Positions 1 to 64,000 of a DNA stretch of 64,000 nucleotides are shown in pieces. Both the position numbers and the translations under genes were made by a program. Each line of letters begins with the position of its first letter. Within the stretch, counting starts at the first letter, position 1. A model generated the notes under the pieces. That model was not told the DNA's origin. It saw nothing but the letters and a program-made list of their open reading frames with translations, and searched no databases. Source of the DNA: Candidatus Melainabacteria bacterium (GTDB lineage: Bacteria > Cyanobacteriota > Vampirovibrionia > 2-02-FULL-35-15); assembly GCA_023250195.1 (NCBI GenBank), contig JAHFBF010000003.1, positions 1 through 64,000 of the forward strand. Reading direction: 5' to 3'.

Positions 1-284
1 CCGGCATACCCGCAAGATATTTGAGAGGAGACTTCCTTAGTACGAGAGGACCGGGAAGTACAGACCTCTGGTTTACCAGTTGTCACGCCAGTGGCATACG
101 CTGGGTAGCCATGTCTGGAGTGGATAAGTGCTGAAAGCATATAAGTACGAAGCCCACCTCAAGATGAGATATCTCATACCGTTAAGGTAGTAAGATCTGC
201 CAAAGACTATGGCGTTGATAGGCAGCAAGTGTAAGTGTAGCGATACACTAAGCTGAGCTGTACTAATAGATCGAGGGCTTGTTT
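1..284 (+). rRNA. 23S ribosomal RNA, 3' end (5' truncated by window)
   Basis: Contains conserved 23S domain VI sequence including the sarcin-ricin loop (ttagtacgagaggaccgg) and the 3' terminal tract (gagctgtactaatagatcgaggg). Confidence 0.97.
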
Positions 285-316
285 TTTTTCCTCTAGACCA
301 CAAAGGGATCAAAATT

Positions 317-344
317 GTAGAGGTGCGATTAATCGCGCCTCTAC
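317..344. repeat. 28-nt dispersed palindrome, GTAGAGGYGCGATT/AATCGCGCCTCTAC
   Basis: Near-perfect inverted repeat; related copies at 1630-1654, 6639-6670 and (degenerate) 35451-35478. Confidence 0.8.
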
Positions 345-537
345 AAAGATAAAATGTATGCAGTTTTCAGGGTTTTCCTAACTTTTTTTGATCTATTTGA
401 GATTTTTGGACTATAAATTTTATTCTATTAGTTTCTTTTATATAGTTATAAACTAATCATTTATTTAAGTACTTTTTAAAAGTAATTGGGGGGATTTGAT
501 ATAACGGCTTTTTGCCGGAAGATCAAATCTAAAACAA

Positions 538-1341
538 ATGACAGGTGAATCAGGCATATCAGGTGGTAGTAGTACATTTCAATTTAGTTCTGCTTCAACA
601 ACATCTATTGCAGTAGATGGTAGTGTCAGGTCCACGACAGTTGCAAGCTCACACCTTACTCAGGATTTTTTCAGTACTGATTCATGCGCTAGACAACCAA
701 GAAGAATTGCTTCACATGATCATTGCCATGGCAATCCTCTTATGAGGGCAATGTTTGGTGGACTATTAGGTGGTGGAGCAGGCTGTGGGTTTGCTCTTAT
801 TTTTGGATTTAATCCGTTTGTATTGCTTATTCTTGGGCTTTTACTTGGTTTAATTTTTGCTTTAATGCTTGGAAGAGGAACTCATGGAAGAGAGCACTGT
901 CATGAACCTCATGTTCATGGTAGGTTATTAGGAGGACAACATTCTAGTCTGGAAATAAATCAGACTGTTATAAGACTTGAGCAAAGAAGAATACCCCCGG
1001 CAGCAGCACTTCCTGAGCCAGAAGAGATACCAGAACATACGATTGATCCACATACAAATTATGGAGAAACTCCATCACTGTTTCCCGATACAGAGGGAGG
1101 AGAACCTAGAGACCATAATATAACTCATGTTAGATTTACTCCAGATCCTACTCCTGAGGAGCCTAATCCTCAAGAACAAACATTACCAATTCCTAAAGAA
1201 GGATTGGTTGTTGGTAATATTAGAGTTTTTCGAAATGGCACATTTAGATATGAAGGTGGTGCTCCAACACTAACAAATAATAGAATTACTCTTTTAAATG
1301 GAAGTAATGCTGCTTCAAGAGTTACTATTAAAGATGACTGA
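538..1341 (+). CDS. Hypothetical protein with Gly-rich hydrophobic segment
   Basis: 267-aa ORF; GGLLGGGAGCGFALIFGFNPFVLLILGLLLGLIFALMLG membrane segment followed by His-rich and Pro/Glu-rich regions. Confidence 0.7.
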   Translation: MTGESGISGGSSTFQFSSASTTSIAVDGSVRSTTVASSHLTQDFFSTDSCARQPRRIASHDHCHGNPLMRAMFGGLLGGGAGCGFALIFGFNPFVLLILGLLLGLIFALMLGRGTHGREHCHEPHVHGRLLGGQHSSLEINQTVIRLEQRRIPPAAALPEPEEIPEHTIDPHTNYGETPSLFPDTEGGEPRDHNITHVRFTPDPTPEEPNPQEQTLPIPKEGLVVGNIRVFRNGTFRYEGGAPTLTNNRITLLNGSNAASRVTIKDD

Positions 1342-1510
1342 AATCAACAATAAAAAAACTGAACTTACATATTGTCTCTTGTTTCTTTGCTGGCTAATGT
1401 TTTAAATTTGGTCTAAATTCTTTAGTTTGCTATGTTTTTATACTTTGTAACTTTCCTTGAAACCTTATTTTGTTTAAAAAGTCTATTTCAAGAAGCAAAA
1501 GGAGGAAGCT

Positions 1511-1609
1511 ATGGGAGATTTATCGTCACTTTTAAGTTCAAATATTACTTTGCTTGTGGTTATGGTAGCAGGGTTTTATTGGCTAGGGAAAAAAGTAGAC
1601 AAGAAATAA
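1511..1609 (+). CDS. Small membrane protein, 32 aa (MGDLSSLLSSNITLLVVMVAGFYWLGKKVDKK)
   Basis: ATG preceded by GGAGG Shine-Dalgarno (aaaaggaggaagctATG), single TM segment, Lys-rich C-terminus, followed by a hairpin plus T-run. Not in the ORF track. Confidence 0.65.
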   Translation: MGDLSSLLSSNITLLVVMVAGFYWLGKKVDKK

Positions 1610-1629
1610 GATTTCTTGATTAATCTTTT

Positions 1630-1660
1630 GTAGAGGCGCTTATAACGCCTCTACTTTTTT
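1630..1660 (+). terminator. Hairpin of the GTAGAGGCG family followed by T-run
   Basis: gtagaggcg-cttataa-cgcctctac followed by tttttt. Confidence 0.6.
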
Positions 1661-1910
1661 CTCTTAAAAAATTTTAGCCAAAGTTTTAAATTATTATTTT
1701 TATATTAGTTAGATTATTACAATTTAGATTAACGGTAAGAGTTACTAACACATCAGTTTTGTATTGTGAAACCTGTATCTGAGTAGAAGTATTTCTCTAT
1801 GATTGTCCTAAAAGTTTAAAAAAATCTTAAAATTATAAAGTTAAATAGTTTTATCTAATACTATAGGTTTTATTCTAGGAATCTTATAAAAATAATTTTT
1901 AAGGTGTAGT

Positions 1911-2477
1911 ATGAGTAGAGTTCAAAATATTACTGTTTTAGAAAGTCTATTTTTTGGCCGTGGTGAACTTGTATGCCATGAGCTAAAGCGTAGAGGGAGA
2001 AAGGTTTCTGCTGAGCTTCCTTTAACAAAAGGAGGTTTAATAGTTTCTAGGCTTCCTAAAATACCAAAAGAGCCATGTTTTAGAGTAGGATTACAAGCTG
2101 AACTAATTGATTCAACTAGAGTATTATCACATACAAGTTATGCAACAACAGTTAATATAAAAACTGCTCATAATAATGGAGAAGAAATGGAAGATCCTCT
2201 TGATTTGCCAAATCCATTTGTTGATGCGTTAGGGAAAGTTAATGATCAGATAGAGGATTCGGGTAGTATAACTCCATTTACCGTGGCTGACTTACTGAGC
2301 TTAGCAAGACCAGCTTCTCTTACTGTGGAAGGTTTAAGAGGCTTTAAAGGTTGGGATGACGTAGCAGATAAATTAGATCTAGATGCTGGAGAGCTAGTGG
2401 CTCTTCTTAATGAAAGAGGAATATCACTTACAGAGCTTGCTCAAGAATTAGGATTAAGAGTAGAAAAAATTAAATAG
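1911..2477 (+). CDS. Hypothetical protein
   Basis: 188-aa ORF; C-terminal segment looks helical/HTH-like (LTELAQELGLRVEKIK). Confidence 0.6.
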   Translation: MSRVQNITVLESLFFGRGELVCHELKRRGRKVSAELPLTKGGLIVSRLPKIPKEPCFRVGLQAELIDSTRVLSHTSYATTVNIKTAHNNGEEMEDPLDLPNPFVDALGKVNDQIEDSGSITPFTVADLLSLARPASLTVEGLRGFKGWDDVADKLDLDAGELVALLNERGISLTELAQELGLRVEKIK

Positions 2478-2528
2478 ATAATTTTACATTCATTTAGCTA
2501 TTAATTTAGATTCTGTAGAATATTAACC

Positions 2529-3617
2529 ATGTTCTCTCAAATTAAACAAAAAATTCTAAACAAAGAAAGAATAACTTTTGAAGAAGGGCTATCTCTTTAT
2601 AATTCAAATGATTTGATAACTGTTGGTTTCTTGGGAAGATTGGCGCGTGAAATAAAATCAGGACCTGAAAAATCAAATTGGATTTATTGGAATAAAAATC
2701 TTCATTTAAATCCTACAAATGTTTGCATTGGACATTGTAATTTCTGTGCATTTGCAAAACTGCCAAATGAAAAAGGTGCTTATACTTATACTATAGATGA
2801 ATCTTTAGAACATGTAAGAAAAGGTGTAAATGGTGGTGCTACTGAAGTTCATATAGTTGGTGGGTTAAATCCTAAAGCTGCCTTGCCTTATTATAAGGAT
2901 CTTCTAAAAGCAATTAAAAAAACTTTCCCCTCTTTGCATGTAAAAGCTTTTACAGCAGTTGAAATCGAATTTTTTGCAAAACTTTCAAAGTTGAGCTTTG
3001 AAGAAACTTTAAAACAGCTTGTAGATGCCGGTTTGGATAGTATGCCGGGTGGTGGTGCTGAAGTGTTTTCAAAATCAGTTCGGGATGACACCTGTCCAGA
3101 TAAAATTCCTGCAGAAAAGTGGCTTGAGATTCATGCTACTGCCCATAAGCTTGGATTAAAATCAAACGCTACCATGCTTTGTGGTATTGGAGAAAAAATA
3201 GAAGATCGCTTAGATCATATGATTCAGTTACGAAAACAGCAGGACAAGTCTAAAGGCTTTCAGACTTTTATTCCTTTGCATTGTCATTATGAAGATACTG
3301 AAATAGCAGGTAAGGTTGAGCCAATAACTGCATTTGATTCACTTAAAAACATTGCAATATCCAGAATAATGCTGGATAACTTTGATCACATAAAAGCTTA
3401 CTGGATTCAGCTTGGAGTAGGACTTGCACAGGTAGGATTAAATTTTGGTGCTGATGATCTGGATGGAACGGTTCAAGAAGAAAGTATTACACATGCTGCC
3501 GGTGCTAAAAAAAGAGGGCTTGAAAAAGGTTTTATTCAGAAATTAATTCAAGATGCTGGTTATGTCCCAGTGGAGAGAGATACTGTTTATAATGTTTTGA
3601 CTGTTGCTAAGCATTAA
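2529..3617 (+). CDS. mqnE: Aminofutalosine synthase MqnE (radical SAM)
   Basis: LHLNPTNVCIGHCNFCAF radical SAM motif (CxxxCxxC) and MqnE-like full-length protein. Confidence 0.88.
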   Translation: MFSQIKQKILNKERITFEEGLSLYNSNDLITVGFLGRLAREIKSGPEKSNWIYWNKNLHLNPTNVCIGHCNFCAFAKLPNEKGAYTYTIDESLEHVRKGVNGGATEVHIVGGLNPKAALPYYKDLLKAIKKTFPSLHVKAFTAVEIEFFAKLSKLSFEETLKQLVDAGLDSMPGGGAEVFSKSVRDDTCPDKIPAEKWLEIHATAHKLGLKSNATMLCGIGEKIEDRLDHMIQLRKQQDKSKGFQTFIPLHCHYEDTEIAGKVEPITAFDSLKNIAISRIMLDNFDHIKAYWIQLGVGLAQVGLNFGADDLDGTVQEESITHAAGAKKRGLEKGFIQKLIQDAGYVPVERDTVYNVLTVAKH

Positions 3618-3704
3618 CATTTGACAGTTAGCCTAAAGATAAGAAGGTTATCATAAAAAATCTCGCTTAGGGTGCGTTAAGTAAAACGGGGTAAAACTGG
3701 TTGC

Positions 3705-4001
3705 GTCATTCCGAGGAGCACAGCGACGTGGGAATCTCCTATAACGTTATGAGATTGCTGCGTCGGCTCATTCTGAGCCTCCTCGCAAGAGGCTATCTCA
3801 AAACTACCACTATGGAAATGCAACATTTTTCAGCATAAAGTCAACAATGTCATTCCCTGGCTCGACCAGGGAATCCAGACAAGACTGGTACCGATACTGG
3901 ATTCCCGCTTTCGCGGGAATGACAAGTTACTTTCACTCTTTCTATTTTGTCAGAAAAATAGCTAATCCCATAGACAGAGTTTTGAGATGAGCTCCAATGA
4001 C
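3705..4001. mobile_element. Composite MITE-like dispersed element, copy 1
   Basis: gtcattccgaggagc...gagctccaatgac ends; shares three nested layers with 32181-32513 and its outer layer with 39754-39875. Confidence 0.7.
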
Positions 4002-4148
4002 GTTACCCTTCTCGATTAAATAGTTTAGTGAAAATAGTTTATTTTGTTTTTAGTTTAGTTTAATCCCTATAAGATTCCTTGGGATTAATTTCTTTAAGCC
4101 GATATAAAGATTAAGGAGACAATTCAAATCCTTAAATCGGAGATACCC

Positions 4149-4430
4149 ATGAAAACTAAAAGCCTAATATTATCAGTACTGATCTTTATTTTTAATTGTT
4201 CACTTTCAGCAAGGGCTTATGAAATTAATGCTTTTGAAACAACCTATAATTGTAAAAATGAACTGTTGCCTGCTGATAAAATAATATCTTTAGAGAAAAC
4301 GCTTTTAGCATTTAGTGAAGTTTGTAGTTGTAGGGATTATTATGGAGTATCCCATACTTGTTATTTCTCCCCTTATACCGATCCATTTACTACATGTTTT
4401 GCAAAGTGTTTCTATGAAGCGGGTAATTAG
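4149..4430 (+). CDS. Small secreted Cys-containing hypothetical protein
   Basis: Signal peptide MKTKSLILSVLIFIFNCSLSARA; 93 aa with several Cys. Confidence 0.6.
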   Translation: MKTKSLILSVLIFIFNCSLSARAYEINAFETTYNCKNELLPADKIISLEKTLLAFSEVCSCRDYYGVSHTCYFSPYTDPFTTCFAKCFYEAGN

Positions 4431-4436
4431 ATCTAT

Positions 4437-6563
4437 TCACTCTAGTTCTAATCTATAGGTATTGTATCTTACTATGTAATCGTGTCTTTCTTGAATCCTT
4501 TGTCTTAGATCATTTAAGTTAACTTCAATTACTGCAATAGCTGAAAGAGCATTTCTGATTTTCTTTAATTCTTTACTGTCTGATACTGTTCTGTATGAAT
4601 TTATAAGCTGTGATTTTCTTTTCTTAATTTTTTCAATTAGTAAATTACAGTTGGAATATATCTTTGAATAAACAATGTCATATTTGTCTATGTAGTTTTT
4701 AGGTTCAAGATCTATAGATGATGGAGAGATATTATGTCTCATAATAAAGTCTTTTCTTAGAACACCCTTTTCTGGAGGGGCAAAAAACATTTTAATCATA
4801 TTGTTTCTATCTATTGTTGCGTAGTTTGAAGGTGTTGGTAATAAAAAATTAGAAATCGCACCATAGGAATATAATTCTGTTAAAACGTTAAAGCCAAAGA
4901 GCTTTTTAAAAGTCAGTTTCCACTCTTGCTCGGAAATAGTTCCGGAAAGGGTGTTTCTGACTTGTTCTAAAACAGTTTTATCCTTTAGTTCGGATGGAAT
5001 TGAAAGACTGTTTATTACAGTAATAGACTTTTCCAAATCTACATCTGGAGCTAGTAATATTATTAACGGATTAAAATATCTCGAATTTAAATCCCTCATG
5101 TAACTCAAGCGTTTTTTCTGATTAAGTTTGTTAGTAGTAGGATCTTTTGAATTTTTAAGTTCACTTGGGTAAGGAATAGAATCTAAGCTGGATTTACCTG
5201 CTTTAATAAAGTTGTTTTTATAAATACCTTCAATGTCAAGAAAATTGTAGTAGCCAAGAACCAGAAAAATGCAAACCAACAATCCTGCTGTAAATCTGAG
5301 CATCTTATTAAAGAACTTCCTGGTTTTATTTGCCAGGTTTATAGTAGTAAGTTTCTTTATGGATAGTTTTTCTTCCTTTAAAGTGATTTCCATTAAGTGT
5401 AGTACTCTACTGGATACTCTGTTGGATATTTCAGCATAATATTGCATTTCCGGAGTAAGATTATTCTCAAACAACTTCTCAATAGGGGTGTTTAATGGAT
5501 TTACAAATTTTGTATTTGTAATTTGATTTATGCTTTCTTGGAGTCTGCAAAGGTGCACTGTTAACATATTTGGATTTTCCAGTGCAAAAATATTCTGTCT
5601 TTCTGTAAAAGCGTTTAATATTTTTATTGTTTTAATTCTTTCAGCTGGTTTTTTCTTAAGCCATATAAAAAATAATAATAAATTCTTGTCTTCTTCTGTT
5701 AGTGAAAACTTGATTGAATTATGTGCATTGTATCTTGATATGAGAATATTCAAGGTTTTACAAAGATTCTTTTGTCCTTCTTTTAGTAAATAGTAAGCAT
5801 TACTGTGTTCAAGCAATACCAGGGATTGCTTAGCAAGTGGACAATGGACCTTTTGATAAGAAAGATCTTTTGGTTTATATAATAAATATTGTATAAACTT
5901 TTCTATATGGCTATTCTCAAGCTTAGTGATTTCATGGAATAGAAGCTCCTTGAATAATTTACTTGCAGCAATATCAAATTTATCTTTTAATGCATTGAAA
6001 TATTGGTTATATCTATTGTTAAAAAGCTCAAGTATGATGATGTCTCTTTTCTTATCATTTTCTGGCTCAGGATCTAAATGCCTCAAATTGAAATTATTAT
6101 TTGACGAGATTTTCTGAATATAAGAACTTAGTAACTCATTGTTAGATGAAAGGTCTTCCAGGTTTACATCTGAATATGATTCATTTGTATTGAGGAAATC
6201 CAGACTGTCTAAATATCCAATTTCTCCAAGAAGATAAGATAAAGCTTTTTTACTCTGGATGAGTTCAGATGGCGGGCTTAAATCAAATTCAACCTTTAAT
6301 AATTCTTTTAGAACTTTAGTCAGATAAAACAATTTAGTTCTTTCAAAAGATTTATTGTATATGTTTTTAATACGATTGCTGCTGTTTATGAGATCAGGTT
6401 CTATCGCATGAAATATTTTTCTTTCCAAATTGTTTAGTAATTCTACTTGTTCATGAGTTGTTAAATTAAGATTGATGGTCTGTGGAGTATATAAAGAACT
6501 GAACATCCCGGAGACGTAATCATTGATTTCTAGAATCTCGTCATTTTCAACAATAGCTGACAT
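4437..6563 (-). CDS. Hypothetical protein with one central TM segment
   Basis: 708-aa ORF; TM segment FTAGLLVCIFLVLGYYNFL; no family recognised. Confidence 0.75.
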   Translation of the reverse strand: MSAIVENDEILEINDYVSGMFSSLYTPQTINLNLTTHEQVELLNNLERKIFHAIEPDLINSSNRIKNIYNKSFERTKLFYLTKVLKELLKVEFDLSPPSELIQSKKALSYLLGEIGYLDSLDFLNTNESYSDVNLEDLSSNNELLSSYIQKISSNNNFNLRHLDPEPENDKKRDIIILELFNNRYNQYFNALKDKFDIAASKLFKELLFHEITKLENSHIEKFIQYLLYKPKDLSYQKVHCPLAKQSLVLLEHSNAYYLLKEGQKNLCKTLNILISRYNAHNSIKFSLTEEDKNLLLFFIWLKKKPAERIKTIKILNAFTERQNIFALENPNMLTVHLCRLQESINQITNTKFVNPLNTPIEKLFENNLTPEMQYYAEISNRVSSRVLHLMEITLKEEKLSIKKLTTINLANKTRKFFNKMLRFTAGLLVCIFLVLGYYNFLDIEGIYKNNFIKAGKSSLDSIPYPSELKNSKDPTTNKLNQKKRLSYMRDLNSRYFNPLIILLAPDVDLEKSITVINSLSIPSELKDKTVLEQVRNTLSGTISEQEWKLTFKKLFGFNVLTELYSYGAISNFLLPTPSNYATIDRNNMIKMFFAPPEKGVLRKDFIMRHNISPSSIDLEPKNYIDKYDIVYSKIYSNCNLLIEKIKKRKSQLINSYRTVSDSKELKKIRNALSAIAVIEVNLNDLRQRIQERHDYIVRYNTYRLELE

Positions 6564-6638
6564 CTGTAGATAAGGTTATAGTAAACAAGACGTTTTAGTG
6601 TTAAGTGTTTTCAGTTATTACCTGGCTAATGTATCCTT

Positions 6639-6670
6639 CTGTAGAGGCGTATTGCAATACGCCTCTACAG
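6639..6670. repeat. 32-nt perfect palindrome (CTGTAGAGGCGTATTG/CAATACGCCTCTACAG)
   Basis: Perfect inverted repeat. Confidence 0.9.
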
Positions 6671-6710
6671 CAAAGCCCGACAAGTGAAGAATGAGCAAAG
6701 ATGGCGGTAG
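6671..6710. repeat. 40-bp dispersed repeat, copy 1
   Basis: caaagcccgacaagtgaagaatgagcaaagatggcggtag; near-identical to 35549-35588. Confidence 0.8.
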
Positions 6711-6904
6711 TAAAAAATGTTTTTAAATAAAATTAATTATTATCTCAATCAATTATATTGAACCATTTAATAAGAAAAATAAAAATCATTTTTTTGATTT
6801 GTATTCTACAAATTAGGCAAGTCACTTAATGATTCTTAAGAATTTCAGCTGAATATTTTTATGCGATATAGGACAATAGAGCTAATAGGATAAAAGAACT
6901 ACTT

Positions 6905-8245
6905 ATGTTTACTTTTACAATTTTTAAATCTCCTGTTGCTGATAGAATCTCAGGCAATTTTAATTTACCGAGAAAAAATTTATATCCAAATAAAAGCAGT
7001 GAAATAGTTTTTCTTGTAAGAATAGCAAGAGAGATGAGTCAGAAATTAAGAGCGTGGTTAGGTAAGTATGCAACTGATGGAAAAGTAGAAATAAGAAATA
7101 TAGAGCGTGATCTGGTAGTAAAGGGACATGTAGCTGACTATAGAATAATAAAACCGTTGGATCGCGGTGCAATGGCAACAATCTTTGAAGCTGAAGAAAT
7201 TAATACTGGCAGACGTTTGGTCCTAAAATCCTTAAGCGGGTTACAGGACAAAATAGTAGTACGAAGGTTTATAAGAGAAGCAAGAATCCTGGCATCTTTA
7301 AATCATCCAAACATTGTTTCTGCTCATGACTTAAGTAGTGAAGTGCAAATGCCTTTCATAGTAATGGAACAATTAACAGGATTAGCGAAAGAAAAACAAC
7401 CTACCAATTTTAAATACTTAGCAAAGCAGTTTCATAAAGGTGAGATTGATCTTAGGACAATGCTTTATTACATTGCTGATGTTTGTGAAGCACTTGATTA
7501 TCTGCATACTCATCCTGAGGGGCCAATAATACATAGAGATTTAAAGCCTTCAAACATATTAGTTAGTAAAGAAAAAGCGCAGGGGAGTGGACCAGAGCGA
7601 CTCACTGTTAAACTTGTAGATTTTGGTCTTTCAAGAATTTCAGGAGGTTCTTTAACTACGTTAACTCATCTTCAACAAATAATTGGAACACCGGCATATA
7701 TCCCTTTGCAGGATATGTATAATGCAGATGGTGAAGATCGTACTGAGGCAAGACTGGATGTATATTCTATGGGTGTGATAACTTATCTTACAATTACAAA
7801 TGGTCTATTGCCATTTAGAGTTCAAGATTCTAACCTATTGAAACAAGGACAAAGTGGCTTTTCAATTGTTTCTCCATTAAATGCACCCAAAAGTGATACA
7901 CCGATAACTTCAAGAACTAGAGCTGATGTTTCCAAAAGTCATGAAGCTGAAATTCAACAAGGAGAAGTGGTTGATGATGATAATCGGACAATTGACCATC
8001 CTGATTTAAATGTTATATCAGAGGGTAATCCAATTATGGCACTTCTAAAAATGCACTCAGAGACTAAACCTGATTTTTCAAGAGTAAGAAATGATATTCC
8101 ATCATCTTTAATAGAGCTTACAAGAAGAATGTTGGCAAAGCATCCTGAAGATCGTCCTCATGCACGTGAAGTTTCTCGTGAAATGCGCCGAATTGGGGAT
8201 CTTGGAAAGAATTTATATTTGCCTCTAAGCGTTTTGCATGAATAA
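6905..8245 (+). CDS. Serine/threonine protein kinase
   Basis: Kinase motifs: VLKSL lysine, IIHRDLKPSNILV, VDFGLSR, GTPAYIPLQ, DVYSMGVITYLTITNGLLPF. Confidence 0.92.
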   Translation: MFTFTIFKSPVADRISGNFNLPRKNLYPNKSSEIVFLVRIAREMSQKLRAWLGKYATDGKVEIRNIERDLVVKGHVADYRIIKPLDRGAMATIFEAEEINTGRRLVLKSLSGLQDKIVVRRFIREARILASLNHPNIVSAHDLSSEVQMPFIVMEQLTGLAKEKQPTNFKYLAKQFHKGEIDLRTMLYYIADVCEALDYLHTHPEGPIIHRDLKPSNILVSKEKAQGSGPERLTVKLVDFGLSRISGGSLTTLTHLQQIIGTPAYIPLQDMYNADGEDRTEARLDVYSMGVITYLTITNGLLPFRVQDSNLLKQGQSGFSIVSPLNAPKSDTPITSRTRADVSKSHEAEIQQGEVVDDDNRTIDHPDLNVISEGNPIMALLKMHSETKPDFSRVRNDIPSSLIELTRRMLAKHPEDRPHAREVSREMRRIGDLGKNLYLPLSVLHE

Positions 8246-8263
8246 AAAATAATCTCTGTAATG

Positions 8264-9064
8264 TTATAAACCAAATACTTTTTTTACTAATCCTGAAATT
8301 AAATTATCCAGCTTTTCATTAGCCTTTTTAGCTTGTTCTAAAACTTCCTTATGAGAAGGCTTATGTTTTGAATCCCAGACATTTGTTATTAAAGAAATTC
8401 CTGCAAAGTCCAGTCCTAAGCTTTTAGCACATATTATTTCTGGAACTGTTGACATGCCTACTGCACCTGCGCCTAAGTGTTGAAGTAATTTGATTTCCGA
8501 ATAGGTTTCATATGAAGGTCCTAAAACTCCAGCATATATTCCGGTCCTTATATCTTTTTTATAGTGTTTTTGAATTAAGCTACTTAGCTTTGTTTGTATT
8601 TTTTTAGAGGGCTGACTGATACCGCTTAAAACACCTCTTTCTGTAGACTGCATTAAATCTATAAATCCTGTTATTAACATTAGATCCCCAGGTTTAAAAT
8701 TTTTATTTATTCCGCCGGCGGCATTTGTTAATATTAGGGTTTTAATTTTGAGTTTATGGATTAATCTTATAGTTGCTATTACATCTAATATTCCCAGCCC
8801 TTCGTATAAATGATGCCTGCCGCAGAAAACAATTACAAACGTATCTTTTATTTTGTAGAGCTTTAAAACCCCTTCATGTCCTTTGACATTTTTTTTGATT
8901 GGTGAGAACGGAAGATTTTTATATTTAACCTCAAGGAGTGGTTCTTTATCTCTGAAAAGCTTTATGCCAGAGCCGGTTATAATTGCAACTTGAGGTACCG
9001 CTTTGAATTCTTTAAATCTTTTTAAAAGCAATTGCTTTGTTTTTTCTAAAAGAACGTCATTCAT
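8264..9064 (-). CDS. punA: Purine nucleoside phosphorylase
   Basis: VAIITGSGIKLF, LTNAAGGINKNFKPGDLMLITGFIDLM, GAGAVGMSTVPEI motifs of the PNP/MTAP family. Confidence 0.87.
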   Translation of the reverse strand: MNDVLLEKTKQLLLKRFKEFKAVPQVAIITGSGIKLFRDKEPLLEVKYKNLPFSPIKKNVKGHEGVLKLYKIKDTFVIVFCGRHHLYEGLGILDVIATIRLIHKLKIKTLILTNAAGGINKNFKPGDLMLITGFIDLMQSTERGVLSGISQPSKKIQTKLSSLIQKHYKKDIRTGIYAGVLGPSYETYSEIKLLQHLGAGAVGMSTVPEIICAKSLGLDFAGISLITNVWDSKHKPSHKEVLEQAKKANEKLDNLISGLVKKVFGL

Positions 9065-11399
9065 TTTTCTTTTTGGTTTATTTCTTGCTTTAGCTTGTAG
9101 TTTAACAGAAGCTAAGGCGTCTGAAAAAATCGGAGTGCTATACAGTTACAAAAATGTTGAAACTTATAGCAATAACAATATTATAGGGTTTCAGCAGCTA
9201 TGGAAATCTTTTCTTGAAACCTTTGAAGGGACAAATTTAGATTATCAATTTATATGCAATATTACTCCGGAAACAAAAATTACAGATTTAGATGTGGATA
9301 TTATTTTTTTTCCACTTGCGATTGATATAGATCAAAACGAACAAATATTTTTAAAAGACTTTTTAAGTTCCGGTGGAAGATTAATTGTAAGTCCCGGCAT
9401 TGGTCCGATTTCAGAAGGGTTAAAAACTTTTTTATATGAACAGGGAATTGATGTGAAGGAAAATATAGTTGCAAGAGGTGCGCTTAAATTAAAATATAGA
9501 ACTGATGAAATATTTTTTGAACTGCCTGTAGGGAATTTTTATTCAGATTTTGATCTGAGAGGTAGTACAAAAAAAATTATTGGAAGATGGAGAGAAACTA
9601 ATCAGCCTGCAATAGGAGGTTTAAACAATCTGCTTTATGTAGGTTATAGCTGGGGGCAGGATGTTGATAAAAGCAGTGATATTAAAACACTTCTGAAAGC
9701 TATTGATTATGTCTGGGATAATATTTCTTTAAATATAACCAGAAAAATATCAAAAAAGGAATTTGAAAAATTTATAAAAGAAATTAATACATTAAAGTCA
9801 GAAGCTAGTCTTGTTATTCAAATTTCTGAGCAGCTTGACTTATCTGTACCTAAATACCTACTTAAAAAACATTTTAATGATGGACAGGATTTTTTAAATG
9901 ACTTTAATTCAAATTATTTATTTGGAAACTGTAAACTTGCCAGAGAGTATGCAGATTCAGCAAAGAATGAATTTGCATTTGTTTATTCCTTAGGGATTCC
10001 GATTAGAAAAGTGGAAATTCGTGCTATATGGCTTGACAGGGGAACGATTGTTACATGTAAAGATGCAATTGAGCTTAGAAATTTGATTAAAAACCTTGCT
10101 CGTATTGGATTTAATGTAATATTTTTTGAAACAGTTAATGCTGGCTACCCAATTTATCCTTCCAGACTCCTTCCGCAGAATCCGCTTATTAAAGATTGGG
10201 ATCCACTGAAAGCAGCAATAGAAGCTGCTCATGCATATGGGATGGAACTTCATGCCTGGGTTTGGACGTTTGCTGTTGGAAATACCAGGCATAATTTACT
10301 TATAAATAAATCAGTAGAATATCCAGGACCTGTACTTTCTACCAAAGACAAAAGTTGGGCTTTAGCGGGGCAGGATGGACAATTAAGGATAGAGATGCAG
10401 CCGGAAACCTGGGTAAGCCCTGCAAATAAAAAAGCCTGTGAATTCCTGCAGGAACTGTTTGGTGAAATTGTAGCTAACTATGACGTGGATGGCTTTCAGT
10501 TTGATTATATAAGATTTCCATTTCAGAAAGCTGATTCTCAGGTTGGTTTTGATTCTGCCAGTAAAAATGCTTTTGTTGAGTTGACTGGTATCGTTCCTGT
10601 GCTGACAGGAAAAAACAACAGAATATGGAGAGACTGGAAAGCAACACTTGTAAGTGATTTTGTAAAAGAAACAAGTTCTAAACTTAGAAAAATAAAACCA
10701 GATTTAAAAATTTCAGCTGCAGTTTTTGCTCTTGATAGAACACTTAGAATGCAATTGATTCAGCAGGACTGGGAAACCTGGCTTGTAAACAGGTGGATAG
10801 ATGTTGTCTATCCGTTTTATTATTCTTATACAAAAGAAGAAATTAAAACAAAACTTTTAAGAGAAAGAGGAATGATTAATGATAAAGGAATTATTATTCC
10901 TGCTTTTAATCTCCGCGCCTTAAGCCTGGGAGAACTTGCTGAGAGGATTACGCAGGCAAGGAATGCAGGTGTTTTAGGAATAGCCTTATTTGCAGCAGAA
11001 CATCTGAATACTGTTAAATCAAACTTACTCAGGAATGGTCCGTTTCGTGAAAAGACAATTTTTACCCCATATGAAAAACCAATTCTTGCCTGCCAAAAAC
11101 TGCTTGATGAGTTTAATTCAATAATTGAAAAATTTACACTTACAAAAGAACTTTCTGTTTTATCTGAAAACCAGGTGCAAAAGGAAGTTTATTACCTGAC
11201 CCAGGATTTAAAAAAAGAACTTGATAACTATAGCCCTGATAGAGCAAATGAGATTGAGAGAAAGTTGACAGATCTTCAGCTGAAAGTGAAAAATTGGCTC
11301 AGCCTGGAAAAATACCTGGATCGTGATCAAAGGGTAATGTATATAAGCAGCTATCTTGATCAGGTTAGAACATTATTGAATTATGTAAAAAGCGAATAG
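9003..11399 (+). CDS. Secreted GHL10/DUF187-type glycoside hydrolase-like protein
   Basis: EIRAIWLDRGT...FNVIFFETVNAGYPIYPS...LHAWVWTF...VDGFQFDYIRFPF TIM-barrel motifs; N-terminal hydrophobic signal; TTG start. Confidence 0.8.
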   Translation: MNSLNLFKSNCFVFSKRTSFIFLFGLFLALACSLTEAKASEKIGVLYSYKNVETYSNNNIIGFQQLWKSFLETFEGTNLDYQFICNITPETKITDLDVDIIFFPLAIDIDQNEQIFLKDFLSSGGRLIVSPGIGPISEGLKTFLYEQGIDVKENIVARGALKLKYRTDEIFFELPVGNFYSDFDLRGSTKKIIGRWRETNQPAIGGLNNLLYVGYSWGQDVDKSSDIKTLLKAIDYVWDNISLNITRKISKKEFEKFIKEINTLKSEASLVIQISEQLDLSVPKYLLKKHFNDGQDFLNDFNSNYLFGNCKLAREYADSAKNEFAFVYSLGIPIRKVEIRAIWLDRGTIVTCKDAIELRNLIKNLARIGFNVIFFETVNAGYPIYPSRLLPQNPLIKDWDPLKAAIEAAHAYGMELHAWVWTFAVGNTRHNLLINKSVEYPGPVLSTKDKSWALAGQDGQLRIEMQPETWVSPANKKACEFLQELFGEIVANYDVDGFQFDYIRFPFQKADSQVGFDSASKNAFVELTGIVPVLTGKNNRIWRDWKATLVSDFVKETSSKLRKIKPDLKISAAVFALDRTLRMQLIQQDWETWLVNRWIDVVYPFYYSYTKEEIKTKLLRERGMINDKGIIIPAFNLRALSLGELAERITQARNAGVLGIALFAAEHLNTVKSNLLRNGPFREKTIFTPYEKPILACQKLLDEFNSIIEKFTLTKELSVLSENQVQKEVYYLTQDLKKELDNYSPDRANEIERKLTDLQLKVKNWLSLEKYLDRDQRVMYISSYLDQVRTLLNYVKSE

Positions 11400-11750
11400 T
11401 TATTTCCACAAATATTTTTTCAAATCAATTTTTTGATTTTTATCAAAGGCAATGCCTTCTCGTTCTAAAAGTTTTTTTTGGAGATCAAGGGGAATATTCA
11501 TAAGTTTATTTGTACTTATGCCGCCTTTTGAATTTATTACACGCTGCCAGGGAACTGTTGAGGCAGGTTTCCCGCCAGAGGTGGGTCTGCCTTTGGCAGA
11601 AAAACCTGCCTTTACTTTTGCTAACCGATTTAACGCCCACCCAACAACTCTTGGATTCAAATCTAACATCTGACCGATTTGTCCATAAGTCATTACTTTT
11701 CCTCTTGGGATTTTTTTAACTAAGTTATATACCTTGTCATAAGTTCTCAT
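11400..11750 (-). CDS. Alkyltransferase-like (ATL) DNA-binding protein
   Basis: MGMT C-domain fold (VYNLVKKIPRGKVMTYGQIG...RVVGWAL) with PWQR in place of the active-site PCHR. Confidence 0.85.
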   Translation of the reverse strand: MRTYDKVYNLVKKIPRGKVMTYGQIGQMLDLNPRVVGWALNRLAKVKAGFSAKGRPTSGGKPASTVPWQRVINSKGGISTNKLMNIPLDLQKKLLEREGIAFDKNQKIDLKKYLWK

Positions 11751-11784
11751 TGAAAATAAACCAAGCTTTCTTGTTTACTGTTAT

Positions 11785-11806
11785 AGGGCAGGATTTATCC
11801 TGCCCT
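11785..11806. repeat. 22-nt palindrome AGGGCAGGATTTATCCTGCCCT
   Basis: 10-bp perfect arms around TT; resembles dispersed GGGCAGG/CCTGCCC repeats. Confidence 0.6.
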
Positions 11807-11870
11807 TACACTTTTAAAAAAATGTCTTATTGTCCAATAAATATTATATCTATAGTAAAATTATTAGACC

Positions 11871-12467
11871 GTGCAAACAACGAACCAATTAATAAACACC
11901 TTTTGGCAAGAAGATACAAAAGTTTTAAAAGATAAGCTTTTAACTATTCTTGCCAGAGAAAGCTATAAAGAAGGAAAGTTTACTTTAGTCAGCGGAAAAG
12001 AATCCAGCTATTTTATAGATGGCAAACTGACAACCCTTAATGCAGAAGGCGGAGCAATAATTTCAGTATTATTTTTTAAAATGCTCAGAAAGGAAATTGA
12101 GGCTGTTGGCGGCGTTGCTGTTGGTGCATGTTCATTAGCTGGTGGTGTTTCTCAAATAAGTTATTTACTTGGAAAGAGTGTTAATGCTTTCTATATAAGA
12201 AAAGAGCTTAAAGGACATGGCACAAATAAATGGATTGAAGGTCCGCTTAAAACTGGCGAAACAATTGCTATTTTAGAAGATGTGGTTACTACAGGTGGCT
12301 CTTCTCAAAAAGCTATTGAAAAAGTAACTGAGTTTGGCTGTAAAGTAAGCCAGATTTTAGCAGTGGTAGATAGAAATGAAGGCGGCAAAGAAACTTTCAA
12401 AAAGCTGGGTGTAGATTATAATTATTTGTTTGGTATAAATGAAGTAGCTGAAAGATACAAAATGTAG
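11871..12467 (+). CDS. pyrE: Orotate phosphoribosyltransferase
   Basis: GKFTLVSGKESSYFIDGKLTTL and PRPP motif TIAILEDVVTTGGSSQKAIE. Confidence 0.9.
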   Translation: MQTTNQLINTFWQEDTKVLKDKLLTILARESYKEGKFTLVSGKESSYFIDGKLTTLNAEGGAIISVLFFKMLRKEIEAVGGVAVGACSLAGGVSQISYLLGKSVNAFYIRKELKGHGTNKWIEGPLKTGETIAILEDVVTTGGSSQKAIEKVTEFGCKVSQILAVVDRNEGGKETFKKLGVDYNYLFGINEVAERYKM

Positions 12468-12501
12468 AAGCGTAACATTCTAGCCTTCTACAGGCATAAA
12501 T

Positions 12502-14448
12502 ATGCAAACTCAGACAACAATTTCAATTATTTTAAAAGATGGTTCAAGAAAAGAGATTCCATCAGGTTCTACCGGACTTGATTTAGCTAAAGCCATAAGC
12601 AATAGCCTTGCAAAAAAAAGTGTCGGGCTTTTATTAAATGGTGAGCTTAAAGATTTAGTTACTGGTTTAAAAGACAGCGATAAAGTAGAAATAATTACTC
12701 AGGAAGATCCAAGGAGCTATGAGTTTTTAAGACATAGTACTGCACATATTCTTGCAGAAGCTGTTCAGAATCTTTTCAAGGGAGCAAAAATTGCAATTGG
12801 ACCTGTTATAGAAAATGGATTTTACTATGATTTTGAAATCCCCGATCATAAATTATCACCTGATGATCTTTTAAAGATTGAAAAAGAAATGCAGAGATTG
12901 ATTGATGAAGAACAGAAATTTATAAGGATAAATATACAGGATATAGATAAGCAGTTGAATGAGTTTAAATCACAGGGAGAAAAATTTAAAGCCGAGTTAC
13001 TCAATCAATATAGAAATGAAAATCCTACATTGTATATTCTTGAAGATAAATCCGGAAAGCCTGTCTGGAACGATTTTTGCCGCGGGCCTCATATTACAAA
13101 CTCAAAGCAAATTAAAGCTTTTAAATTACTTTCTGTTTCTGGTGCTTACTGGAGGGCTGATGAAACAAAAGAATCACTTCAAAGAATTTACGGGACATCA
13201 TGGTGGAGTCAGGAAGAGCTGGATGATCACTTACAAAAACTTGAAGAAGCAGAAAAAAGAGATCACAGAAAACTTGGACGCCAGATGGATCTTTTCAGCA
13301 TGCAGGAAGAGTCAGGCCCAGGTTTAATACTCTGGCACCCGGCTTTAGCGTATTTAAGAAAGCAAATGGAAGATTATTGGAGAGATCTTCATATGAGAAA
13401 CGGCTATGAAATGGTTTATACTCCACACATTGCAAAAAATGATCTCTGGAATATTTCAGGACACAATGAATTCTATAAAGAAAATATGTTTTATATGACG
13501 GTGGATGAGCAGGATTATGTTTTAAAACCAATGAACTGTCCGTTTCATGTCCTGATTTTTCAATCAACAAGACACAGCTATAGAGAGCTGCCTATAAGGA
13601 TGGCAGAGCTTGGCACTGTATATAGATATGAGCGTTCTGGAGTAATGCATGGACTTGCACGTGTTCGTGGTTTTACTCAGGATGATGCTCATATATTTTG
13701 CAGGAGAGATCAGTACGTAAATGAAATAAAAGGAGTAATCTCACTGGTAGATTTAATTTATAAAGGATTTGGTTTGACTTATACAGCAGAGCTTTCTACT
13801 AAACCAAAGGATGCAATTGGTACAAAAGAGATTTGGGAGTTTGCTGAAAATGGCTTAGAGCAGGCATTAAAAGAATATGGACTTGACTACAAAATCAATC
13901 CTGAAGATGGTGCCTTTTATGGGCCTAAAATAGATTTTAAATTAAAAGATGCGCTTGGAAGAATTTGGCAGGGAGCGACAATACAGCTTGATTTTAATTT
14001 GCCGGATAGATTCAAGTTACATTACACAGATAAAGATGGTTCACAGCAGCAGCCTGTAATGATTCACAGGGCAATTTATGGGAGTCTTGAAAGATTTGCT
14101 GCACTTTTAATAGAACATTTTTCAGGGGCTTTTCCGCTCTGGCTTTCATACAAACAGGTTATTGTTTTACCAATAACAGATCGCCATGTGGAGTATGCAA
14201 AAAAAATTGAGAGTGCATTAAAAGAAAAAAATATCAGAGTTGAAATTGATGATAGGGCCGAGTCATTGAATGCAAAAATTCGAGATGCCGAGATGAATAA
14301 AATTCCTTATATGGCAATTGTTGGAGATAAAGAACTAAGTGAAAATAATGTTTCTATTCGTGCCAGAAAAAAAGGTGATCTTGGAAAAATCTTTCTTGGT
14401 GCTTTTGTTGAACAGTTATCTAAAGAAATTGAAGAAAAAACCATCTAA
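12502..14448 (+). CDS. thrS: Threonyl-tRNA synthetase
   Basis: TGS domain, HSTAHILAEAVQ editing domain, class II core (MNCPFHVLIFQ, RVRGFTQDDAHIFC) and anticodon-binding domain. Confidence 0.98.
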   Translation: MQTQTTISIILKDGSRKEIPSGSTGLDLAKAISNSLAKKSVGLLLNGELKDLVTGLKDSDKVEIITQEDPRSYEFLRHSTAHILAEAVQNLFKGAKIAIGPVIENGFYYDFEIPDHKLSPDDLLKIEKEMQRLIDEEQKFIRINIQDIDKQLNEFKSQGEKFKAELLNQYRNENPTLYILEDKSGKPVWNDFCRGPHITNSKQIKAFKLLSVSGAYWRADETKESLQRIYGTSWWSQEELDDHLQKLEEAEKRDHRKLGRQMDLFSMQEESGPGLILWHPALAYLRKQMEDYWRDLHMRNGYEMVYTPHIAKNDLWNISGHNEFYKENMFYMTVDEQDYVLKPMNCPFHVLIFQSTRHSYRELPIRMAELGTVYRYERSGVMHGLARVRGFTQDDAHIFCRRDQYVNEIKGVISLVDLIYKGFGLTYTAELSTKPKDAIGTKEIWEFAENGLEQALKEYGLDYKINPEDGAFYGPKIDFKLKDALGRIWQGATIQLDFNLPDRFKLHYTDKDGSQQQPVMIHRAIYGSLERFAALLIEHFSGAFPLWLSYKQVIVLPITDRHVEYAKKIESALKEKNIRVEIDDRAESLNAKIRDAEMNKIPYMAIVGDKELSENNVSIRARKKGDLGKIFLGAFVEQLSKEIEEKTI

Positions 14449-14531
14449 AATTATGTAAATATTGAAAAACATAAATCAATTATTAATAATGTCCTTTTTC
14501 TTAATGTTTTTAAGGTAAAACTTACAAAGTT

Positions 14532-14972
14532 ATGGCTAATAGATTTAAACAGGCAGTGCATATATTTCTTTGTTTATTATCTCTTTTTATTTTGTTTAAC
14601 TTGAATGCTATGGCAAGTTTTAAAGATGAAGTTCATGACATCTTGGATTACGGTAGAGAAGATGGATTAAGAGGAGAAATCTGGTATGGAAATGCTTCCT
14701 GGTATGGACCATATTGGCATGGTAGAACAACATCTAACGGTGAAACATTTAATAAAAATAAATTAACAGCAGCACATAGAACCCTCCCTTTTAATACAAG
14801 GGTTAAAGTTACAAATTTAAGAAATAATAAGTCAGTAATAGTCAGGGTTAATGACAGAGGACCGTTTAAGGTAGGTAGGATAATTGATCTTTCTGAAAAA
14901 GCAGCAGATAAAATTGATGGGAAAAAACAAGGAATTTCTTATGTAAAAGTTCAAGTCTTAACCAACAACTAG
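14532..14972 (+). CDS. rlpA: RlpA-like septal ring lytic transglycosylase (double-psi beta-barrel)
   Basis: ASWYGPYWHGRTTSNGETFNKNKLTAAHRTLPFNTRVKVTNLRNNKSVIVRVNDRGPF. Confidence 0.92.
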   Translation: MANRFKQAVHIFLCLLSLFILFNLNAMASFKDEVHDILDYGREDGLRGEIWYGNASWYGPYWHGRTTSNGETFNKNKLTAAHRTLPFNTRVKVTNLRNNKSVIVRVNDRGPFKVGRIIDLSEKAADKIDGKKQGISYVKVQVLTNN

Positions 14973-15166
14973 TTAAAAAGTTAATTAATAACTTCAGATA
15001 ATTCATAATCTAAGTTAAGTAAATTTTTTCAAATTAAACATTAATAATAATTTAACGAATTCTTCTTTCAATTTCTGCTTTTAAAGGTTATATTTAATTA
15101 TAGATACCTGACCAAATTAAAAATCTTACTTACTCTAATTTAAGCTGAATAGGCCGGAAAAATAAT

Positions 15167-15242
15167 TACAAAGTGTAGTAGGAAGAACATAGTGGTTGCG
15201 GGTTCTGTCCAAGAATCAATAATAAACCCTACATGCTTTGTA
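15167..15242 (+). ncRNA. Candidate structured RNA upstream of sigA
   Basis: Closing stem TACAAAG/CTTTGTA extended by TGTAG/CTACA, internal AGAAC/GTTCT hairpin; poly-T further downstream. Confidence 0.3.
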
Positions 15243-15327
15243 AAATAATGAGGTAATCAGTCATCTTTAAATTGATGTAGTAGTTTTTTTGTTTTTGATT
15301 CAGTTTTTTATTTATAGAATTTGTTCT

Positions 15328-15395
15328 GCCTTCAGGTGGGCAAATCAGATCCTGCGCAACAGAGCGGTTGACGGAAGCTTTAGCTTGTCTGAAGC
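15328..15395 (+). promoter_or_regulatory. Candidate structured 5' leader of sigA
   Basis: GCCTTCAG...CTGAAGC closing stem with internal GAC-GG-AAGC-ttta-GCTT-GTC hairpin; GC-richer than its surroundings; ends 25 nt before sigA ATG. Confidence 0.35.
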
Positions 15396-15420
15396 ATAAA
15401 AAAATAGCAAGGAGTTAATA

Positions 15421-16443
15421 ATGGTAGATATTGCTGGTCAAGATTCAGTAGCAAAGATTATGGTGGATGCTGATGCCCCTGATGGAGAACAAATAGCTCG
15501 GATTGAAAGCGAGTTTAGCGATGTTTTGCTTGGCGGAGATCTGGAAGCAGATCTTGATGCAGGCGTTTTAGAGGATGATCTTTTTGATGCAAAACTTGAA
15601 TTAGGCACCGATGATTCGATAAGACTTTACCTTAGAGAAATCGGAAGAATACCACTTTTAAAAGCCGAAGAAGAAATTGATTTAGCAAGAAGAATTGCAA
15701 ATGGTGGATATGATGGCATTGTTGCAAAGAGACAACTGGTTCAGGCAAATCTAAGACTTGTTGTTTCAATTGCGAAAAAATATTTAAACAGAGGATTACC
15801 TTTCCTTGATTTAATTCAGGAAGGAAATCTTGGTTTAATTCGTGCTGCAGAAAAGTTTGATCCTGAAAGAGGTTATAAATTCTCTACTTATGCTACATGG
15901 TGGATTAGACAAGGAATTACAAGAGCACTTGCAGATAAATCCAGAACTATTCGTGTTCCTGTGCACATGGTTGAAACTATAAATAAGTTTAAGAAAATAA
16001 CCAGAGAGCTGTCACAGGGCTTAAATAGAAGACCCACTGAACATGAGCTTGCTGCTGCAATGGATGTTTCTGTCCAGAAGGTAAAAGAAATCGTTGCTGC
16101 AAACAGAACCCCTGTATCTCTTGAAACTCCGCTTGGAAAAGAAGAAGACAGCCGTCTTGGAGATTTTATAGCTGATGCAGAATCTGCCCAGCCTGATAGT
16201 TCTGCTACAGATGAGTTGTTAAGATCTGACATTGAAGGAGTTTTAAACTCATTATTACCCAGAGAACGTGAAGTGATTCGATTACGTTATGGACTGGATG
16301 ACGGACGTGAAAGAACCCTTGAAGAAGTAGGGCAGTTATTTGGTATAACCCGTGAACGTGTTCGTCAGATAGAGTTTAAAGCTATGAGAAAGCTCAGACA
16401 GCCGGACAGATGTACAAAGCTTGAAGGTTATTTATCGCATTAA
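15421..16443 (+). CDS. sigA: RNA polymerase primary sigma factor (SigA/RpoD)
   Basis: [47 protein letters not shown], region 4 [22 protein letters not shown]. Confidence 0.95.
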
Positions 16444-16626
16444 TTTAGATATATTTTGGGGACTATATAGGTTAAAGCTATAAAGGTCAGGTTCCCAAAA
16501 GTTTATCTTTACTTTGATCTTACTTAATAACGTAACAGATGGTTAAGTCAGAGTTGATTTTTATTATCTTAACAATCTCTTTAACATAATATAGTTACAT
16601 TATTATCTGAGGGGGGAATTAAAGAG

Positions 16627-16827
16627 ATGAATTATTCAATCCAAAAATTAATAAATGATTTTATAGGCAAAGTTGGGGAAGATGATTTGAAAATGCTGGA
16701 GACAGTACCTCCTCAGACAGCTTTTAATTATGTATATTTTCTATACAAAAAGTTTTATGAAGCATATCCAACAGGTGAAGTTTATAACGCTTTAGCTGAA
16801 ATGTTTTCACAGCAAAAAGCTGCCTAG
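16627..16827 (+). CDS. Small hypothetical protein
   Basis: 66-aa ORF preceded by a G-rich ribosome-binding-like tract (gaggggggaattaaagagATG). Confidence 0.55.
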   Translation: MNYSIQKLINDFIGKVGEDDLKMLETVPPQTAFNYVYFLYKKFYEAYPTGEVYNALAEMFSQQKAA

Positions 16828-16930
16828 CTGTACATATTTTCTTTAATAAAAAATTAATTAATTAATTCTATAGTTTCTCCAATTTTAAATTTTTAGATGT
16901 ACCATAGATAGCTAATTAAGGAGCTTTAGT

Positions 16931-18130
16931 ATGGTGTATTTGAAAGATGAAAATCAAATCTCACAAGAAAAAATAGTTATTGGCGGGAAGAAACAAGCTC
17001 GTAAAACCTTTGGATTTGATGAAATTTCTTTAGTGCCTGGAAAAATTACTTTAGATTTTGAACTTTGCGACACAAGCTTTATTTTAGGCAAACATAAATT
17101 TGAGTTTCCGGTAATCGCATCTGCAATGGACAGTGTAGTTAGTCCTGAAACGGCAGTCTTAATTAATAAATTAGGAGGACTGGCAGTTTTAAATCTTCAA
17201 GGGATTTATACACGTTATGAAAATTGTGCAGAAGTTTTAAAAAAGATTTCAGATGTTGATAATGAAAGTTTTGTGCCACTTATGCAGGAGCTATATAAAG
17301 AACCTATACAAAATCATTTAGTTGAAAAGAGAATTAAAGAAATTAAATCTTATGGTGCAGTATGTGCAGTTTCATCTACGCCAAATGTTGCAAATAGTTT
17401 TGGGACTCTTGCACAGGATGCTGGTGCAGATGTTTTTGTGGTTCAAAGTACAGTCGTTTCTATAGAGCATAAATCCCATGACAAATCATCATGTTTTAAT
17501 TTGAAAGAATTTATTCAAAAGATGAAGATCCCTGTAATTGTTGGAAACTGTGTAACATATGAAGTGGCACTTGAACATATGAAAGCAGGTGCTAGTGCAG
17601 TTCTTGTAGGAATTGGTCCTGGAGCAGCCTGCACAAGTCGTGGAGTTCTAGGAATTGGCGTTCCTATGGCTACTTCTATTGCTGATTGTGCAAGTGCAAG
17701 AGATGATTATTTTTTAAAAACCGGAAGATATGTTCATGTTATTGGTGATGGAGGTATGTCTACCGGTGGTGATATATGCAAAGCTGTTGCATGTGGTGCT
17801 GATGCAGTGATGATTGGTTCTCCATTTGCAAAAGCCAAGGAAGCTCCCGGTAATGGTTTCCACTGGGGGATGGCTACTCCAAGCCCTGTTTTGCCACGAG
17901 GTACAAGAATTAAAGTAGGTTCAATCGGTACATTACAAGAAATTTTACTTGGACCGGCAAAGCTTGATGATGGTTCACAAAATCTAATAGGGGCTCTTAA
18001 AACGTCGATGTCAACCCTTGGTGCACAAAACATAAAAGAAATGCAGCAGGTAGAAGTGGTTATAGCGCCTTCGATTCTTACAGAAGGAAAAGTTTTTCAG
18101 AAAGCTCAGAAATTAGGAATGGGAAAATAG
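16931..18130 (+). CDS. guaB3: IMP dehydrogenase-related protein GuaB3
   Basis: PVIASAMDSVVSPETA, GIGPGAACTSRGVLGIGVPMATSI, VIGDGGMSTGGDICKAVACGADAVMIGSPFA; lacks CBS domains. Confidence 0.88.
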   Translation: MVYLKDENQISQEKIVIGGKKQARKTFGFDEISLVPGKITLDFELCDTSFILGKHKFEFPVIASAMDSVVSPETAVLINKLGGLAVLNLQGIYTRYENCAEVLKKISDVDNESFVPLMQELYKEPIQNHLVEKRIKEIKSYGAVCAVSSTPNVANSFGTLAQDAGADVFVVQSTVVSIEHKSHDKSSCFNLKEFIQKMKIPVIVGNCVTYEVALEHMKAGASAVLVGIGPGAACTSRGVLGIGVPMATSIADCASARDDYFLKTGRYVHVIGDGGMSTGGDICKAVACGADAVMIGSPFAKAKEAPGNGFHWGMATPSPVLPRGTRIKVGSIGTLQEILLGPAKLDDGSQNLIGALKTSMSTLGAQNIKEMQQVEVVIAPSILTEGKVFQKAQKLGMGK

Positions 18131-18679
18131 CTCATCCAGCGCCAGATTTAAAAGTAAAACATTTACCCTTTCTTCTCCAAATATTCCAAGCTGTTTTGGT
18201 TCTGTATATTTTTTTACCAGTATAAGAGTCCTTTCTTTAGTAATATTTCGGGCTTTTGATATTCTTGGAATCTGAAATTCTGCAGCTTTAAGAGAGATAT
18301 GTGGATCAAGCCCACTGCCAGAAGCGGTAACTAAATCAATAGGAACAGGAATATCTGGATTTTCTTTTTGTAGTTCGAGAGAGCTGAAAGTGATTCTGTC
18401 AATAAGTTTTTTACTTGTTGGTCCAAGGTTTGAGCCGCCGGATTTAGAAGCATCATAGTTTGATTCCGAAGGCCTTGGGTGAAAGTATTCAGCGCTGGTA
18501 AAACTTTGTCCAATTAATTTTGAACCAATTATTTTTTTGTTCTTAAAAATTAAACTTCCATTCGCTTGATTTGAAAAAGAAACCTGTGTTATTAATGTAA
18601 TTGCCAAAGGATAAATAATCCCAGTTACTATTGTTAGTATTAGGGTCATTAAAACTGCAGTTTTAAGATTTTTAAGCAT
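18113..18679 (-). CDS. kdpC: Potassium-transporting ATPase subunit C
   Basis: IGQSFTSAEYFHPRPSESNYDASKSGGSNLGPTSKKL, TASGSGLDPHIS. Confidence 0.96.
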   Translation of the reverse strand: MLKNLKTAVLMTLILTIVTGIIYPLAITLITQVSFSNQANGSLIFKNKKIIGSKLIGQSFTSAEYFHPRPSESNYDASKSGGSNLGPTSKKLIDRITFSSLELQKENPDIPVPIDLVTASGSGLDPHISLKAAEFQIPRISKARNITKERTLILVKKYTEPKQLGIFGEERVNVLLLNLALDELFSHS

Positions 18680-18688
18680 ATTTCGCTC

Positions 18689-20746
18689 TTAGACAAGATT
18701 CAAGAAATTAACGATTATATCGATAATCTTCATCCCAATAAACGGAACTATAATGCCTCCTATTCCATAGACAAAAATATTATGGCGTAAAATTATTGCT
18801 GCACTTGCCGGTTTGTATTTAACACCTCTCAATGATATAGGCAAAAGTGCAATTATAATAAGTGCATTAAAAATAACTGCTGAAAGAATAGCACTATGTG
18901 AGGTTTCAAGATGCATTATGTTTAATGCTCTAAGTTCTGGATAAGTTGTACAAAACATAGCTGGAATAATTGCAAAGTATTTTGATACATCATTTGCAAT
19001 ACTAAAAGTAGTTAATGCTCCACGAGTAATAAGAAGCTGCTTTCCGATTTTAACTATTTCAATTAGCTTTGTAGGATTTGAATCCAGATCAATCATGTTT
19101 GCTGCTTCTTTTGCAGCCTGGGTTCCGGAATTCATTGCTACTCCTACATCTGACTGTGCAAGTGCCGGGGCATCGTTTGTGCCATCACCTGTCATCGCTA
19201 ATAATTTTCCTTTTGCTTGTTCTGTACGAATTAAATTCATTTTATCCTGAGGTTTTGCCCCTGCAAGAAAATCATCTACACCTGCTTCTTTAGCAATTGC
19301 TGCTGCAGTAAGTGGATTATCACCAGTAATCATTATGGTCCTTATACCCATGCGTCTAAGTTCATCAAAGCGTTCACGAATATCACCTTTTACTATGTCT
19401 TTAAGATTAATCACACCAAGCAATTTTTTATTTTTTACTACTGTCAAAGGAGTACTGCCATTCATGCTGATTTGTTCAACAATTAAATTAAGCTCTTTAG
19501 GCGGTTCAAAAGATTTGTTTCCTCGTTTAATAAAATCTATAACAGCATCAGTTGCACCTTTGTAGATTTCATTGTTTTCGAAAAGCACACCACTCATTCT
19601 GGTTTGTGCTGTAAATGGAATGAACTCAGCTTTTAACTGTGCAATGTTTCTTTCATTTAACCCATATTTGTTTTTAGCAAGGACAACTATAGAGCGACCT
19701 TCAGGAGTTTCATCACTTAAAGAAGAAAGCTGTGCTGCATCTGCAAGCTCCATTTCGCTTATACCGGCTAGTGGAATAAAATCACTTGCCATTCTGTTTC
19801 CAAATGTAATAGTTCCTGTTTTATCCAGGAGCAGTGTGTCTACATCTCCAGCTGCTTCAACAGCGCTTCCTGACATTGCAAGTACGTTGTGCTGGACCAG
19901 GCGATCAATGCCGGCAATTCCAATTGCTGAAAGCAATCCGCCAATGGTTGTAGGAATTATTGTCACAAGAAGAGCAATAAGACTGGTAATAGATATTGTT
20001 GTCCCGGCATATATAGCAAACATTTCAATCGTTGCAGTTGCAATTAAAAATACAATAGTCATTCCAACCAGCAATATACTCAGTGCAATTTCATTTGGTG
20101 TTTTTTGTCTTTTTGCCCCTTCAACAAGCGCAATCATTTGATCTAAAAAAGACTCTCCTGGATTTGAAGTGATTTTAACTTTTATCCAGTCTGAGATTAC
20201 ACAGGTTCCTGCTGTTACTGAGGACTTATCACCTCCACTTTGTTTTAATACTGCGGCAGATTCACCGGTAATTGCTGATTCATCAATAAGTGCAACACCT
20301 TCAATAATTTCTCCATCTCCGGGAATAATTCCTCCTGTTTCAACTAAAACAAGGTCATCCCTTTTTAACTCTGTAGCTGGTATTAACTTGTGGTCAGTAC
20401 TTTTTTCATTGGTTAGTAATTTTGCTATGGTTTCAACTTTAGTCTGTCTGAGAGAATTTGCCTGGGCTTTGCCACGACCTTCTGCCATTGCTTCAGAAAA
20501 GTTAGCAAATAAAACTGTAAACCACAACCAAAGTGAAATTTGGCCAATAAAAAAGGGATTTTCATCAATAACCTTTGCAATGCTCAAAAATAAAAGAATT
20601 GTAGTTAAAACTGTAACAATTTCAACTACAAACATTACTGGACTACGACAAAGTGTTTTAGGGTTTAATTTTACAAATGAATTAATTACAGCATCCTTTA
20701 AAATTACAGGATCAAAAATAGTTGTCTTTTTTGTTTTGTCAGCCAT
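18689..20746 (-). CDS. kdpB: Potassium-transporting ATPase ATP-binding subunit B
   Basis: P-type ATPase motifs [36 protein letters not shown]. Confidence 0.98.
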
Positions 20747-20749
20747 CTT

Positions 20750-22447
20750 TTAAAAAGTTATTCCTTTTAACATTAAAAAGTGTTCCACAATTGGTCCGAG
20801 GGATAATGCAGGGAAATAGACCAGACCGCCTACAGTTATAATCACAAGAATTAATAGAGAAACAAAAGTTAGATTTGTAGTGGGCAGGGTCCCCGGTGAA
20901 GAAGGAATTATTTTTTTTCTAACTAGACTTCCTGCTGTTGCCATTGTAGGGATAATTATTAAAAATCTTCCAATTAACATTGCTAATCCGGTAATAAGAT
21001 TGTAGAAAGAAGTATTTGCATTTATACCGGCAAAAGAACTCCCATTATTTGCACTTGCTGAACTGATAGCATAAATAATCTCAGCAAAGCCATGAGGACC
21101 AATATTTAGTGGGCCTTTCACTCCGTAGGAAGAAATGCAGGATAAAGCAGTAAAACAATGAACACAGATTGGCAAAATTAAAACTGCAAGCACAGTCATT
21201 TTTATCTCTTTTGCTTCAATCTTTTTTCCTAAATACTCTGGAGTTCTTCCCACCATTAATCCTGAAATGAAAACAGCCATTATTGCAAAAAGCAGCATGC
21301 CATAAAGCCCTGAACCTACACCTCCGATGATAATTTCTCCAAGCATTATATTAATAAGAGGCATTACTCCTCCTAGTGGTAAGAAGCTGTCATGCATGCT
21401 GTTTACAGCGCCACAGGAAGCAGCTGTGGTAACTATTGAATAAAGAGCTGACCCGATAATTCCAAAACGGACTTCTTTTCCTTCCATGTTTCCACCGGTT
21501 ATAAAACTTTTAATTAGAGGGTTCCCGGAAATTTCCTGAAAATAAGTAATTAAAGCTCCACCCAGGAACAAAATAAACATTGCAGAGAGTAATACCCAGC
21601 CTTGTCTTTGATCTTTAACCATTCGCCCAAAGGTGTTTGTAAGAGCAGCACCGATGAGAAATATAGCCAGCATTTGAAGAAAATTTGTAAGCGGAGTCGG
21701 ATTTTCGTAAGAATGTGCTGAGTTTGCATTAAAAAAACCGCCGCCGTTTGTACCAAGTGCCTTAATACTTTCTCTTGATGCTACAGGACCCTGAGGAATT
21801 ATCTGTGTTTTACCTTCAAGTGTTTGTACATGAACCGGCGGATTAAAATTTTGTGGCATACCTTCAAAAACGAAAACAATGGATAGAACTAATGAGAGAG
21901 GAAGTAATATCCAGAGAACTGAACGAACGAGATCCCCCCAGAAATTACCGATTGTGTTTGAAGACTCTCTTGCAAATGCCCGCATGAAAGCTATTGCAAG
22001 TACAATGCCTGTGGCAGCTGATAAAAAATTTTGTACTGTTAAACCAAGGATTTCAGTAAAATAGCTGGTAGTTGTTTCAGGAATATAGGATTGCCAGTTT
22101 GTATTTGAAGTAAAACTAACAGCAATATTAAAAGCCAGATCTGGAGAAATAGGAGAAAGATGTTCGTAGTTAAAGGGTAAAAAGTTCTGTAATCTTAAGA
22201 TTAAATAAAGAAATATAATTCCGATAAAATTAAATAAAAGCATTGATTTTGTGTATTGAATCCAGTCTTGTTCTTCTGTATTGGCTGCTGATAGTTTGTA
22301 AATTAATTTTTCAACAGGACAAAGTATTGGATCAAGAAATGTATTTTCCCGGTTGAATACTTTTGTTAAATAGGAGCCAAGAGGTTTTGTTAAAACTAAA
22401 ATTATTAAACAATAAATAAAGATTTGAAATATGTCCGCTAGAATCAT
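20750..22447 (-). CDS. kdpA: Potassium-transporting ATPase subunit A
   Basis: LGTNGGGFFNANSAHSYENPTPLTNF, SASANNGSSFAGI selectivity-filter repeats. Confidence 0.98.
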   Translation of the reverse strand: MILADIFQIFIYCLIILVLTKPLGSYLTKVFNRENTFLDPILCPVEKLIYKLSAANTEEQDWIQYTKSMLLFNFIGIIFLYLILRLQNFLPFNYEHLSPISPDLAFNIAVSFTSNTNWQSYIPETTTSYFTEILGLTVQNFLSAATGIVLAIAFMRAFARESSNTIGNFWGDLVRSVLWILLPLSLVLSIVFVFEGMPQNFNPPVHVQTLEGKTQIIPQGPVASRESIKALGTNGGGFFNANSAHSYENPTPLTNFLQMLAIFLIGAALTNTFGRMVKDQRQGWVLLSAMFILFLGGALITYFQEISGNPLIKSFITGGNMEGKEVRFGIIGSALYSIVTTAASCGAVNSMHDSFLPLGGVMPLINIMLGEIIIGGVGSGLYGMLLFAIMAVFISGLMVGRTPEYLGKKIEAKEIKMTVLAVLILPICVHCFTALSCISSYGVKGPLNIGPHGFAEIIYAISSASANNGSSFAGINANTSFYNLITGLAMLIGRFLIIIPTMATAGSLVRKKIIPSSPGTLPTTNLTFVSLLILVIITVGGLVYFPALSLGPIVEHFLMLKGITF

Positions 22448-22448
22448 T

Positions 22449-22538
22449 TTAAAATTTCTCCGGATTTACCAGTGCATAAATTAAGTAAATTAATAATCCA
22501 ATAGTTACAATGCCGCCAAGAATATATTCAATTAACAT
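22449..22538 (-). CDS. kdpF: Potassium-transporting ATPase subunit F (29 aa)
   Basis: MLILEYILGGIVTIGLLIYLIYALVNPEKF-like peptide (read as MLIEYILGGIVTIGLLIYLIYALVNPEKF) ending 2 nt before kdpA; characteristic LIYALVNPEKF C-terminus. Not in ORF track. Confidence 0.88.
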   Translation of the reverse strand: MLIEYILGGIVTIGLLIYLIYALVNPEKF

Positions 22539-22544
22539 CGATAC

Positions 22545-22628
22545 TTAAAGCCTCTCGCATACAGTGACATATGCCAGACACAGAATAAAAAAAACAGTAG
22601 TTAAACTTATAAATAAAATATCCAACAT
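22545..22628 (-). CDS. 27-aa single-TM microprotein upstream of kdpF (MLDILFISLTTVFFILCLAYVTVCERL)
   Basis: Co-directional, 6 nt upstream of kdpF start; TM peptide ending YVTVCERL. Confidence 0.6.
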   Translation of the reverse strand: MLDILFISLTTVFFILCLAYVTVCERL

Positions 22629-22741
22629 AGCAATGTTAATTTTATATCTACTATCAAAGCTCATCTCATGGCAAATAAATCCCGGAATATTTCTTTATAT
22701 ATACTTATTTAAGCTTATTTATCTATTATATTAATCTTATT

Positions 22742-25243
22742 ATGTCGGTGTATATGAAAAAAATTATAAGAGCTTTAGTTTGTACATTTTTTATTTTTGC
22801 TATAACAATAGTAAATTTACCGCATTTTCCGATTTTTCAATGCTATAAGGCCCAGGCAAGCACAAAGCAAATAATAAATGAAGCAACTGATCAGTGCAGT
22901 TTAAATATTGATTTTGAAAAAGGGCAAATTAAATCAAATATTCAAAGAAGTTGTTGCTCTTCTACCCCAGACACTCAAAACGTTCAAAAAGTTGACTCCA
23001 ATTTATCTAAATACCCAAAAGCTATTGCTCTTATCTTAACTCTTTTTAACCTTTCAATTCTAGTTACATTATCCACATCATTTTTAGTTTTAGCATTTAA
23101 TGAATCACGTACAAGCAGAGGAGACAAAGATGCCAAGCTTGCACAGGCATTAACAGGTTTTTGCATTCTAAATTCAGATCTTTGTATAAATGGAAAACCT
23201 TCTAGCGGTTCATCAAGAGAAGATTCTATAGAAGCAATTCAATTTAAAACAGAAGTTGAAAGTCCAAGAGATATCTCTACCGGGCAATCTACAGGTAAAA
23301 GACAACATGATCCTATAAAGATACTAAATACTATTAAGAATAATAAAATAAAAATTGAAAGACAGAAAAAGAAATTAGAGGAATTTCTTTCATTATGTAT
23401 TCAAAGAATAGTATGCGAAAATCCAAATGGTGTTTTTGCAGAAGGTGGAGACAGCAGGGTTGACAGCAGAATAATTTCACCGGCATTTAGTGCATGCTTA
23501 AAAGAGATAGGCGTTATTTTAAGAGGTAATCCTGAAACACCATGTGTTTGTAAAGATGATAACTGTGCATGTGCAGCTATGGCACTGTGCAAGACTATGT
23601 TTTGTAGTGAGGAAACCTCATGTGAATGTGTAGATGATGACTGTATTTGTCCTATTGATGTCATCTGTAATAATGTGCAATGTACTGATGGAAAGTGTTC
23701 TTGCCTGGATGATGCTTGTAACACTGATAGCGACTGTGGCACAGAGCAAGTATGTAAATTAAATAATACTTTAAATCAGACATTTTCAGGAGTGTCAGAA
23801 AGTGTAGGAAGTAGTAGCAGTGGAAGCAGCAGTAGTAGTTCAAGTGGTGGAACATTTTCTGGAGTAGGTAGTGATCTAAGTAGTAGTGGTAGTACTAGCT
23901 CAGGTGGAACGTTCTCTGGAGTGTCTGGGAGTGTAGGAAGCAGTAGTTCTGGTTGTGATGTAACTTTACATTGTCCTTCACCACTAGTTCTTGACATTAT
24001 TACTTGTACATGTGTGACTCCTAGTGGAATGTGTGAAAGTTCTGGTGATGAAGATTCCAGATGTGGTGATGGTGTAGCTGATGAAAATGAAGAGTGCGAT
24101 GATGGAGCTAGTAACAGTTTAAATGGACCTTGTCTGCCTACATGCCAGTTGGCAAAATGTGGAGATGGTGTATTCCAATCTGGTTTAGGTGAAGAGTGTG
24201 ATGATGGAAATACTAATAATAATGATGGTTGCTCAGCAGATTGTAAGATTGAATCATGCTCCAGTAATAGTGACTGTGCTAGCGGGTTGTGCATTAAAGC
24301 ACCAAAACCAGTAGTTTGTACAAAGACTGCAGAAAATGATTGCCCTGATGATTTCAGTACTAAGATTTGTTTACCAAAGTTTTGTAAGAAAAATAATGAA
24401 TGTGGAAGCATTGGAATATGCAAACAAGGGGAGTGTATAGTAAGACCCGGAACTTGTGGTAAGAATGAAGATTGTGATAATGGAAGTGGAGAAGTTTGTG
24501 ACAATGGCAGGTGTGCTACTCCATGTCAAACAGATGATAATTGTGATTCTGGTAAGTGTGACACGAATAAAAAGATTTGTATAAAGCCAACAAAAGTAAA
24601 ACCAGGAACTTGTAATAGAGATGAAGATTGTGATAGTGCAAGTGATGAAGTTTGTGACAATGGCAGATGTGCTGAACCATGCCAAGATGATGATGATTGT
24701 TCAAACGGCAGAATGTGTGACTCAGGTAAAAAGATTTGCATTAAGCCAGGAAAAGTAAAACCAGGAACTTGTAATAGAGATGAAGATTGTGATAATCAAG
24801 CAGATGAAGTCTGCGATAACAAGTCCGGTCAATGCACAACTCCATGTGAAACAGATAATGACTGTGACTCCGGCAGAATGTGCGATGGCTCAAGAAAGAT
24901 TTGTATTAAGCCAGGAAAAGTAAAACCTGAAACATGTACCAGAGATGAAGACTGTGATTCAACAATGGGTCAAAGTTGTGATCCGAAAAAGAAAATATGT
25001 ATAAAACCACGAGACTGCAATTCAGATAATGATTGTGATGCTCAGGGTGGTGAAAAATGTGATAATGGCAAATGTATGTCTACCTGTGGTGCTGGCCCCT
25101 GTGTAGTTATTCCTGTAAGTTGCCTAAATGTAAAATGCCCAATTGGACAAGTATGTAGAGATGGAAAGTGCATAATACAATGTAAATCTAATGCAGAATG
25201 TCCACAACCTAAAGTATGTAAGCTTGGAAGATGTTTGATTTAG
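22742..25243 (+). CDS. Large secreted/anchored Cys-rich repeat protein
   Basis: N-terminal signal, TM at ~aa 95-120, Gly/Ser linker, CGDGVFQSGLGEECDDGNTNNNDGCSADCK (Myxococcus Cys-rich repeat type) and tandem NRDEDCDS..DEVCDNGRC repeats. Confidence 0.85.
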   Translation: MSVYMKKIIRALVCTFFIFAITIVNLPHFPIFQCYKAQASTKQIINEATDQCSLNIDFEKGQIKSNIQRSCCSSTPDTQNVQKVDSNLSKYPKAIALILTLFNLSILVTLSTSFLVLAFNESRTSRGDKDAKLAQALTGFCILNSDLCINGKPSSGSSREDSIEAIQFKTEVESPRDISTGQSTGKRQHDPIKILNTIKNNKIKIERQKKKLEEFLSLCIQRIVCENPNGVFAEGGDSRVDSRIISPAFSACLKEIGVILRGNPETPCVCKDDNCACAAMALCKTMFCSEETSCECVDDDCICPIDVICNNVQCTDGKCSCLDDACNTDSDCGTEQVCKLNNTLNQTFSGVSESVGSSSSGSSSSSSSGGTFSGVGSDLSSSGSTSSGGTFSGVSGSVGSSSSGCDVTLHCPSPLVLDIITCTCVTPSGMCESSGDEDSRCGDGVADENEECDDGASNSLNGPCLPTCQLAKCGDGVFQSGLGEECDDGNTNNNDGCSADCKIESCSSNSDCASGLCIKAPKPVVCTKTAENDCPDDFSTKICLPKFCKKNNECGSIGICKQGECIVRPGTCGKNEDCDNGSGEVCDNGRCATPCQTDDNCDSGKCDTNKKICIKPTKVKPGTCNRDEDCDSASDEVCDNGRCAEPCQDDDDCSNGRMCDSGKKICIKPGKVKPGTCNRDEDCDNQADEVCDNKSGQCTTPCETDNDCDSGRMCDGSRKICIKPGKVKPETCTRDEDCDSTMGQSCDPKKKICIKPRDCNSDNDCDAQGGEKCDNGKCMSTCGAGPCVVIPVSCLNVKCPIGQVCRDGKCIIQCKSNAECPQPKVCKLGRCLI

Positions 25244-25247
25244 GTCA

Positions 25248-25655
25248 TTATTCTTTTTTATAAGCAAGTCCTAAAACAGTACCAAGGCAGGTGTATTTGG
25301 CAATGCCGGTTACAATCCAACAAACTGCTAGTTTACAAGGGATAGGAAGAATAGTATACAAAATAAGACCTTGCATTACTGAGAGCAGAATTCCTATCCA
25401 GAAACCATAGCGCAGTCCTTGTCCAAGGTTGCCCTTGCCTTCTTCATATCCTTTGCTATAGATGCAAACAAAAATAGGAGCAAAAATTAAGTACCCTAAC
25501 CACATGTGCCACATTAAATGTTTTATGTCTGCTTCTGTTCTCCAGACTGAAGCCGTCTGATGGTACATCCCTTTAAGTAGAACTCCATGAATTAAATAAT
25601 TAAGTGCAAACAAAGCAATAAAAACTACAAAACTGGCAAAATATTTACATTTCAT
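25248..25655 (-). CDS. Hypothetical multi-TM membrane protein
   Basis: 135-aa ORF with several TM segments. Confidence 0.65.
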   Translation of the reverse strand: MKCKYFASFVVFIALFALNYLIHGVLLKGMYHQTASVWRTEADIKHLMWHMWLGYLIFAPIFVCIYSKGYEEGKGNLGQGLRYGFWIGILLSVMQGLILYTILPIPCKLAVCWIVTGIAKYTCLGTVLGLAYKKE

Positions 25656-25812
25656 AATTTATCTCCTTAGAAATTAAATCCCACAACTTTATAAAGTATA
25701 TTTTAACTACTTTGATGAATCTTTGAATGTAATTGTAATTTTTTAATTTGAAGTGCTACTATTACAAAACGAGCTTATTATTTATAAATAATGAAATTAA
25801 TAAGGGGAGAGC

Positions 25813-26244
25813 ATGAAAATAGCATGGGTACAAATCTTAGTTTCACTTTTAATTGGGATTTTATTAGGCTTAAGTTTTAATAGCTTTGGGTGTCATAATT
25901 GCAAAAGCTGCTTTGATAAGCACGGTTGTCATAAAAGTTCTTTCCGGCAAGATGGTTGCCGTGGTTGTCCTAAATGTAATAAAAAACATTCTATGATGGA
26001 GAGAATTGGGAAAAAGCTTAATTTAACATCTGAACAGAAATCTAAACTGGCAGTAATAATAGATGAAAAGCATAAAAAGATGGCGGAACTTAGAAATGAA
26101 ATAAAACCAAAGTTTATTGAGCTGCGTAAATCTACACAAAATAAAATTAGAACTATCTTAAATCCAGAACAACAAAAGAAATTTGATGAACTAAATGCAA
26201 AATGGGAAACAAAAGAAGAAAAGTGGCATGAGGAATTTGAATAG
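25813..26244 (+). CDS. Spy/CpxP-like periplasmic heavy-metal-sensor-type protein with Cys-rich N-region
   Basis: MMERIGKKLNLTSEQKSKLAVIIDEKHKKMAELRNEI...RTILNPEQQKKFDEL; CHNCKSCFDKHGCHKSSFRQDGCRGCPKC. Confidence 0.7.
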   Translation: MKIAWVQILVSLLIGILLGLSFNSFGCHNCKSCFDKHGCHKSSFRQDGCRGCPKCNKKHSMMERIGKKLNLTSEQKSKLAVIIDEKHKKMAELRNEIKPKFIELRKSTQNKIRTILNPEQQKKFDELNAKWETKEEKWHEEFE

Positions 26245-26427
26245 TTTGCTTGAGACAAGAAAGCTTGAATTTATCTTAGGTTGTATAAAAAAGAAGAGCC
26301 ATACATATAAAGATATAAAAAAATAATAAATAATTTAAGGTAATAATAAATTTATCTTTAGAATGAAATTCTAAAGAATTAAAGTACAAATAACTTTTGA
26401 ATTCCCATTATAAAGAAATCTAAGACT

Positions 26428-27033
26428 ATGAAAACATCAATTTCAGCTTTGTTGTCTAAGCCGATTCGAAATGGATATAAAATCTCTTTAGTAGAAGATA
26501 GTCCTAACTACTTCTGTTTTACAAGAAAAATCACACCTAAAACAATATTGAGTCTACCGCAAGGGTTTAGCTTACAGTATGTTCCATGGGGAATATTAAA
26601 TGGAATTACATTATCAAAAAATGATTTATGTTTATTAGCGACTGATCGTATGACAGCATGTGCCTCTTTATTAGTTGTTGACCAAAATTTACAACATGTT
26701 GTTCATGCAGGTTTAAACTTTAATTTATATGCAACATACAATGATTTTATGAAGGGACTTCAAGCTGCACTCCGCGATCTTCCACAAAACCTAAAAGCAG
26801 AACATAATATTAATCTAGAAACTTCTCGATTTTATATAGCTGAAGGGAGTGAAAAAGACTCTTCTTCAGTATTTAATTTTTACAGAGTTCTTATAGAAAG
26901 TGGAGTTCCACCAGAAGTAATTTATCTTATTCCTTCAAGACCATATCAAGAATCTGAAAATATATTACTATGCAATGGAGTACCATATAGAGCAGAAGGA
27001 GTCTTAAAATCTCAAATTAAGGATTTGTTCTAA
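26428..27033 (+). CDS. Hypothetical protein
   Basis: 201-aa ORF; no family recognised. Confidence 0.6.
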   Translation: MKTSISALLSKPIRNGYKISLVEDSPNYFCFTRKITPKTILSLPQGFSLQYVPWGILNGITLSKNDLCLLATDRMTACASLLVVDQNLQHVVHAGLNFNLYATYNDFMKGLQAALRDLPQNLKAEHNINLETSRFYIAEGSEKDSSSVFNFYRVLIESGVPPEVIYLIPSRPYQESENILLCNGVPYRAEGVLKSQIKDLF

Positions 27034-27034
27034 C

Positions 27035-28375
27035 TTAAACTCTTTTACTCCAGGTTTCGGCTGTCTGTAAGGTATAATTTCCTTTTCTTTTTCTAGCTTT
27101 TAGATTGACAGTTCCTGTAAAAAAACCACTTGGATGTGTACTGCCTAAAGGTTTTCCATCTATCATTAATTTAAAAGCAGGCCATGCTCCAGGATTAATA
27201 TAATGACAGTTGGTATCGCCTACTGAAAATTCAACATGGTCTGCATTATGAGTATGTGCTCCTATAGTGTTACTTATCCCATTCTCTCTAAAAATTCTTT
27301 TGGCTTCTTTTGCCTGGGTTTTATTGTTATCAGAAAACCAAGATTCAAAAAATGAAATAAGTCTTGCTCCAAGATTCTGGACTCTTTTAGATGAAAAAAA
27401 TGAAGAAAGTAGATTAGGAAATGGAAGTCTATGTTGTAATGTCTGAAAAAGAGGTGTTCTGGAAAATTGTTCTTTAATCATATGATTGTACGATCTTAAT
27501 ATTTCTTGAGCTTTTTTAATTACTCCTATATCAGTAATATCATTTCTACTATCCAAGTTTCTGGCTTCATATTCCAGGTAGAGAGGAAATGCAATAGAAG
27601 GTCTTATCCTGAGCATTCTCTCGACCTTGCTTATTAATTTTCTTAAGATAGTAGGATCTGTTATATTTTGTTTTAATGCCTCTATCATATTTTTTACAAC
27701 GGCATTAGAGTTTACTACAACCCAGTCTCCAGATGTATTTGTTCCTTTTTTTGAAAAATTAAATGGATCTATACGATGAAAATGCTCGCTATAAAGGTCT
27801 AATTCTTTGCTGAACATTACTTTGCAAAATAAAATTCTTTTTTCTCTTTCTTCTATGCTGATATCTGGCATAATACGTTCAGCCAATTTAGCTCTTAACA
27901 AACTGGCGCTTGGATGAAAAATCGGACGACAATGGTTTCCTTCTCCAAAGACTAGTTGAGTATCTTCTGAAGCTTGAATAAAAGCTTTTAAAGCTTCAAA
28001 AGGTGCTGGATTGTCAGAAATTATTTTTTCTAAAACGGCTAACTCAAATTCAAGACTCTCTAAATCTCCTTTTTCAGTGAATGGAGGGTTTTTTCTGTCT
28101 CCAGATTCAATCATTCCTATGCTGTCTCCATTTAAATGGTAGACGTTATGTATTCTTGATTTTTTGGATTTTACTTTTTTTGTAAGTTCAAAGATATGTC
28201 TTGAAAAGACTGAACCATAACCGTTTGGATCCAAACTGGTATCTCGCAGGTGTAAGTCACCACTTACAGTGATCTGAAAAGCAGTAACACCTTCTTTTGG
28301 CTCCATTTGAAGCTTATCTAAAACTGGAAATGGACCATAGCTAGGATGAAAAGTTGTTCTTTGTATCGGAAGCAT
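27035..28375 (-). CDS. Calcineurin-like metallophosphoesterase
   Basis: SGDLHLRD, HLNGDSIGM, FGEGNHCR, IGAHTHNAD pattern consistent with GDxH/GDxx/GNH/GHTH. Confidence 0.7.
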   Translation of the reverse strand: MLPIQRTTFHPSYGPFPVLDKLQMEPKEGVTAFQITVSGDLHLRDTSLDPNGYGSVFSRHIFELTKKVKSKKSRIHNVYHLNGDSIGMIESGDRKNPPFTEKGDLESLEFELAVLEKIISDNPAPFEALKAFIQASEDTQLVFGEGNHCRPIFHPSASLLRAKLAERIMPDISIEEREKRILFCKVMFSKELDLYSEHFHRIDPFNFSKKGTNTSGDWVVVNSNAVVKNMIEALKQNITDPTILRKLISKVERMLRIRPSIAFPLYLEYEARNLDSRNDITDIGVIKKAQEILRSYNHMIKEQFSRTPLFQTLQHRLPFPNLLSSFFSSKRVQNLGARLISFFESWFSDNNKTQAKEAKRIFRENGISNTIGAHTHNADHVEFSVGDTNCHYINPGAWPAFKLMIDGKPLGSTHPSGFFTGTVNLKARKRKGNYTLQTAETWSKRV

Positions 28376-28647
28376 ATTAATTTACACAAGTTTTTATTAC
28401 AGAGACCAATTAAATTGTTGACAAACTTATAATTGCATTTGAATTAAAAGAAATCATGTAGATGTTTATGAAAGATATAGAATTTTTATAATGCTTTATT
28501 TAATGAAATAACGCACTGAATACTGAACAATAAAGGGGATTAATAATTAAGCAATGGATGAAAATGAGAAAAATTTAATAAATTAAAAATAGTAGTACTT
28601 TATATATTTGTTGTAAATAAAGTAATCATGGATTATTTTTATATCAA

Positions 28648-29730
28648 ATGAATACAGTACCTAGATCCTGTTTCGATTTTAAACCAGCAGCACAAAGCTT
28701 TGAAAGATTTACCGGTGGTCAATTGCCTGCTTTTGCAGTGGGGGCAGATATAGATCATTCTATTGTTCCATGGAAAGAAAATAAATATAGAAAAGAAGTT
28801 AATGCAGAGGGGCTAAGAGGTAATCAGCTTGCATTTAGGCAAGTACAAAATACTGCGCTATTTGTTGTACTTACTGGAATTGATCTTAAATCTGTCCAAG
28901 AGATTTCTTCAGAGTTAAATGGTTTTCCTCCTATTGATATTTTGGCTACTGATAATGGACTTGAAATGCATGTTAATAATAAAGGTGAACCATCAGGTAT
29001 ATGGCTAGCAAAAGGGAGAAACATAGATTCAAATAATGATTGGGAAGCATTTCTACAAACTGAAGCTAAATGGGATAGGGCTTCATTCTCTCAAACGATG
29101 TTTAGGGTGTTAAATAATTTTGGCTTACGTGAAGTTACAGAAAACACAAATTGTCCTGAAATAGCATATTCTCATCACACTATTTTTAAAACAGTAGACC
29201 TTCCTGTTAATGCTGTTTTTTGTTCTGGTGAATCAGCAATTTATTTGCTTAAGGAAGAAAGTCTGCCAATAGAGCTTGTTCAGGAATTTGGAGATGTTTT
29301 AGCAAGAAATATTGTTAAAAAATACAATGAAATAAATCCTGGAAGCAAAGTCAAATATAAGCTCTCTGAGCATGATAAATACTTTTACATTTTTTTCTCT
29401 CCGAATAATGAAATTAAAATAGATAAGGCTTCTGCTTTTGAAGCTTCTTTAAAATTTCTTCCTCAAAATATAAGAGATTCTTTAAAATATGCTGTAGTTA
29501 TTGGTGATAGTGAAAATGATACTCATGTAAGACTTGGGGAAGTTACTGTTCCGTGGAGTTCTAGTAGAATAATTCCTGTCTACGCTATTATTTCAGGAAA
29601 ATATTCACACTTGCTGGATGATAAAGAGGTTATGAATCATCCTAGGTTAGTTGTTGCAGAAGAAATGGGAAATATAGGCAATGCCTTTCAATATGCAGTT
29701 CAGAGAGCTGATAAGGAGGTTAATCTATAA
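28648..29730 (+). CDS. HAD-superfamily hydrolase (sucrose-phosphatase-like)
   Basis: VGADIDHSIVPWK and VIGDSENDTHV motifs. Confidence 0.65.
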   Translation: MNTVPRSCFDFKPAAQSFERFTGGQLPAFAVGADIDHSIVPWKENKYRKEVNAEGLRGNQLAFRQVQNTALFVVLTGIDLKSVQEISSELNGFPPIDILATDNGLEMHVNNKGEPSGIWLAKGRNIDSNNDWEAFLQTEAKWDRASFSQTMFRVLNNFGLREVTENTNCPEIAYSHHTIFKTVDLPVNAVFCSGESAIYLLKEESLPIELVQEFGDVLARNIVKKYNEINPGSKVKYKLSEHDKYFYIFFSPNNEIKIDKASAFEASLKFLPQNIRDSLKYAVVIGDSENDTHVRLGEVTVPWSSSRIIPVYAIISGKYSHLLDDKEVMNHPRLVVAEEMGNIGNAFQYAVQRADKEVNL

Positions 29731-29732
29731 AT

Positions 29733-29753
29733 CGTGAAAGTTTTTTGTTCACG
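29733..29753. promoter_or_regulatory. Intergenic hairpin CGTGAA-agttttttg-TTCACG
   Basis: Perfect 6-bp stem between two co-directional genes. Confidence 0.4.
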
Positions 29754-29766
29754 AGATTAATTATTC

Positions 29767-30531
29767 ATGATTACTGTAAGCAGCTACTTGCCAAAAATTA
29801 AAACATGGTATGAACAAAATATAAGTGCGGAAATGCGTGAGCATTGTAAACGTGTTGGAAAAACAGCAAAAACTTATGCTGAATCATTAGATCTGGATCC
29901 TGATGTGGCAAAAGTTGCTGGCTTTGCTCATGACTGTGCAAAAGAATTAGAGCCTACTAGACTAGTAAACCTTGCAAGAGAAAATAACCTTCCTCTTATA
30001 CCTTTGGACTATTTTAAAATTACAGCTTTTCTACATGCCAAGGTTGGGGAAGTTATAGCAAGAGGACAATTTGGCATTGAAGATGCTGATGTCTTAGCTT
30101 CAATACGATGTCATACTTTCGGTGAGCCTCGTATGAGTAAAATCGCAATGGTAGTGTTTGTGGCAGATGATACAGAACCAGCTCGAAAAGAAAAATATGC
30201 AGAACCAGTTAGAAAGGTCTTAGCGGAAGAAGGACTTGAGAAAGCTGTTTTAAAAGCACTTAATATAAAACTTCAGCAGGCAATTGAAAATGGTTGCTTC
30301 ATCCATCCTTCAATGATAGAAACTAGAAATTATTTTGTACGTACCTTGAGCTCTGTAAGCATGGGAACAGTTACTATGGATGAAGAACTTTTAACAAAAA
30401 TGACCAATGGAAATTTTGTAGAAACACTTAATAATCGGCTTAAAAGTGCAGTTAAAGAAGGTCAGGCTACAGATCCTTTATTGGCTGAAGTTAGAAACTA
30501 TGCTCTTAGAATCAAATTTACAGTAAAATAA
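29767..30531 (+). CDS. HD-domain phosphohydrolase (YqeK-like)
   Basis: REHCKRVGKTAKTYAESL, GFAHDCAKEL, LHAKVGEVIA, IRCHTFGEPRMSKIAMVVFVADDTEP. Confidence 0.82.
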   Translation: MITVSSYLPKIKTWYEQNISAEMREHCKRVGKTAKTYAESLDLDPDVAKVAGFAHDCAKELEPTRLVNLARENNLPLIPLDYFKITAFLHAKVGEVIARGQFGIEDADVLASIRCHTFGEPRMSKIAMVVFVADDTEPARKEKYAEPVRKVLAEEGLEKAVLKALNIKLQQAIENGCFIHPSMIETRNYFVRTLSSVSMGTVTMDEELLTKMTNGNFVETLNNRLKSAVKEGQATDPLLAEVRNYALRIKFTVK

Positions 30532-30535
30532 TGAG

Positions 30536-30985
30536 ATGGAAAAATTAATAAAACCACTTGTTCGAATTTGTTCATCATTTCAGGATTTGTCACTTTTAAT
30601 TGTGAGATTGATTTTAGCTTATGGATTTTATGGACCTGCTGTGAAAAAAATAAGCAGTTTTCAAAATGTAGTGATTTGGTTTAAGGATAGTTTACATATC
30701 CCATTTCCCTTCTTAAATGCAGTTTTAGCAGTTGCTACAGAAACGATAGGAGTAATTTTAATTTTCATTGGTCTGATGACCAGATTTATATCTGTTCCTA
30801 TGATGGTAGTAATGGTGGTTGCAATTGCCACAGTTCACTGGTCGAATGGTTTTCATGCTTCAGGTAATGGTTTTGAGATCCCTCTTTACTACATGATTAT
30901 GCTGTTTATCCTTTTAAGCTTTGGACCCGGCAAATTAAGTTTAGACGAAACAATATTTAAAAAATATTTTGGATCTGATAAATAA
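30536..30985 (+). CDS. DoxX family membrane protein
   Basis: LLIVRLILAYGFYGPAVKK...VATETIGVILIFIGLMTRF...GPGKLSLD. Confidence 0.8.
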   Translation: MEKLIKPLVRICSSFQDLSLLIVRLILAYGFYGPAVKKISSFQNVVIWFKDSLHIPFPFLNAVLAVATETIGVILIFIGLMTRFISVPMMVVMVVAIATVHWSNGFHASGNGFEIPLYYMIMLFILLSFGPGKLSLDETIFKKYFGSDK

Positions 30986-30996
30986 AGCACTTTCCT

Positions 30997-31749
30997 TTAT
31001 TTTTTCTTTCGGTCAGGATGCCCATACCAACTTCTTGGACTTGTAGATCCCACTGGATATTTTTCATTAAGCAGTGTTGTAACATCAGTCATAGAACCAT
31101 CTGCAGGGGTCCAGTCCTTAATATCAGGAAAGTCAATCTTGCAATTTTCACATTTTTTACCATCATAAAATCTAATTGGACACCAAAAAGATTCAACATT
31201 CCTTAGCATCTCACCGCCAAATGAATAGATGCTAGTCATCCAGTCGCAGTACAAACACCACACTAAATCATGTCCAACCAGCCCGCTGAATTTTTGACGT
31301 GAGATATTTATCCAGTCACCATCCTTATATTTTGGAAAGTTTAATGTCCAGACAAGCAGCGGGTAAATAAGAATTTGTCCCAAACGAACGCTCAGTAATA
31401 TTGGCAATGCAAGTAAACTAATCAGTAGTCCAAAATGATTGCGAGTAGGACCAACAATTTGATTTAATGTGTGCTTAATAGTTGGACCTTTATAGTTATG
31501 CAGCATTGTATGAATGTTGCAAAAAGAAGAAAGTATAGCCATTTGACCAATAAAACACCCAAGTAATCCATGCCAGCCATATAAACAAAATATTACTATC
31601 CATGGAATCCAGGTAAAAAGCCCTACCATTAAATCAAGTAATGGAGCACGAAGCAGGGCATCACTTTTTCTAGAACTAAAAATAATCAATAAGATTAAAA
31701 TTCCATGAATACTGAAAACACCCAAGGTTACCAAAAGTATCTGATACAT
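30997..31749 (-). CDS. Hypothetical membrane protein with C-terminal Cys cluster
   Basis: 250 aa; N-terminal TM helices, C-terminal VWCLYCDW...FWCPIRFYDGKKCENCKID. Confidence 0.65.
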   Translation of the reverse strand: MYQILLVTLGVFSIHGILILLIIFSSRKSDALLRAPLLDLMVGLFTWIPWIVIFCLYGWHGLLGCFIGQMAILSSFCNIHTMLHNYKGPTIKHTLNQIVGPTRNHFGLLISLLALPILLSVRLGQILIYPLLVWTLNFPKYKDGDWINISRQKFSGLVGHDLVWCLYCDWMTSIYSFGGEMLRNVESFWCPIRFYDGKKCENCKIDFPDIKDWTPADGSMTDVTTLLNEKYPVGSTSPRSWYGHPDRKKK

Positions 31750-31755
31750 TTTTAA

Positions 31756-32145
31756 CTACCTCTTTTTTGTACACCAGAGAACCCACCAAATTAAAACACC
31801 CTGAAAAGGAATTCTTATCCATTGTAAGATTTGATTATTCATAATTCCACCCAGTTGAATATTGTTAACAGCCATATAAATGTTTGCAGGAAGTACAGCT
31901 ATAAGCAAAAGGACAAGACCAGAAGCAGCCAACCGCTGATAACGTAAAGTTAAAAGTCCTATGGCTCCAAAAATTTCAAAAACTCCACTTATATAAACCA
32001 TTGCTTCAGGTTCTGGAATAAATGGTGGAACGATCTGAACAAATTCTTTTGTAGAAACAAAGTGAAGCGTTCCAACTATAGCAAACATTAAAGCTAAAAT
32101 TAAGCGTGCTATATCTTTTTTTGATTTGAAATAATTTAAGTTCAA
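31756..32145 (-). CDS. DoxX-like membrane protein
   Basis: ILALMFAIVGTLHFVSTKEFVQIVPPFIPEPEAMVYISGVFEIFGAIGLL. Confidence 0.8.
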   Translation of the reverse strand: MNLNYFKSKKDIARLILALMFAIVGTLHFVSTKEFVQIVPPFIPEPEAMVYISGVFEIFGAIGLLTLRYQRLAASGLVLLLIAVLPANIYMAVNNIQLGGIMNNQILQWIRIPFQGVLIWWVLWCTKKR

Positions 32146-32180
32146 TTTATTTCTATTATATATTAATCCTACAAAGTAAC

Positions 32181-32513
32181 GTCATTGCGAGGAGCAACAG
32201 CGACTAAGCAATCTCACTAACAAATCACATAAATGATAGCTAGATTGCCACGCCTCAGGGAGTTTATCCTGAGCGCAGCGAATGGATTCGGCTCGCAAGA
32301 GGCTATCTCAAAAGTCCTACTATGAGCTTAACTGATTTTTTCAACATAAGGTCAATTGTCATTCCCATGAAAATGGGAATCCAGATAAGTCCGATATTGT
32401 GTAACCGTCTGGATTCCGGGTCAAGCCCGGAATGACATTTTGTTTTTCAATCAATATTTATGTGACAAAATGCAAACTTACCCTATAAGAGTTTTGAGAT
32501 GAGCTCCAATGAC
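32181..32513. mobile_element. Composite MITE-like dispersed element, copy 2
   Basis: gtcattgcgaggagc...gagctccaatgac; same nested architecture as 3705-4001. Confidence 0.75.
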
Positions 32514-32773
32514 GTGTTAAAAAATATTATTGGGTTACCAAATTTAAATTTTTGGCAGCCAGTGAAACCTGAACCAAAGTTCTCTTAACCAAGTCAATTA
32601 CTAAGCTTCTTGGCTTGTTCTGCTTTAGCTTAATCTTTATTAGATTAAAAATGATTGATTATAGTAGTAATTAAACTTGTAATGATAGAAGACAAAGCAA
32701 ATTTGCCTTGTAGATTATTTTTTTAATTAGTATAATTTACCTAATTAATTACAACAGTTGATTATTTGAAAAT

Positions 32774-35398
32774 ATGGGAACTATGATTATTCCTGTAGGG
32801 CTAACAGCAACAAATTCTGCGGATTTAGTTGTAGGTGATGGTGTTGCAAAAATACAAGATCCCCCTGCGGCAAGATTTTCTGATTCCGGAGCATCATTTT
32901 CCAGTACAGGTATTTTACGTTCACTTGCAGAAAGAACAAAACTTGAATTTCAACAGTCAAAACAAATCATAACTTTTCCAGAATATCTGGATATGGTTTT
33001 AGGAAAACCTGGTTTAATGCTCCGTCCAGTTTCTAAATACACTCTTGATGCTATTGATCATGCTGAAAAAGTATATGGAGAGCCCCCATTTAAAAAAGTA
33101 AGATATTTAGGACGTGATCTTAGAGATTTTGCATTTCTAAAAAAACCATGGCTGCCCAGTGGAATAAGATCAAAAGAAAAATTTTATGGACAGCTGATTT
33201 TTTGGAATGAAGTTTATAGTAAACTTGTAGGATTTTCCTCATTGCCAAGACCAAACAGAGTAATTATGGGGCATGGACCTAACTCATCAGGGAAATCATG
33301 CGGGTTTGATGCTTTTCTTGACAATCTTGAAATATATTCTGAGAGTGATGAAGGTGCGATTTATACATTTGAGATAGCATTTGATGAAGAAATGGCTAAA
33401 TTATCAGAAGAAGGTTCTACGATCGGTTTTGGTAAATCATCTGAGAATGGATTTGGCGGCATGAATTCAAGCAATCCTCTTCTTTCTATAAGATCGTATA
33501 AAAATTCTCCTCCATTTTTCTTGTTTGATAGAGAAGAAAGAAGTCATATACTTAGTGAACTTGATAAAGCAGGCAGATTACCTGAAGACTTTAATAAAGA
33601 TTTTGTTTTGTTATCTAATCTGGATGTTACATCACAAAAGATGTACAGAGCGCTGCTGAAGTTTTATAAAGGAGATATAAGTAAGGTATTTAGTCATGTA
33701 AAGGTGCTTAGAAGACATCTTTCAACTGGTGGAGAAGGATTAATAGTTATACAACCACAGGATCCTCCAACCACGGTAATTAGAGAACTTTCTTCAGAGG
33801 TAGACTGGGGTGATTTGCCACCTCCTATTGCTAATGCCTTGAGAAATGAAGAACTTGTAACTGTTAAAGGAGATTTGGCAGCTGCTAATCATGGAGTAAT
33901 TAACTATGATGATTTAAGAGAACCTCAATTAGATGATTTGCAGTTTTGGTTAAGGTTTGCTGAAAAAGGGAGAACATGTGTTGGAGCTGCTAAACAACAG
34001 GAGTATGTTGGAAATATGGGGAGAATTATTGATGACTTTGATGTTCTACAAATAGCAACTGTAAATGATTCTGTTATAAGAAATTTTGCAAATAGCCGCT
34101 ATCCAGCATGGCAGGGATTTAAAAGAAGAATACATTTTGTTCCGATGGGTTATGAAAGATCTTACGATCAGATTTCTAACTTATTAAAAGAAAAGATTGA
34201 GCAGGCAATTCCACCGGATAGTAAAAGACATATCTCACCTCATACACTTGATATGTTTGCGCTTTGGATTGTTATGACTGCACTTATTCCACCAGGTAAT
34301 TCTGATTATTATGCTTCGCTGCCTGTAAATGAAGAAGCAAAAGAATTTTTACAGAAATGTTTAGTAACAGATAAACAATTTAATTTATTGCATAAGGCAC
34401 TTTTATACCAGGGAGCTGATTTAACAGTTGTAGGTTTTAGCGCTAAAGATGAAAAACTCTTAAGAGATAATGTACCGCATATAACTGATGAATATAATCG
34501 TGGTGTTGGAGAGCGTAAGTTTGGGCTGTATGAAGGCAGTACTGGATATTTACCCAGTGATGCTGAAGTCCTGCTTGCAAGAGCTGTACAAGTAAATCCA
34601 GGTGAATGTTTCTCAGCAATAGAACTTTTAGATACTCTTGAAGCGCAGATAAAACAGGGATTTGATTTTGAGGAAACTAGAAATGAAATAGTTGCATCTC
34701 TGAAAGAAGGTGATAAAGAAAGAAAGCCAAGAGTGGGTCAGACTCAGTACAGTACTAAAATACCTGACTTCCCAGATACTAAAACACTATTTGATCTGGT
34801 TAAAAATTATTGTAAACAGCTTGTTGAACATCAGGTGAAGCTAGCAACAGGAGCCATTAAAACTAAAGAAGATCTAAGAAAGGATATTGAAAAATATCTT
34901 GATCATTTAAGAGTTTCTGCAAGAGTGCCGCAGGTAGAAGGAGGAGTCAAACCAGAACATAGGGGAAGCATGGATCAAGGTATTGGCGCTGATGAAACCT
35001 TTATGAGATTGCAGGAAGAGCAATTTGGAATACAAGGTAAATTTAGAGATGAGAGAGAATTTAGAAGTTATATTTTAGGCAGATATGCTTCTAAGAGTAT
35101 GGAAGGACTTAAGGGAGAAAAACTGGTAGAAGAAGTATTTAGAGATCAGATCCCTGTCATGGAAGCTCGACTAGCTGCTGAGAATACAGATAAGATAAAA
35201 TTCTTTCTTTCTGATTTAAGACAGCTTCTAGAGAGTAATTGGGATATAGATGCAGTTACTTCTAAACAGCCTGATTCAATAAGAAATGAACGTTTAGTTA
35301 AAGGAATTCTTGAATTAGAAAGAATGGGCTACTGTAAGGATTGCATGAAAAAATTAATTATTTTTGCATTTAAAGATAATGTTGCCTGGAGCATGTAA
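32774..35398 (+). CDS. prkA: PrkA-family serine protein kinase / AAA protein
   Basis: HGPNSSGKSCGFDAFLDNLE Walker A; FLLSNLDVTSQKMYRALLKFYKGD; PrkA-like C-terminal ELERMGYCKDCMKKLI. Confidence 0.7.
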   Translation: MGTMIIPVGLTATNSADLVVGDGVAKIQDPPAARFSDSGASFSSTGILRSLAERTKLEFQQSKQIITFPEYLDMVLGKPGLMLRPVSKYTLDAIDHAEKVYGEPPFKKVRYLGRDLRDFAFLKKPWLPSGIRSKEKFYGQLIFWNEVYSKLVGFSSLPRPNRVIMGHGPNSSGKSCGFDAFLDNLEIYSESDEGAIYTFEIAFDEEMAKLSEEGSTIGFGKSSENGFGGMNSSNPLLSIRSYKNSPPFFLFDREERSHILSELDKAGRLPEDFNKDFVLLSNLDVTSQKMYRALLKFYKGDISKVFSHVKVLRRHLSTGGEGLIVIQPQDPPTTVIRELSSEVDWGDLPPPIANALRNEELVTVKGDLAAANHGVINYDDLREPQLDDLQFWLRFAEKGRTCVGAAKQQEYVGNMGRIIDDFDVLQIATVNDSVIRNFANSRYPAWQGFKRRIHFVPMGYERSYDQISNLLKEKIEQAIPPDSKRHISPHTLDMFALWIVMTALIPPGNSDYYASLPVNEEAKEFLQKCLVTDKQFNLLHKALLYQGADLTVVGFSAKDEKLLRDNVPHITDEYNRGVGERKFGLYEGSTGYLPSDAEVLLARAVQVNPGECFSAIELLDTLEAQIKQGFDFEETRNEIVASLKEGDKERKPRVGQTQYSTKIPDFPDTKTLFDLVKNYCKQLVEHQVKLATGAIKTKEDLRKDIEKYLDHLRVSARVPQVEGGVKPEHRGSMDQGIGADETFMRLQEEQFGIQGKFRDEREFRSYILGRYASKSMEGLKGEKLVEEVFRDQIPVMEARLAAENTDKIKFFLSDLRQLLESNWDIDAVTSKQPDSIRNERLVKGILELERMGYCKDCMKKLIIFAFKDNVAWSM

Positions 35399-35450
35399 TT
35401 TTTTTAGGCTTAAAGATTAATTGTTATTGCCTAGCTTATGTAACATTTCT

Positions 35451-35478
35451 GTACAGGTGTTTCAGGAAACGTCTCTAC
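35451..35478. repeat. Degenerate GTAGAGG-type palindrome (gtacaggtgtttcaggaaacgtctctac)
   Basis: Imperfect 13-bp arms, same family as 6639-6670. Confidence 0.5.
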
Positions 35479-35548
35479 GCAGTAAAATTTTGACGATTTA
35501 CTCGGCAAAATTTGTATAATATTCAAGTGACAGACTGTGAGCACATTG

Positions 35549-35588
35549 CAAAGCCCGACAAGCGAAGAATGAGCGAGGAGGGCGGTAG
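35549..35588. repeat. 40-bp dispersed repeat, copy 2
   Basis: caaagcccgacaagcgaagaatgagcgaggagggcggtag, near-identical to 6671-6710. Confidence 0.8.
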
Positions 35589-35627
35589 GTAGAAACAACT
35601 GAACGTTAAAATCTAAGTTATTGAAAT

Positions 35628-36884
35628 ATGAAAATTGCAGTAATTGGTGGTGGTGCAGCAGGGTTGATGGTTATTTCAACCTTGATTGAAAAAAAGATCA
35701 ATGCAGAGATTTATCTATTTGAAAAGAATGATGTCCTTGGTAAAAAGGTTTCAATTAGTGGTGGTGGAAGATGTAATGTGACTACCGGAATTACTGATAA
35801 GAAAGAATTACTCTTAAATTACATAAGAGGCAATAAATTTTTAATTCCAGCATTGTTAGCATTTTCTCCGGAAGAGGTAATGAATTGGTTTCAAGGGAAT
35901 GGAGTTCCTTTAAAGATTGAAAAGGATTTAAGGGTATTCCCAAAATCTGATATTGGCAATGATGTAGTAAATCTTTTTTATAAGATTTTTAAAAAGAGTT
36001 CAAGGGTTAAGCTTCATATTTTAGAAGCAGTGAAAGAACTAAGATTTTTTAATGAACAATTTACAATCGTGACAAATGAAAAGGAGTATGACTTTGATCT
36101 TGTCGTTATTACAAGTGGCGGCAATGCTTATAAACACACAGGTTCTACTGGTGATGGTTATGATTTTGCTAAAGCCTGTGGGCATACTATTACAAGTCTT
36201 GGACCTTCACTAAACAGTTTTGAAGCAGAAGAAGACTGGATTAAAAGATTGTCAGGTTTGAGCTTCCCAAATGCTAAATTAACTTTTACTTTAAACGGGG
36301 GTAAGAAAAAAGAAGTTGTGGGTCCAGTTCTATTTACTCACTTTGGAATTTCCGGACCAGCAGTCTTTGCACTATCTGCTCATTTGGCTTTTTCTGAGAT
36401 ATCAAAACTTTCTCCTATGAAGATAAAACTAAATCCTTCTGCAGTTGATCATTTTGATAGTTATGAAAGAAAGCTAATGGCTTTAATTTTAAACAATGGT
36501 GCCAGGCAAATCATTAACACGCTTTCTGAACTGTTACCAAAAAGCTTTGTTGAAGAATTGTTGACAATGGCTAATGTATCCAAAGATAAAAAATCTGCTG
36601 AAGTGTCAAAAAATGAAAGAAATAGAATCTGTAACTTATTGTCTTCTGGTATCGAGGTAACTTTAATATCCAGAAGAAAAGGAGATGAGTTTGTTACTGC
36701 AGGAGGAGTCTGTCTTTCTGAAGTAAATAATAAAACCATGCAGTCAAAATTAAACTTTAATCTTTATCTTGCCGGTGAGGTTTTAGATATAGATGGACTT
36801 ACAGGTGGATTTAATCTTCAGTCAGCGTGGGCGACTGGTAGATTAGCTGGGATTAATATAGCAAAAAGGATAGGGAGGAATTAA
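35628..36884 (+). CDS. NAD(P)/FAD-dependent oxidoreductase, HI0933/YhiN family
   Basis: IAVIGGGAAGLMV dinucleotide-binding, KKVSISGGGRCNVT, GPVLFTHFGISGPAVF, LAGEVLDIDGLTGGFNLQSAWATGRLAG. Confidence 0.93.
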   Translation: MKIAVIGGGAAGLMVISTLIEKKINAEIYLFEKNDVLGKKVSISGGGRCNVTTGITDKKELLLNYIRGNKFLIPALLAFSPEEVMNWFQGNGVPLKIEKDLRVFPKSDIGNDVVNLFYKIFKKSSRVKLHILEAVKELRFFNEQFTIVTNEKEYDFDLVVITSGGNAYKHTGSTGDGYDFAKACGHTITSLGPSLNSFEAEEDWIKRLSGLSFPNAKLTFTLNGGKKKEVVGPVLFTHFGISGPAVFALSAHLAFSEISKLSPMKIKLNPSAVDHFDSYERKLMALILNNGARQIINTLSELLPKSFVEELLTMANVSKDKKSAEVSKNERNRICNLLSSGIEVTLISRRKGDEFVTAGGVCLSEVNNKTMQSKLNFNLYLAGEVLDIDGLTGGFNLQSAWATGRLAGINIAKRIGRN

Positions 36885-36920
36885 AAAGAAGGGTTTAATT
36901 ATATTGTGAGTAATAAAAAA

Positions 36921-36942
36921 GCCCCTGGTAAGGGGCTTTTTT
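36921..36942. terminator. Bidirectional Rho-independent terminator
   Basis: aaaaaa-gcccctggtaaggggc-ttttttatttt between convergent genes. Confidence 0.9.
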
Positions 36943-36945
36943 ATT

Positions 36946-39438
36946 TTATGGTCCAGGAGGAGGAGTGCTTGGAGGAGGAGTGCTTGGAGGAGGAGTGCTT
37001 GGAGGAGGAGTGCTTGGAGGAGGAGTGCTTGGAGGAGGAGTGCTTGGAGGAGGAGTAGTTGGAGGCGGAGTAGTTGGAGGCGGAGTAGTTGGAGGCGGAG
37101 TCCCGGTTGGCGGAGTACCAGTTGGAGGAGTACCAGTTGGAGGAGTCCCGGTTGGCGGAGTACCAGTTGGAGGAGTACCAGTTGGAGGAGTCCCGGTTGG
37201 AGGAGTACCAGTTGGAGGAGTCCCGGTTGGAGGAGTACCAGTTGGAGGAGTACCAGTTGGAGGAGTACCAGTTGGAGGAGTCCCGGTTGGCGGAGTACCA
37301 GTTGGAGGAGTACCAGTTGGAGGAGTACCAGTTGGAGGAGTACCAGTTGGAGGAGTCCCGGTTGGAGGAGTACCAGTTGGAGGAGTCCCGGTTGGCGGAG
37401 TACCAGTTGGAGGAGTACCAGTTGGAGGAGGGGTAAAACCACCTGGAGGAGGAGTAAATGCTGTTCCACCACCCGTGGTAAATCCAGTTGGAGGAGGAAT
37501 AAATGTAGTTGCTGTTGGAATGATAAATCCTGGAGGGAGAGCAGCACCAACTATTGCAGCTGCACTTGCAGCTGCTTGTATTGCAGTTGTGAAAGTGTTA
37601 TTTCCACCCGGTGAGGAAGAAGTAAATTGAGTAGCAAAAGCTTGAATTGCAAGAGGATTAATTGGAGGAGGTGTACCTGCTGCGCCTGTACCTACAAAAT
37701 TCGCTAAAAATGCTGCACCATTTGTGGCAGCATTAAATGGTTGGAATGGTAAAGCTGTGCCATTGCCAGTTCCTGTTGTTGTTATAACAGCTGTTGCATT
37801 TGCAAGTTGTCCACCTGCTTGTGGGACAACTGAAGTTGCTGGAATCTGTCCTGCAAAAGCTAGTGGTATTACTGAAAGGGCAGGAGAAAAAAAAGCACCA
37901 GCTAATCCTGCTGCTGAAGCAGGAGCTTGTACTATATTTACTGTTGCAAGAGCAGGAGGAAGGAAAGCCCCCTGTTGAGCTGAGATATTTCCAGTTAAGC
38001 CTCCAGCTTGAGCACCAGTAGCAAGTGCACCACCTCCTATAATGACATTGCCTGATAACAGTGGTGGCAGAGCAGTTAAATTTAAAACACTGCCTGGTGG
38101 AGTTGTAGCAGTGTTTCCACGGTTTACAAATTCAGCAAATGTTGTTTCATTAATGTCCAAGACACCATTTGTTATTGTTCCACAATCAAATGGTAGACCA
38201 GCGATTCCAGTAATTGCGTCAATAGTTTCTTGAAGATCCGCTATTGAAATACCAGGTTGGCCTGTTATTGTCACTAGATTTAGATTAGCCACTGTGAACG
38301 GATCTACTAATTGAAGGGTTGCAAATTCTACAGGGTTAGCAAGGTCAACAATAGAAGTACCAATGGCTATAGCATTTCCTACAGTAGCATCGAGAACTAC
38401 ATTGGCAGCTATAGTTGCATCTGGTATAACCGTGTCAAGAACAGTTCCAGTAGCTGCTCCAATTGCGTCTGCTGCTGCTCTTGCTGCATCTTGTGCTGCT
38501 TGAGTTGCAGCTGCTAATGAGTCCGGGTCTGCTGCTATAATTGGTGGTCCAATTAAACCTGCAATATTTCCTTCAAGTCCTGTAAAATTGAAAACACTAG
38601 CAAGATTTCCACTTGTTGCATCTAGAGCTTGTTGGAGTGTTTGTGTTGTAGCAAGAACTGCAGCATCTGATATTGGACCTATTTCTATACTACTATTATT
38701 GTTTGCATCGAATGGAAAAACTCCTGATACAGTACCAAGTAATGGATTGGTTGTTACGATAACAGCAGCGTTAATATTTCCCCCTATTCCTGAAATATCA
38801 AGAGCAGTTAGTTCAATATAAGGGTTAGCAGTTACTGTACCATCTGCTTGTATTGTAATTGTAACTTGTGTAGAAGAAGCTCCTAATGCTGCACCTGTAA
38901 GTGGGTCAATGACGTAAGCTGTAATTAATAAATTTGGGTCAGTAACAGTGTCATCTGCTGCTCCAGTAACAGTTTCATATCTGATCCTTGATTTTATTTT
39001 ATCAGCAGTATCGCCTGAAACAGGAACTTTATAACTAGCAACAACTAAAGTCGGAGGATTATATTGAAACTGACCAGTTATCTTTTTCTTTCCTTTAGTA
39101 GCAGTAATAAGGTATTTTCCTTTTGGAATAAGATTTGCAGGTCCAAGTCTTGCTAAATCAATTTCAAGTTTTCCATCTTCAACTGTTCCTTCAATGTTTA
39201 TGGAACTGCCCTTTTTTAACGTTTTCTTTGATGGCTTGATTGTTACAGTAGTATCTACAGAAGAGTCTAGAATTCTTAATATATTGTTATCCGGGTTTAA
39301 AACACTTCCATTAATTTCTGAATTTTCCAGCTTAAGTCCTACCGGGCCCCTTTTAGCAGCATGTACCGGTAGTACAATTTGCCCTAATAGCAATACTGTA
39401 AATAAAATTGAAAAGATTCTGGTTAATTGCTTGCTCAT
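36946..39438 (-). CDS. Secreted Ala/Pro-rich surface protein with C-terminal TGTPP/TPPPS tandem repeat
   Basis: Signal peptide MSKQLTRIFSILFTVLLLGQIVLPVHAA; long low-complexity body; ~30 pentapeptide repeats at C-terminus. Confidence 0.85.
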   Translation of the reverse strand: MSKQLTRIFSILFTVLLLGQIVLPVHAAKRGPVGLKLENSEINGSVLNPDNNILRILDSSVDTTVTIKPSKKTLKKGSSINIEGTVEDGKLEIDLARLGPANLIPKGKYLITATKGKKKITGQFQYNPPTLVVASYKVPVSGDTADKIKSRIRYETVTGAADDTVTDPNLLITAYVIDPLTGAALGASSTQVTITIQADGTVTANPYIELTALDISGIGGNINAAVIVTTNPLLGTVSGVFPFDANNNSSIEIGPISDAAVLATTQTLQQALDATSGNLASVFNFTGLEGNIAGLIGPPIIAADPDSLAAATQAAQDAARAAADAIGAATGTVLDTVIPDATIAANVVLDATVGNAIAIGTSIVDLANPVEFATLQLVDPFTVANLNLVTITGQPGISIADLQETIDAITGIAGLPFDCGTITNGVLDINETTFAEFVNRGNTATTPPGSVLNLTALPPLLSGNVIIGGGALATGAQAGGLTGNISAQQGAFLPPALATVNIVQAPASAAGLAGAFFSPALSVIPLAFAGQIPATSVVPQAGGQLANATAVITTTGTGNGTALPFQPFNAATNGAAFLANFVGTGAAGTPPPINPLAIQAFATQFTSSSPGGNNTFTTAIQAAASAAAIVGAALPPGFIIPTATTFIPPPTGFTTGGGTAFTPPPGGFTPPPTGTPPTGTPPTGTPPTGTPPTGTPPTGTPPTGTPPTGTPPTGTPPTGTPPTGTPPTGTPPTGTPPTGTPPTGTPPTGTPPTGTPPTGTPPTGTPPTGTPPTGTPPTGTPPPTTPPPTTPPPTTPPPSTPPPSTPPPSTPPPSTPPPSTPPPSTPPPGP
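36955..37433. repeat. 15-bp-period minisatellite (VNTR) in coding sequence
   Basis: Tandem units ggagtaccagttgga / ggagtcccggttggM and ggaggaggagtgctt. Confidence 0.95.
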
Positions 39439-39753
39439 GTCTAAATTCTCCTGCCTTTTTTTTAAATTACATTAATCCACGTAGTCTTTAAATACCCACC
39501 TCTAGGATTTATGGACTATGGGTTGCCCTGAAAATGGTTAATTTTTTTCGAGGGGTTTTTTATGCTGAAAAAGTTGGATTTTAAGTGGCAGCTATATTAG
39601 GAAAGATTTATAATAATTTATTTTTTTTATGAATATCCCTAATCAGGGGGTTACCTAACTAAATTTATTATTTGAAGTAAATGAAATTTATAACAGATTT
39701 AGTTTGTCGAAAAAATAAAAAGGAAGTGTAATATAGTAACCCTCCAAAGGAAC

Positions 39754-39875
39754 ATCATTGCGAGGAGCAAGAGCGATGAAGCAATCTCACCAACAAATTA
39801 CATAAATGATAGCTAGATTGCCACTCCTCACGGAGTTTACCCTGAGCGCAGCGAATGGGTTCGGCTTGCAATGAC
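39754..39875. mobile_element. Short form of the dispersed GTCATTGCGAGGAGC element (empty site)
   Basis: atcattgcgaggagcaagagcgatgaagcaatctc...ggttcggcttgcaatgac; matches the outer layer of 32181-32513 without the inner module. Confidence 0.75.
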
Positions 39876-39945
39876 GTGTTACAAAATATTATTGTTTAGC
39901 ATATATTATGGTTTACTTACTATTAAAGGTGGATATTGAGTCTAA

Positions 39946-41484
39946 ATGAATTCCCTGCTTAATAGATTACCCTGGTTAATTATTTTCTTTGGTGCTTTTC
40001 TAAGACTGCACCAGTATTTTTTCAACAGATCTCTTTGGTTAGATGAAGCGTTTATTTCTCTGAATATACTTAACAGGCCTTACCTTAAGCTTCTTGAAGC
40101 ACTGGACTTTAATCAAGGAGGACCCGTCGGGTTTTTAATACTGACAAAATCTTTTGTTCAGTTATTTGGAAATAGTGATTACATCTTAAGACTGTATCCA
40201 ATTTTATGCGGACTGATTTCTCTTATTCTTTTTTATAAGTTTGTGAAAAATAGACTTGAGCCAAAAGTTGCCCTGATTGCACTTTTTCTTTTTGCGATTT
40301 GTGATCCATTGGTTTTTTATTCTTCGGAAGTAAAACAATATTCCGGTGATGTGGTCATGACTATGGCTTTATATCTTTTAGCAGTTTATATGGAACAAAA
40401 TACTTTAACTCTAAAAAAAACATTATTTGCTGCAGTTATTGGAGCTGTTGCAATTTGGTTTTCTCACCCAGCGATATTTGTCTTATTGGGAATCGGATTT
40501 ACTATTACTATAAGTTTTATAAGCCAGAAACTCTGGGAGAAGGTTGGCAGAATGTTTGTTTGCTGGGTGTTCTGGATTGCCAGTTTAATAACTTTGTATT
40601 ATGCAAACCTGAGTAAATTAAATGCAAATGCCATTGAATATTTTGGAGTTGATAGTTTTATGCAGATTCTTCCTACTCCTGAATGGATATATTCCAGGTT
40701 TGGAGATGTCTTTTACCTTATGAAGCTATCACAATACCGCCTGCCGCAGATATTGTTTGTAATTGGTGTGATTTGTATGGGATTAAAAAAAAGACATTTG
40801 TTCTATATGCTTTCTTCTCCGATTCTTTTTACTTTAATAGCTTCTTCTTTTCATAAATATCCGTTTGTTGGCAGGTTGTTATTATTTCTTGTGCCGCTTT
40901 ATCTGATTTTAATTGCGGAAGGAGCTGGTTACTGTATTAATTTTGTTAATCGCTTCTCTCCTTTTTTACAGATTATAGTCATTGGATTTTTGATTTTTAG
41001 TCCTTTGCAGTATGCAGTAAATTGTTTAGTAACTCCAAGAACAGTTCAGGAAATAAAAGAAGTTTTAGCTTTTATAAAAGAGAGAAGAAAACCAGGTGAT
41101 GTAATCTATGTTTATCACTCTGCACAATATGCCTTTAAATATTATGCAAAGAAATTTGGATTTAATGATGACTTTCTTATAGAATATTCAGAACATTCTT
41201 CAGATCCTTCAGCATTGGACCGTTATGAAAAGCCTGGATATAACACAATAGTTTTAGGGATTACTTCTCCTGAGAATAAAGTTAGATATATAGATCAATT
41301 AAACAAACTTCGTGGCAACAGCAGGGTTTGGATTTTATTTTCTCATGTATGGGAAGATGAAGGAAGTCTTATATTAAAACACCTGGATAAAATTGGGATA
41401 AGAAGACACTTAATTAAAAACCCCGGATATTTTAATGGCTCGGCAGCTTATCTATATGATTTAAGTTCAACTGCTAATCCGTAG
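39946..41484 (+). CDS. ArnT/GT39-like membrane glycosyltransferase
   Basis: Multi-TM; LWLDEAFISLNIL and YSSEVKQYSGDVVMTM motifs typical of GT-C family. Confidence 0.75.
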   Translation: MNSLLNRLPWLIIFFGAFLRLHQYFFNRSLWLDEAFISLNILNRPYLKLLEALDFNQGGPVGFLILTKSFVQLFGNSDYILRLYPILCGLISLILFYKFVKNRLEPKVALIALFLFAICDPLVFYSSEVKQYSGDVVMTMALYLLAVYMEQNTLTLKKTLFAAVIGAVAIWFSHPAIFVLLGIGFTITISFISQKLWEKVGRMFVCWVFWIASLITLYYANLSKLNANAIEYFGVDSFMQILPTPEWIYSRFGDVFYLMKLSQYRLPQILFVIGVICMGLKKRHLFYMLSSPILFTLIASSFHKYPFVGRLLLFLVPLYLILIAEGAGYCINFVNRFSPFLQIIVIGFLIFSPLQYAVNCLVTPRTVQEIKEVLAFIKERRKPGDVIYVYHSAQYAFKYYAKKFGFNDDFLIEYSEHSSDPSALDRYEKPGYNTIVLGITSPENKVRYIDQLNKLRGNSRVWILFSHVWEDEGSLILKHLDKIGIRRHLIKNPGYFNGSAAYLYDLSSTANP

Positions 41485-41539
41485 AAATTAGATTCCAATA
41501 AAGCTTACAATTTACGTGGTGTCAGATTGAGGAAAGAAA

Positions 41540-43189
41540 TTAATCAACAGGTACACCAGCCATTGCTGCTGAATCTCTGTCCATATAAACTTCTATCTCT
41601 GTCATTCCTTCAGTATTCATGGTTGTCTCACTGTGCATGTTATCTCTGTAGCCAACCATTCCATCTCCATCTTCATCAAGATTAATAATCATTCCATTTT
41701 GAGGCTCTATAAAAATTATTCCACCACTAGTAGTATGAACATCTGTTACAGCATGCCCATCCATACCATTATTCATCCATATGGCAGTGAAAGTCGTATC
41801 GAAGCCCTGATCCATAAGATCCATTCCAAGTCCTTCAGCAAAATCATCACAATCATAAGTGCTCGCCATGTATGTCATCCCTGGTACAGTACTCATACCA
41901 ACTGCATCTTGGAGCATACTGACAAAACTGCTGCTTGTACCACCGGAGCTGGTTACTGTAGTCCCACCCCCAGAAGTATTTCCACCTGAAGTTGTTACTG
42001 TACTTCCACTACCTGAAGAACTTGTCGCTCCACCAGAAGAACCTAAAGGACCCTTACAACTACCATCAAAATCTAAATCTACAAAAACATCAAAGAAAGA
42101 ATTAACAAATGTCATATCCTGTGGATTAACAAAGAAAGACAGACCCAGCTGATTATTTCCCTGTGGGTTGAAAGGGAAATTATTTAATGGAAATATAAGA
42201 CTCATGTCTCCAATAATTTGAACTATGCTGCGAGGTCCGGTTTCAGCTCCATTTGCTGCAGGACCAAGTTCAAAAGTACCACCAGGAAAACCAGATGGAG
42301 GAGTAAGAGTAATATCAAAGTCATCACAATTAAAATCACTAAACCCCATTAAAATAGCCTGAGAATTATTAAATGGGAAAAAGCCAGTTTCAATTATAGT
42401 CATTGAAGGGGTTGATCCAGTACCAAAATTAATTACACTTAGTTTTTGAATAGTAGTACGATTAAGTATTATTGGTGAACTTGAAATTGCGACTCCTGCA
42501 GTTGTTTTATCGTTAGGGCCTCCTTTTTTAGGTCCAAGACAACCAATTACTACATTACCATCTTCTCTACATGATTTAATTGTTTTTCTTGCGCATTCTT
42601 CAATAGGAAAAGTTAAGCTACTATCTTCACAGCATAAGAATAAGTCACATGCATCTCCAATACCATCACCATCTACATCTTTTTGTTCCGGGTTATTTAC
42701 CAGAGGACAATTATCTTTTTTCCCTGCTATACCATCACTGTCAGAATCACTATCACAAACATCAGGGATTCCATTTCCATTTTCATCCAGAGCAGTTAAT
42801 TCCTTTAAATCATTTATTGTATTTTGAAATTGATCTACTAATTCACCTGGAACACAATTTCTTTTTTTTGACTCATTACAAGCTCTGTTTTTAATTGCAG
42901 TTACTACACGATCTAATTTAGAAAAAACAACTTTAAGTCTTGAAACACATGACTGACCTTCTTGAGAAACTGCATCATTCAATTGTTTTACAGCAGAATT
43001 AATTATTCTTGAAAGACTTCTTGTACTGCTTGAGGATGAAAGCTCTGATTGAATATCATTAAGTGAAGAAACATTATCCGATATAGCACTAATATCATCT
43101 TCATTAAGTGCAGAGACGGCCATAACCGTAATAAGAGCAAATACTAAAATTAGAATTAGAGTTTTGATAGTTGTCTTCATGTGTTTCAC
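41540..43189 (-). CDS. Secreted thrombospondin type 3 repeat protein
   Basis: Signal peptide; DENGNGIPDVCDSDSDSDGIAGKKDNCPLVNNPEQKDVDGDGIGDACD. Confidence 0.85.
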   Translation of the reverse strand: MKHMKTTIKTLILILVFALITVMAVSALNEDDISAISDNVSSLNDIQSELSSSSSTRSLSRIINSAVKQLNDAVSQEGQSCVSRLKVVFSKLDRVVTAIKNRACNESKKRNCVPGELVDQFQNTINDLKELTALDENGNGIPDVCDSDSDSDGIAGKKDNCPLVNNPEQKDVDGDGIGDACDLFLCCEDSSLTFPIEECARKTIKSCREDGNVVIGCLGPKKGGPNDKTTAGVAISSSPIILNRTTIQKLSVINFGTGSTPSMTIIETGFFPFNNSQAILMGFSDFNCDDFDITLTPPSGFPGGTFELGPAANGAETGPRSIVQIIGDMSLIFPLNNFPFNPQGNNQLGLSFFVNPQDMTFVNSFFDVFVDLDFDGSCKGPLGSSGGATSSSGSGSTVTTSGGNTSGGGTTVTSSGGTSSSFVSMLQDAVGMSTVPGMTYMASTYDCDDFAEGLGMDLMDQGFDTTFTAIWMNNGMDGHAVTDVHTTSGGIIFIEPQNGMIINLDEDGDGMVGYRDNMHSETTMNTEGMTEIEVYMDRDSAAMAGVPVD

Positions 43190-43270
43190 CTTAGCTTTTT
43201 CCTGTAACCAATATTTCTACTTTAGATTACCTTAGTTTTGCAAATCGGGGATATTTTGTAACATAAAATA

Positions 43271-43303
43271 AAAAGTCTTGTATTTATGCGAAAGTGGCTT
43301 GAC
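43271..43303 (+). repeat. ~33-bp repeat, left-type copy (upstream of dps)
   Basis: aaaagtcttgtatttatgcgaaagtggcttgac; shares tatttatgcgaaagt with 53001-53035. Confidence 0.65.
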
Positions 43304-43352
43304 TAAGGAATAGTTTATAATTACAAATGTAAAAAACAAGGGAGAATACCAG

Positions 43353-43841
43353 ATGAAAATGAAAGCACTACCACAGATTGATATTGGAATTAACGAAAAA
43401 GAAAGAAAAGAAATATCAGAGGGTTTATCAAAATTGCTTGCTGATACTTATACTCTTTATTTAAAAACTCACAACTTTCATTGGAACGTTACTGGACCTA
43501 TGTTTAATACTCTACACCTTATGTTTGAACAAGAATACAACGAGTTTGCATTGGCAGTTGATTTAATTGCAGAGAGAATCAGAGCTTTAGGTTTTCCTGC
43601 ACCTGGAACCTATGGAGAATTTTCAAAGTTATCATCGATACTTGAAAATCCTGGTATTGTTCCATCTGCTGAAGAGATGATAAAACTACTAGTTGAAGGG
43701 AATGAATCTGTTGTCAAAACAGCCAGAGCAATTTTCCCAACTGCAGAAAGAGCAAATGATGAATCAACCTGTGACTTACTTACTCAAAGAATGCAGGTTC
43801 ACGAGAAAACAGCTTGGATGTTGAGAAGCATGATTTCATGA
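43353..43841 (+). CDS. dps: DNA starvation/stationary phase protection protein Dps
   Basis: [46 protein letters not shown] ferroxidase-site motif. Confidence 0.97.
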
Positions 43842-43846
43842 AAATA

Positions 43847-43881
43847 AAAAAAGCCTTATATTTTTAAGAAAGTGGCTTGAT
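43847..43881 (+). repeat. ~33-bp repeat, right-type copy (downstream of dps)
   Basis: aaaagccttatatttttaagaaagtggcttgat; shares ccttatatttttaagaaag with 54601-54632. Confidence 0.65.
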
Positions 43882-43916
43882 TGCACAGAATCGAATTAGG
43901 TTTATCTTAGCTGTAT

Positions 43917-44882
43917 TTAAGGTTCACCACTCATAATACTTAAAGTTGGTATAACCTCAATTGAAAAGGTTATGTTTTCTTTTGTTCTGTCTTTTAAGAG
44001 ATTTTCTATGAGCATTACTTGATACGGAGTAATTGATTGACCATCTCCTCTAATAACAGCCGTCACTTCTATTGGTTTTAAGAACTTTGTTACCCTTACT
44101 TCAACAATTTCAATTCGTTTAAATGTTTTAGTCTCTTTTTTCAAAACCTGCTTTACTTCTCTTTTAAGTTTTGACTCTTTATATAAATCAACTAATGAAA
44201 AGCTCAAAGGCACAACAATTAAAGCAGTTATAAATGCTGTTGAAACAAACCATTTCCATGTCTGAACAAATCTATGATAACCCAAAATAAAGAATGTTAT
44301 ACAACTTGCAAGGAGAATACCATTTAAGTTTGTGATAAATAATAAAGCTGAACCAATTGTTGAATTAATATCATGATGAGCAATTTCATACCCTACTACA
44401 CAAAGAGGTGGCATTAATGCTACTGCAATAGCAACTCCACCAATAGTCTGTGCAAGTTTTTCCTGCGATCTTACATAAGCTCCTGTAGCTCCTGCAAAGA
44501 TTGCAACACCTAAATCTAATAGATTGGGTTTTGTTCTGGCAATTATTTCTGCTGTTGGTTCAGGGCTATTTATGACTAAAGAAAGAAGTGCTGAAATTAA
44601 AATTGATGTGATTATTCCTACTGTAATTGTTATTACGGCATCCTTAAGGTTTTCAAGATCACCAGTCAGCCCTTCTATTGAAATGGCAAGTAAAGGTTGC
44701 ATTAGTGGAGCAATAATCATTGCACCAATTACGACAGAAGCGTTGTTTAAATGCAATCCAAGTGTTGCTATTAAACAAGAAAAAATTGTAAGAAGTATAA
44801 ATGGTAGTTTGAGCTTTGCTTCTTCATTTATTTCACTTAGTAAAGTAGCTAAGTTTCTTGTTTTTAAATCAAATACTTTCAT
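43917..44882 (-). CDS. TIGR00341/DUF389 family membrane protein
   Basis: NNASVVIGAMIIAPLMQPLLAISIEGLTGD, ALMPPLCVVGYEIA. Confidence 0.85.
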   Translation of the reverse strand: MKVFDLKTRNLATLLSEINEEAKLKLPFILLTIFSCLIATLGLHLNNASVVIGAMIIAPLMQPLLAISIEGLTGDLENLKDAVITITVGIITSILISALLSLVINSPEPTAEIIARTKPNLLDLGVAIFAGATGAYVRSQEKLAQTIGGVAIAVALMPPLCVVGYEIAHHDINSTIGSALLFITNLNGILLASCITFFILGYHRFVQTWKWFVSTAFITALIVVPLSFSLVDLYKESKLKREVKQVLKKETKTFKRIEIVEVRVTKFLKPIEVTAVIRGDGQSITPYQVMLIENLLKDRTKENITFSIEVIPTLSIMSGEP

Positions 44883-44977
44883 TTTTAAACCTTACATCAT
44901 TTTATCCAACTTGTTTAGTTTAGATATAACTTGTTTAAATTCCCCAATAACAATACTTTAGTGTACAGTAATTACTT

Positions 44978-46246
44978 GTGAACTCTTTTAATTTTATTTT
45001 TGCAAATCTTGTATTAATTATTGCTTATGTTTTTATAGCACTTGAAAAAATTCCACGTGTTGTTGTTGCGCTTCTTGGTGCTTCGGCCATTTTAATAACA
45101 GGAGTAATAACTCAAGAAGAAGCATTTAAATACGTTGACTTTAATGTTATTTTTCTTCTGGTTGGAATGATGATACTGGTTAATGTTCTTCAACAAACAG
45201 GAGCAATTAAATGGTATTCAATATTCCTTGCTAAAAAAACAAATGGAAATCTTGTCTTACTTCTTATTTATTTTTCAATATTTACCGCTATTTTATCTGC
45301 ATTTTTAGACAATGTTACTACTGTAATTTTAGTGGCTGCAGTTACTTTGTACATAGCGAATGAATTGAAATTAAATCCTATTCCTTTTTTAGTTAGTGAA
45401 ATTATTGCAGCAAATGTTGGTGGTACAGCTACTTTAATTGGCGATCCACCAAATATTATGATTGGCAGTGCAGCTAATTTAGATTTTAATCAGTTTATTA
45501 TTCATATATGCCCTCTTGTAATTTTGGCTTTTCCAGTAGTGCTTCTTACTCTATATTTTTTATACAAGAAAGAATTAGTGGTTTCAAAAGAGTCAAGGGA
45601 AAAACTAACATCTATGCCACTGGATGGGGTTATAACAGATAAACCTCTTATGATTAAATCATTGCTTATAATTGGCTTAGTTCTTATTGGATTTCTTTTT
45701 CATGGCGTCTTGCATTTAGAAGCAGGTACTATTGCAATTGCAGGTGCTTCGATACTGATGGTTTTTGAAAATAAAAAAGATATTTGGAATGATGTTGAAT
45801 GGACTACAATATTTTTCTTTATCGGGCTGTTTATAATAGTTGGTGCTGTAGAAAAGGTTGGGACTATAGACTATCTTTCAGAGCTTATTTTCAAAGCTAC
45901 AAAAGGTGATTTCAAAACTACAACTTTGGCACTTATTTGGTTTTCTGCAATAGTTTCAGCCATAGTAGACAACATTCCTTTTACCGCAACAGTAATACCT
46001 TTAATTCAAAATCTTGGAAAACACTATTCGAATCTAACACCGCTTTGGTGGTCACTAGTAGTGGGTGCAGGTTTTGGTGGAAACATAACAATAATAGGTG
46101 CAGCTGCAAACGTTTTAATTTCTGATCAGGCAAAAAGAGCCGGCTATCCAATATCTTTTTTTGAATATTTTAAAGTTGGTGCTCTAATTGGAATAGAAAC
46201 ATTAGCTCTTTCCACAATTTATATCTGGTTTAGATATTTAAATTAA
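44978..46246 (+). CDS. ArsB/NhaD-type anion permease
   Basis: FIALEKIPRVVVALLGASAILITG, LDNVTTVILVAAVTL, IGDPPNIMIGSAANLDF, VDNIPFTATVIPLI; GTG start. Confidence 0.9.
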   Translation: MNSFNFIFANLVLIIAYVFIALEKIPRVVVALLGASAILITGVITQEEAFKYVDFNVIFLLVGMMILVNVLQQTGAIKWYSIFLAKKTNGNLVLLLIYFSIFTAILSAFLDNVTTVILVAAVTLYIANELKLNPIPFLVSEIIAANVGGTATLIGDPPNIMIGSAANLDFNQFIIHICPLVILAFPVVLLTLYFLYKKELVVSKESREKLTSMPLDGVITDKPLMIKSLLIIGLVLIGFLFHGVLHLEAGTIAIAGASILMVFENKKDIWNDVEWTTIFFFIGLFIIVGAVEKVGTIDYLSELIFKATKGDFKTTTLALIWFSAIVSAIVDNIPFTATVIPLIQNLGKHYSNLTPLWWSLVVGAGFGGNITIIGAAANVLISDQAKRAGYPISFFEYFKVGALIGIETLALSTIYIWFRYLN

Positions 46247-46332
46247 CAATAGACAGAATCTTAAATTCTTAAAGATTATCACTTAAGAAGGGAGCTTATA
46301 TAACTTTATGTAGTCCTATGTAATCAGATATT

Positions 46333-47052
46333 ATGAAAAGAATAAATTCTTATTTTTTTATGTATAAATATTTAATTTCAGTCTTATTAACAGTTCTCCT
46401 GACTTTTTTACCTAACTATTCTTGTAAAGCAGTTGAAAATGATCTTGGTTTATGGGTACCTGTGTGGATAACGCTTCCAATAAATGAAAAAGTTAGTGGT
46501 CAATTGGAAATAAGTCCAAGACTTCAGGACAATGTTACAAAATTGAATCAGCTTTTTATAAGACCTTCATTAACTTATAATTTAAACAAGCATCTTTCTT
46601 TTACTCAAGGTTATTCATGGAATCCAGGATTTTATCCTTTTTCAAATAGAAGCAGAATATGGGAGCAGATTCAATTAAGCAATAACTTTTCAAAATTAAG
46701 ATTTGAAAATAGATTTAGATTAGAGGAAAGATTTATTGAAAATATTAGTGGTGTACCAGTCCGTGGACGTTATAGGATTGGAGCATGGGTTCCAATTGAT
46801 AAAGAAAAAAAATGGACATTTGTAACCTGGGATGAAATATTTGTTAACTTTAATTCTCGCCCACAGGGTCCGCAGGGAGGTTTTGACAGAAACTGGTTTT
46901 TTGCAGGAATTAATAAAAAAATCAGCGAGAATGTAAACCTTGAAGGTGGATATATGTTTCAGTACGTAAATAATCGCTCGCCAAGACAGGACTTATTAAA
47001 TCATGTCATTCTTGTAAACCTCTATATAACCTTGCCGCAGTTAATGAAATAA
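46333..47052 (+). CDS. DUF2490-like outer membrane protein
   Basis: Signal peptide; LWVPVWITLPINEKVSGQLEISPRLQDN...LFIRPSLTYNLNKHLSFTQGYSWNP...NRSRIWEQIQ. Confidence 0.75.
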   Translation: MKRINSYFFMYKYLISVLLTVLLTFLPNYSCKAVENDLGLWVPVWITLPINEKVSGQLEISPRLQDNVTKLNQLFIRPSLTYNLNKHLSFTQGYSWNPGFYPFSNRSRIWEQIQLSNNFSKLRFENRFRLEERFIENISGVPVRGRYRIGAWVPIDKEKKWTFVTWDEIFVNFNSRPQGPQGGFDRNWFFAGINKKISENVNLEGGYMFQYVNNRSPRQDLLNHVILVNLYITLPQLMK

Positions 47053-47060
47053 TATTTAAA

Positions 47061-47756
47061 CTAAAAATTTTTCACCATTTCAATTACAAAACCTTTCCTG
47101 GCAGTACGTCTGTTATTAGGGATTTGATATCCACCTACGAAGACTATATTTGAAGGAAGCTTGTATGAAAATCCTGATATGAGCAGAGCATTTGGATGAC
47201 TACCTGAAGTGTAATCAAGAATGAGACTTAGTTTTTTTGTAATAGGCTGTTCAATGCCGCCAATGTATGCCACTACATCTCTTCCAAATATTACTGTAGT
47301 AGCTACAAGAACTCCTGATGTAATCCTGGTTTTAATTTTTGGTAGTCTTGTACTTAAATGTGAGTAAACATAACCGCCTACTCCATTTCCTCTAAGAGAA
47401 ATTGGTATAAGATATCCAGCTGTGAATTTGGTTTCACTTTCTTTGTGTAAATTTATATAAGTTTTAGAACCCAGGCATAGAAGTTCATCTCTTATGTTAC
47501 GTGTTCCTACACCAGTCACTGTAAGATTTAAAGCAGTATGATGTCCGATTCCATAAGCCACATAGCCAGTAAATAAACCAAATGTATCTGAGAACTGAGC
47601 TTCAGGTTCTAAAAAAAGATGTCCCTTTTCTGTAACATCTGCAGAGGGGACATTGAAAATGGTTTGCTGAGCAAAAGCTGCTTCTTTTGAATTAATAAAC
47701 AGAAGCATAAAAACAATAAAGAATATTATTAAACCAGATTTTGAGTTAAGTAACAT
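47061..47756 (-). CDS. Hypothetical exported (outer-membrane beta-barrel-like) protein
   Basis: 231 aa, N-terminal hydrophobic signal, alternating beta-type sequence. Confidence 0.65.
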   Translation of the reverse strand: MLLNSKSGLIIFFIVFMLLFINSKEAAFAQQTIFNVPSADVTEKGHLFLEPEAQFSDTFGLFTGYVAYGIGHHTALNLTVTGVGTRNIRDELLCLGSKTYINLHKESETKFTAGYLIPISLRGNGVGGYVYSHLSTRLPKIKTRITSGVLVATTVIFGRDVVAYIGGIEQPITKKLSLILDYTSGSHPNALLISGFSYKLPSNIVFVGGYQIPNNRRTARKGFVIEMVKNF

Positions 47757-47801
47757 ACGTGCTGAATTAACAAGAGTAATTAACCAGTATAAAATGAACT
47801 A

Positions 47802-48764
47802 ATGCATTATATATACCAATGGTTTGAAAATAATTTCAATCTGGATGAAAACTTAACAAATAAAATCATAAGTACTTTGTTAATAGTTATATTTTTATTT
47901 TTAATTCAAAAGCTAATATTAAAAATTGCTCATGATAGAGTTCAGGAGCATGCATCAAGGTATATCTGGCAAAAGTTACTTGCCTATATTACTGTTGCTT
48001 TAGTAATAATATTTATAGGTAGGATTTGGCTTAAAGACTATAAAGATCTATCAACAATTTTAGGTTTTCTTACAGCGGGGTTAGTTATAGCATTAAAGGA
48101 TTTGATAGTAGACATTACCGGCTGGTTTTTAATAATCTGGAGAAAACCGTTGCATTTGGGAGATAGAATTCAGATTGGGGAACACAAAGGGGATGTTGTA
48201 GACATAAGACTTTTTCAGTTTAGTATTCTAGAGATTGGGAATTGGGTAGATGCAGAACAATTTACTGGCAGAATAGTACATATACCAAATGGAAAAATAT
48301 TTACTGACCTTATATTTAATTACAATAGAGGATTTAAATTTATCTGGGATGAAATCCCAGTGTTAATTACAAATGAAAGTGACTGGAAAAAAGCAAAAAA
48401 CATCTTGCAGAAAATTACTGAAAAACACACCTCTCATAATGTTGAAAAAGTTAAAGAAGATTTATCTGAAACAAGTAAAAAATTCTTTATTAATATTGCT
48501 TCCCTAGATCCTACTGTACACACGAAAATTGAACCATTTGGCACTTCACTTACTCTTAGATATTTATGCTTGCCCCATGAAAGAAGAACCACGCATGAAC
48601 TTATTTCAGAAGCAATTTTAGAAGAGTTTGCAAAACACGATGACATTGATTTTGCTTATCCAACTCATCGTATTTATAGCAATCTCTTAGAAGGAAAGGG
48701 TGTAAAAAAATCTGACAGTGGTTCTATACAGCTAGCATTTTCTAATCCTTTCAGTAGGAAGTAA
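47802..48764 (+). CDS. mscS: MscS-family mechanosensitive ion channel
   Basis: ILGFLTAGLVIALKDLIVDITGWFLIIWRKPLHLGDRIQIGEHKGDVVDIRLFQFSI...IPNGKIFTD. Confidence 0.92.
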   Translation: MHYIYQWFENNFNLDENLTNKIISTLLIVIFLFLIQKLILKIAHDRVQEHASRYIWQKLLAYITVALVIIFIGRIWLKDYKDLSTILGFLTAGLVIALKDLIVDITGWFLIIWRKPLHLGDRIQIGEHKGDVVDIRLFQFSILEIGNWVDAEQFTGRIVHIPNGKIFTDLIFNYNRGFKFIWDEIPVLITNESDWKKAKNILQKITEKHTSHNVEKVKEDLSETSKKFFINIASLDPTVHTKIEPFGTSLTLRYLCLPHERRTTHELISEAILEEFAKHDDIDFAYPTHRIYSNLLEGKGVKKSDSGSIQLAFSNPFSRK

Positions 48765-48769
48765 AAAAT

Positions 48770-51700
48770 TTGAATCCAAGTCTAATAATTTTAATTTTTT
48801 TAATTGCAACAAGTGTGTTGCCTGTATATTCAAAAGTTACTGAGGAAAATCTTCGTACAAGAGAGCTCCCATCTTTTAGGCACAACAAAAATTATATTGA
48901 ATTGCAGGGAATTAATACGCTTGACTTGCTTCTACAGTCAGATGCAAAAACAGTTTTTGTAGAAGTTACCGGGGCAGAAAGTAATAAGCTCCAAGTAGAT
49001 AAAAAGTCTGGAAAAGTATTTGGTCTTGAAATACTTCCACTACAAAGGCTAAGAGCTAGTCATCTTAATAACAATGGTGTTTATCACAAAAGAAAAAAAA
49101 GAGTGATTAATAAAATAAAGTTTAATTTGAAGAAGCGTTCAGCTAAACCCTTATTGATTCAAGGAAATAATTTTAAGATATTTAAAGTACCAGTTAGGGG
49201 TGTTTTCTCTGGTTCATACGGTTTGAGGGTCAGTGTTGACGGGGTTAGAAAAACAGAAACTCAGGTTATAACTAAAGAGAACTTTAGAATTGATTCAATA
49301 ACTCCATCAGTAATAAATGCTGGAGTTGAAAGCCAATTTACAATCATGGGAAAAGGTTTGGACTTGTTTACCAAGGTCTCTTTTTATGATCCTAATGGGA
49401 AAGAAGTCCAGATTACTGACATTGCAGAAGTAGAAAGTTTAGATGAAGAAACCTTAAAAGTTAAAGTATTATTTCCTGAAGATTACACCCCGGGTTTTCA
49501 TAATGTGACTATTAGTAGCTCTTTAAGGGCTAATGAAACTTCAACATTATTAAATGGCGTATTTATTGGAGATGTAACAGGAGCCACAGGTTCAGGTACA
49601 ATCGGGGTATGTGATGATTCTGATGCAAGTCTTATGATAAATGCAATTGAGCTGCTGCCGGAAGCAAACTCGGTAAGTGTATTTGATCCTACCTTATGTC
49701 ATTTAACAGTTGGTATTCCAAGAAGTAAAGATGAAGGTAGAGCTGTTGAAAACATAGATGTAAGCCCTGACCAAAGTAATAATTTACTTTCTATGGGATT
49801 TTGTAATACTTCGACAGATACATTAATGGTTTTTACAAATAATCTAACTCCTGGTTCTCAAGCAACTACATTTTTTGATCCTGTTAAATGTAATTTGACA
49901 TTTGGGATACCTGTTGGTTTTAATGGAGCCAGTGGTGTTAGTGGAGAAACGGGTGCCAGTGGAATGGGGCTTTGCAATGATAGAAATGCAATACCGACAA
50001 CTACAACAGTTACATTATCAGCAGACTCTGAAGCCACTATTGCTCTTGATCCTGTTGCATGTACTATAACTTACGGAATTCCAAAAGGAGAAACTGGTAC
50101 AGAGGGACAAACTGGTTTTAGCTGTTGGGATTTAAATTTAAATATGGCTTGTGATCTTTCTACTGAAGATAAAAATAGAGATAATCAATGTAATCCTTTT
50201 GATTGCCAGGGTGCTGCTGGTATAGAAGGAGAAGCAGGCATAGATTGCTGGGATTTAAATGAAAATAGAATAAAAGATTCAAGTGAAGATACTAATAGAG
50301 ATGGATTTGTTGATGTTAAAGATTGCTTAGGAGCTACAGGTGCTGCTGGTGCAACCGGATTAAACAGTTTAGTAAAAATTATAAATGAGCCTGCTGGTGT
50401 AAATTGTGAAACTGGCGGGAAAAAAGTTCAAGGCGGGCTTGATATAAATAGAAATAGCGTGCTTGATTCTTCAGAAATTACTCAAACTGAATATGTTTGT
50501 AATGGTGCAACAGGAGCTACAGGAATAACAGGAGCAAGTGGTTTAACTAATTTGGTTAATATTACGAATGAATCTAGTGGTTCCAATTGTGCAACTGGTG
50601 GAAAGAAAATACAAAATGGGTTTGACTCAAATAATAACAGTCTTTTAGATTCTTCAGAGGTAACCCAAATTGAGTATGTTTGTAATGGTGCTGTTGGTGA
50701 AGCTGGAACAAGTGGTTTAAACAGTTTAGTAAAAACTACAAATGAACCTCTTGGTTTAAATTGCAAAACCGGGGGAAAGAAAGTTCAAAGTGGACTTGAT
50801 TCAAATAATAATGGAGTATTGGATTCTTCAGAAGTTTCCCAAACTGAATATGTTTGCAATGGTGATACAGGAGCAAGTGGTTTAAACAGTTTAGTAAAAA
50901 CTACAAATGAACCTCTTGGTTCAAATTGTATCTCTGGTGGGGAAAAAATACAAAGTGGACTTGATTCAAATAATAATGGTGTATTAGATTCTTCAGAAGT
51001 CCTTCAAGCTCATTACATTTGTAATGGTGTTAGTGGTGCAGTTGGAGTAAGTGGGTTAAATAGTTTAGTGAAGATTACAAATGAACTAGCAGGAGCAAAC
51101 TGTGCAACTGGTGGAAAAAAGATTCAAGGTGGGCTTGATGTAAACAAAAATAATGTACTTGACTCTTCAGAAATTACTGAAACAGATTATGTTTGTAACG
51201 GAGCTATAGGAACAGCAGGATTAAATAGCCTGGTTAGCACCATTAATGAGCCTACTGGTTCAAATTGTACAACTGGAGGGAAGAAGATTCAGAGTGGACT
51301 TGATGTGAACAAAAATGGTGTGTTTGATTCTTCTGAAGTTTCCGAAACAGATTATATTTGTAATGGAGCTAGCGGTGAAGCTGGTGTAGAAGGTTTAAAT
51401 AGTTTAGTAAATGCTACTGACGAATCTGCTGGTTTAAATTGTGTTTCTGGTGGGGAAAAAATACAAAGTGGACTTGATTTTAATAAAAACAGCATATTAG
51501 ATTCTTCAGAGATTTCTCAAACTGTTTATGTTTGTGATGGAGAAAAAGGAGAAAGTGGTACAAGCGGGTTAAATAGTTTGGTATTTGCTAGCGATGAGCC
51601 AGCAGGCTCAAATTGTGCAACTGGTGGAAAAGAAATACAAAGTGGGTTGGATTCAAACAGGAATGGGATTTTAGATTCTGTTGAAGTTCTTGAGACTGAT

Positions 51701-52918
51701 TATATCTGCAATGGTGAAACTGGAATATCAGGAATTAATTGCTGGGACTTAAATGGAAATAGAATTAATGATTCAAATGAAGATATAAATAAGGATGGAA
51801 CATTTAACACTTTTGACTGTAATGCTTCACAAATTAAACCTCTTGAAGAAATAATAATTGACTGGATTAATGATTCTAACGAACAGAACTTTACGACTAC
51901 TACAGGTGATATGACTAGAATGGTTAAAATACCCTATTTTATTCATGATGGAATAGTTTACGGTGGTTTTTGGGTGGATAAATACGAAGCATCAAGGTCT
52001 GATGCTTCAGCAATTAGTGAAGGCACTTCAAATATTCCTACAAGCAAAAGAAATGTTGCTCCATGGACAAACTTAACACTAGCTGAAGCTCAAGCTGCTG
52101 CTAGTAGCAGACAGATAACTAATCTTGGTGAATGTCACTTAATTAAAATGAGAGAGTGGTATGCACTTTATTTAATTGGCAGATACACAAAACAAAATGG
52201 GGTTCTTGGTGCAACTGCTACAAGCGGTTGGAATGAAAGGGGGAACACAAGATCTGGTCAAGATGGTAGAGATAGTCTGTTGTTTACCTGTACAAATGAT
52301 CCTACTCAAGGACTTCTTAGTAGTGGCAGATGTCTTGCAGGAACAGGATATAAAAGCTGGGGGCATTTTTTAGATAGTACTGCTGTATCAAATGTTGGGC
52401 TTGGCTCCTTAGCTGGCCTTGGAGAATTATTAACCTTAAATGCAGATTCTATAAAAGATGATGGGAATGGGATTGGTGCTGATACATTTGATGGTGATTT
52501 TCAGATCTATGATTTGGTAGGAAATGTAAGAGAGTGGATTGATTTTACAGTAACAAAAACTCAAGATGGAACTATAATTGATGAATCATATCAAGGTGCA
52601 AATGAATCTTTACCATTTATACTAAATAACACGTTTTTTGGCTTTAGAGATGTAGCAACTGGCAGTGATACTGCACAAATAGACTTTGAAGGACTTGGAA
52701 TTCCGATAAGAGGTACAAATACTAATGTAACTGATTTAAATGGTGGAGCAAATGATGGAAAGCTCATTACTTCATCGACAAATCAAAAGTATGGAGTTGT
52801 TCGTGGAGGTTCATGGACAAGTGGTTTAAACTCAAGATCGCCATTGTATTTAAATATCAGCACTACTCCAATAATTCAAGAACCTGAAAGAGGTTTTAGA
52901 GTAATTTGTGATTTTTAA
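48770..52918 (+). CDS. Giant secreted protein: IPT/TIG-like, GxxGxxG spacers, eight EF-hand-like Cys repeats, C-terminal FGE-sulfatase-like domain
   Basis: 1382-aa ORF (TTG start); repeats GLNSLVKTTNEPLGSNC..GGKKIQSGLDSNNNGVLDSSEVSQTEYVCNG; C-terminal FWVDKYEAS...DFQIYDLVGNVREWID...GVVRGGSWTSG...GFRVICDF. Confidence 0.9.
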   Translation: MNPSLIILIFLIATSVLPVYSKVTEENLRTRELPSFRHNKNYIELQGINTLDLLLQSDAKTVFVEVTGAESNKLQVDKKSGKVFGLEILPLQRLRASHLNNNGVYHKRKKRVINKIKFNLKKRSAKPLLIQGNNFKIFKVPVRGVFSGSYGLRVSVDGVRKTETQVITKENFRIDSITPSVINAGVESQFTIMGKGLDLFTKVSFYDPNGKEVQITDIAEVESLDEETLKVKVLFPEDYTPGFHNVTISSSLRANETSTLLNGVFIGDVTGATGSGTIGVCDDSDASLMINAIELLPEANSVSVFDPTLCHLTVGIPRSKDEGRAVENIDVSPDQSNNLLSMGFCNTSTDTLMVFTNNLTPGSQATTFFDPVKCNLTFGIPVGFNGASGVSGETGASGMGLCNDRNAIPTTTTVTLSADSEATIALDPVACTITYGIPKGETGTEGQTGFSCWDLNLNMACDLSTEDKNRDNQCNPFDCQGAAGIEGEAGIDCWDLNENRIKDSSEDTNRDGFVDVKDCLGATGAAGATGLNSLVKIINEPAGVNCETGGKKVQGGLDINRNSVLDSSEITQTEYVCNGATGATGITGASGLTNLVNITNESSGSNCATGGKKIQNGFDSNNNSLLDSSEVTQIEYVCNGAVGEAGTSGLNSLVKTTNEPLGLNCKTGGKKVQSGLDSNNNGVLDSSEVSQTEYVCNGDTGASGLNSLVKTTNEPLGSNCISGGEKIQSGLDSNNNGVLDSSEVLQAHYICNGVSGAVGVSGLNSLVKITNELAGANCATGGKKIQGGLDVNKNNVLDSSEITETDYVCNGAIGTAGLNSLVSTINEPTGSNCTTGGKKIQSGLDVNKNGVFDSSEVSETDYICNGASGEAGVEGLNSLVNATDESAGLNCVSGGEKIQSGLDFNKNSILDSSEISQTVYVCDGEKGESGTSGLNSLVFASDEPAGSNCATGGKEIQSGLDSNRNGILDSVEVLETDYICNGETGISGINCWDLNGNRINDSNEDINKDGTFNTFDCNASQIKPLEEIIIDWINDSNEQNFTTTTGDMTRMVKIPYFIHDGIVYGGFWVDKYEASRSDASAISEGTSNIPTSKRNVAPWTNLTLAEAQAAASSRQITNLGECHLIKMREWYALYLIGRYTKQNGVLGATATSGWNERGNTRSGQDGRDSLLFTCTNDPTQGLLSSGRCLAGTGYKSWGHFLDSTAVSNVGLGSLAGLGELLTLNADSIKDDGNGIGADTFDGDFQIYDLVGNVREWIDFTVTKTQDGTIIDESYQGANESLPFILNNTFFGFRDVATGSDTAQIDFEGLGIPIRGTNTNVTDLNGGANDGKLITSSTNQKYGVVRGGSWTSGLNSRSPLYLNISTTPIIQEPERGFRVICDF

Positions 52919-52923
52919 ATAAA

Positions 52924-52952
52924 AATAGGCAGCACAAAAAGTACTGCCTATT
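52924..52952. terminator. Intergenic hairpin AATAGGCAG-loop-CTGCCTATT
   Basis: Perfect 9-bp stem just after the 1382-aa CDS; no clear T-run. Confidence 0.5.
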
Positions 52953-53000
52953 GGATAGAGTGCTCTTTGTAGTGTATGAAATCCGAACCAGAATAATACT

Positions 53001-53035
53001 GGAAAAGCCTAGTATTTATGCGAAAGTAGCTTGAT
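53001..53035 (+). repeat. ~33-bp repeat, left-type copy (upstream of frameshifted gene)
   Basis: ggaaaagcctagtatttatgcgaaagtagcttgat. Confidence 0.65.
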
Positions 53036-53135
53036 TTTGGTTAAAGAATAAAGTTAAGAGAAAGCTTTAGAATAATTTAATTTTTAAACAGTTGACGAAG
53101 GAAATATAAATTTACCTTTATTAAAATAGAATCTT

Positions 53136-53684
53136 GTGAAAATTACTGAAACAAAAATGGGCAATCAAATGGTTGAGCTTCTTGCTACAGCAAGCTTGGA
53201 TTATTTTAGAGCTGATGAAGATGGAAAGCGTTTTACATTAGTTAGCTACTTTTGAGAAAGTTCTGGTTGGTGAAGCAAGGAAAAAAGGTGGTCAAGCATC
53301 TATTTTATTTCAATATAGTCCAACAACGTTACCTACACTAGCAAGATTAATTTATCCAGCATTAGGATTTCCTCCCGAGGTTGTTGAAGAATTATTTGGC
53401 AACTTAGGAAAAGAGCCACCAAACTTGGAACTTTTAGAAAAAAGAATAGGAGAAGTTATAACGCAAACTCCTGCAATAGCAGAAAGAATGCAATTGATGG
53501 ATAATTTGTTTAATCCTGGTACTACAATGGATTCACCCGGTGTCGTTGATACACTTGCTGCAATGTCAGATAATGCAAGAGAATTTTTCAACCTTTTATT
53601 GATAAAAACAGAGGATGCCAAAGACGTTTTGTTTTTGAAGCAATGAAAAGACTTGCAGCTGAAGAATTAGCATCAAGTAAATAA
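53136..53684 (+). pseudogene. Frameshifted hypothetical gene (two frame changes)
   Basis: VKITETKMGNQ...FTLVSYF(fs)EKVLVGEARKKGGQASILFQYSPTTLPTLARLIYPALGFPPEVVEELF...KTEDAKDV(fs)VFEAMKRLAAEELASSK*. Confidence 0.6.
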
Positions 53685-53777
53685 AAGACACTCAAAGCTA
53701 ATCACAATAGACTTTTGGTAAATATGACTATTTTCGGGATTTCTTTTTAAGCTATTTTGTAAATCTTCTACTTTTTT

Positions 53778-54095
53778 CTAAGCAGATTTCTTGATTTTTT
53801 CTTTAGGGATAAAGTCAATTACTAGAGCAGCTCCAAGAGCTTTAGCAATTTCTTCGAGTTTAGATAGAGAGTGTCCTTCATAGTCAGCACTTTCAATTCT
53901 TGCTATTGCAGATTGAGTAGTTTTGACTTTTTTTGCAAGCCCTTGCTGTGTCATGCCAAGCTTTTCTCTAAGTTTTTTTATTTTTTGTGAAACTGAAAAC
54001 TTTGCTTCTTCTTCTTTATAAAGCCTTCTAAACTCTGGATCTTTCATATTTTCTTCTCTCCAAAGATCGTAATTTGTTTTAATTTTCTTACTCAT
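53778..54095 (-). CDS. XRE-family HTH antitoxin (HigA-like)
   Basis: KIKKLREKLGMTQQGLAKKVKTTQSAIARIESADYEGHSLSKLEEIAKALG. Confidence 0.88.
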   Translation of the reverse strand: MSKKIKTNYDLWREENMKDPEFRRLYKEEEAKFSVSQKIKKLREKLGMTQQGLAKKVKTTQSAIARIESADYEGHSLSKLEEIAKALGAALVIDFIPKEKIKKSA

Positions 54096-54444
54096 GATTT
54101 TGCCTCCTTATATAATCATTAATTCTATTCTCAGCGACTTCGATTTCCTTTCTTGGTGTTTGCTCTGTCTTCTTAGTAAATGCATGTAAAAGAACAAACT
54201 TCTTTTCAATATATGCAAAATAAAAGATTCGATAAATATTGGGTGATGCTTGAATTCTTAACTCTTTTAACTTAGTCCCAGAGAGATGTTTTGTGAATGG
54301 TTCTTTTAAAAGTGGCCCATGTTCAGCAAGCAAATCAATAACAAATTGAGCTTTGGTTTTATGCTTAATTGGCAAAGAATTCAAAAAGTCTGCTACTGGT
54401 TCTCTTCCTCCTTCTGTTTTATATATTTCTATATTCCACGACAC
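54088..54444 (-). CDS. RelE/HigB-type (phage Gp49-like) toxin
   Basis: REPVADFLNSLPIKHKTKAQFVIDLL...KELRIQASPNIYRIFYFAYIEKKFVLLHAFTKKTEQTP; overlaps antitoxin gene by 8 nt. Confidence 0.88.
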   Translation of the reverse strand: MSWNIEIYKTEGGREPVADFLNSLPIKHKTKAQFVIDLLAEHGPLLKEPFTKHLSGTKLKELRIQASPNIYRIFYFAYIEKKFVLLHAFTKKTEQTPRKEIEVAENRINDYIRRQNHE

Positions 54445-54507
54445 ATAGAAAGTATAGCATATTTGCTATATAGCAATATTGAGATAAGGCTAGGTTAAGA
54501 AAACAAA

Positions 54508-54535
54508 AAAGAACCCCTTAAAAAAGAGGTTCTTT
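54508..54535. terminator. Rho-independent-like terminator AAAGAACC...GGTTCTTT
   Basis: 8-bp stem between A- and T-rich flanks. Confidence 0.6.
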
Positions 54536-54600
54536 CTGTACTTTCTTTTAACAAGTTTGGCTCCCCCTAGTACATCAAGTTCGGACTTGCATATACAGTG

Positions 54601-54632
54601 AAAAACCTTATATTTTTAAGAAAGCTGCTTGA
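54601..54632 (+). repeat. ~33-bp repeat, right-type copy (beyond TA pair)
   Basis: aaaaaccttatatttttaagaaagctgcttga. Confidence 0.65.
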
Positions 54633-54636
54633 TATT

Positions 54637-54712
54637 ACAGGGTCTGATTTGCTTTATCATGGACGCTCTATTACTCATGACATAACACAGGGACAGATTT
54701 GCTTTATCATGG
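54637..54712. repeat. Two direct copies of a 26-bp repeat, 50 bp apart
   Basis: acagggtctgatttgctttatcatgg and acagggacagatttgctttatcatgg. Confidence 0.85.
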
Positions 54713-54739
54713 GGCGGATTGGACAATTTTAGAACTTCT

Positions 54740-55024
54740 TTAATGACTGATTGGAATAAATTCAACAATAAATCTTCTAACAGAAGCAAGATAGCCGTAA
54801 CTCTTTAGAAAGCTATTAAACTTATCCCAACTATCTATATTTACTTTTATGATTCTTTGATCATCTATCAATTTACCTGTTTGTAAATATTGTTCATCAT
54901 CAGGATTTTGAAATGAAATATTTAATGGCTGCTCTTTTAACTTATGTATAAACTCTCTAGCATCTTTTTTGGATGCAAAATATTTTGCAAATGGTTTAGC
55001 TTTTTTATCAGTCTCAATCATCAT
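54740..55024 (-). CDS. Hypothetical protein
   Basis: 94-aa ORF; no family recognised. Confidence 0.5.
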   Translation of the reverse strand: MMIETDKKAKPFAKYFASKKDAREFIHKLKEQPLNISFQNPDDEQYLQTGKLIDDQRIIKVNIDSWDKFNSFLKSYGYLASVRRFIVEFIPISH

Positions 55025-55072
55025 AAAAATTGTAGCAAACGGATTGTTAGTGTTAAAGTATACTAATTATAA

Positions 55073-55624
55073 GTGGTTGAAATTATGGAAGAACAAAATA
55101 AGAAGAAAGCCGTTTTTTATTATCAAAAGGGCACTTTACCTAATAAGAATCTTGTTAATTCTTATACTAAAGTAGCAGCGGATTATGGGATACCAACATT
55201 AACTCTAGAGGCATGTGAATTCCGATACCCTGGTTTTATGCAAGGTGCATTTAAGATATTTGAAGAGAAAAAAGAGTTGTGTGAGATTTTAAATTCTGAA
55301 GATGGAAAATCTTTTCATATCTTTCATAATAATAGCCTCATGCCTAATGGAGACAGAACAGAGTTATTGCTGACTGTTAAAGATGACTCACAACAAGTTA
55401 AATATCGAATTAAAGTAATTATTGCAAATTTGTATGCTGATGGAAGATCGTGGCAACATGTACCTGAAGATCTGTTTTCATTTATGCTTGATTGTGGGTT
55501 AATTGCAACAAGAAAAAAACTCAATTCTAATAATTTTTCAGATATTGAAGTTAATTTGACTAATCTTATATACGGCAAGGAAGATTTTATGACTCCAGAG
55601 GAAATTATAAGGTTTTTAGCTTAG
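55073..55624 (+). CDS. Hypothetical protein
   Basis: 183-aa ORF; no family recognised. Confidence 0.6.
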   Translation: MVEIMEEQNKKKAVFYYQKGTLPNKNLVNSYTKVAADYGIPTLTLEACEFRYPGFMQGAFKIFEEKKELCEILNSEDGKSFHIFHNNSLMPNGDRTELLLTVKDDSQQVKYRIKVIIANLYADGRSWQHVPEDLFSFMLDCGLIATRKKLNSNNFSDIEVNLTNLIYGKEDFMTPEEIIRFLA

Positions 55625-55640
55625 TGAACTTGAAAAGAAC

Positions 55641-56894
55641 TTAGTTATTATCCACAAACTCTTTTAATATCAATTCTGTTCTGTTAAGTAATTCATCAAA
55701 AGTAAGTATTTGGACACCAGATAAACTATTCCTAAATAGCTCAAAACTATTAACTTGAGCAGTAGTGAGATCAGATAGTTTTCCTATAATTAGCACGGCA
55801 ACAGGATTAAAAGATTGGTATTTCCCTTTTGACAGAGTATGAAATTCTTTTTGTAGGTTATCTCTTTGATCTAATACTTGAATAAGACCCCCGGTGAGTT
55901 CTTTTCCCATAGAAAATACGTTGGGTCCTCTATAGGGTGATTTAAAATCAACTATTTTTTTCAAGGGAGTCTTAATTTCAATAATAAATACGTTATTTGT
56001 TAAATTGTTAGAATACAGAAAATCAGCAATTTTGCCTCCTTCATTATCAACTGATTTTCCACCAACATACGCTTTACTATGAACAAGTGATATAGGCATT
56101 GAAAGAATACTTGAGAAAATCCATGAATTATCTTCAAAAAACTTTTGACACTTTTCTTCGTATTGAGAACTATTAGTCTTTTGATTTATTAATTTAGAGA
56201 ATTCCTCTTTTACACTATTTAATTTTATAAAATTTACTTTTTCTTCAACTTTATAAATTAGCTTCTTTTCTTTGATTTCTTTTGGAATTAAATCTATAAG
56301 TACTTGGACATCTTTATCTGACAAATCTTCAGGGATTATTCCTTCAGATGACACTTTTGAAGATAAGTAGTCCTTTATATATTTTTTAGGCTTAGGTTTA
56401 AACTCCTTTTCTCCAAACATCTTTGACAACTCATTGTTTGCTATTTGTTTAAGATCTGCAGATTGTTTTAATTTAAAAGGTTGAATAATATCATAAGCCT
56501 TATCCAGACTTCTGGTGTTAAAAGTAATGGTTCCTTTTTTAATACCTGAAGAATCTTTTTTAGAAATTACAACTTTATTTATTGATGACTTTGGTTCTAG
56601 CTCATATATCAATGGCGATAAAATTTTAGTAAACCCTAAACCAAAGCTTGAATTTTTAAAAACCCCTCTAACATCTTCAGGAGAGACTTCTCTAAATTCA
56701 ATAGATCTTATATTTGTATACTTCTGTTTTCCTTGCTTACTAAATGGAAAATGAATTTCTTTTCTTCCAGTTTTGAAAACTTCTCTACTTTTAACATCAA
56801 AGGAATTAATTTCGTCATGATAAAAATAAGTCTTCTTTGTTGAAGTTTCCTTTTTTAAATATTCGCCTTTTTTCGGTTTCTCAGCCATATTCAT
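55641..56894 (-). CDS. Shedu (SduA)-like DUF4263 nuclease
   Basis: C-terminal PD-(D/E)XK-type core: FFEDNSWIFSSIL...NEGGKIADFLYSNNLTNNVFIIEIKTP...GGLIQVLDQRDNL. Confidence 0.8.
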   Translation of the reverse strand: MNMAEKPKKGEYLKKETSTKKTYFYHDEINSFDVKSREVFKTGRKEIHFPFSKQGKQKYTNIRSIEFREVSPEDVRGVFKNSSFGLGFTKILSPLIYELEPKSSINKVVISKKDSSGIKKGTITFNTRSLDKAYDIIQPFKLKQSADLKQIANNELSKMFGEKEFKPKPKKYIKDYLSSKVSSEGIIPEDLSDKDVQVLIDLIPKEIKEKKLIYKVEEKVNFIKLNSVKEEFSKLINQKTNSSQYEEKCQKFFEDNSWIFSSILSMPISLVHSKAYVGGKSVDNEGGKIADFLYSNNLTNNVFIIEIKTPLKKIVDFKSPYRGPNVFSMGKELTGGLIQVLDQRDNLQKEFHTLSKGKYQSFNPVAVLIIGKLSDLTTAQVNSFELFRNSLSGVQILTFDELLNRTELILKEFVDNN

Positions 56895-56926
56895 TCACAT
56901 CTAATATTTGAGGACCATAATTCGAA

Positions 56927-57793
56927 TCACATCCACTCTGCTAGGTAAGATATTACAGTTGTATCGTCAAAGTAGTGAAACCTTTCTCTTATCTCAACAA
57001 ATACTTGATCTGATAAATACTCTACCTGCCTTTCTTTATAAATCAGCCTTTGTAACCATTCAGGAGATTCATCTAAAAGTTTTTGCATTAATTGTTCATT
57101 ATTAGATGGAGCTTCAATATATGTATAAAATTCATCTCTCACAAGCTTATCCGATTCCCCCTTTTCCGGATCATTTGGTGGATATTGAATAATTTGCCCC
57201 ATATTATCTCTGTTTAATACAATAATGAAATCCTGTACTCGGAATGCCCTTAACTTAAACACAGGAACTTGGAATTCTCTAATGGAAAGATTACCATAGT
57301 ACCCAATCTCATTTAGCTCATTTTTAACCCTTATTAAATTTTTTCCTAGAACTTCAAGAGCTTCGCTACCAGAAGTCAAAACAATATATTCATTAGGGTA
57401 TTTAAAATTATTAAGGATTTTAATTATTTGTTCTTTTTTTACGGTTTCACTTTTATTTTTTAGTCTCAAGAATATATAAAATTCTTCGTTCCAAGCTAAA
57501 TTCTGTGCTTCATACGAACCAAAAGCTGGTGGAAAACTATTTACATGTAAAAAATACTCTTTGTTTTCTACTTTTCTAATTGCAAATCTGCCTGTATTGA
57601 AGGGCTTTCCTTTATCTAGTTTTATAGGGTGTTTATCCTTACTAGGTCTATAAAAACCATAGTAATTAAAAATCTTCTTAAGTTTAGCAACTCTATGATA
57701 GGCCGAAAAAAAACGATCTAAAAAACAATTAACAACTTCTTGCTCTAATTTACCAGATGATTGTTCTATCTTTTCCATTTCACTACCCAACAT
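56927..57793 (-). CDS. Uncharacterised protein in Shedu-like operon
   Basis: 288-aa ORF, co-directional, 32 nt upstream of the DUF4263 gene. Confidence 0.7.
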   Translation of the reverse strand: MLGSEMEKIEQSSGKLEQEVVNCFLDRFFSAYHRVAKLKKIFNYYGFYRPSKDKHPIKLDKGKPFNTGRFAIRKVENKEYFLHVNSFPPAFGSYEAQNLAWNEEFYIFLRLKNKSETVKKEQIIKILNNFKYPNEYIVLTSGSEALEVLGKNLIRVKNELNEIGYYGNLSIREFQVPVFKLRAFRVQDFIIVLNRDNMGQIIQYPPNDPEKGESDKLVRDEFYTYIEAPSNNEQLMQKLLDESPEWLQRLIYKERQVEYLSDQVFVEIRERFHYFDDTTVISYLAEWM

Positions 57794-57798
57794 AAACT

Positions 57799-58020
57799 CT
57801 ATTCTGAAACAATATTATACTTTTCCTTCCTTAGTCTTTCTTGTATAGGCTCAAATTCTGGATACCCAACAAGCGGTTGGTTTAGCTCTATAGGACTAGC
57901 ATAAAACTGAACATTGTAAACTGAGTTTCCGAATTCTTTTGCTACTCCTTCCGTTTCAAACATTCCTATAAATTCTGGATGTCCGTTTTCTACACTCTTA
58001 AATAGTGCATAGTATGTCAT
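57799..58020 (-). CDS. Uncharacterised small protein at head of Shedu-like operon
   Basis: 73-aa ORF, 5 nt upstream of the 288-aa gene, preceded by ggagga RBS on the minus strand. Confidence 0.65.
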   Translation of the reverse strand: MTYYALFKSVENGHPEFIGMFETEGVAKEFGNSVYNVQFYASPIELNQPLVGYPEFEPIQERLRKEKYNIVSE

Positions 58021-58131
58021 TTAATATATCCTCCGGTTAATTAAATTCAAACACAACTTTTTGTAAAAATCAAGACTTGAAAGGCTTGACAAAATTAAAA
58101 ATTCAATAATTTGTGTTAAGTAAAAAATAAA

Positions 58132-58370
58132 ATGAAAAGGAAGAAAGACAATAAACCCAAAATTATAGAAGAACTTATCCCAATGACAGAGGAACAGCTC
58201 GAAGAAACTATTGAAAAACTAACTCAGATCTATGCGCTGATTTATGGATGGAAGCCAAAATTAACCAGGACTCAATCCTTCGAACAGAAACCGCACCAGA
58301 CATAGGTTTCATTAAATGGGCTATATTAATGCGCTCTGCGGCCACCGGACATGATCTTGATGGATACTAA
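58132..58370 (+). pseudogene. Probable frameshifted small gene
   Basis: MKRKKDNKPKIIEELIPMTEEQLEETIEKLTQIYALIYG in one frame, then WMEAKINQDSILRTETAPDIGFIKWAILMRSAATGHDLDGY* in another. Confidence 0.4.
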
Positions 58371-58372
58371 AG

Positions 58373-59215
58373 TTATTTAGGAACTCCTGCTTCATCTAAT
58401 TTACCCATCAATAAACTTGCAACAAAAATTAGATGAATAGCTCTACTCTTACTAATGATTAAATTATTATGTGCTTTTGGATTTCTTATACCAATCATTG
58501 AACCTGCAAAAATTTGCATATATCCTTGCTGAATATTTTTTCCTGTTTCTGTGGATAAATCGTCCAGTGGTATAACAGGACTATTACCTGAAAAAGCTTT
58601 GTACATTAAATCTGCCCCATCAAGTTCCTGACCAATTTTTGACTTATAATATTTTTTTATTCTATTATTTACTTCTTTAAAAGCTGATTCAACCGCGTCA
58701 GCAAAATGACCATCTTCAAGCTTCTTTTTCGAAACCTTTATAATTTTGGAATGAATGATTGACCACAAATCAGTTCCTTTTTCAGTTTTACTACCATTGA
58801 GGCCATTAGTCTCAAGATTTAAATATTGTAATTGAGGCATAATTTTTTCAGTTACTTCTTTATCTAAAATCTCAGTATGTCTAACAATAAAACCGTAATC
58901 TTGTTGAACTCCATTATGATATTTCCCCTGTAAAAATGTTTCAATTTCATTTATCCTACCCACCAATACAATTTCTTGATGTGCGATTGTTCCAACGGCA
59001 TCATCAGGCAAATTTTCAAATGAACGGCTTTTAAGGTCTTTGAACAGCGAAGCTAATCTTTTTATTATAGGTATTAGTTTTTTAAACGAATATTGCCCTT
59101 CTATGTTCATCCTTTCAAATAGTGCATCTAAATCAATTTTACCTAATTTGTCAGCATACTCATTAAATTGCTGTCGTCTAGGATCTTTTACTTTTATCTT
59201 TTTTAATGTAGCCAT
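58373..59215 (-). CDS. TIGR02391/Hypoth_Ymh-family protein
   Basis: C-terminal AGSMIGIRNPKAHNNLIISKSRAIHLIFVASLLMGKLDEAG. Confidence 0.75.
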   Translation of the reverse strand: MATLKKIKVKDPRRQQFNEYADKLGKIDLDALFERMNIEGQYSFKKLIPIIKRLASLFKDLKSRSFENLPDDAVGTIAHQEIVLVGRINEIETFLQGKYHNGVQQDYGFIVRHTEILDKEVTEKIMPQLQYLNLETNGLNGSKTEKGTDLWSIIHSKIIKVSKKKLEDGHFADAVESAFKEVNNRIKKYYKSKIGQELDGADLMYKAFSGNSPVIPLDDLSTETGKNIQQGYMQIFAGSMIGIRNPKAHNNLIISKSRAIHLIFVASLLMGKLDEAGVPK

Positions 59216-59218
59216 TAT

Positions 59219-62200
59219 TTAAACCCTAACAGCACTTTTCACCTTATGTAATTCAACCAAACCATCAATCCATATTTTTAAAGCAGCTTCAGCTTTCTTT
59301 TTGTCAGTTAATTCTGCACCTTCTTGATGGGCAACATATTGTTTTCTGAAATTATTTATTTCTTTTATATAATTATGAAGCTTTGAGTTTGATAAATCTT
59401 TAAAAGCATCTCTTAGAGCAAGAAAAATCCCTTGAATACCATCATCCCTGCCGCTGGCATAATCCAAGCAGAATTTTAAAAGTCCAATCTGTGATTTACC
59501 AGCACGATATAAAAGCATCTTTTTAAGATTGTCTGCAGTTTCTTTTAAATTGGTTTTTCCACCATAATAATCAGGTTCAAAAAAATCTTTTCTTCCTGAC
59601 TCAGAATCAGGGATATAAGGAAGTAATGTATCTATTATTAAAGCTTTTGTTGAATCATCTAATGGTCTTATAAGAGGTGTAAAAACGTGGGAGAAAGAAA
59701 AATTTTGGTCTCCTTTTTTTACAGCTTCTTCAAACAGAGTCACCGAATGCCTGATTGCTCTTTGGTATAGCTCTGGCAGTTTATTATAAATCCCAAGATC
59801 AATATAATGGTTCAGTCCTATTGACTGTTCGACCTGTACATCATCAAGATCAAGTTTAAGCTGTCCAGATTCAGCTTCTTTTAAAAGACTGACCAGATCA
59901 GGCTTACATGTCCTAATCAAGTCTTTAAGTTTGTTTGAATTAAAATTAGCAAACGTTGTTTGCTTAACAAATAAATAATCCCATTTAGATTTTTCAGTAG
60001 TCGCTGATTTACACCAAGCATTACCGTCTCTTGCCTTAAATGCTTGTTCTCTATCATGCAGATCTTTTGTTTCTACTAAGACATACTCACCTGTTTTCAT
60101 TCTAACTATAAAATCAGGGATATATATGTTTGTTCTAAGTTCAGAACTTAAGTAATCAATTTTTAGACTTTGTGGACCTGCATTTTTACAAAAAGAGACT
60201 ACATCATCAGCGTTTCTTAAAAAGTTTGCAAATCTTTCTTCAAAAGAATGATTACATGTAACGAGATTAAACGGAGTATTTTTGGCTTCAATAGCAGGTT
60301 TATTAATTGAAAATGTTACTTGAAAGGGTTTCCAGCTAGTTACAGATCTGCTCCCACCTTCAATTTTTCTTTTTTCTTTCTTTGTTGTCTTTGCTCTTAA
60401 GATAGGCACAAAGACTGCAAAGATATGTTCTCTTACATCAGAATCACCCAGTCTACTTATTAGTCTTTGATCATTAATATCTACTTTCTTTTCAAAAAGA
60501 ATATCTGTTAAAAAGTCTTTTAATAAAGGTGCAAGGAGCTGATGTAATCCACTAAGCCCTGTAAGCTTTTCAATGTATTCTCTGTAATAAGAAATAGATC
60601 CGAAGCCAGAAGAAAGCAGTTCTAACTTTATTTTCATTTTTTCTATGATTTCATCTGTAAGTAACGCTCTTCCTTCATAATCTATTTCCATTCTTCCTTT
60701 GTCACCTAAAGGAAGTTTGTCATATTGTTCAAATTGTTTTTTTATTTCCTCAATTGATATCTCAACTTCTTTCCTTCTTGTATATTCTCTGGTTAGTGAA
60801 GGTATTGTTAAATCAAGATTACTCACATCTTTTTTTTCTTTGTCCACAAAAATTGTTATTGTGGTTTTGGGAATATCTTCTATGTCCAGGACTTCTATAG
60901 GCAGACCTTCCTGACTAAGTTGTTCATCATAAAGACTTACAAACATTGGATGTTCTACTACAGCTACGATTTCATTTGCTCCACCAGAGCCAGGTGGAGT
61001 CATCCTTCTTAGTCCTCTTCCAAGCGTTTGTTCAGGCAGTATCTTTGAAGCTGCAGTCAATGGTCTAAGTGGAACTATTGTGGTTACATTTCTTACATCC
61101 CAACCCTCTCTCAGCATTAAAACAGATACAATGCAACAGTATTGACTTGAATTTGAATCCAGTTCTCTTGAAAGCTTTCTAAGTTCTTTTAAATCCTCAT
61201 CACTTATTTCTTTTTCACTTTCAATAAACTCTATTTTTTTATTTTTACCTTTTCCTGTTATTTTCTTTTTAACTTTTAGGTTTGTGTGTAAGTTAAGTGT
61301 CTTATTGTTTAATTCTTTGAAAACAGGATCAGAGTTTAGTCTTCTTGCAATGTCATCAGCAGCATCTGTGCTTTCCGTCATTATAAAAAGAAGAGGCTTT
61401 TTGCCTGATTTTTCCCACTCCTCTTTTGATGCCTTCCATCGCTCATAGCCTATTTTCAGATGTTGTTCATATACTATCGATGCATCGTCACTTGCTCTTT
61501 CAGTAAGCTTGTCACCTCTTCCTATTACGGGAGTTTTTACTATACCTCCGTCAACTGCTTCTCCAAGTGGAGTATCACAAACTATATGCTTAAATAATTG
61601 TCCTTTGTTATCCTTAGGTGTAGCTGAGAAATCAAGCTGTGCAAATATTCCGTCCCCACCTTTTTTCTTGACTTCTTCATTTAGGAACAATATTGCTTCA
61701 TTCCATGCTGAATCAGGATCCCATACATGGTGAGCCTCATCATTCAGAAGCATAATCTTTTTATGTGATGTGATTTTTTCTCTTAAAGATTCACCAATAT
61801 CAAGTGCTTTTGATTTTGAGACTGGAGGACCAGCCCATTTATAAAGTTCATCTTCTTTGTTGTTTTTCCTTTTGTCAAGATCATATAGCCTATGAATATT
61901 TGTCAGATAAAGTATTCCGCCTGTATTTGCTCCACTTACTTCATCTTGAAGAACTACAGATAGATTCCAGTCTCCCTTCCATGCAGGTGGAATTAAAGGA
62001 TCATTGTCAAATATTTTTCCATTTTCGAAATCTTCTTTTAAACGTTCAAAAACAGTAATGCCTGGTGCAATAGCAAGAAAATGTCTTGGCATTGGTGAGT
62101 TAGATTCGTAAAGAGAGTGGAAATAACTCCAGACGATTGCAAGACTCATTACTTTTGTTTTTCCAGCACCAGTTGCAATTTTAAAGGCATATCTAGTCCA

Positions 62201-62641
62201 GAGTTCTTCTTCCGGGCTTATACCTGCAGATTCTATTTCGCTATCATCTCCACTAAATTCATAAATAAGAGAGGATAAATTATCTATATTTCTGCATTCT
62301 TTTAGATAAATTAATGTTTCAATTGCTTCACGCTGACAAAAGTAATATTTAAATGGGTTACTTTCACCATCACTACTTTTAATAGTGTGATCTCTAAAAA
62401 ACCAGTGATGCAAAAGTTCTCTTGTAGTTTCGGATGCACCAGGATAACTATTGTTTCTCCACTCTTTAACCCAAGCTCTTAAATTCTGAGCAATTGTAAT
62501 AGGGCTTGGTCTGCGTGCATTAATTATTTGGGCTGGAGTACCCGGTGTTATAGATTTTATTCTATGCTTTGTTGGTTCTTCATATGGAGCAAACAAGGAC
62601 TCTAGTGCTGAAGGATTAATTACATGTTTAGTCATAATCAA
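59219..62641 (-). CDS. Type III Res-like DEAD/DEAH helicase-nuclease
   Basis: [50 protein letters not shown] helicase motifs; [21 protein letters not shown] nuclease motif. Confidence 0.88.
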
Positions 62642-64000
62642 TGTCCACAGTTATCGAAGTATCTGCTCCAAAAACATCAATAACTTTTACACAAGCAGTA
62701 TATTTCCCTTTTTTAGGATAAACATAATTTTGATCTGAGATCAATTTGAGAGTTCTATCTTTCCTTGTTCGATAATCTTGCCAGTGATGTTCAAATGGCT
62801 TTCCAGGCTTATAATCAAAGTCCACTGCCCAAAAATCAATAAAGTCAAATCCATTGTCTGATGCACGCTCCCTTAATGCTTTTAGTTCTTTTTCAGGCAC
62901 TTCAGCAAGTGAGGGAATGTAATCAGTTAACTTAATATCTACCGTCTTTTTTCCTTTATCCCCTTTTTGATAAACGGGTTTCGCCTCCAAAAGGGCTATT
63001 TCGAAAAATACAACTTCACTTCTATTCTTTTCCATTATTTCCCTAGGTATTTTTACAAGCTTTATTTTTATATTTTCTTCAGCCTCGATTTCACTACAGA
63101 TAAACTTTAAGTCCATTTCAAATTCCCATGCAAGTAAATGAACTTCTTTTGCTCCTAATTCCCTAGCAGACTTAGCAACAACTTTTACCTCATCTCGTGT
63201 TAGAAGAGTATCAATATTATCCACGTGGACGAGTGCCTGTCCTTTTTTACCATGTATAAGAGGTGATGGAGGATCGTTTATTTCCTCTGCCTTATAAAAT
63301 TTAAGTACAAGTTTCCTATGCTCTTCATCTGCCCCTTGTAGATCTTTCATCTGCCACCACTGGCGTTCATAGCGACCCAGATTATAAACATCAAATGAAC
63401 GATAAGATTTTTCTTCTTTGTAAAGCTGTCTTTGAACTTCAATTAATCTTTTACGTGATGTATGAATAGCAAAACGTCCTAGATCAGCCATAACCCAGCG
63501 ACGTCCAAGTTTCTCAGCAACAGCACCAGTAGTACCACTCCCACAAAACAAGTCTGCAACTATACCACCTTCGGTTGAGGATGCTTTTATAATTCTTTCT
63601 AGTAAAGCTTCAGGTTTTTGAGTAGGATAATCTACTCTTTCAGTAGCCCCCGATTGTATAGATTGTATATCAAACCATACATCTTCTGGTGTTTTCCCTT
63701 CATCCAAATAATATCTGTATAATTTTTTTTTCCCCGTTCCCCATTTTTCTACATATTCTCTACCATCTTTATCAATACCCATTCTTCCACCATAATTTTT
63801 GCCTGATTCATCCTGCTTGTGTGGTGTAAACGGTAATCTCACAGCATCTTCATTGAATAAGGGATTCGAAGTTTTACCATATAAAAAAATCGTATTGTGT
63901 TTCCTTGCAAAGTACTTCTGTCCTTTCCCACCTTGACTAAAGTACCAAATAATTTCATTTATAAAATTTCCTTTACCAAAAATTTCGTCAAGTATGGAAT
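62628..64000 (-). CDS. Site-specific DNA methyltransferase (Mod-like), 5' truncated by window end
   Basis: [63 protein letters not shown]; reading frame stays open to 64000 beyond the ORF-track start ([51 protein letters not shown]). Confidence 0.9.

Follow-up and report, generated by a model that had tools for sequence, protein, structure and literature searches.

Gene content and packing of the run

The analysed stretch of 64,000 nucleotides (the window) lies on contig C2 of a 2.2-Mb genome and contains three minus-strand open reading frames (ORFs) of 73, 288 and 417 aa, in that order and with gaps of 5 and 32 nt, as the first-pass annotation had drawn them. The first of these (57799..58020) encodes a small acidic protein with a pI of 4.8 and is probably the first gene of the transcript, the second (56927..57793) encodes a 288-aa protein, and the third (55641..56894) is sduA, which encodes a Shedu nuclease. 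A divergent intergenic region of 111 nt (58021..58131) probably holds the promoter of the run; it contains no more promoter-like sites than expected by chance.

A scan of the run found no terminator-like sites between the three genes, and co-transcription is therefore plausible. The packing of the genes is nevertheless ordinary, as 10 of the 24 same-strand neighbour gaps within the window are of 32 nt or less, and close spacing inside a defence island says little in favour of genes working as one system. A HigBA-like pair recognised by family search is located near the run (53778–54444), and a pair of Type III restriction–modification (R-M) genes together with a Ymh (TIGR02391) gene occupy the window from 58373 to 64000. 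The Ymh gene lies 3 nt downstream of res and matches PD-Lambda-3_B in PADLOC as well as an Aga HEPN model, and is possibly an effector appended to the Type III R-M operon.

The 73-aa ORF is preceded by a good Shine-Dalgarno sequence, GGAGG (ccGGAGGatatattaaATG), and has a codon score of 0.247 which falls within the range of spurious ORFs; the evidence that it is a real gene consists of this ribosome-binding site and its position. Its product belongs to no family in Pfam, NCBIfam, PADLOC or PHROGs, and no relative was found in 385 other genomes of the phylum or near 31 distinct SduA relatives.

The SduA nuclease and its relatives

The 417-aa product is a genuine Shedu nuclease of the ordinary kind. 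In the Pfam search it matches PF14082 (SduA_C, DUF4263) with E=2e-25 and 90.3 bits, against a cut-off of 27, and 18 SduA models in PADLOC recognise it (the best is PDLC00384, E=5e-65, over residues 76–410), while a sequence match in the PDB is to the Bacillus cereus SduA 8ti8 (E=2e-31). The C-terminal PD-(D/E)XK domain covers residues ~245–410 with the catalytic D291, E306 and K308 intact, and in an alignment of 22 SduA sequences E246, E306, I307 and K308 are invariant and D291 is at least 90% conserved. The AlphaFold2 model has a mean pLDDT of 69.5, with most of the nuclease blocks between 80 and 94, and the best nine Foldseek matches to it are all SduA (8ti9/8ti8/8ps4), strong significance being reached for SduA structures alone. 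The Shedu-like nuclease core read from the sequence at first pass is thus borne out by profiles, fold and catalytic residues, and so is the long N-terminal region that had been noted alongside it. This region begins with 47 disordered-looking residues, contains a second modelled domain at residues ~48–168 (pLDDT ~75), and from residue ~77 on is homologous to the ~470-aa SduA proteins of Proteobacteria. Because of this homology, SduA would seem to bring its own regulatory domain. The ribosome-binding site of sduA is weak.

The B. cereus SduA (8ti8, 8ti9) has the same PD-(D/E)XK nuclease domain (Foldseek E=9.5e-14, TM-score 0.77 over the nuclease domain), but the sequence match spans only residues 205–411 of the window SduA and the N-terminal regions differ. 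Likeness to the E. coli SduA (8ps4, 8ps5), which is described as a type I protein sensing DNA ends, also lies in the nuclease domain (profile E=6e-13, fold E=1.4e-12), whereas the two proteins have 20% identity and superpose poorly over the whole chain (rmsd 17.8 Å). A two-part layout is held in common with the ~470-aa Proteobacteria SduA proteins (e.g. those of loci L018, L031 and L038), with homology running from window residue ~77 to ~410, although the N terminus of the window SduA is ~50 residues shorter; these proteins have AAA/UvrD, GHKL or other genes as neighbours and never the 288-aa or 73-aa genes. VcSduA, described as a type I-D Shedu with a fused GHKL ATPase (PMC12137116), likewise carries the DUF4263 nuclease at its C terminus but under a different N-terminal regulator, and is a single gene with a GHKL domain, whereas the window run has no such domain. 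Shedu regulation is presented in the same account as modular, with diverse N-terminal domains that include the fused ATPase of VcSduA, and a review outlines how type I Shedu senses DNA ends via an N-terminal clamp (PMC12904381). By analogy, the window SduA may sense DNA ends in the same way.

In the Rhizobiales, a GHKL ATPase gene (HATPase_c_3, PF13589) ends 7–10 nt upstream of sduA in L019 (2180–5585), L031 (3614–7053) and L032 (3681–7053), and the same gene adjoins sduA in L050 (3648–6837). The SduA proteins encoded behind this gene have an N-terminal region homologous to that of the window SduA, and the pairing, which may represent the fused GHKL-Shedu protein VcSduA divided over two genes, means that multi-gene arrangements are possible for SduA. 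An obligate linkage of the two genes was rejected, as some copies of the ATPase gene have no sduA nearby: among eight plasmid records with the GHKL ATPase, one of which lacks annotation, SduA adjoins it in three and no sduA is annotated within 3 kb in another four (L061–L064). We also rejected a reading of the 73-aa and 288-aa genes as a GHKL sensor split in the manner of the Rhizobiales, as no HATPase match was obtained for the 288-aa protein. Other settings of sduA include one beside OLD-like AAA and helicase genes (L018), two in which it precedes very large helicase-like genes (L016 and L020), and one in Candidatus Aminicenantes where it sits inside a Type III R-M operon (L043, 568–7548), in the order mod, sduA, a gene that is RhuM-like by eye and a res-like helicase, with 2-nt gaps. 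As SduA travels among many defence cassettes, an accidental run with the 73-aa and 288-aa genes is an expected arrangement.

The 288-aa protein and its domain family

No family in Pfam, NCBIfam, PADLOC or PHROGs matches the 288-aa protein, and no close relative was found in plasmids, phages, viral contigs or 84,980 species genomes (one each), where the viral-contig and species-genome scans are sensitive to close relatives only. The stand-alone form is therefore seen only here, beside sduA, among the collections searched. Remote homologues exist, and the ORF can therefore be taken as a real protein. These are the C-terminal ~280 residues of a 952-aa and a 986-aa protein from two genomes of the same phylum (G113 and G087), a 1021-aa protein on a Pseudanabaena galeata plasmid (WP_281010100.1), to which proteins encoded in same-phylum genomes of 4–6 Mb are close, and a 1115-aa protein from G937, the one genome with a homologue among 289 from the phylum to which a Methylococcaceae genome belongs (Pseudomonadota). 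The likeness of the same-phylum proteins to the plasmid protein suggests Cyanobacteriota as the phylum of the window. When the window sequence is left out of the family profile, the 288-aa protein is still recovered at E=1.3e-27, and corresponding leave-one-out profiles recover every other member at 1e-53 or better, down to 1e-73; the family is therefore firm. Further weak matches (E 8e-4 to 8e-3), seen in G194, G121 and G126 and at another site in G000, lacked support from this profile and were discarded.

The homology takes in nearly the whole length of the 288-aa protein but only the last third of the ~950–1115-aa proteins, which alone have transmembrane-like segments at the N terminus and an extended central region. 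Several hydrophobic segments occur in the first ~180 residues of the three cyanobacterial-type fused proteins, and the proteobacterial 1115-aa protein gives a similar N-terminal reading by eye, while its tblastn alignment with the Pseudanabaena plasmid protein is limited to the C-terminal part. Judged by these sequence comparisons, certain membrane-anchored proteins found in Cyanobacteriota and Pseudomonadota end in an undescribed domain, of which the 288-aa protein is a stand-alone copy. The four fused members (L008, 7813–10671; L009, 5802–8762; L057, 7920–10985; L067, 7359–10706) are encoded by solitary genes which, unlike the window gene, have neither a 73-aa companion nor SduA nearby. We note that the homologue in L009 adjoins a Septu/AriA-like ATPase pair, that in L057 adjoins PIN/OloA-like genes and that in L067 adjoins a Mutator transposase.

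Defence libraries recognise none of the 288-aa protein, the 73-aa protein and the fused homologues. An AlphaFold2 model of the 288-aa protein alone was set aside (pLDDT 34.6), and PDB and Pfam suggestions of HeH, EF-hand, aIF2-beta and mRNA cap methyltransferase for the 288 domain and the 73-aa protein were rejected because they were short, differed from member to member or fell far short of the cut-offs. The domain is the sole mildly novel element at the locus and, being rare, unnamed, present in solitary membrane-anchored proteins of two phyla and free-standing in a defence island, it would make a reasonable target for a defence screen.

Relationship between the three genes and the wider island

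The first-pass annotation had put the run forward as a possible multi-gene Shedu variant, on which reading the 288-aa and 73-aa genes should co-occur with DUF4263 elsewhere. We compared 31 distinct SduA neighbourhoods, most with 4–6 kb on each side, taken from a pattern-based SduA-alignment scan of species genomes (34 loci) and from plasmid and same-phylum loci. Using the 288 family profile and a search with the 73-aa protein, no homologue of either was found beside SduA in any of the 31, whose SduA proteins are distant relatives with 27–48% identity. The 288 domain is also absent from all 23 whole genomes that carry an SduA relative, and none of the four other 288-domain loci has SduA within the several kb inspected on each side. 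Across 386 genomes of the phylum, two have other 288-domain proteins and two have other SduA proteins, with no genome in both groups. Conserved linkage of either gene with sduA was thus not found, and the multi-gene variant did not stand up to this comparison; as the two genes were not found with Shedu elsewhere in the searched genomes, a chance neighbourhood in a defence island is likelier than a three-gene system. It should be added that a recent, lineage-specific partnership would escape detection, given the distance of the SduA relatives and the pattern-based scan.

We therefore think it probable that the run ends in a single-gene Shedu nuclease and that its first two genes are a separate and unrelated cassette. 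SduA, like type I Shedu, would act as an oligomer; on recognising some feature of invading DNA (DNA ends in the case of the E. coli SduA, as described), its own N-terminal domain would free the C-terminal PD-(D/E)XK nuclease, which would then nick this DNA. As for the 288-aa protein, it would be a detached, soluble copy of its domain, probably a sensing or interaction module independent of SduA, with the 73-aa product as its probable small companion. On this account the locus contributes a further Shedu nuclease, from a lineage with small genomes that probably belongs to Cyanobacteriota.

A lineage-specific three-gene Shedu, with the nuclease controlled through binding to SduA of the 288-aa protein as a detached sensor, of the acidic 73-aa protein as an inhibitor, or of both, seems to us unlikely. 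It would fit the common strand, the narrow gaps and the lack of a terminator, and the weak ribosome-binding site of sduA is consistent with coupled translation; the modular regulation described for Shedu, with the ATPase fused in VcSduA, and the Rhizobiales GHKL gene just upstream of sduA offer precedents. Against this stand the 31 neighbourhoods and the other 288-domain loci, in which the partners are never together, the N-terminal domain that SduA already has in common with relatives lacking 288-aa or 73-aa neighbours, and a 73-aa gene without any relative. Were the partnership true, Shedu could receive its signal from a separate protein. The wider proposal that the 288 domain is a new immune sensor module, usually fused to a membrane anchor but here detached and, with a small acidic protein, in control of a Shedu nuclease, strikes us as quite doubtful.

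The 73-aa and 288-aa genes might instead be a two-gene defence or toxin–antitoxin cassette of their own, functionally apart from SduA, and this would refine the single-gene interpretation rather than exclude it. The gap between them is the tightest of the run, the 73-aa product is small and acidic, the setting includes the HigBA-like pair and the Type III R-M and Ymh genes, and fused homologues adjoin the Septu/AriA-like ATPase or PIN/OloA-like genes of L009 and L057. Yet the fused homologues are encoded singly and lack a 73-aa companion, there is no defence-library match, and searches of Pfam, NCBIfam, PADLOC and PHROGs place neither product in any known family of toxins or antitoxins; we regard such a cassette as distinctly improbable. 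That the 288-aa gene is a decayed and now functionless remnant of a ~1000-aa membrane-anchored protein is very improbable indeed: the missing membrane half and a homology confined to the final third of the fused proteins would agree with decay, but the frame of 288 codons is intact, the homology is near full-length and the spacing to the upstream gene is tight.

The single-gene interpretation places the run in a defence island. Past the window edge, the same contig encodes a WYL regulator, a PDDEXK_1 nuclease, a Toprim protein and a large serine recombinase, and the run, lying in this island beside the recombinase gene, is probably part of an integrated element. No exact repeat of at least 12 nt was found between the two flanks, and the search for an empty site found no relative with the left-flank gene. 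The recombinase gene (L058, 11837–13513, plus strand) overlaps at its 3' end a group I intron on the opposite strand (RF00028; L058, 13499–13709, corresponding to ~76998–77208 of contig C2; 94.4 bits, E=1.9e-24). By eye, this intron splits a tRNA gene whose exons join as tRNA-Asn(GUU); ARAGORN did not report the intron-split gene. Within the window, a 1382-aa ORF (48770–52918) was seen by eye to contain collagen-like G-x-T/G-x-A repeats and DxNxD repeats resembling calcium loops, and to end in a C-terminal region that resembles the formylglycine-generating-enzyme fold.
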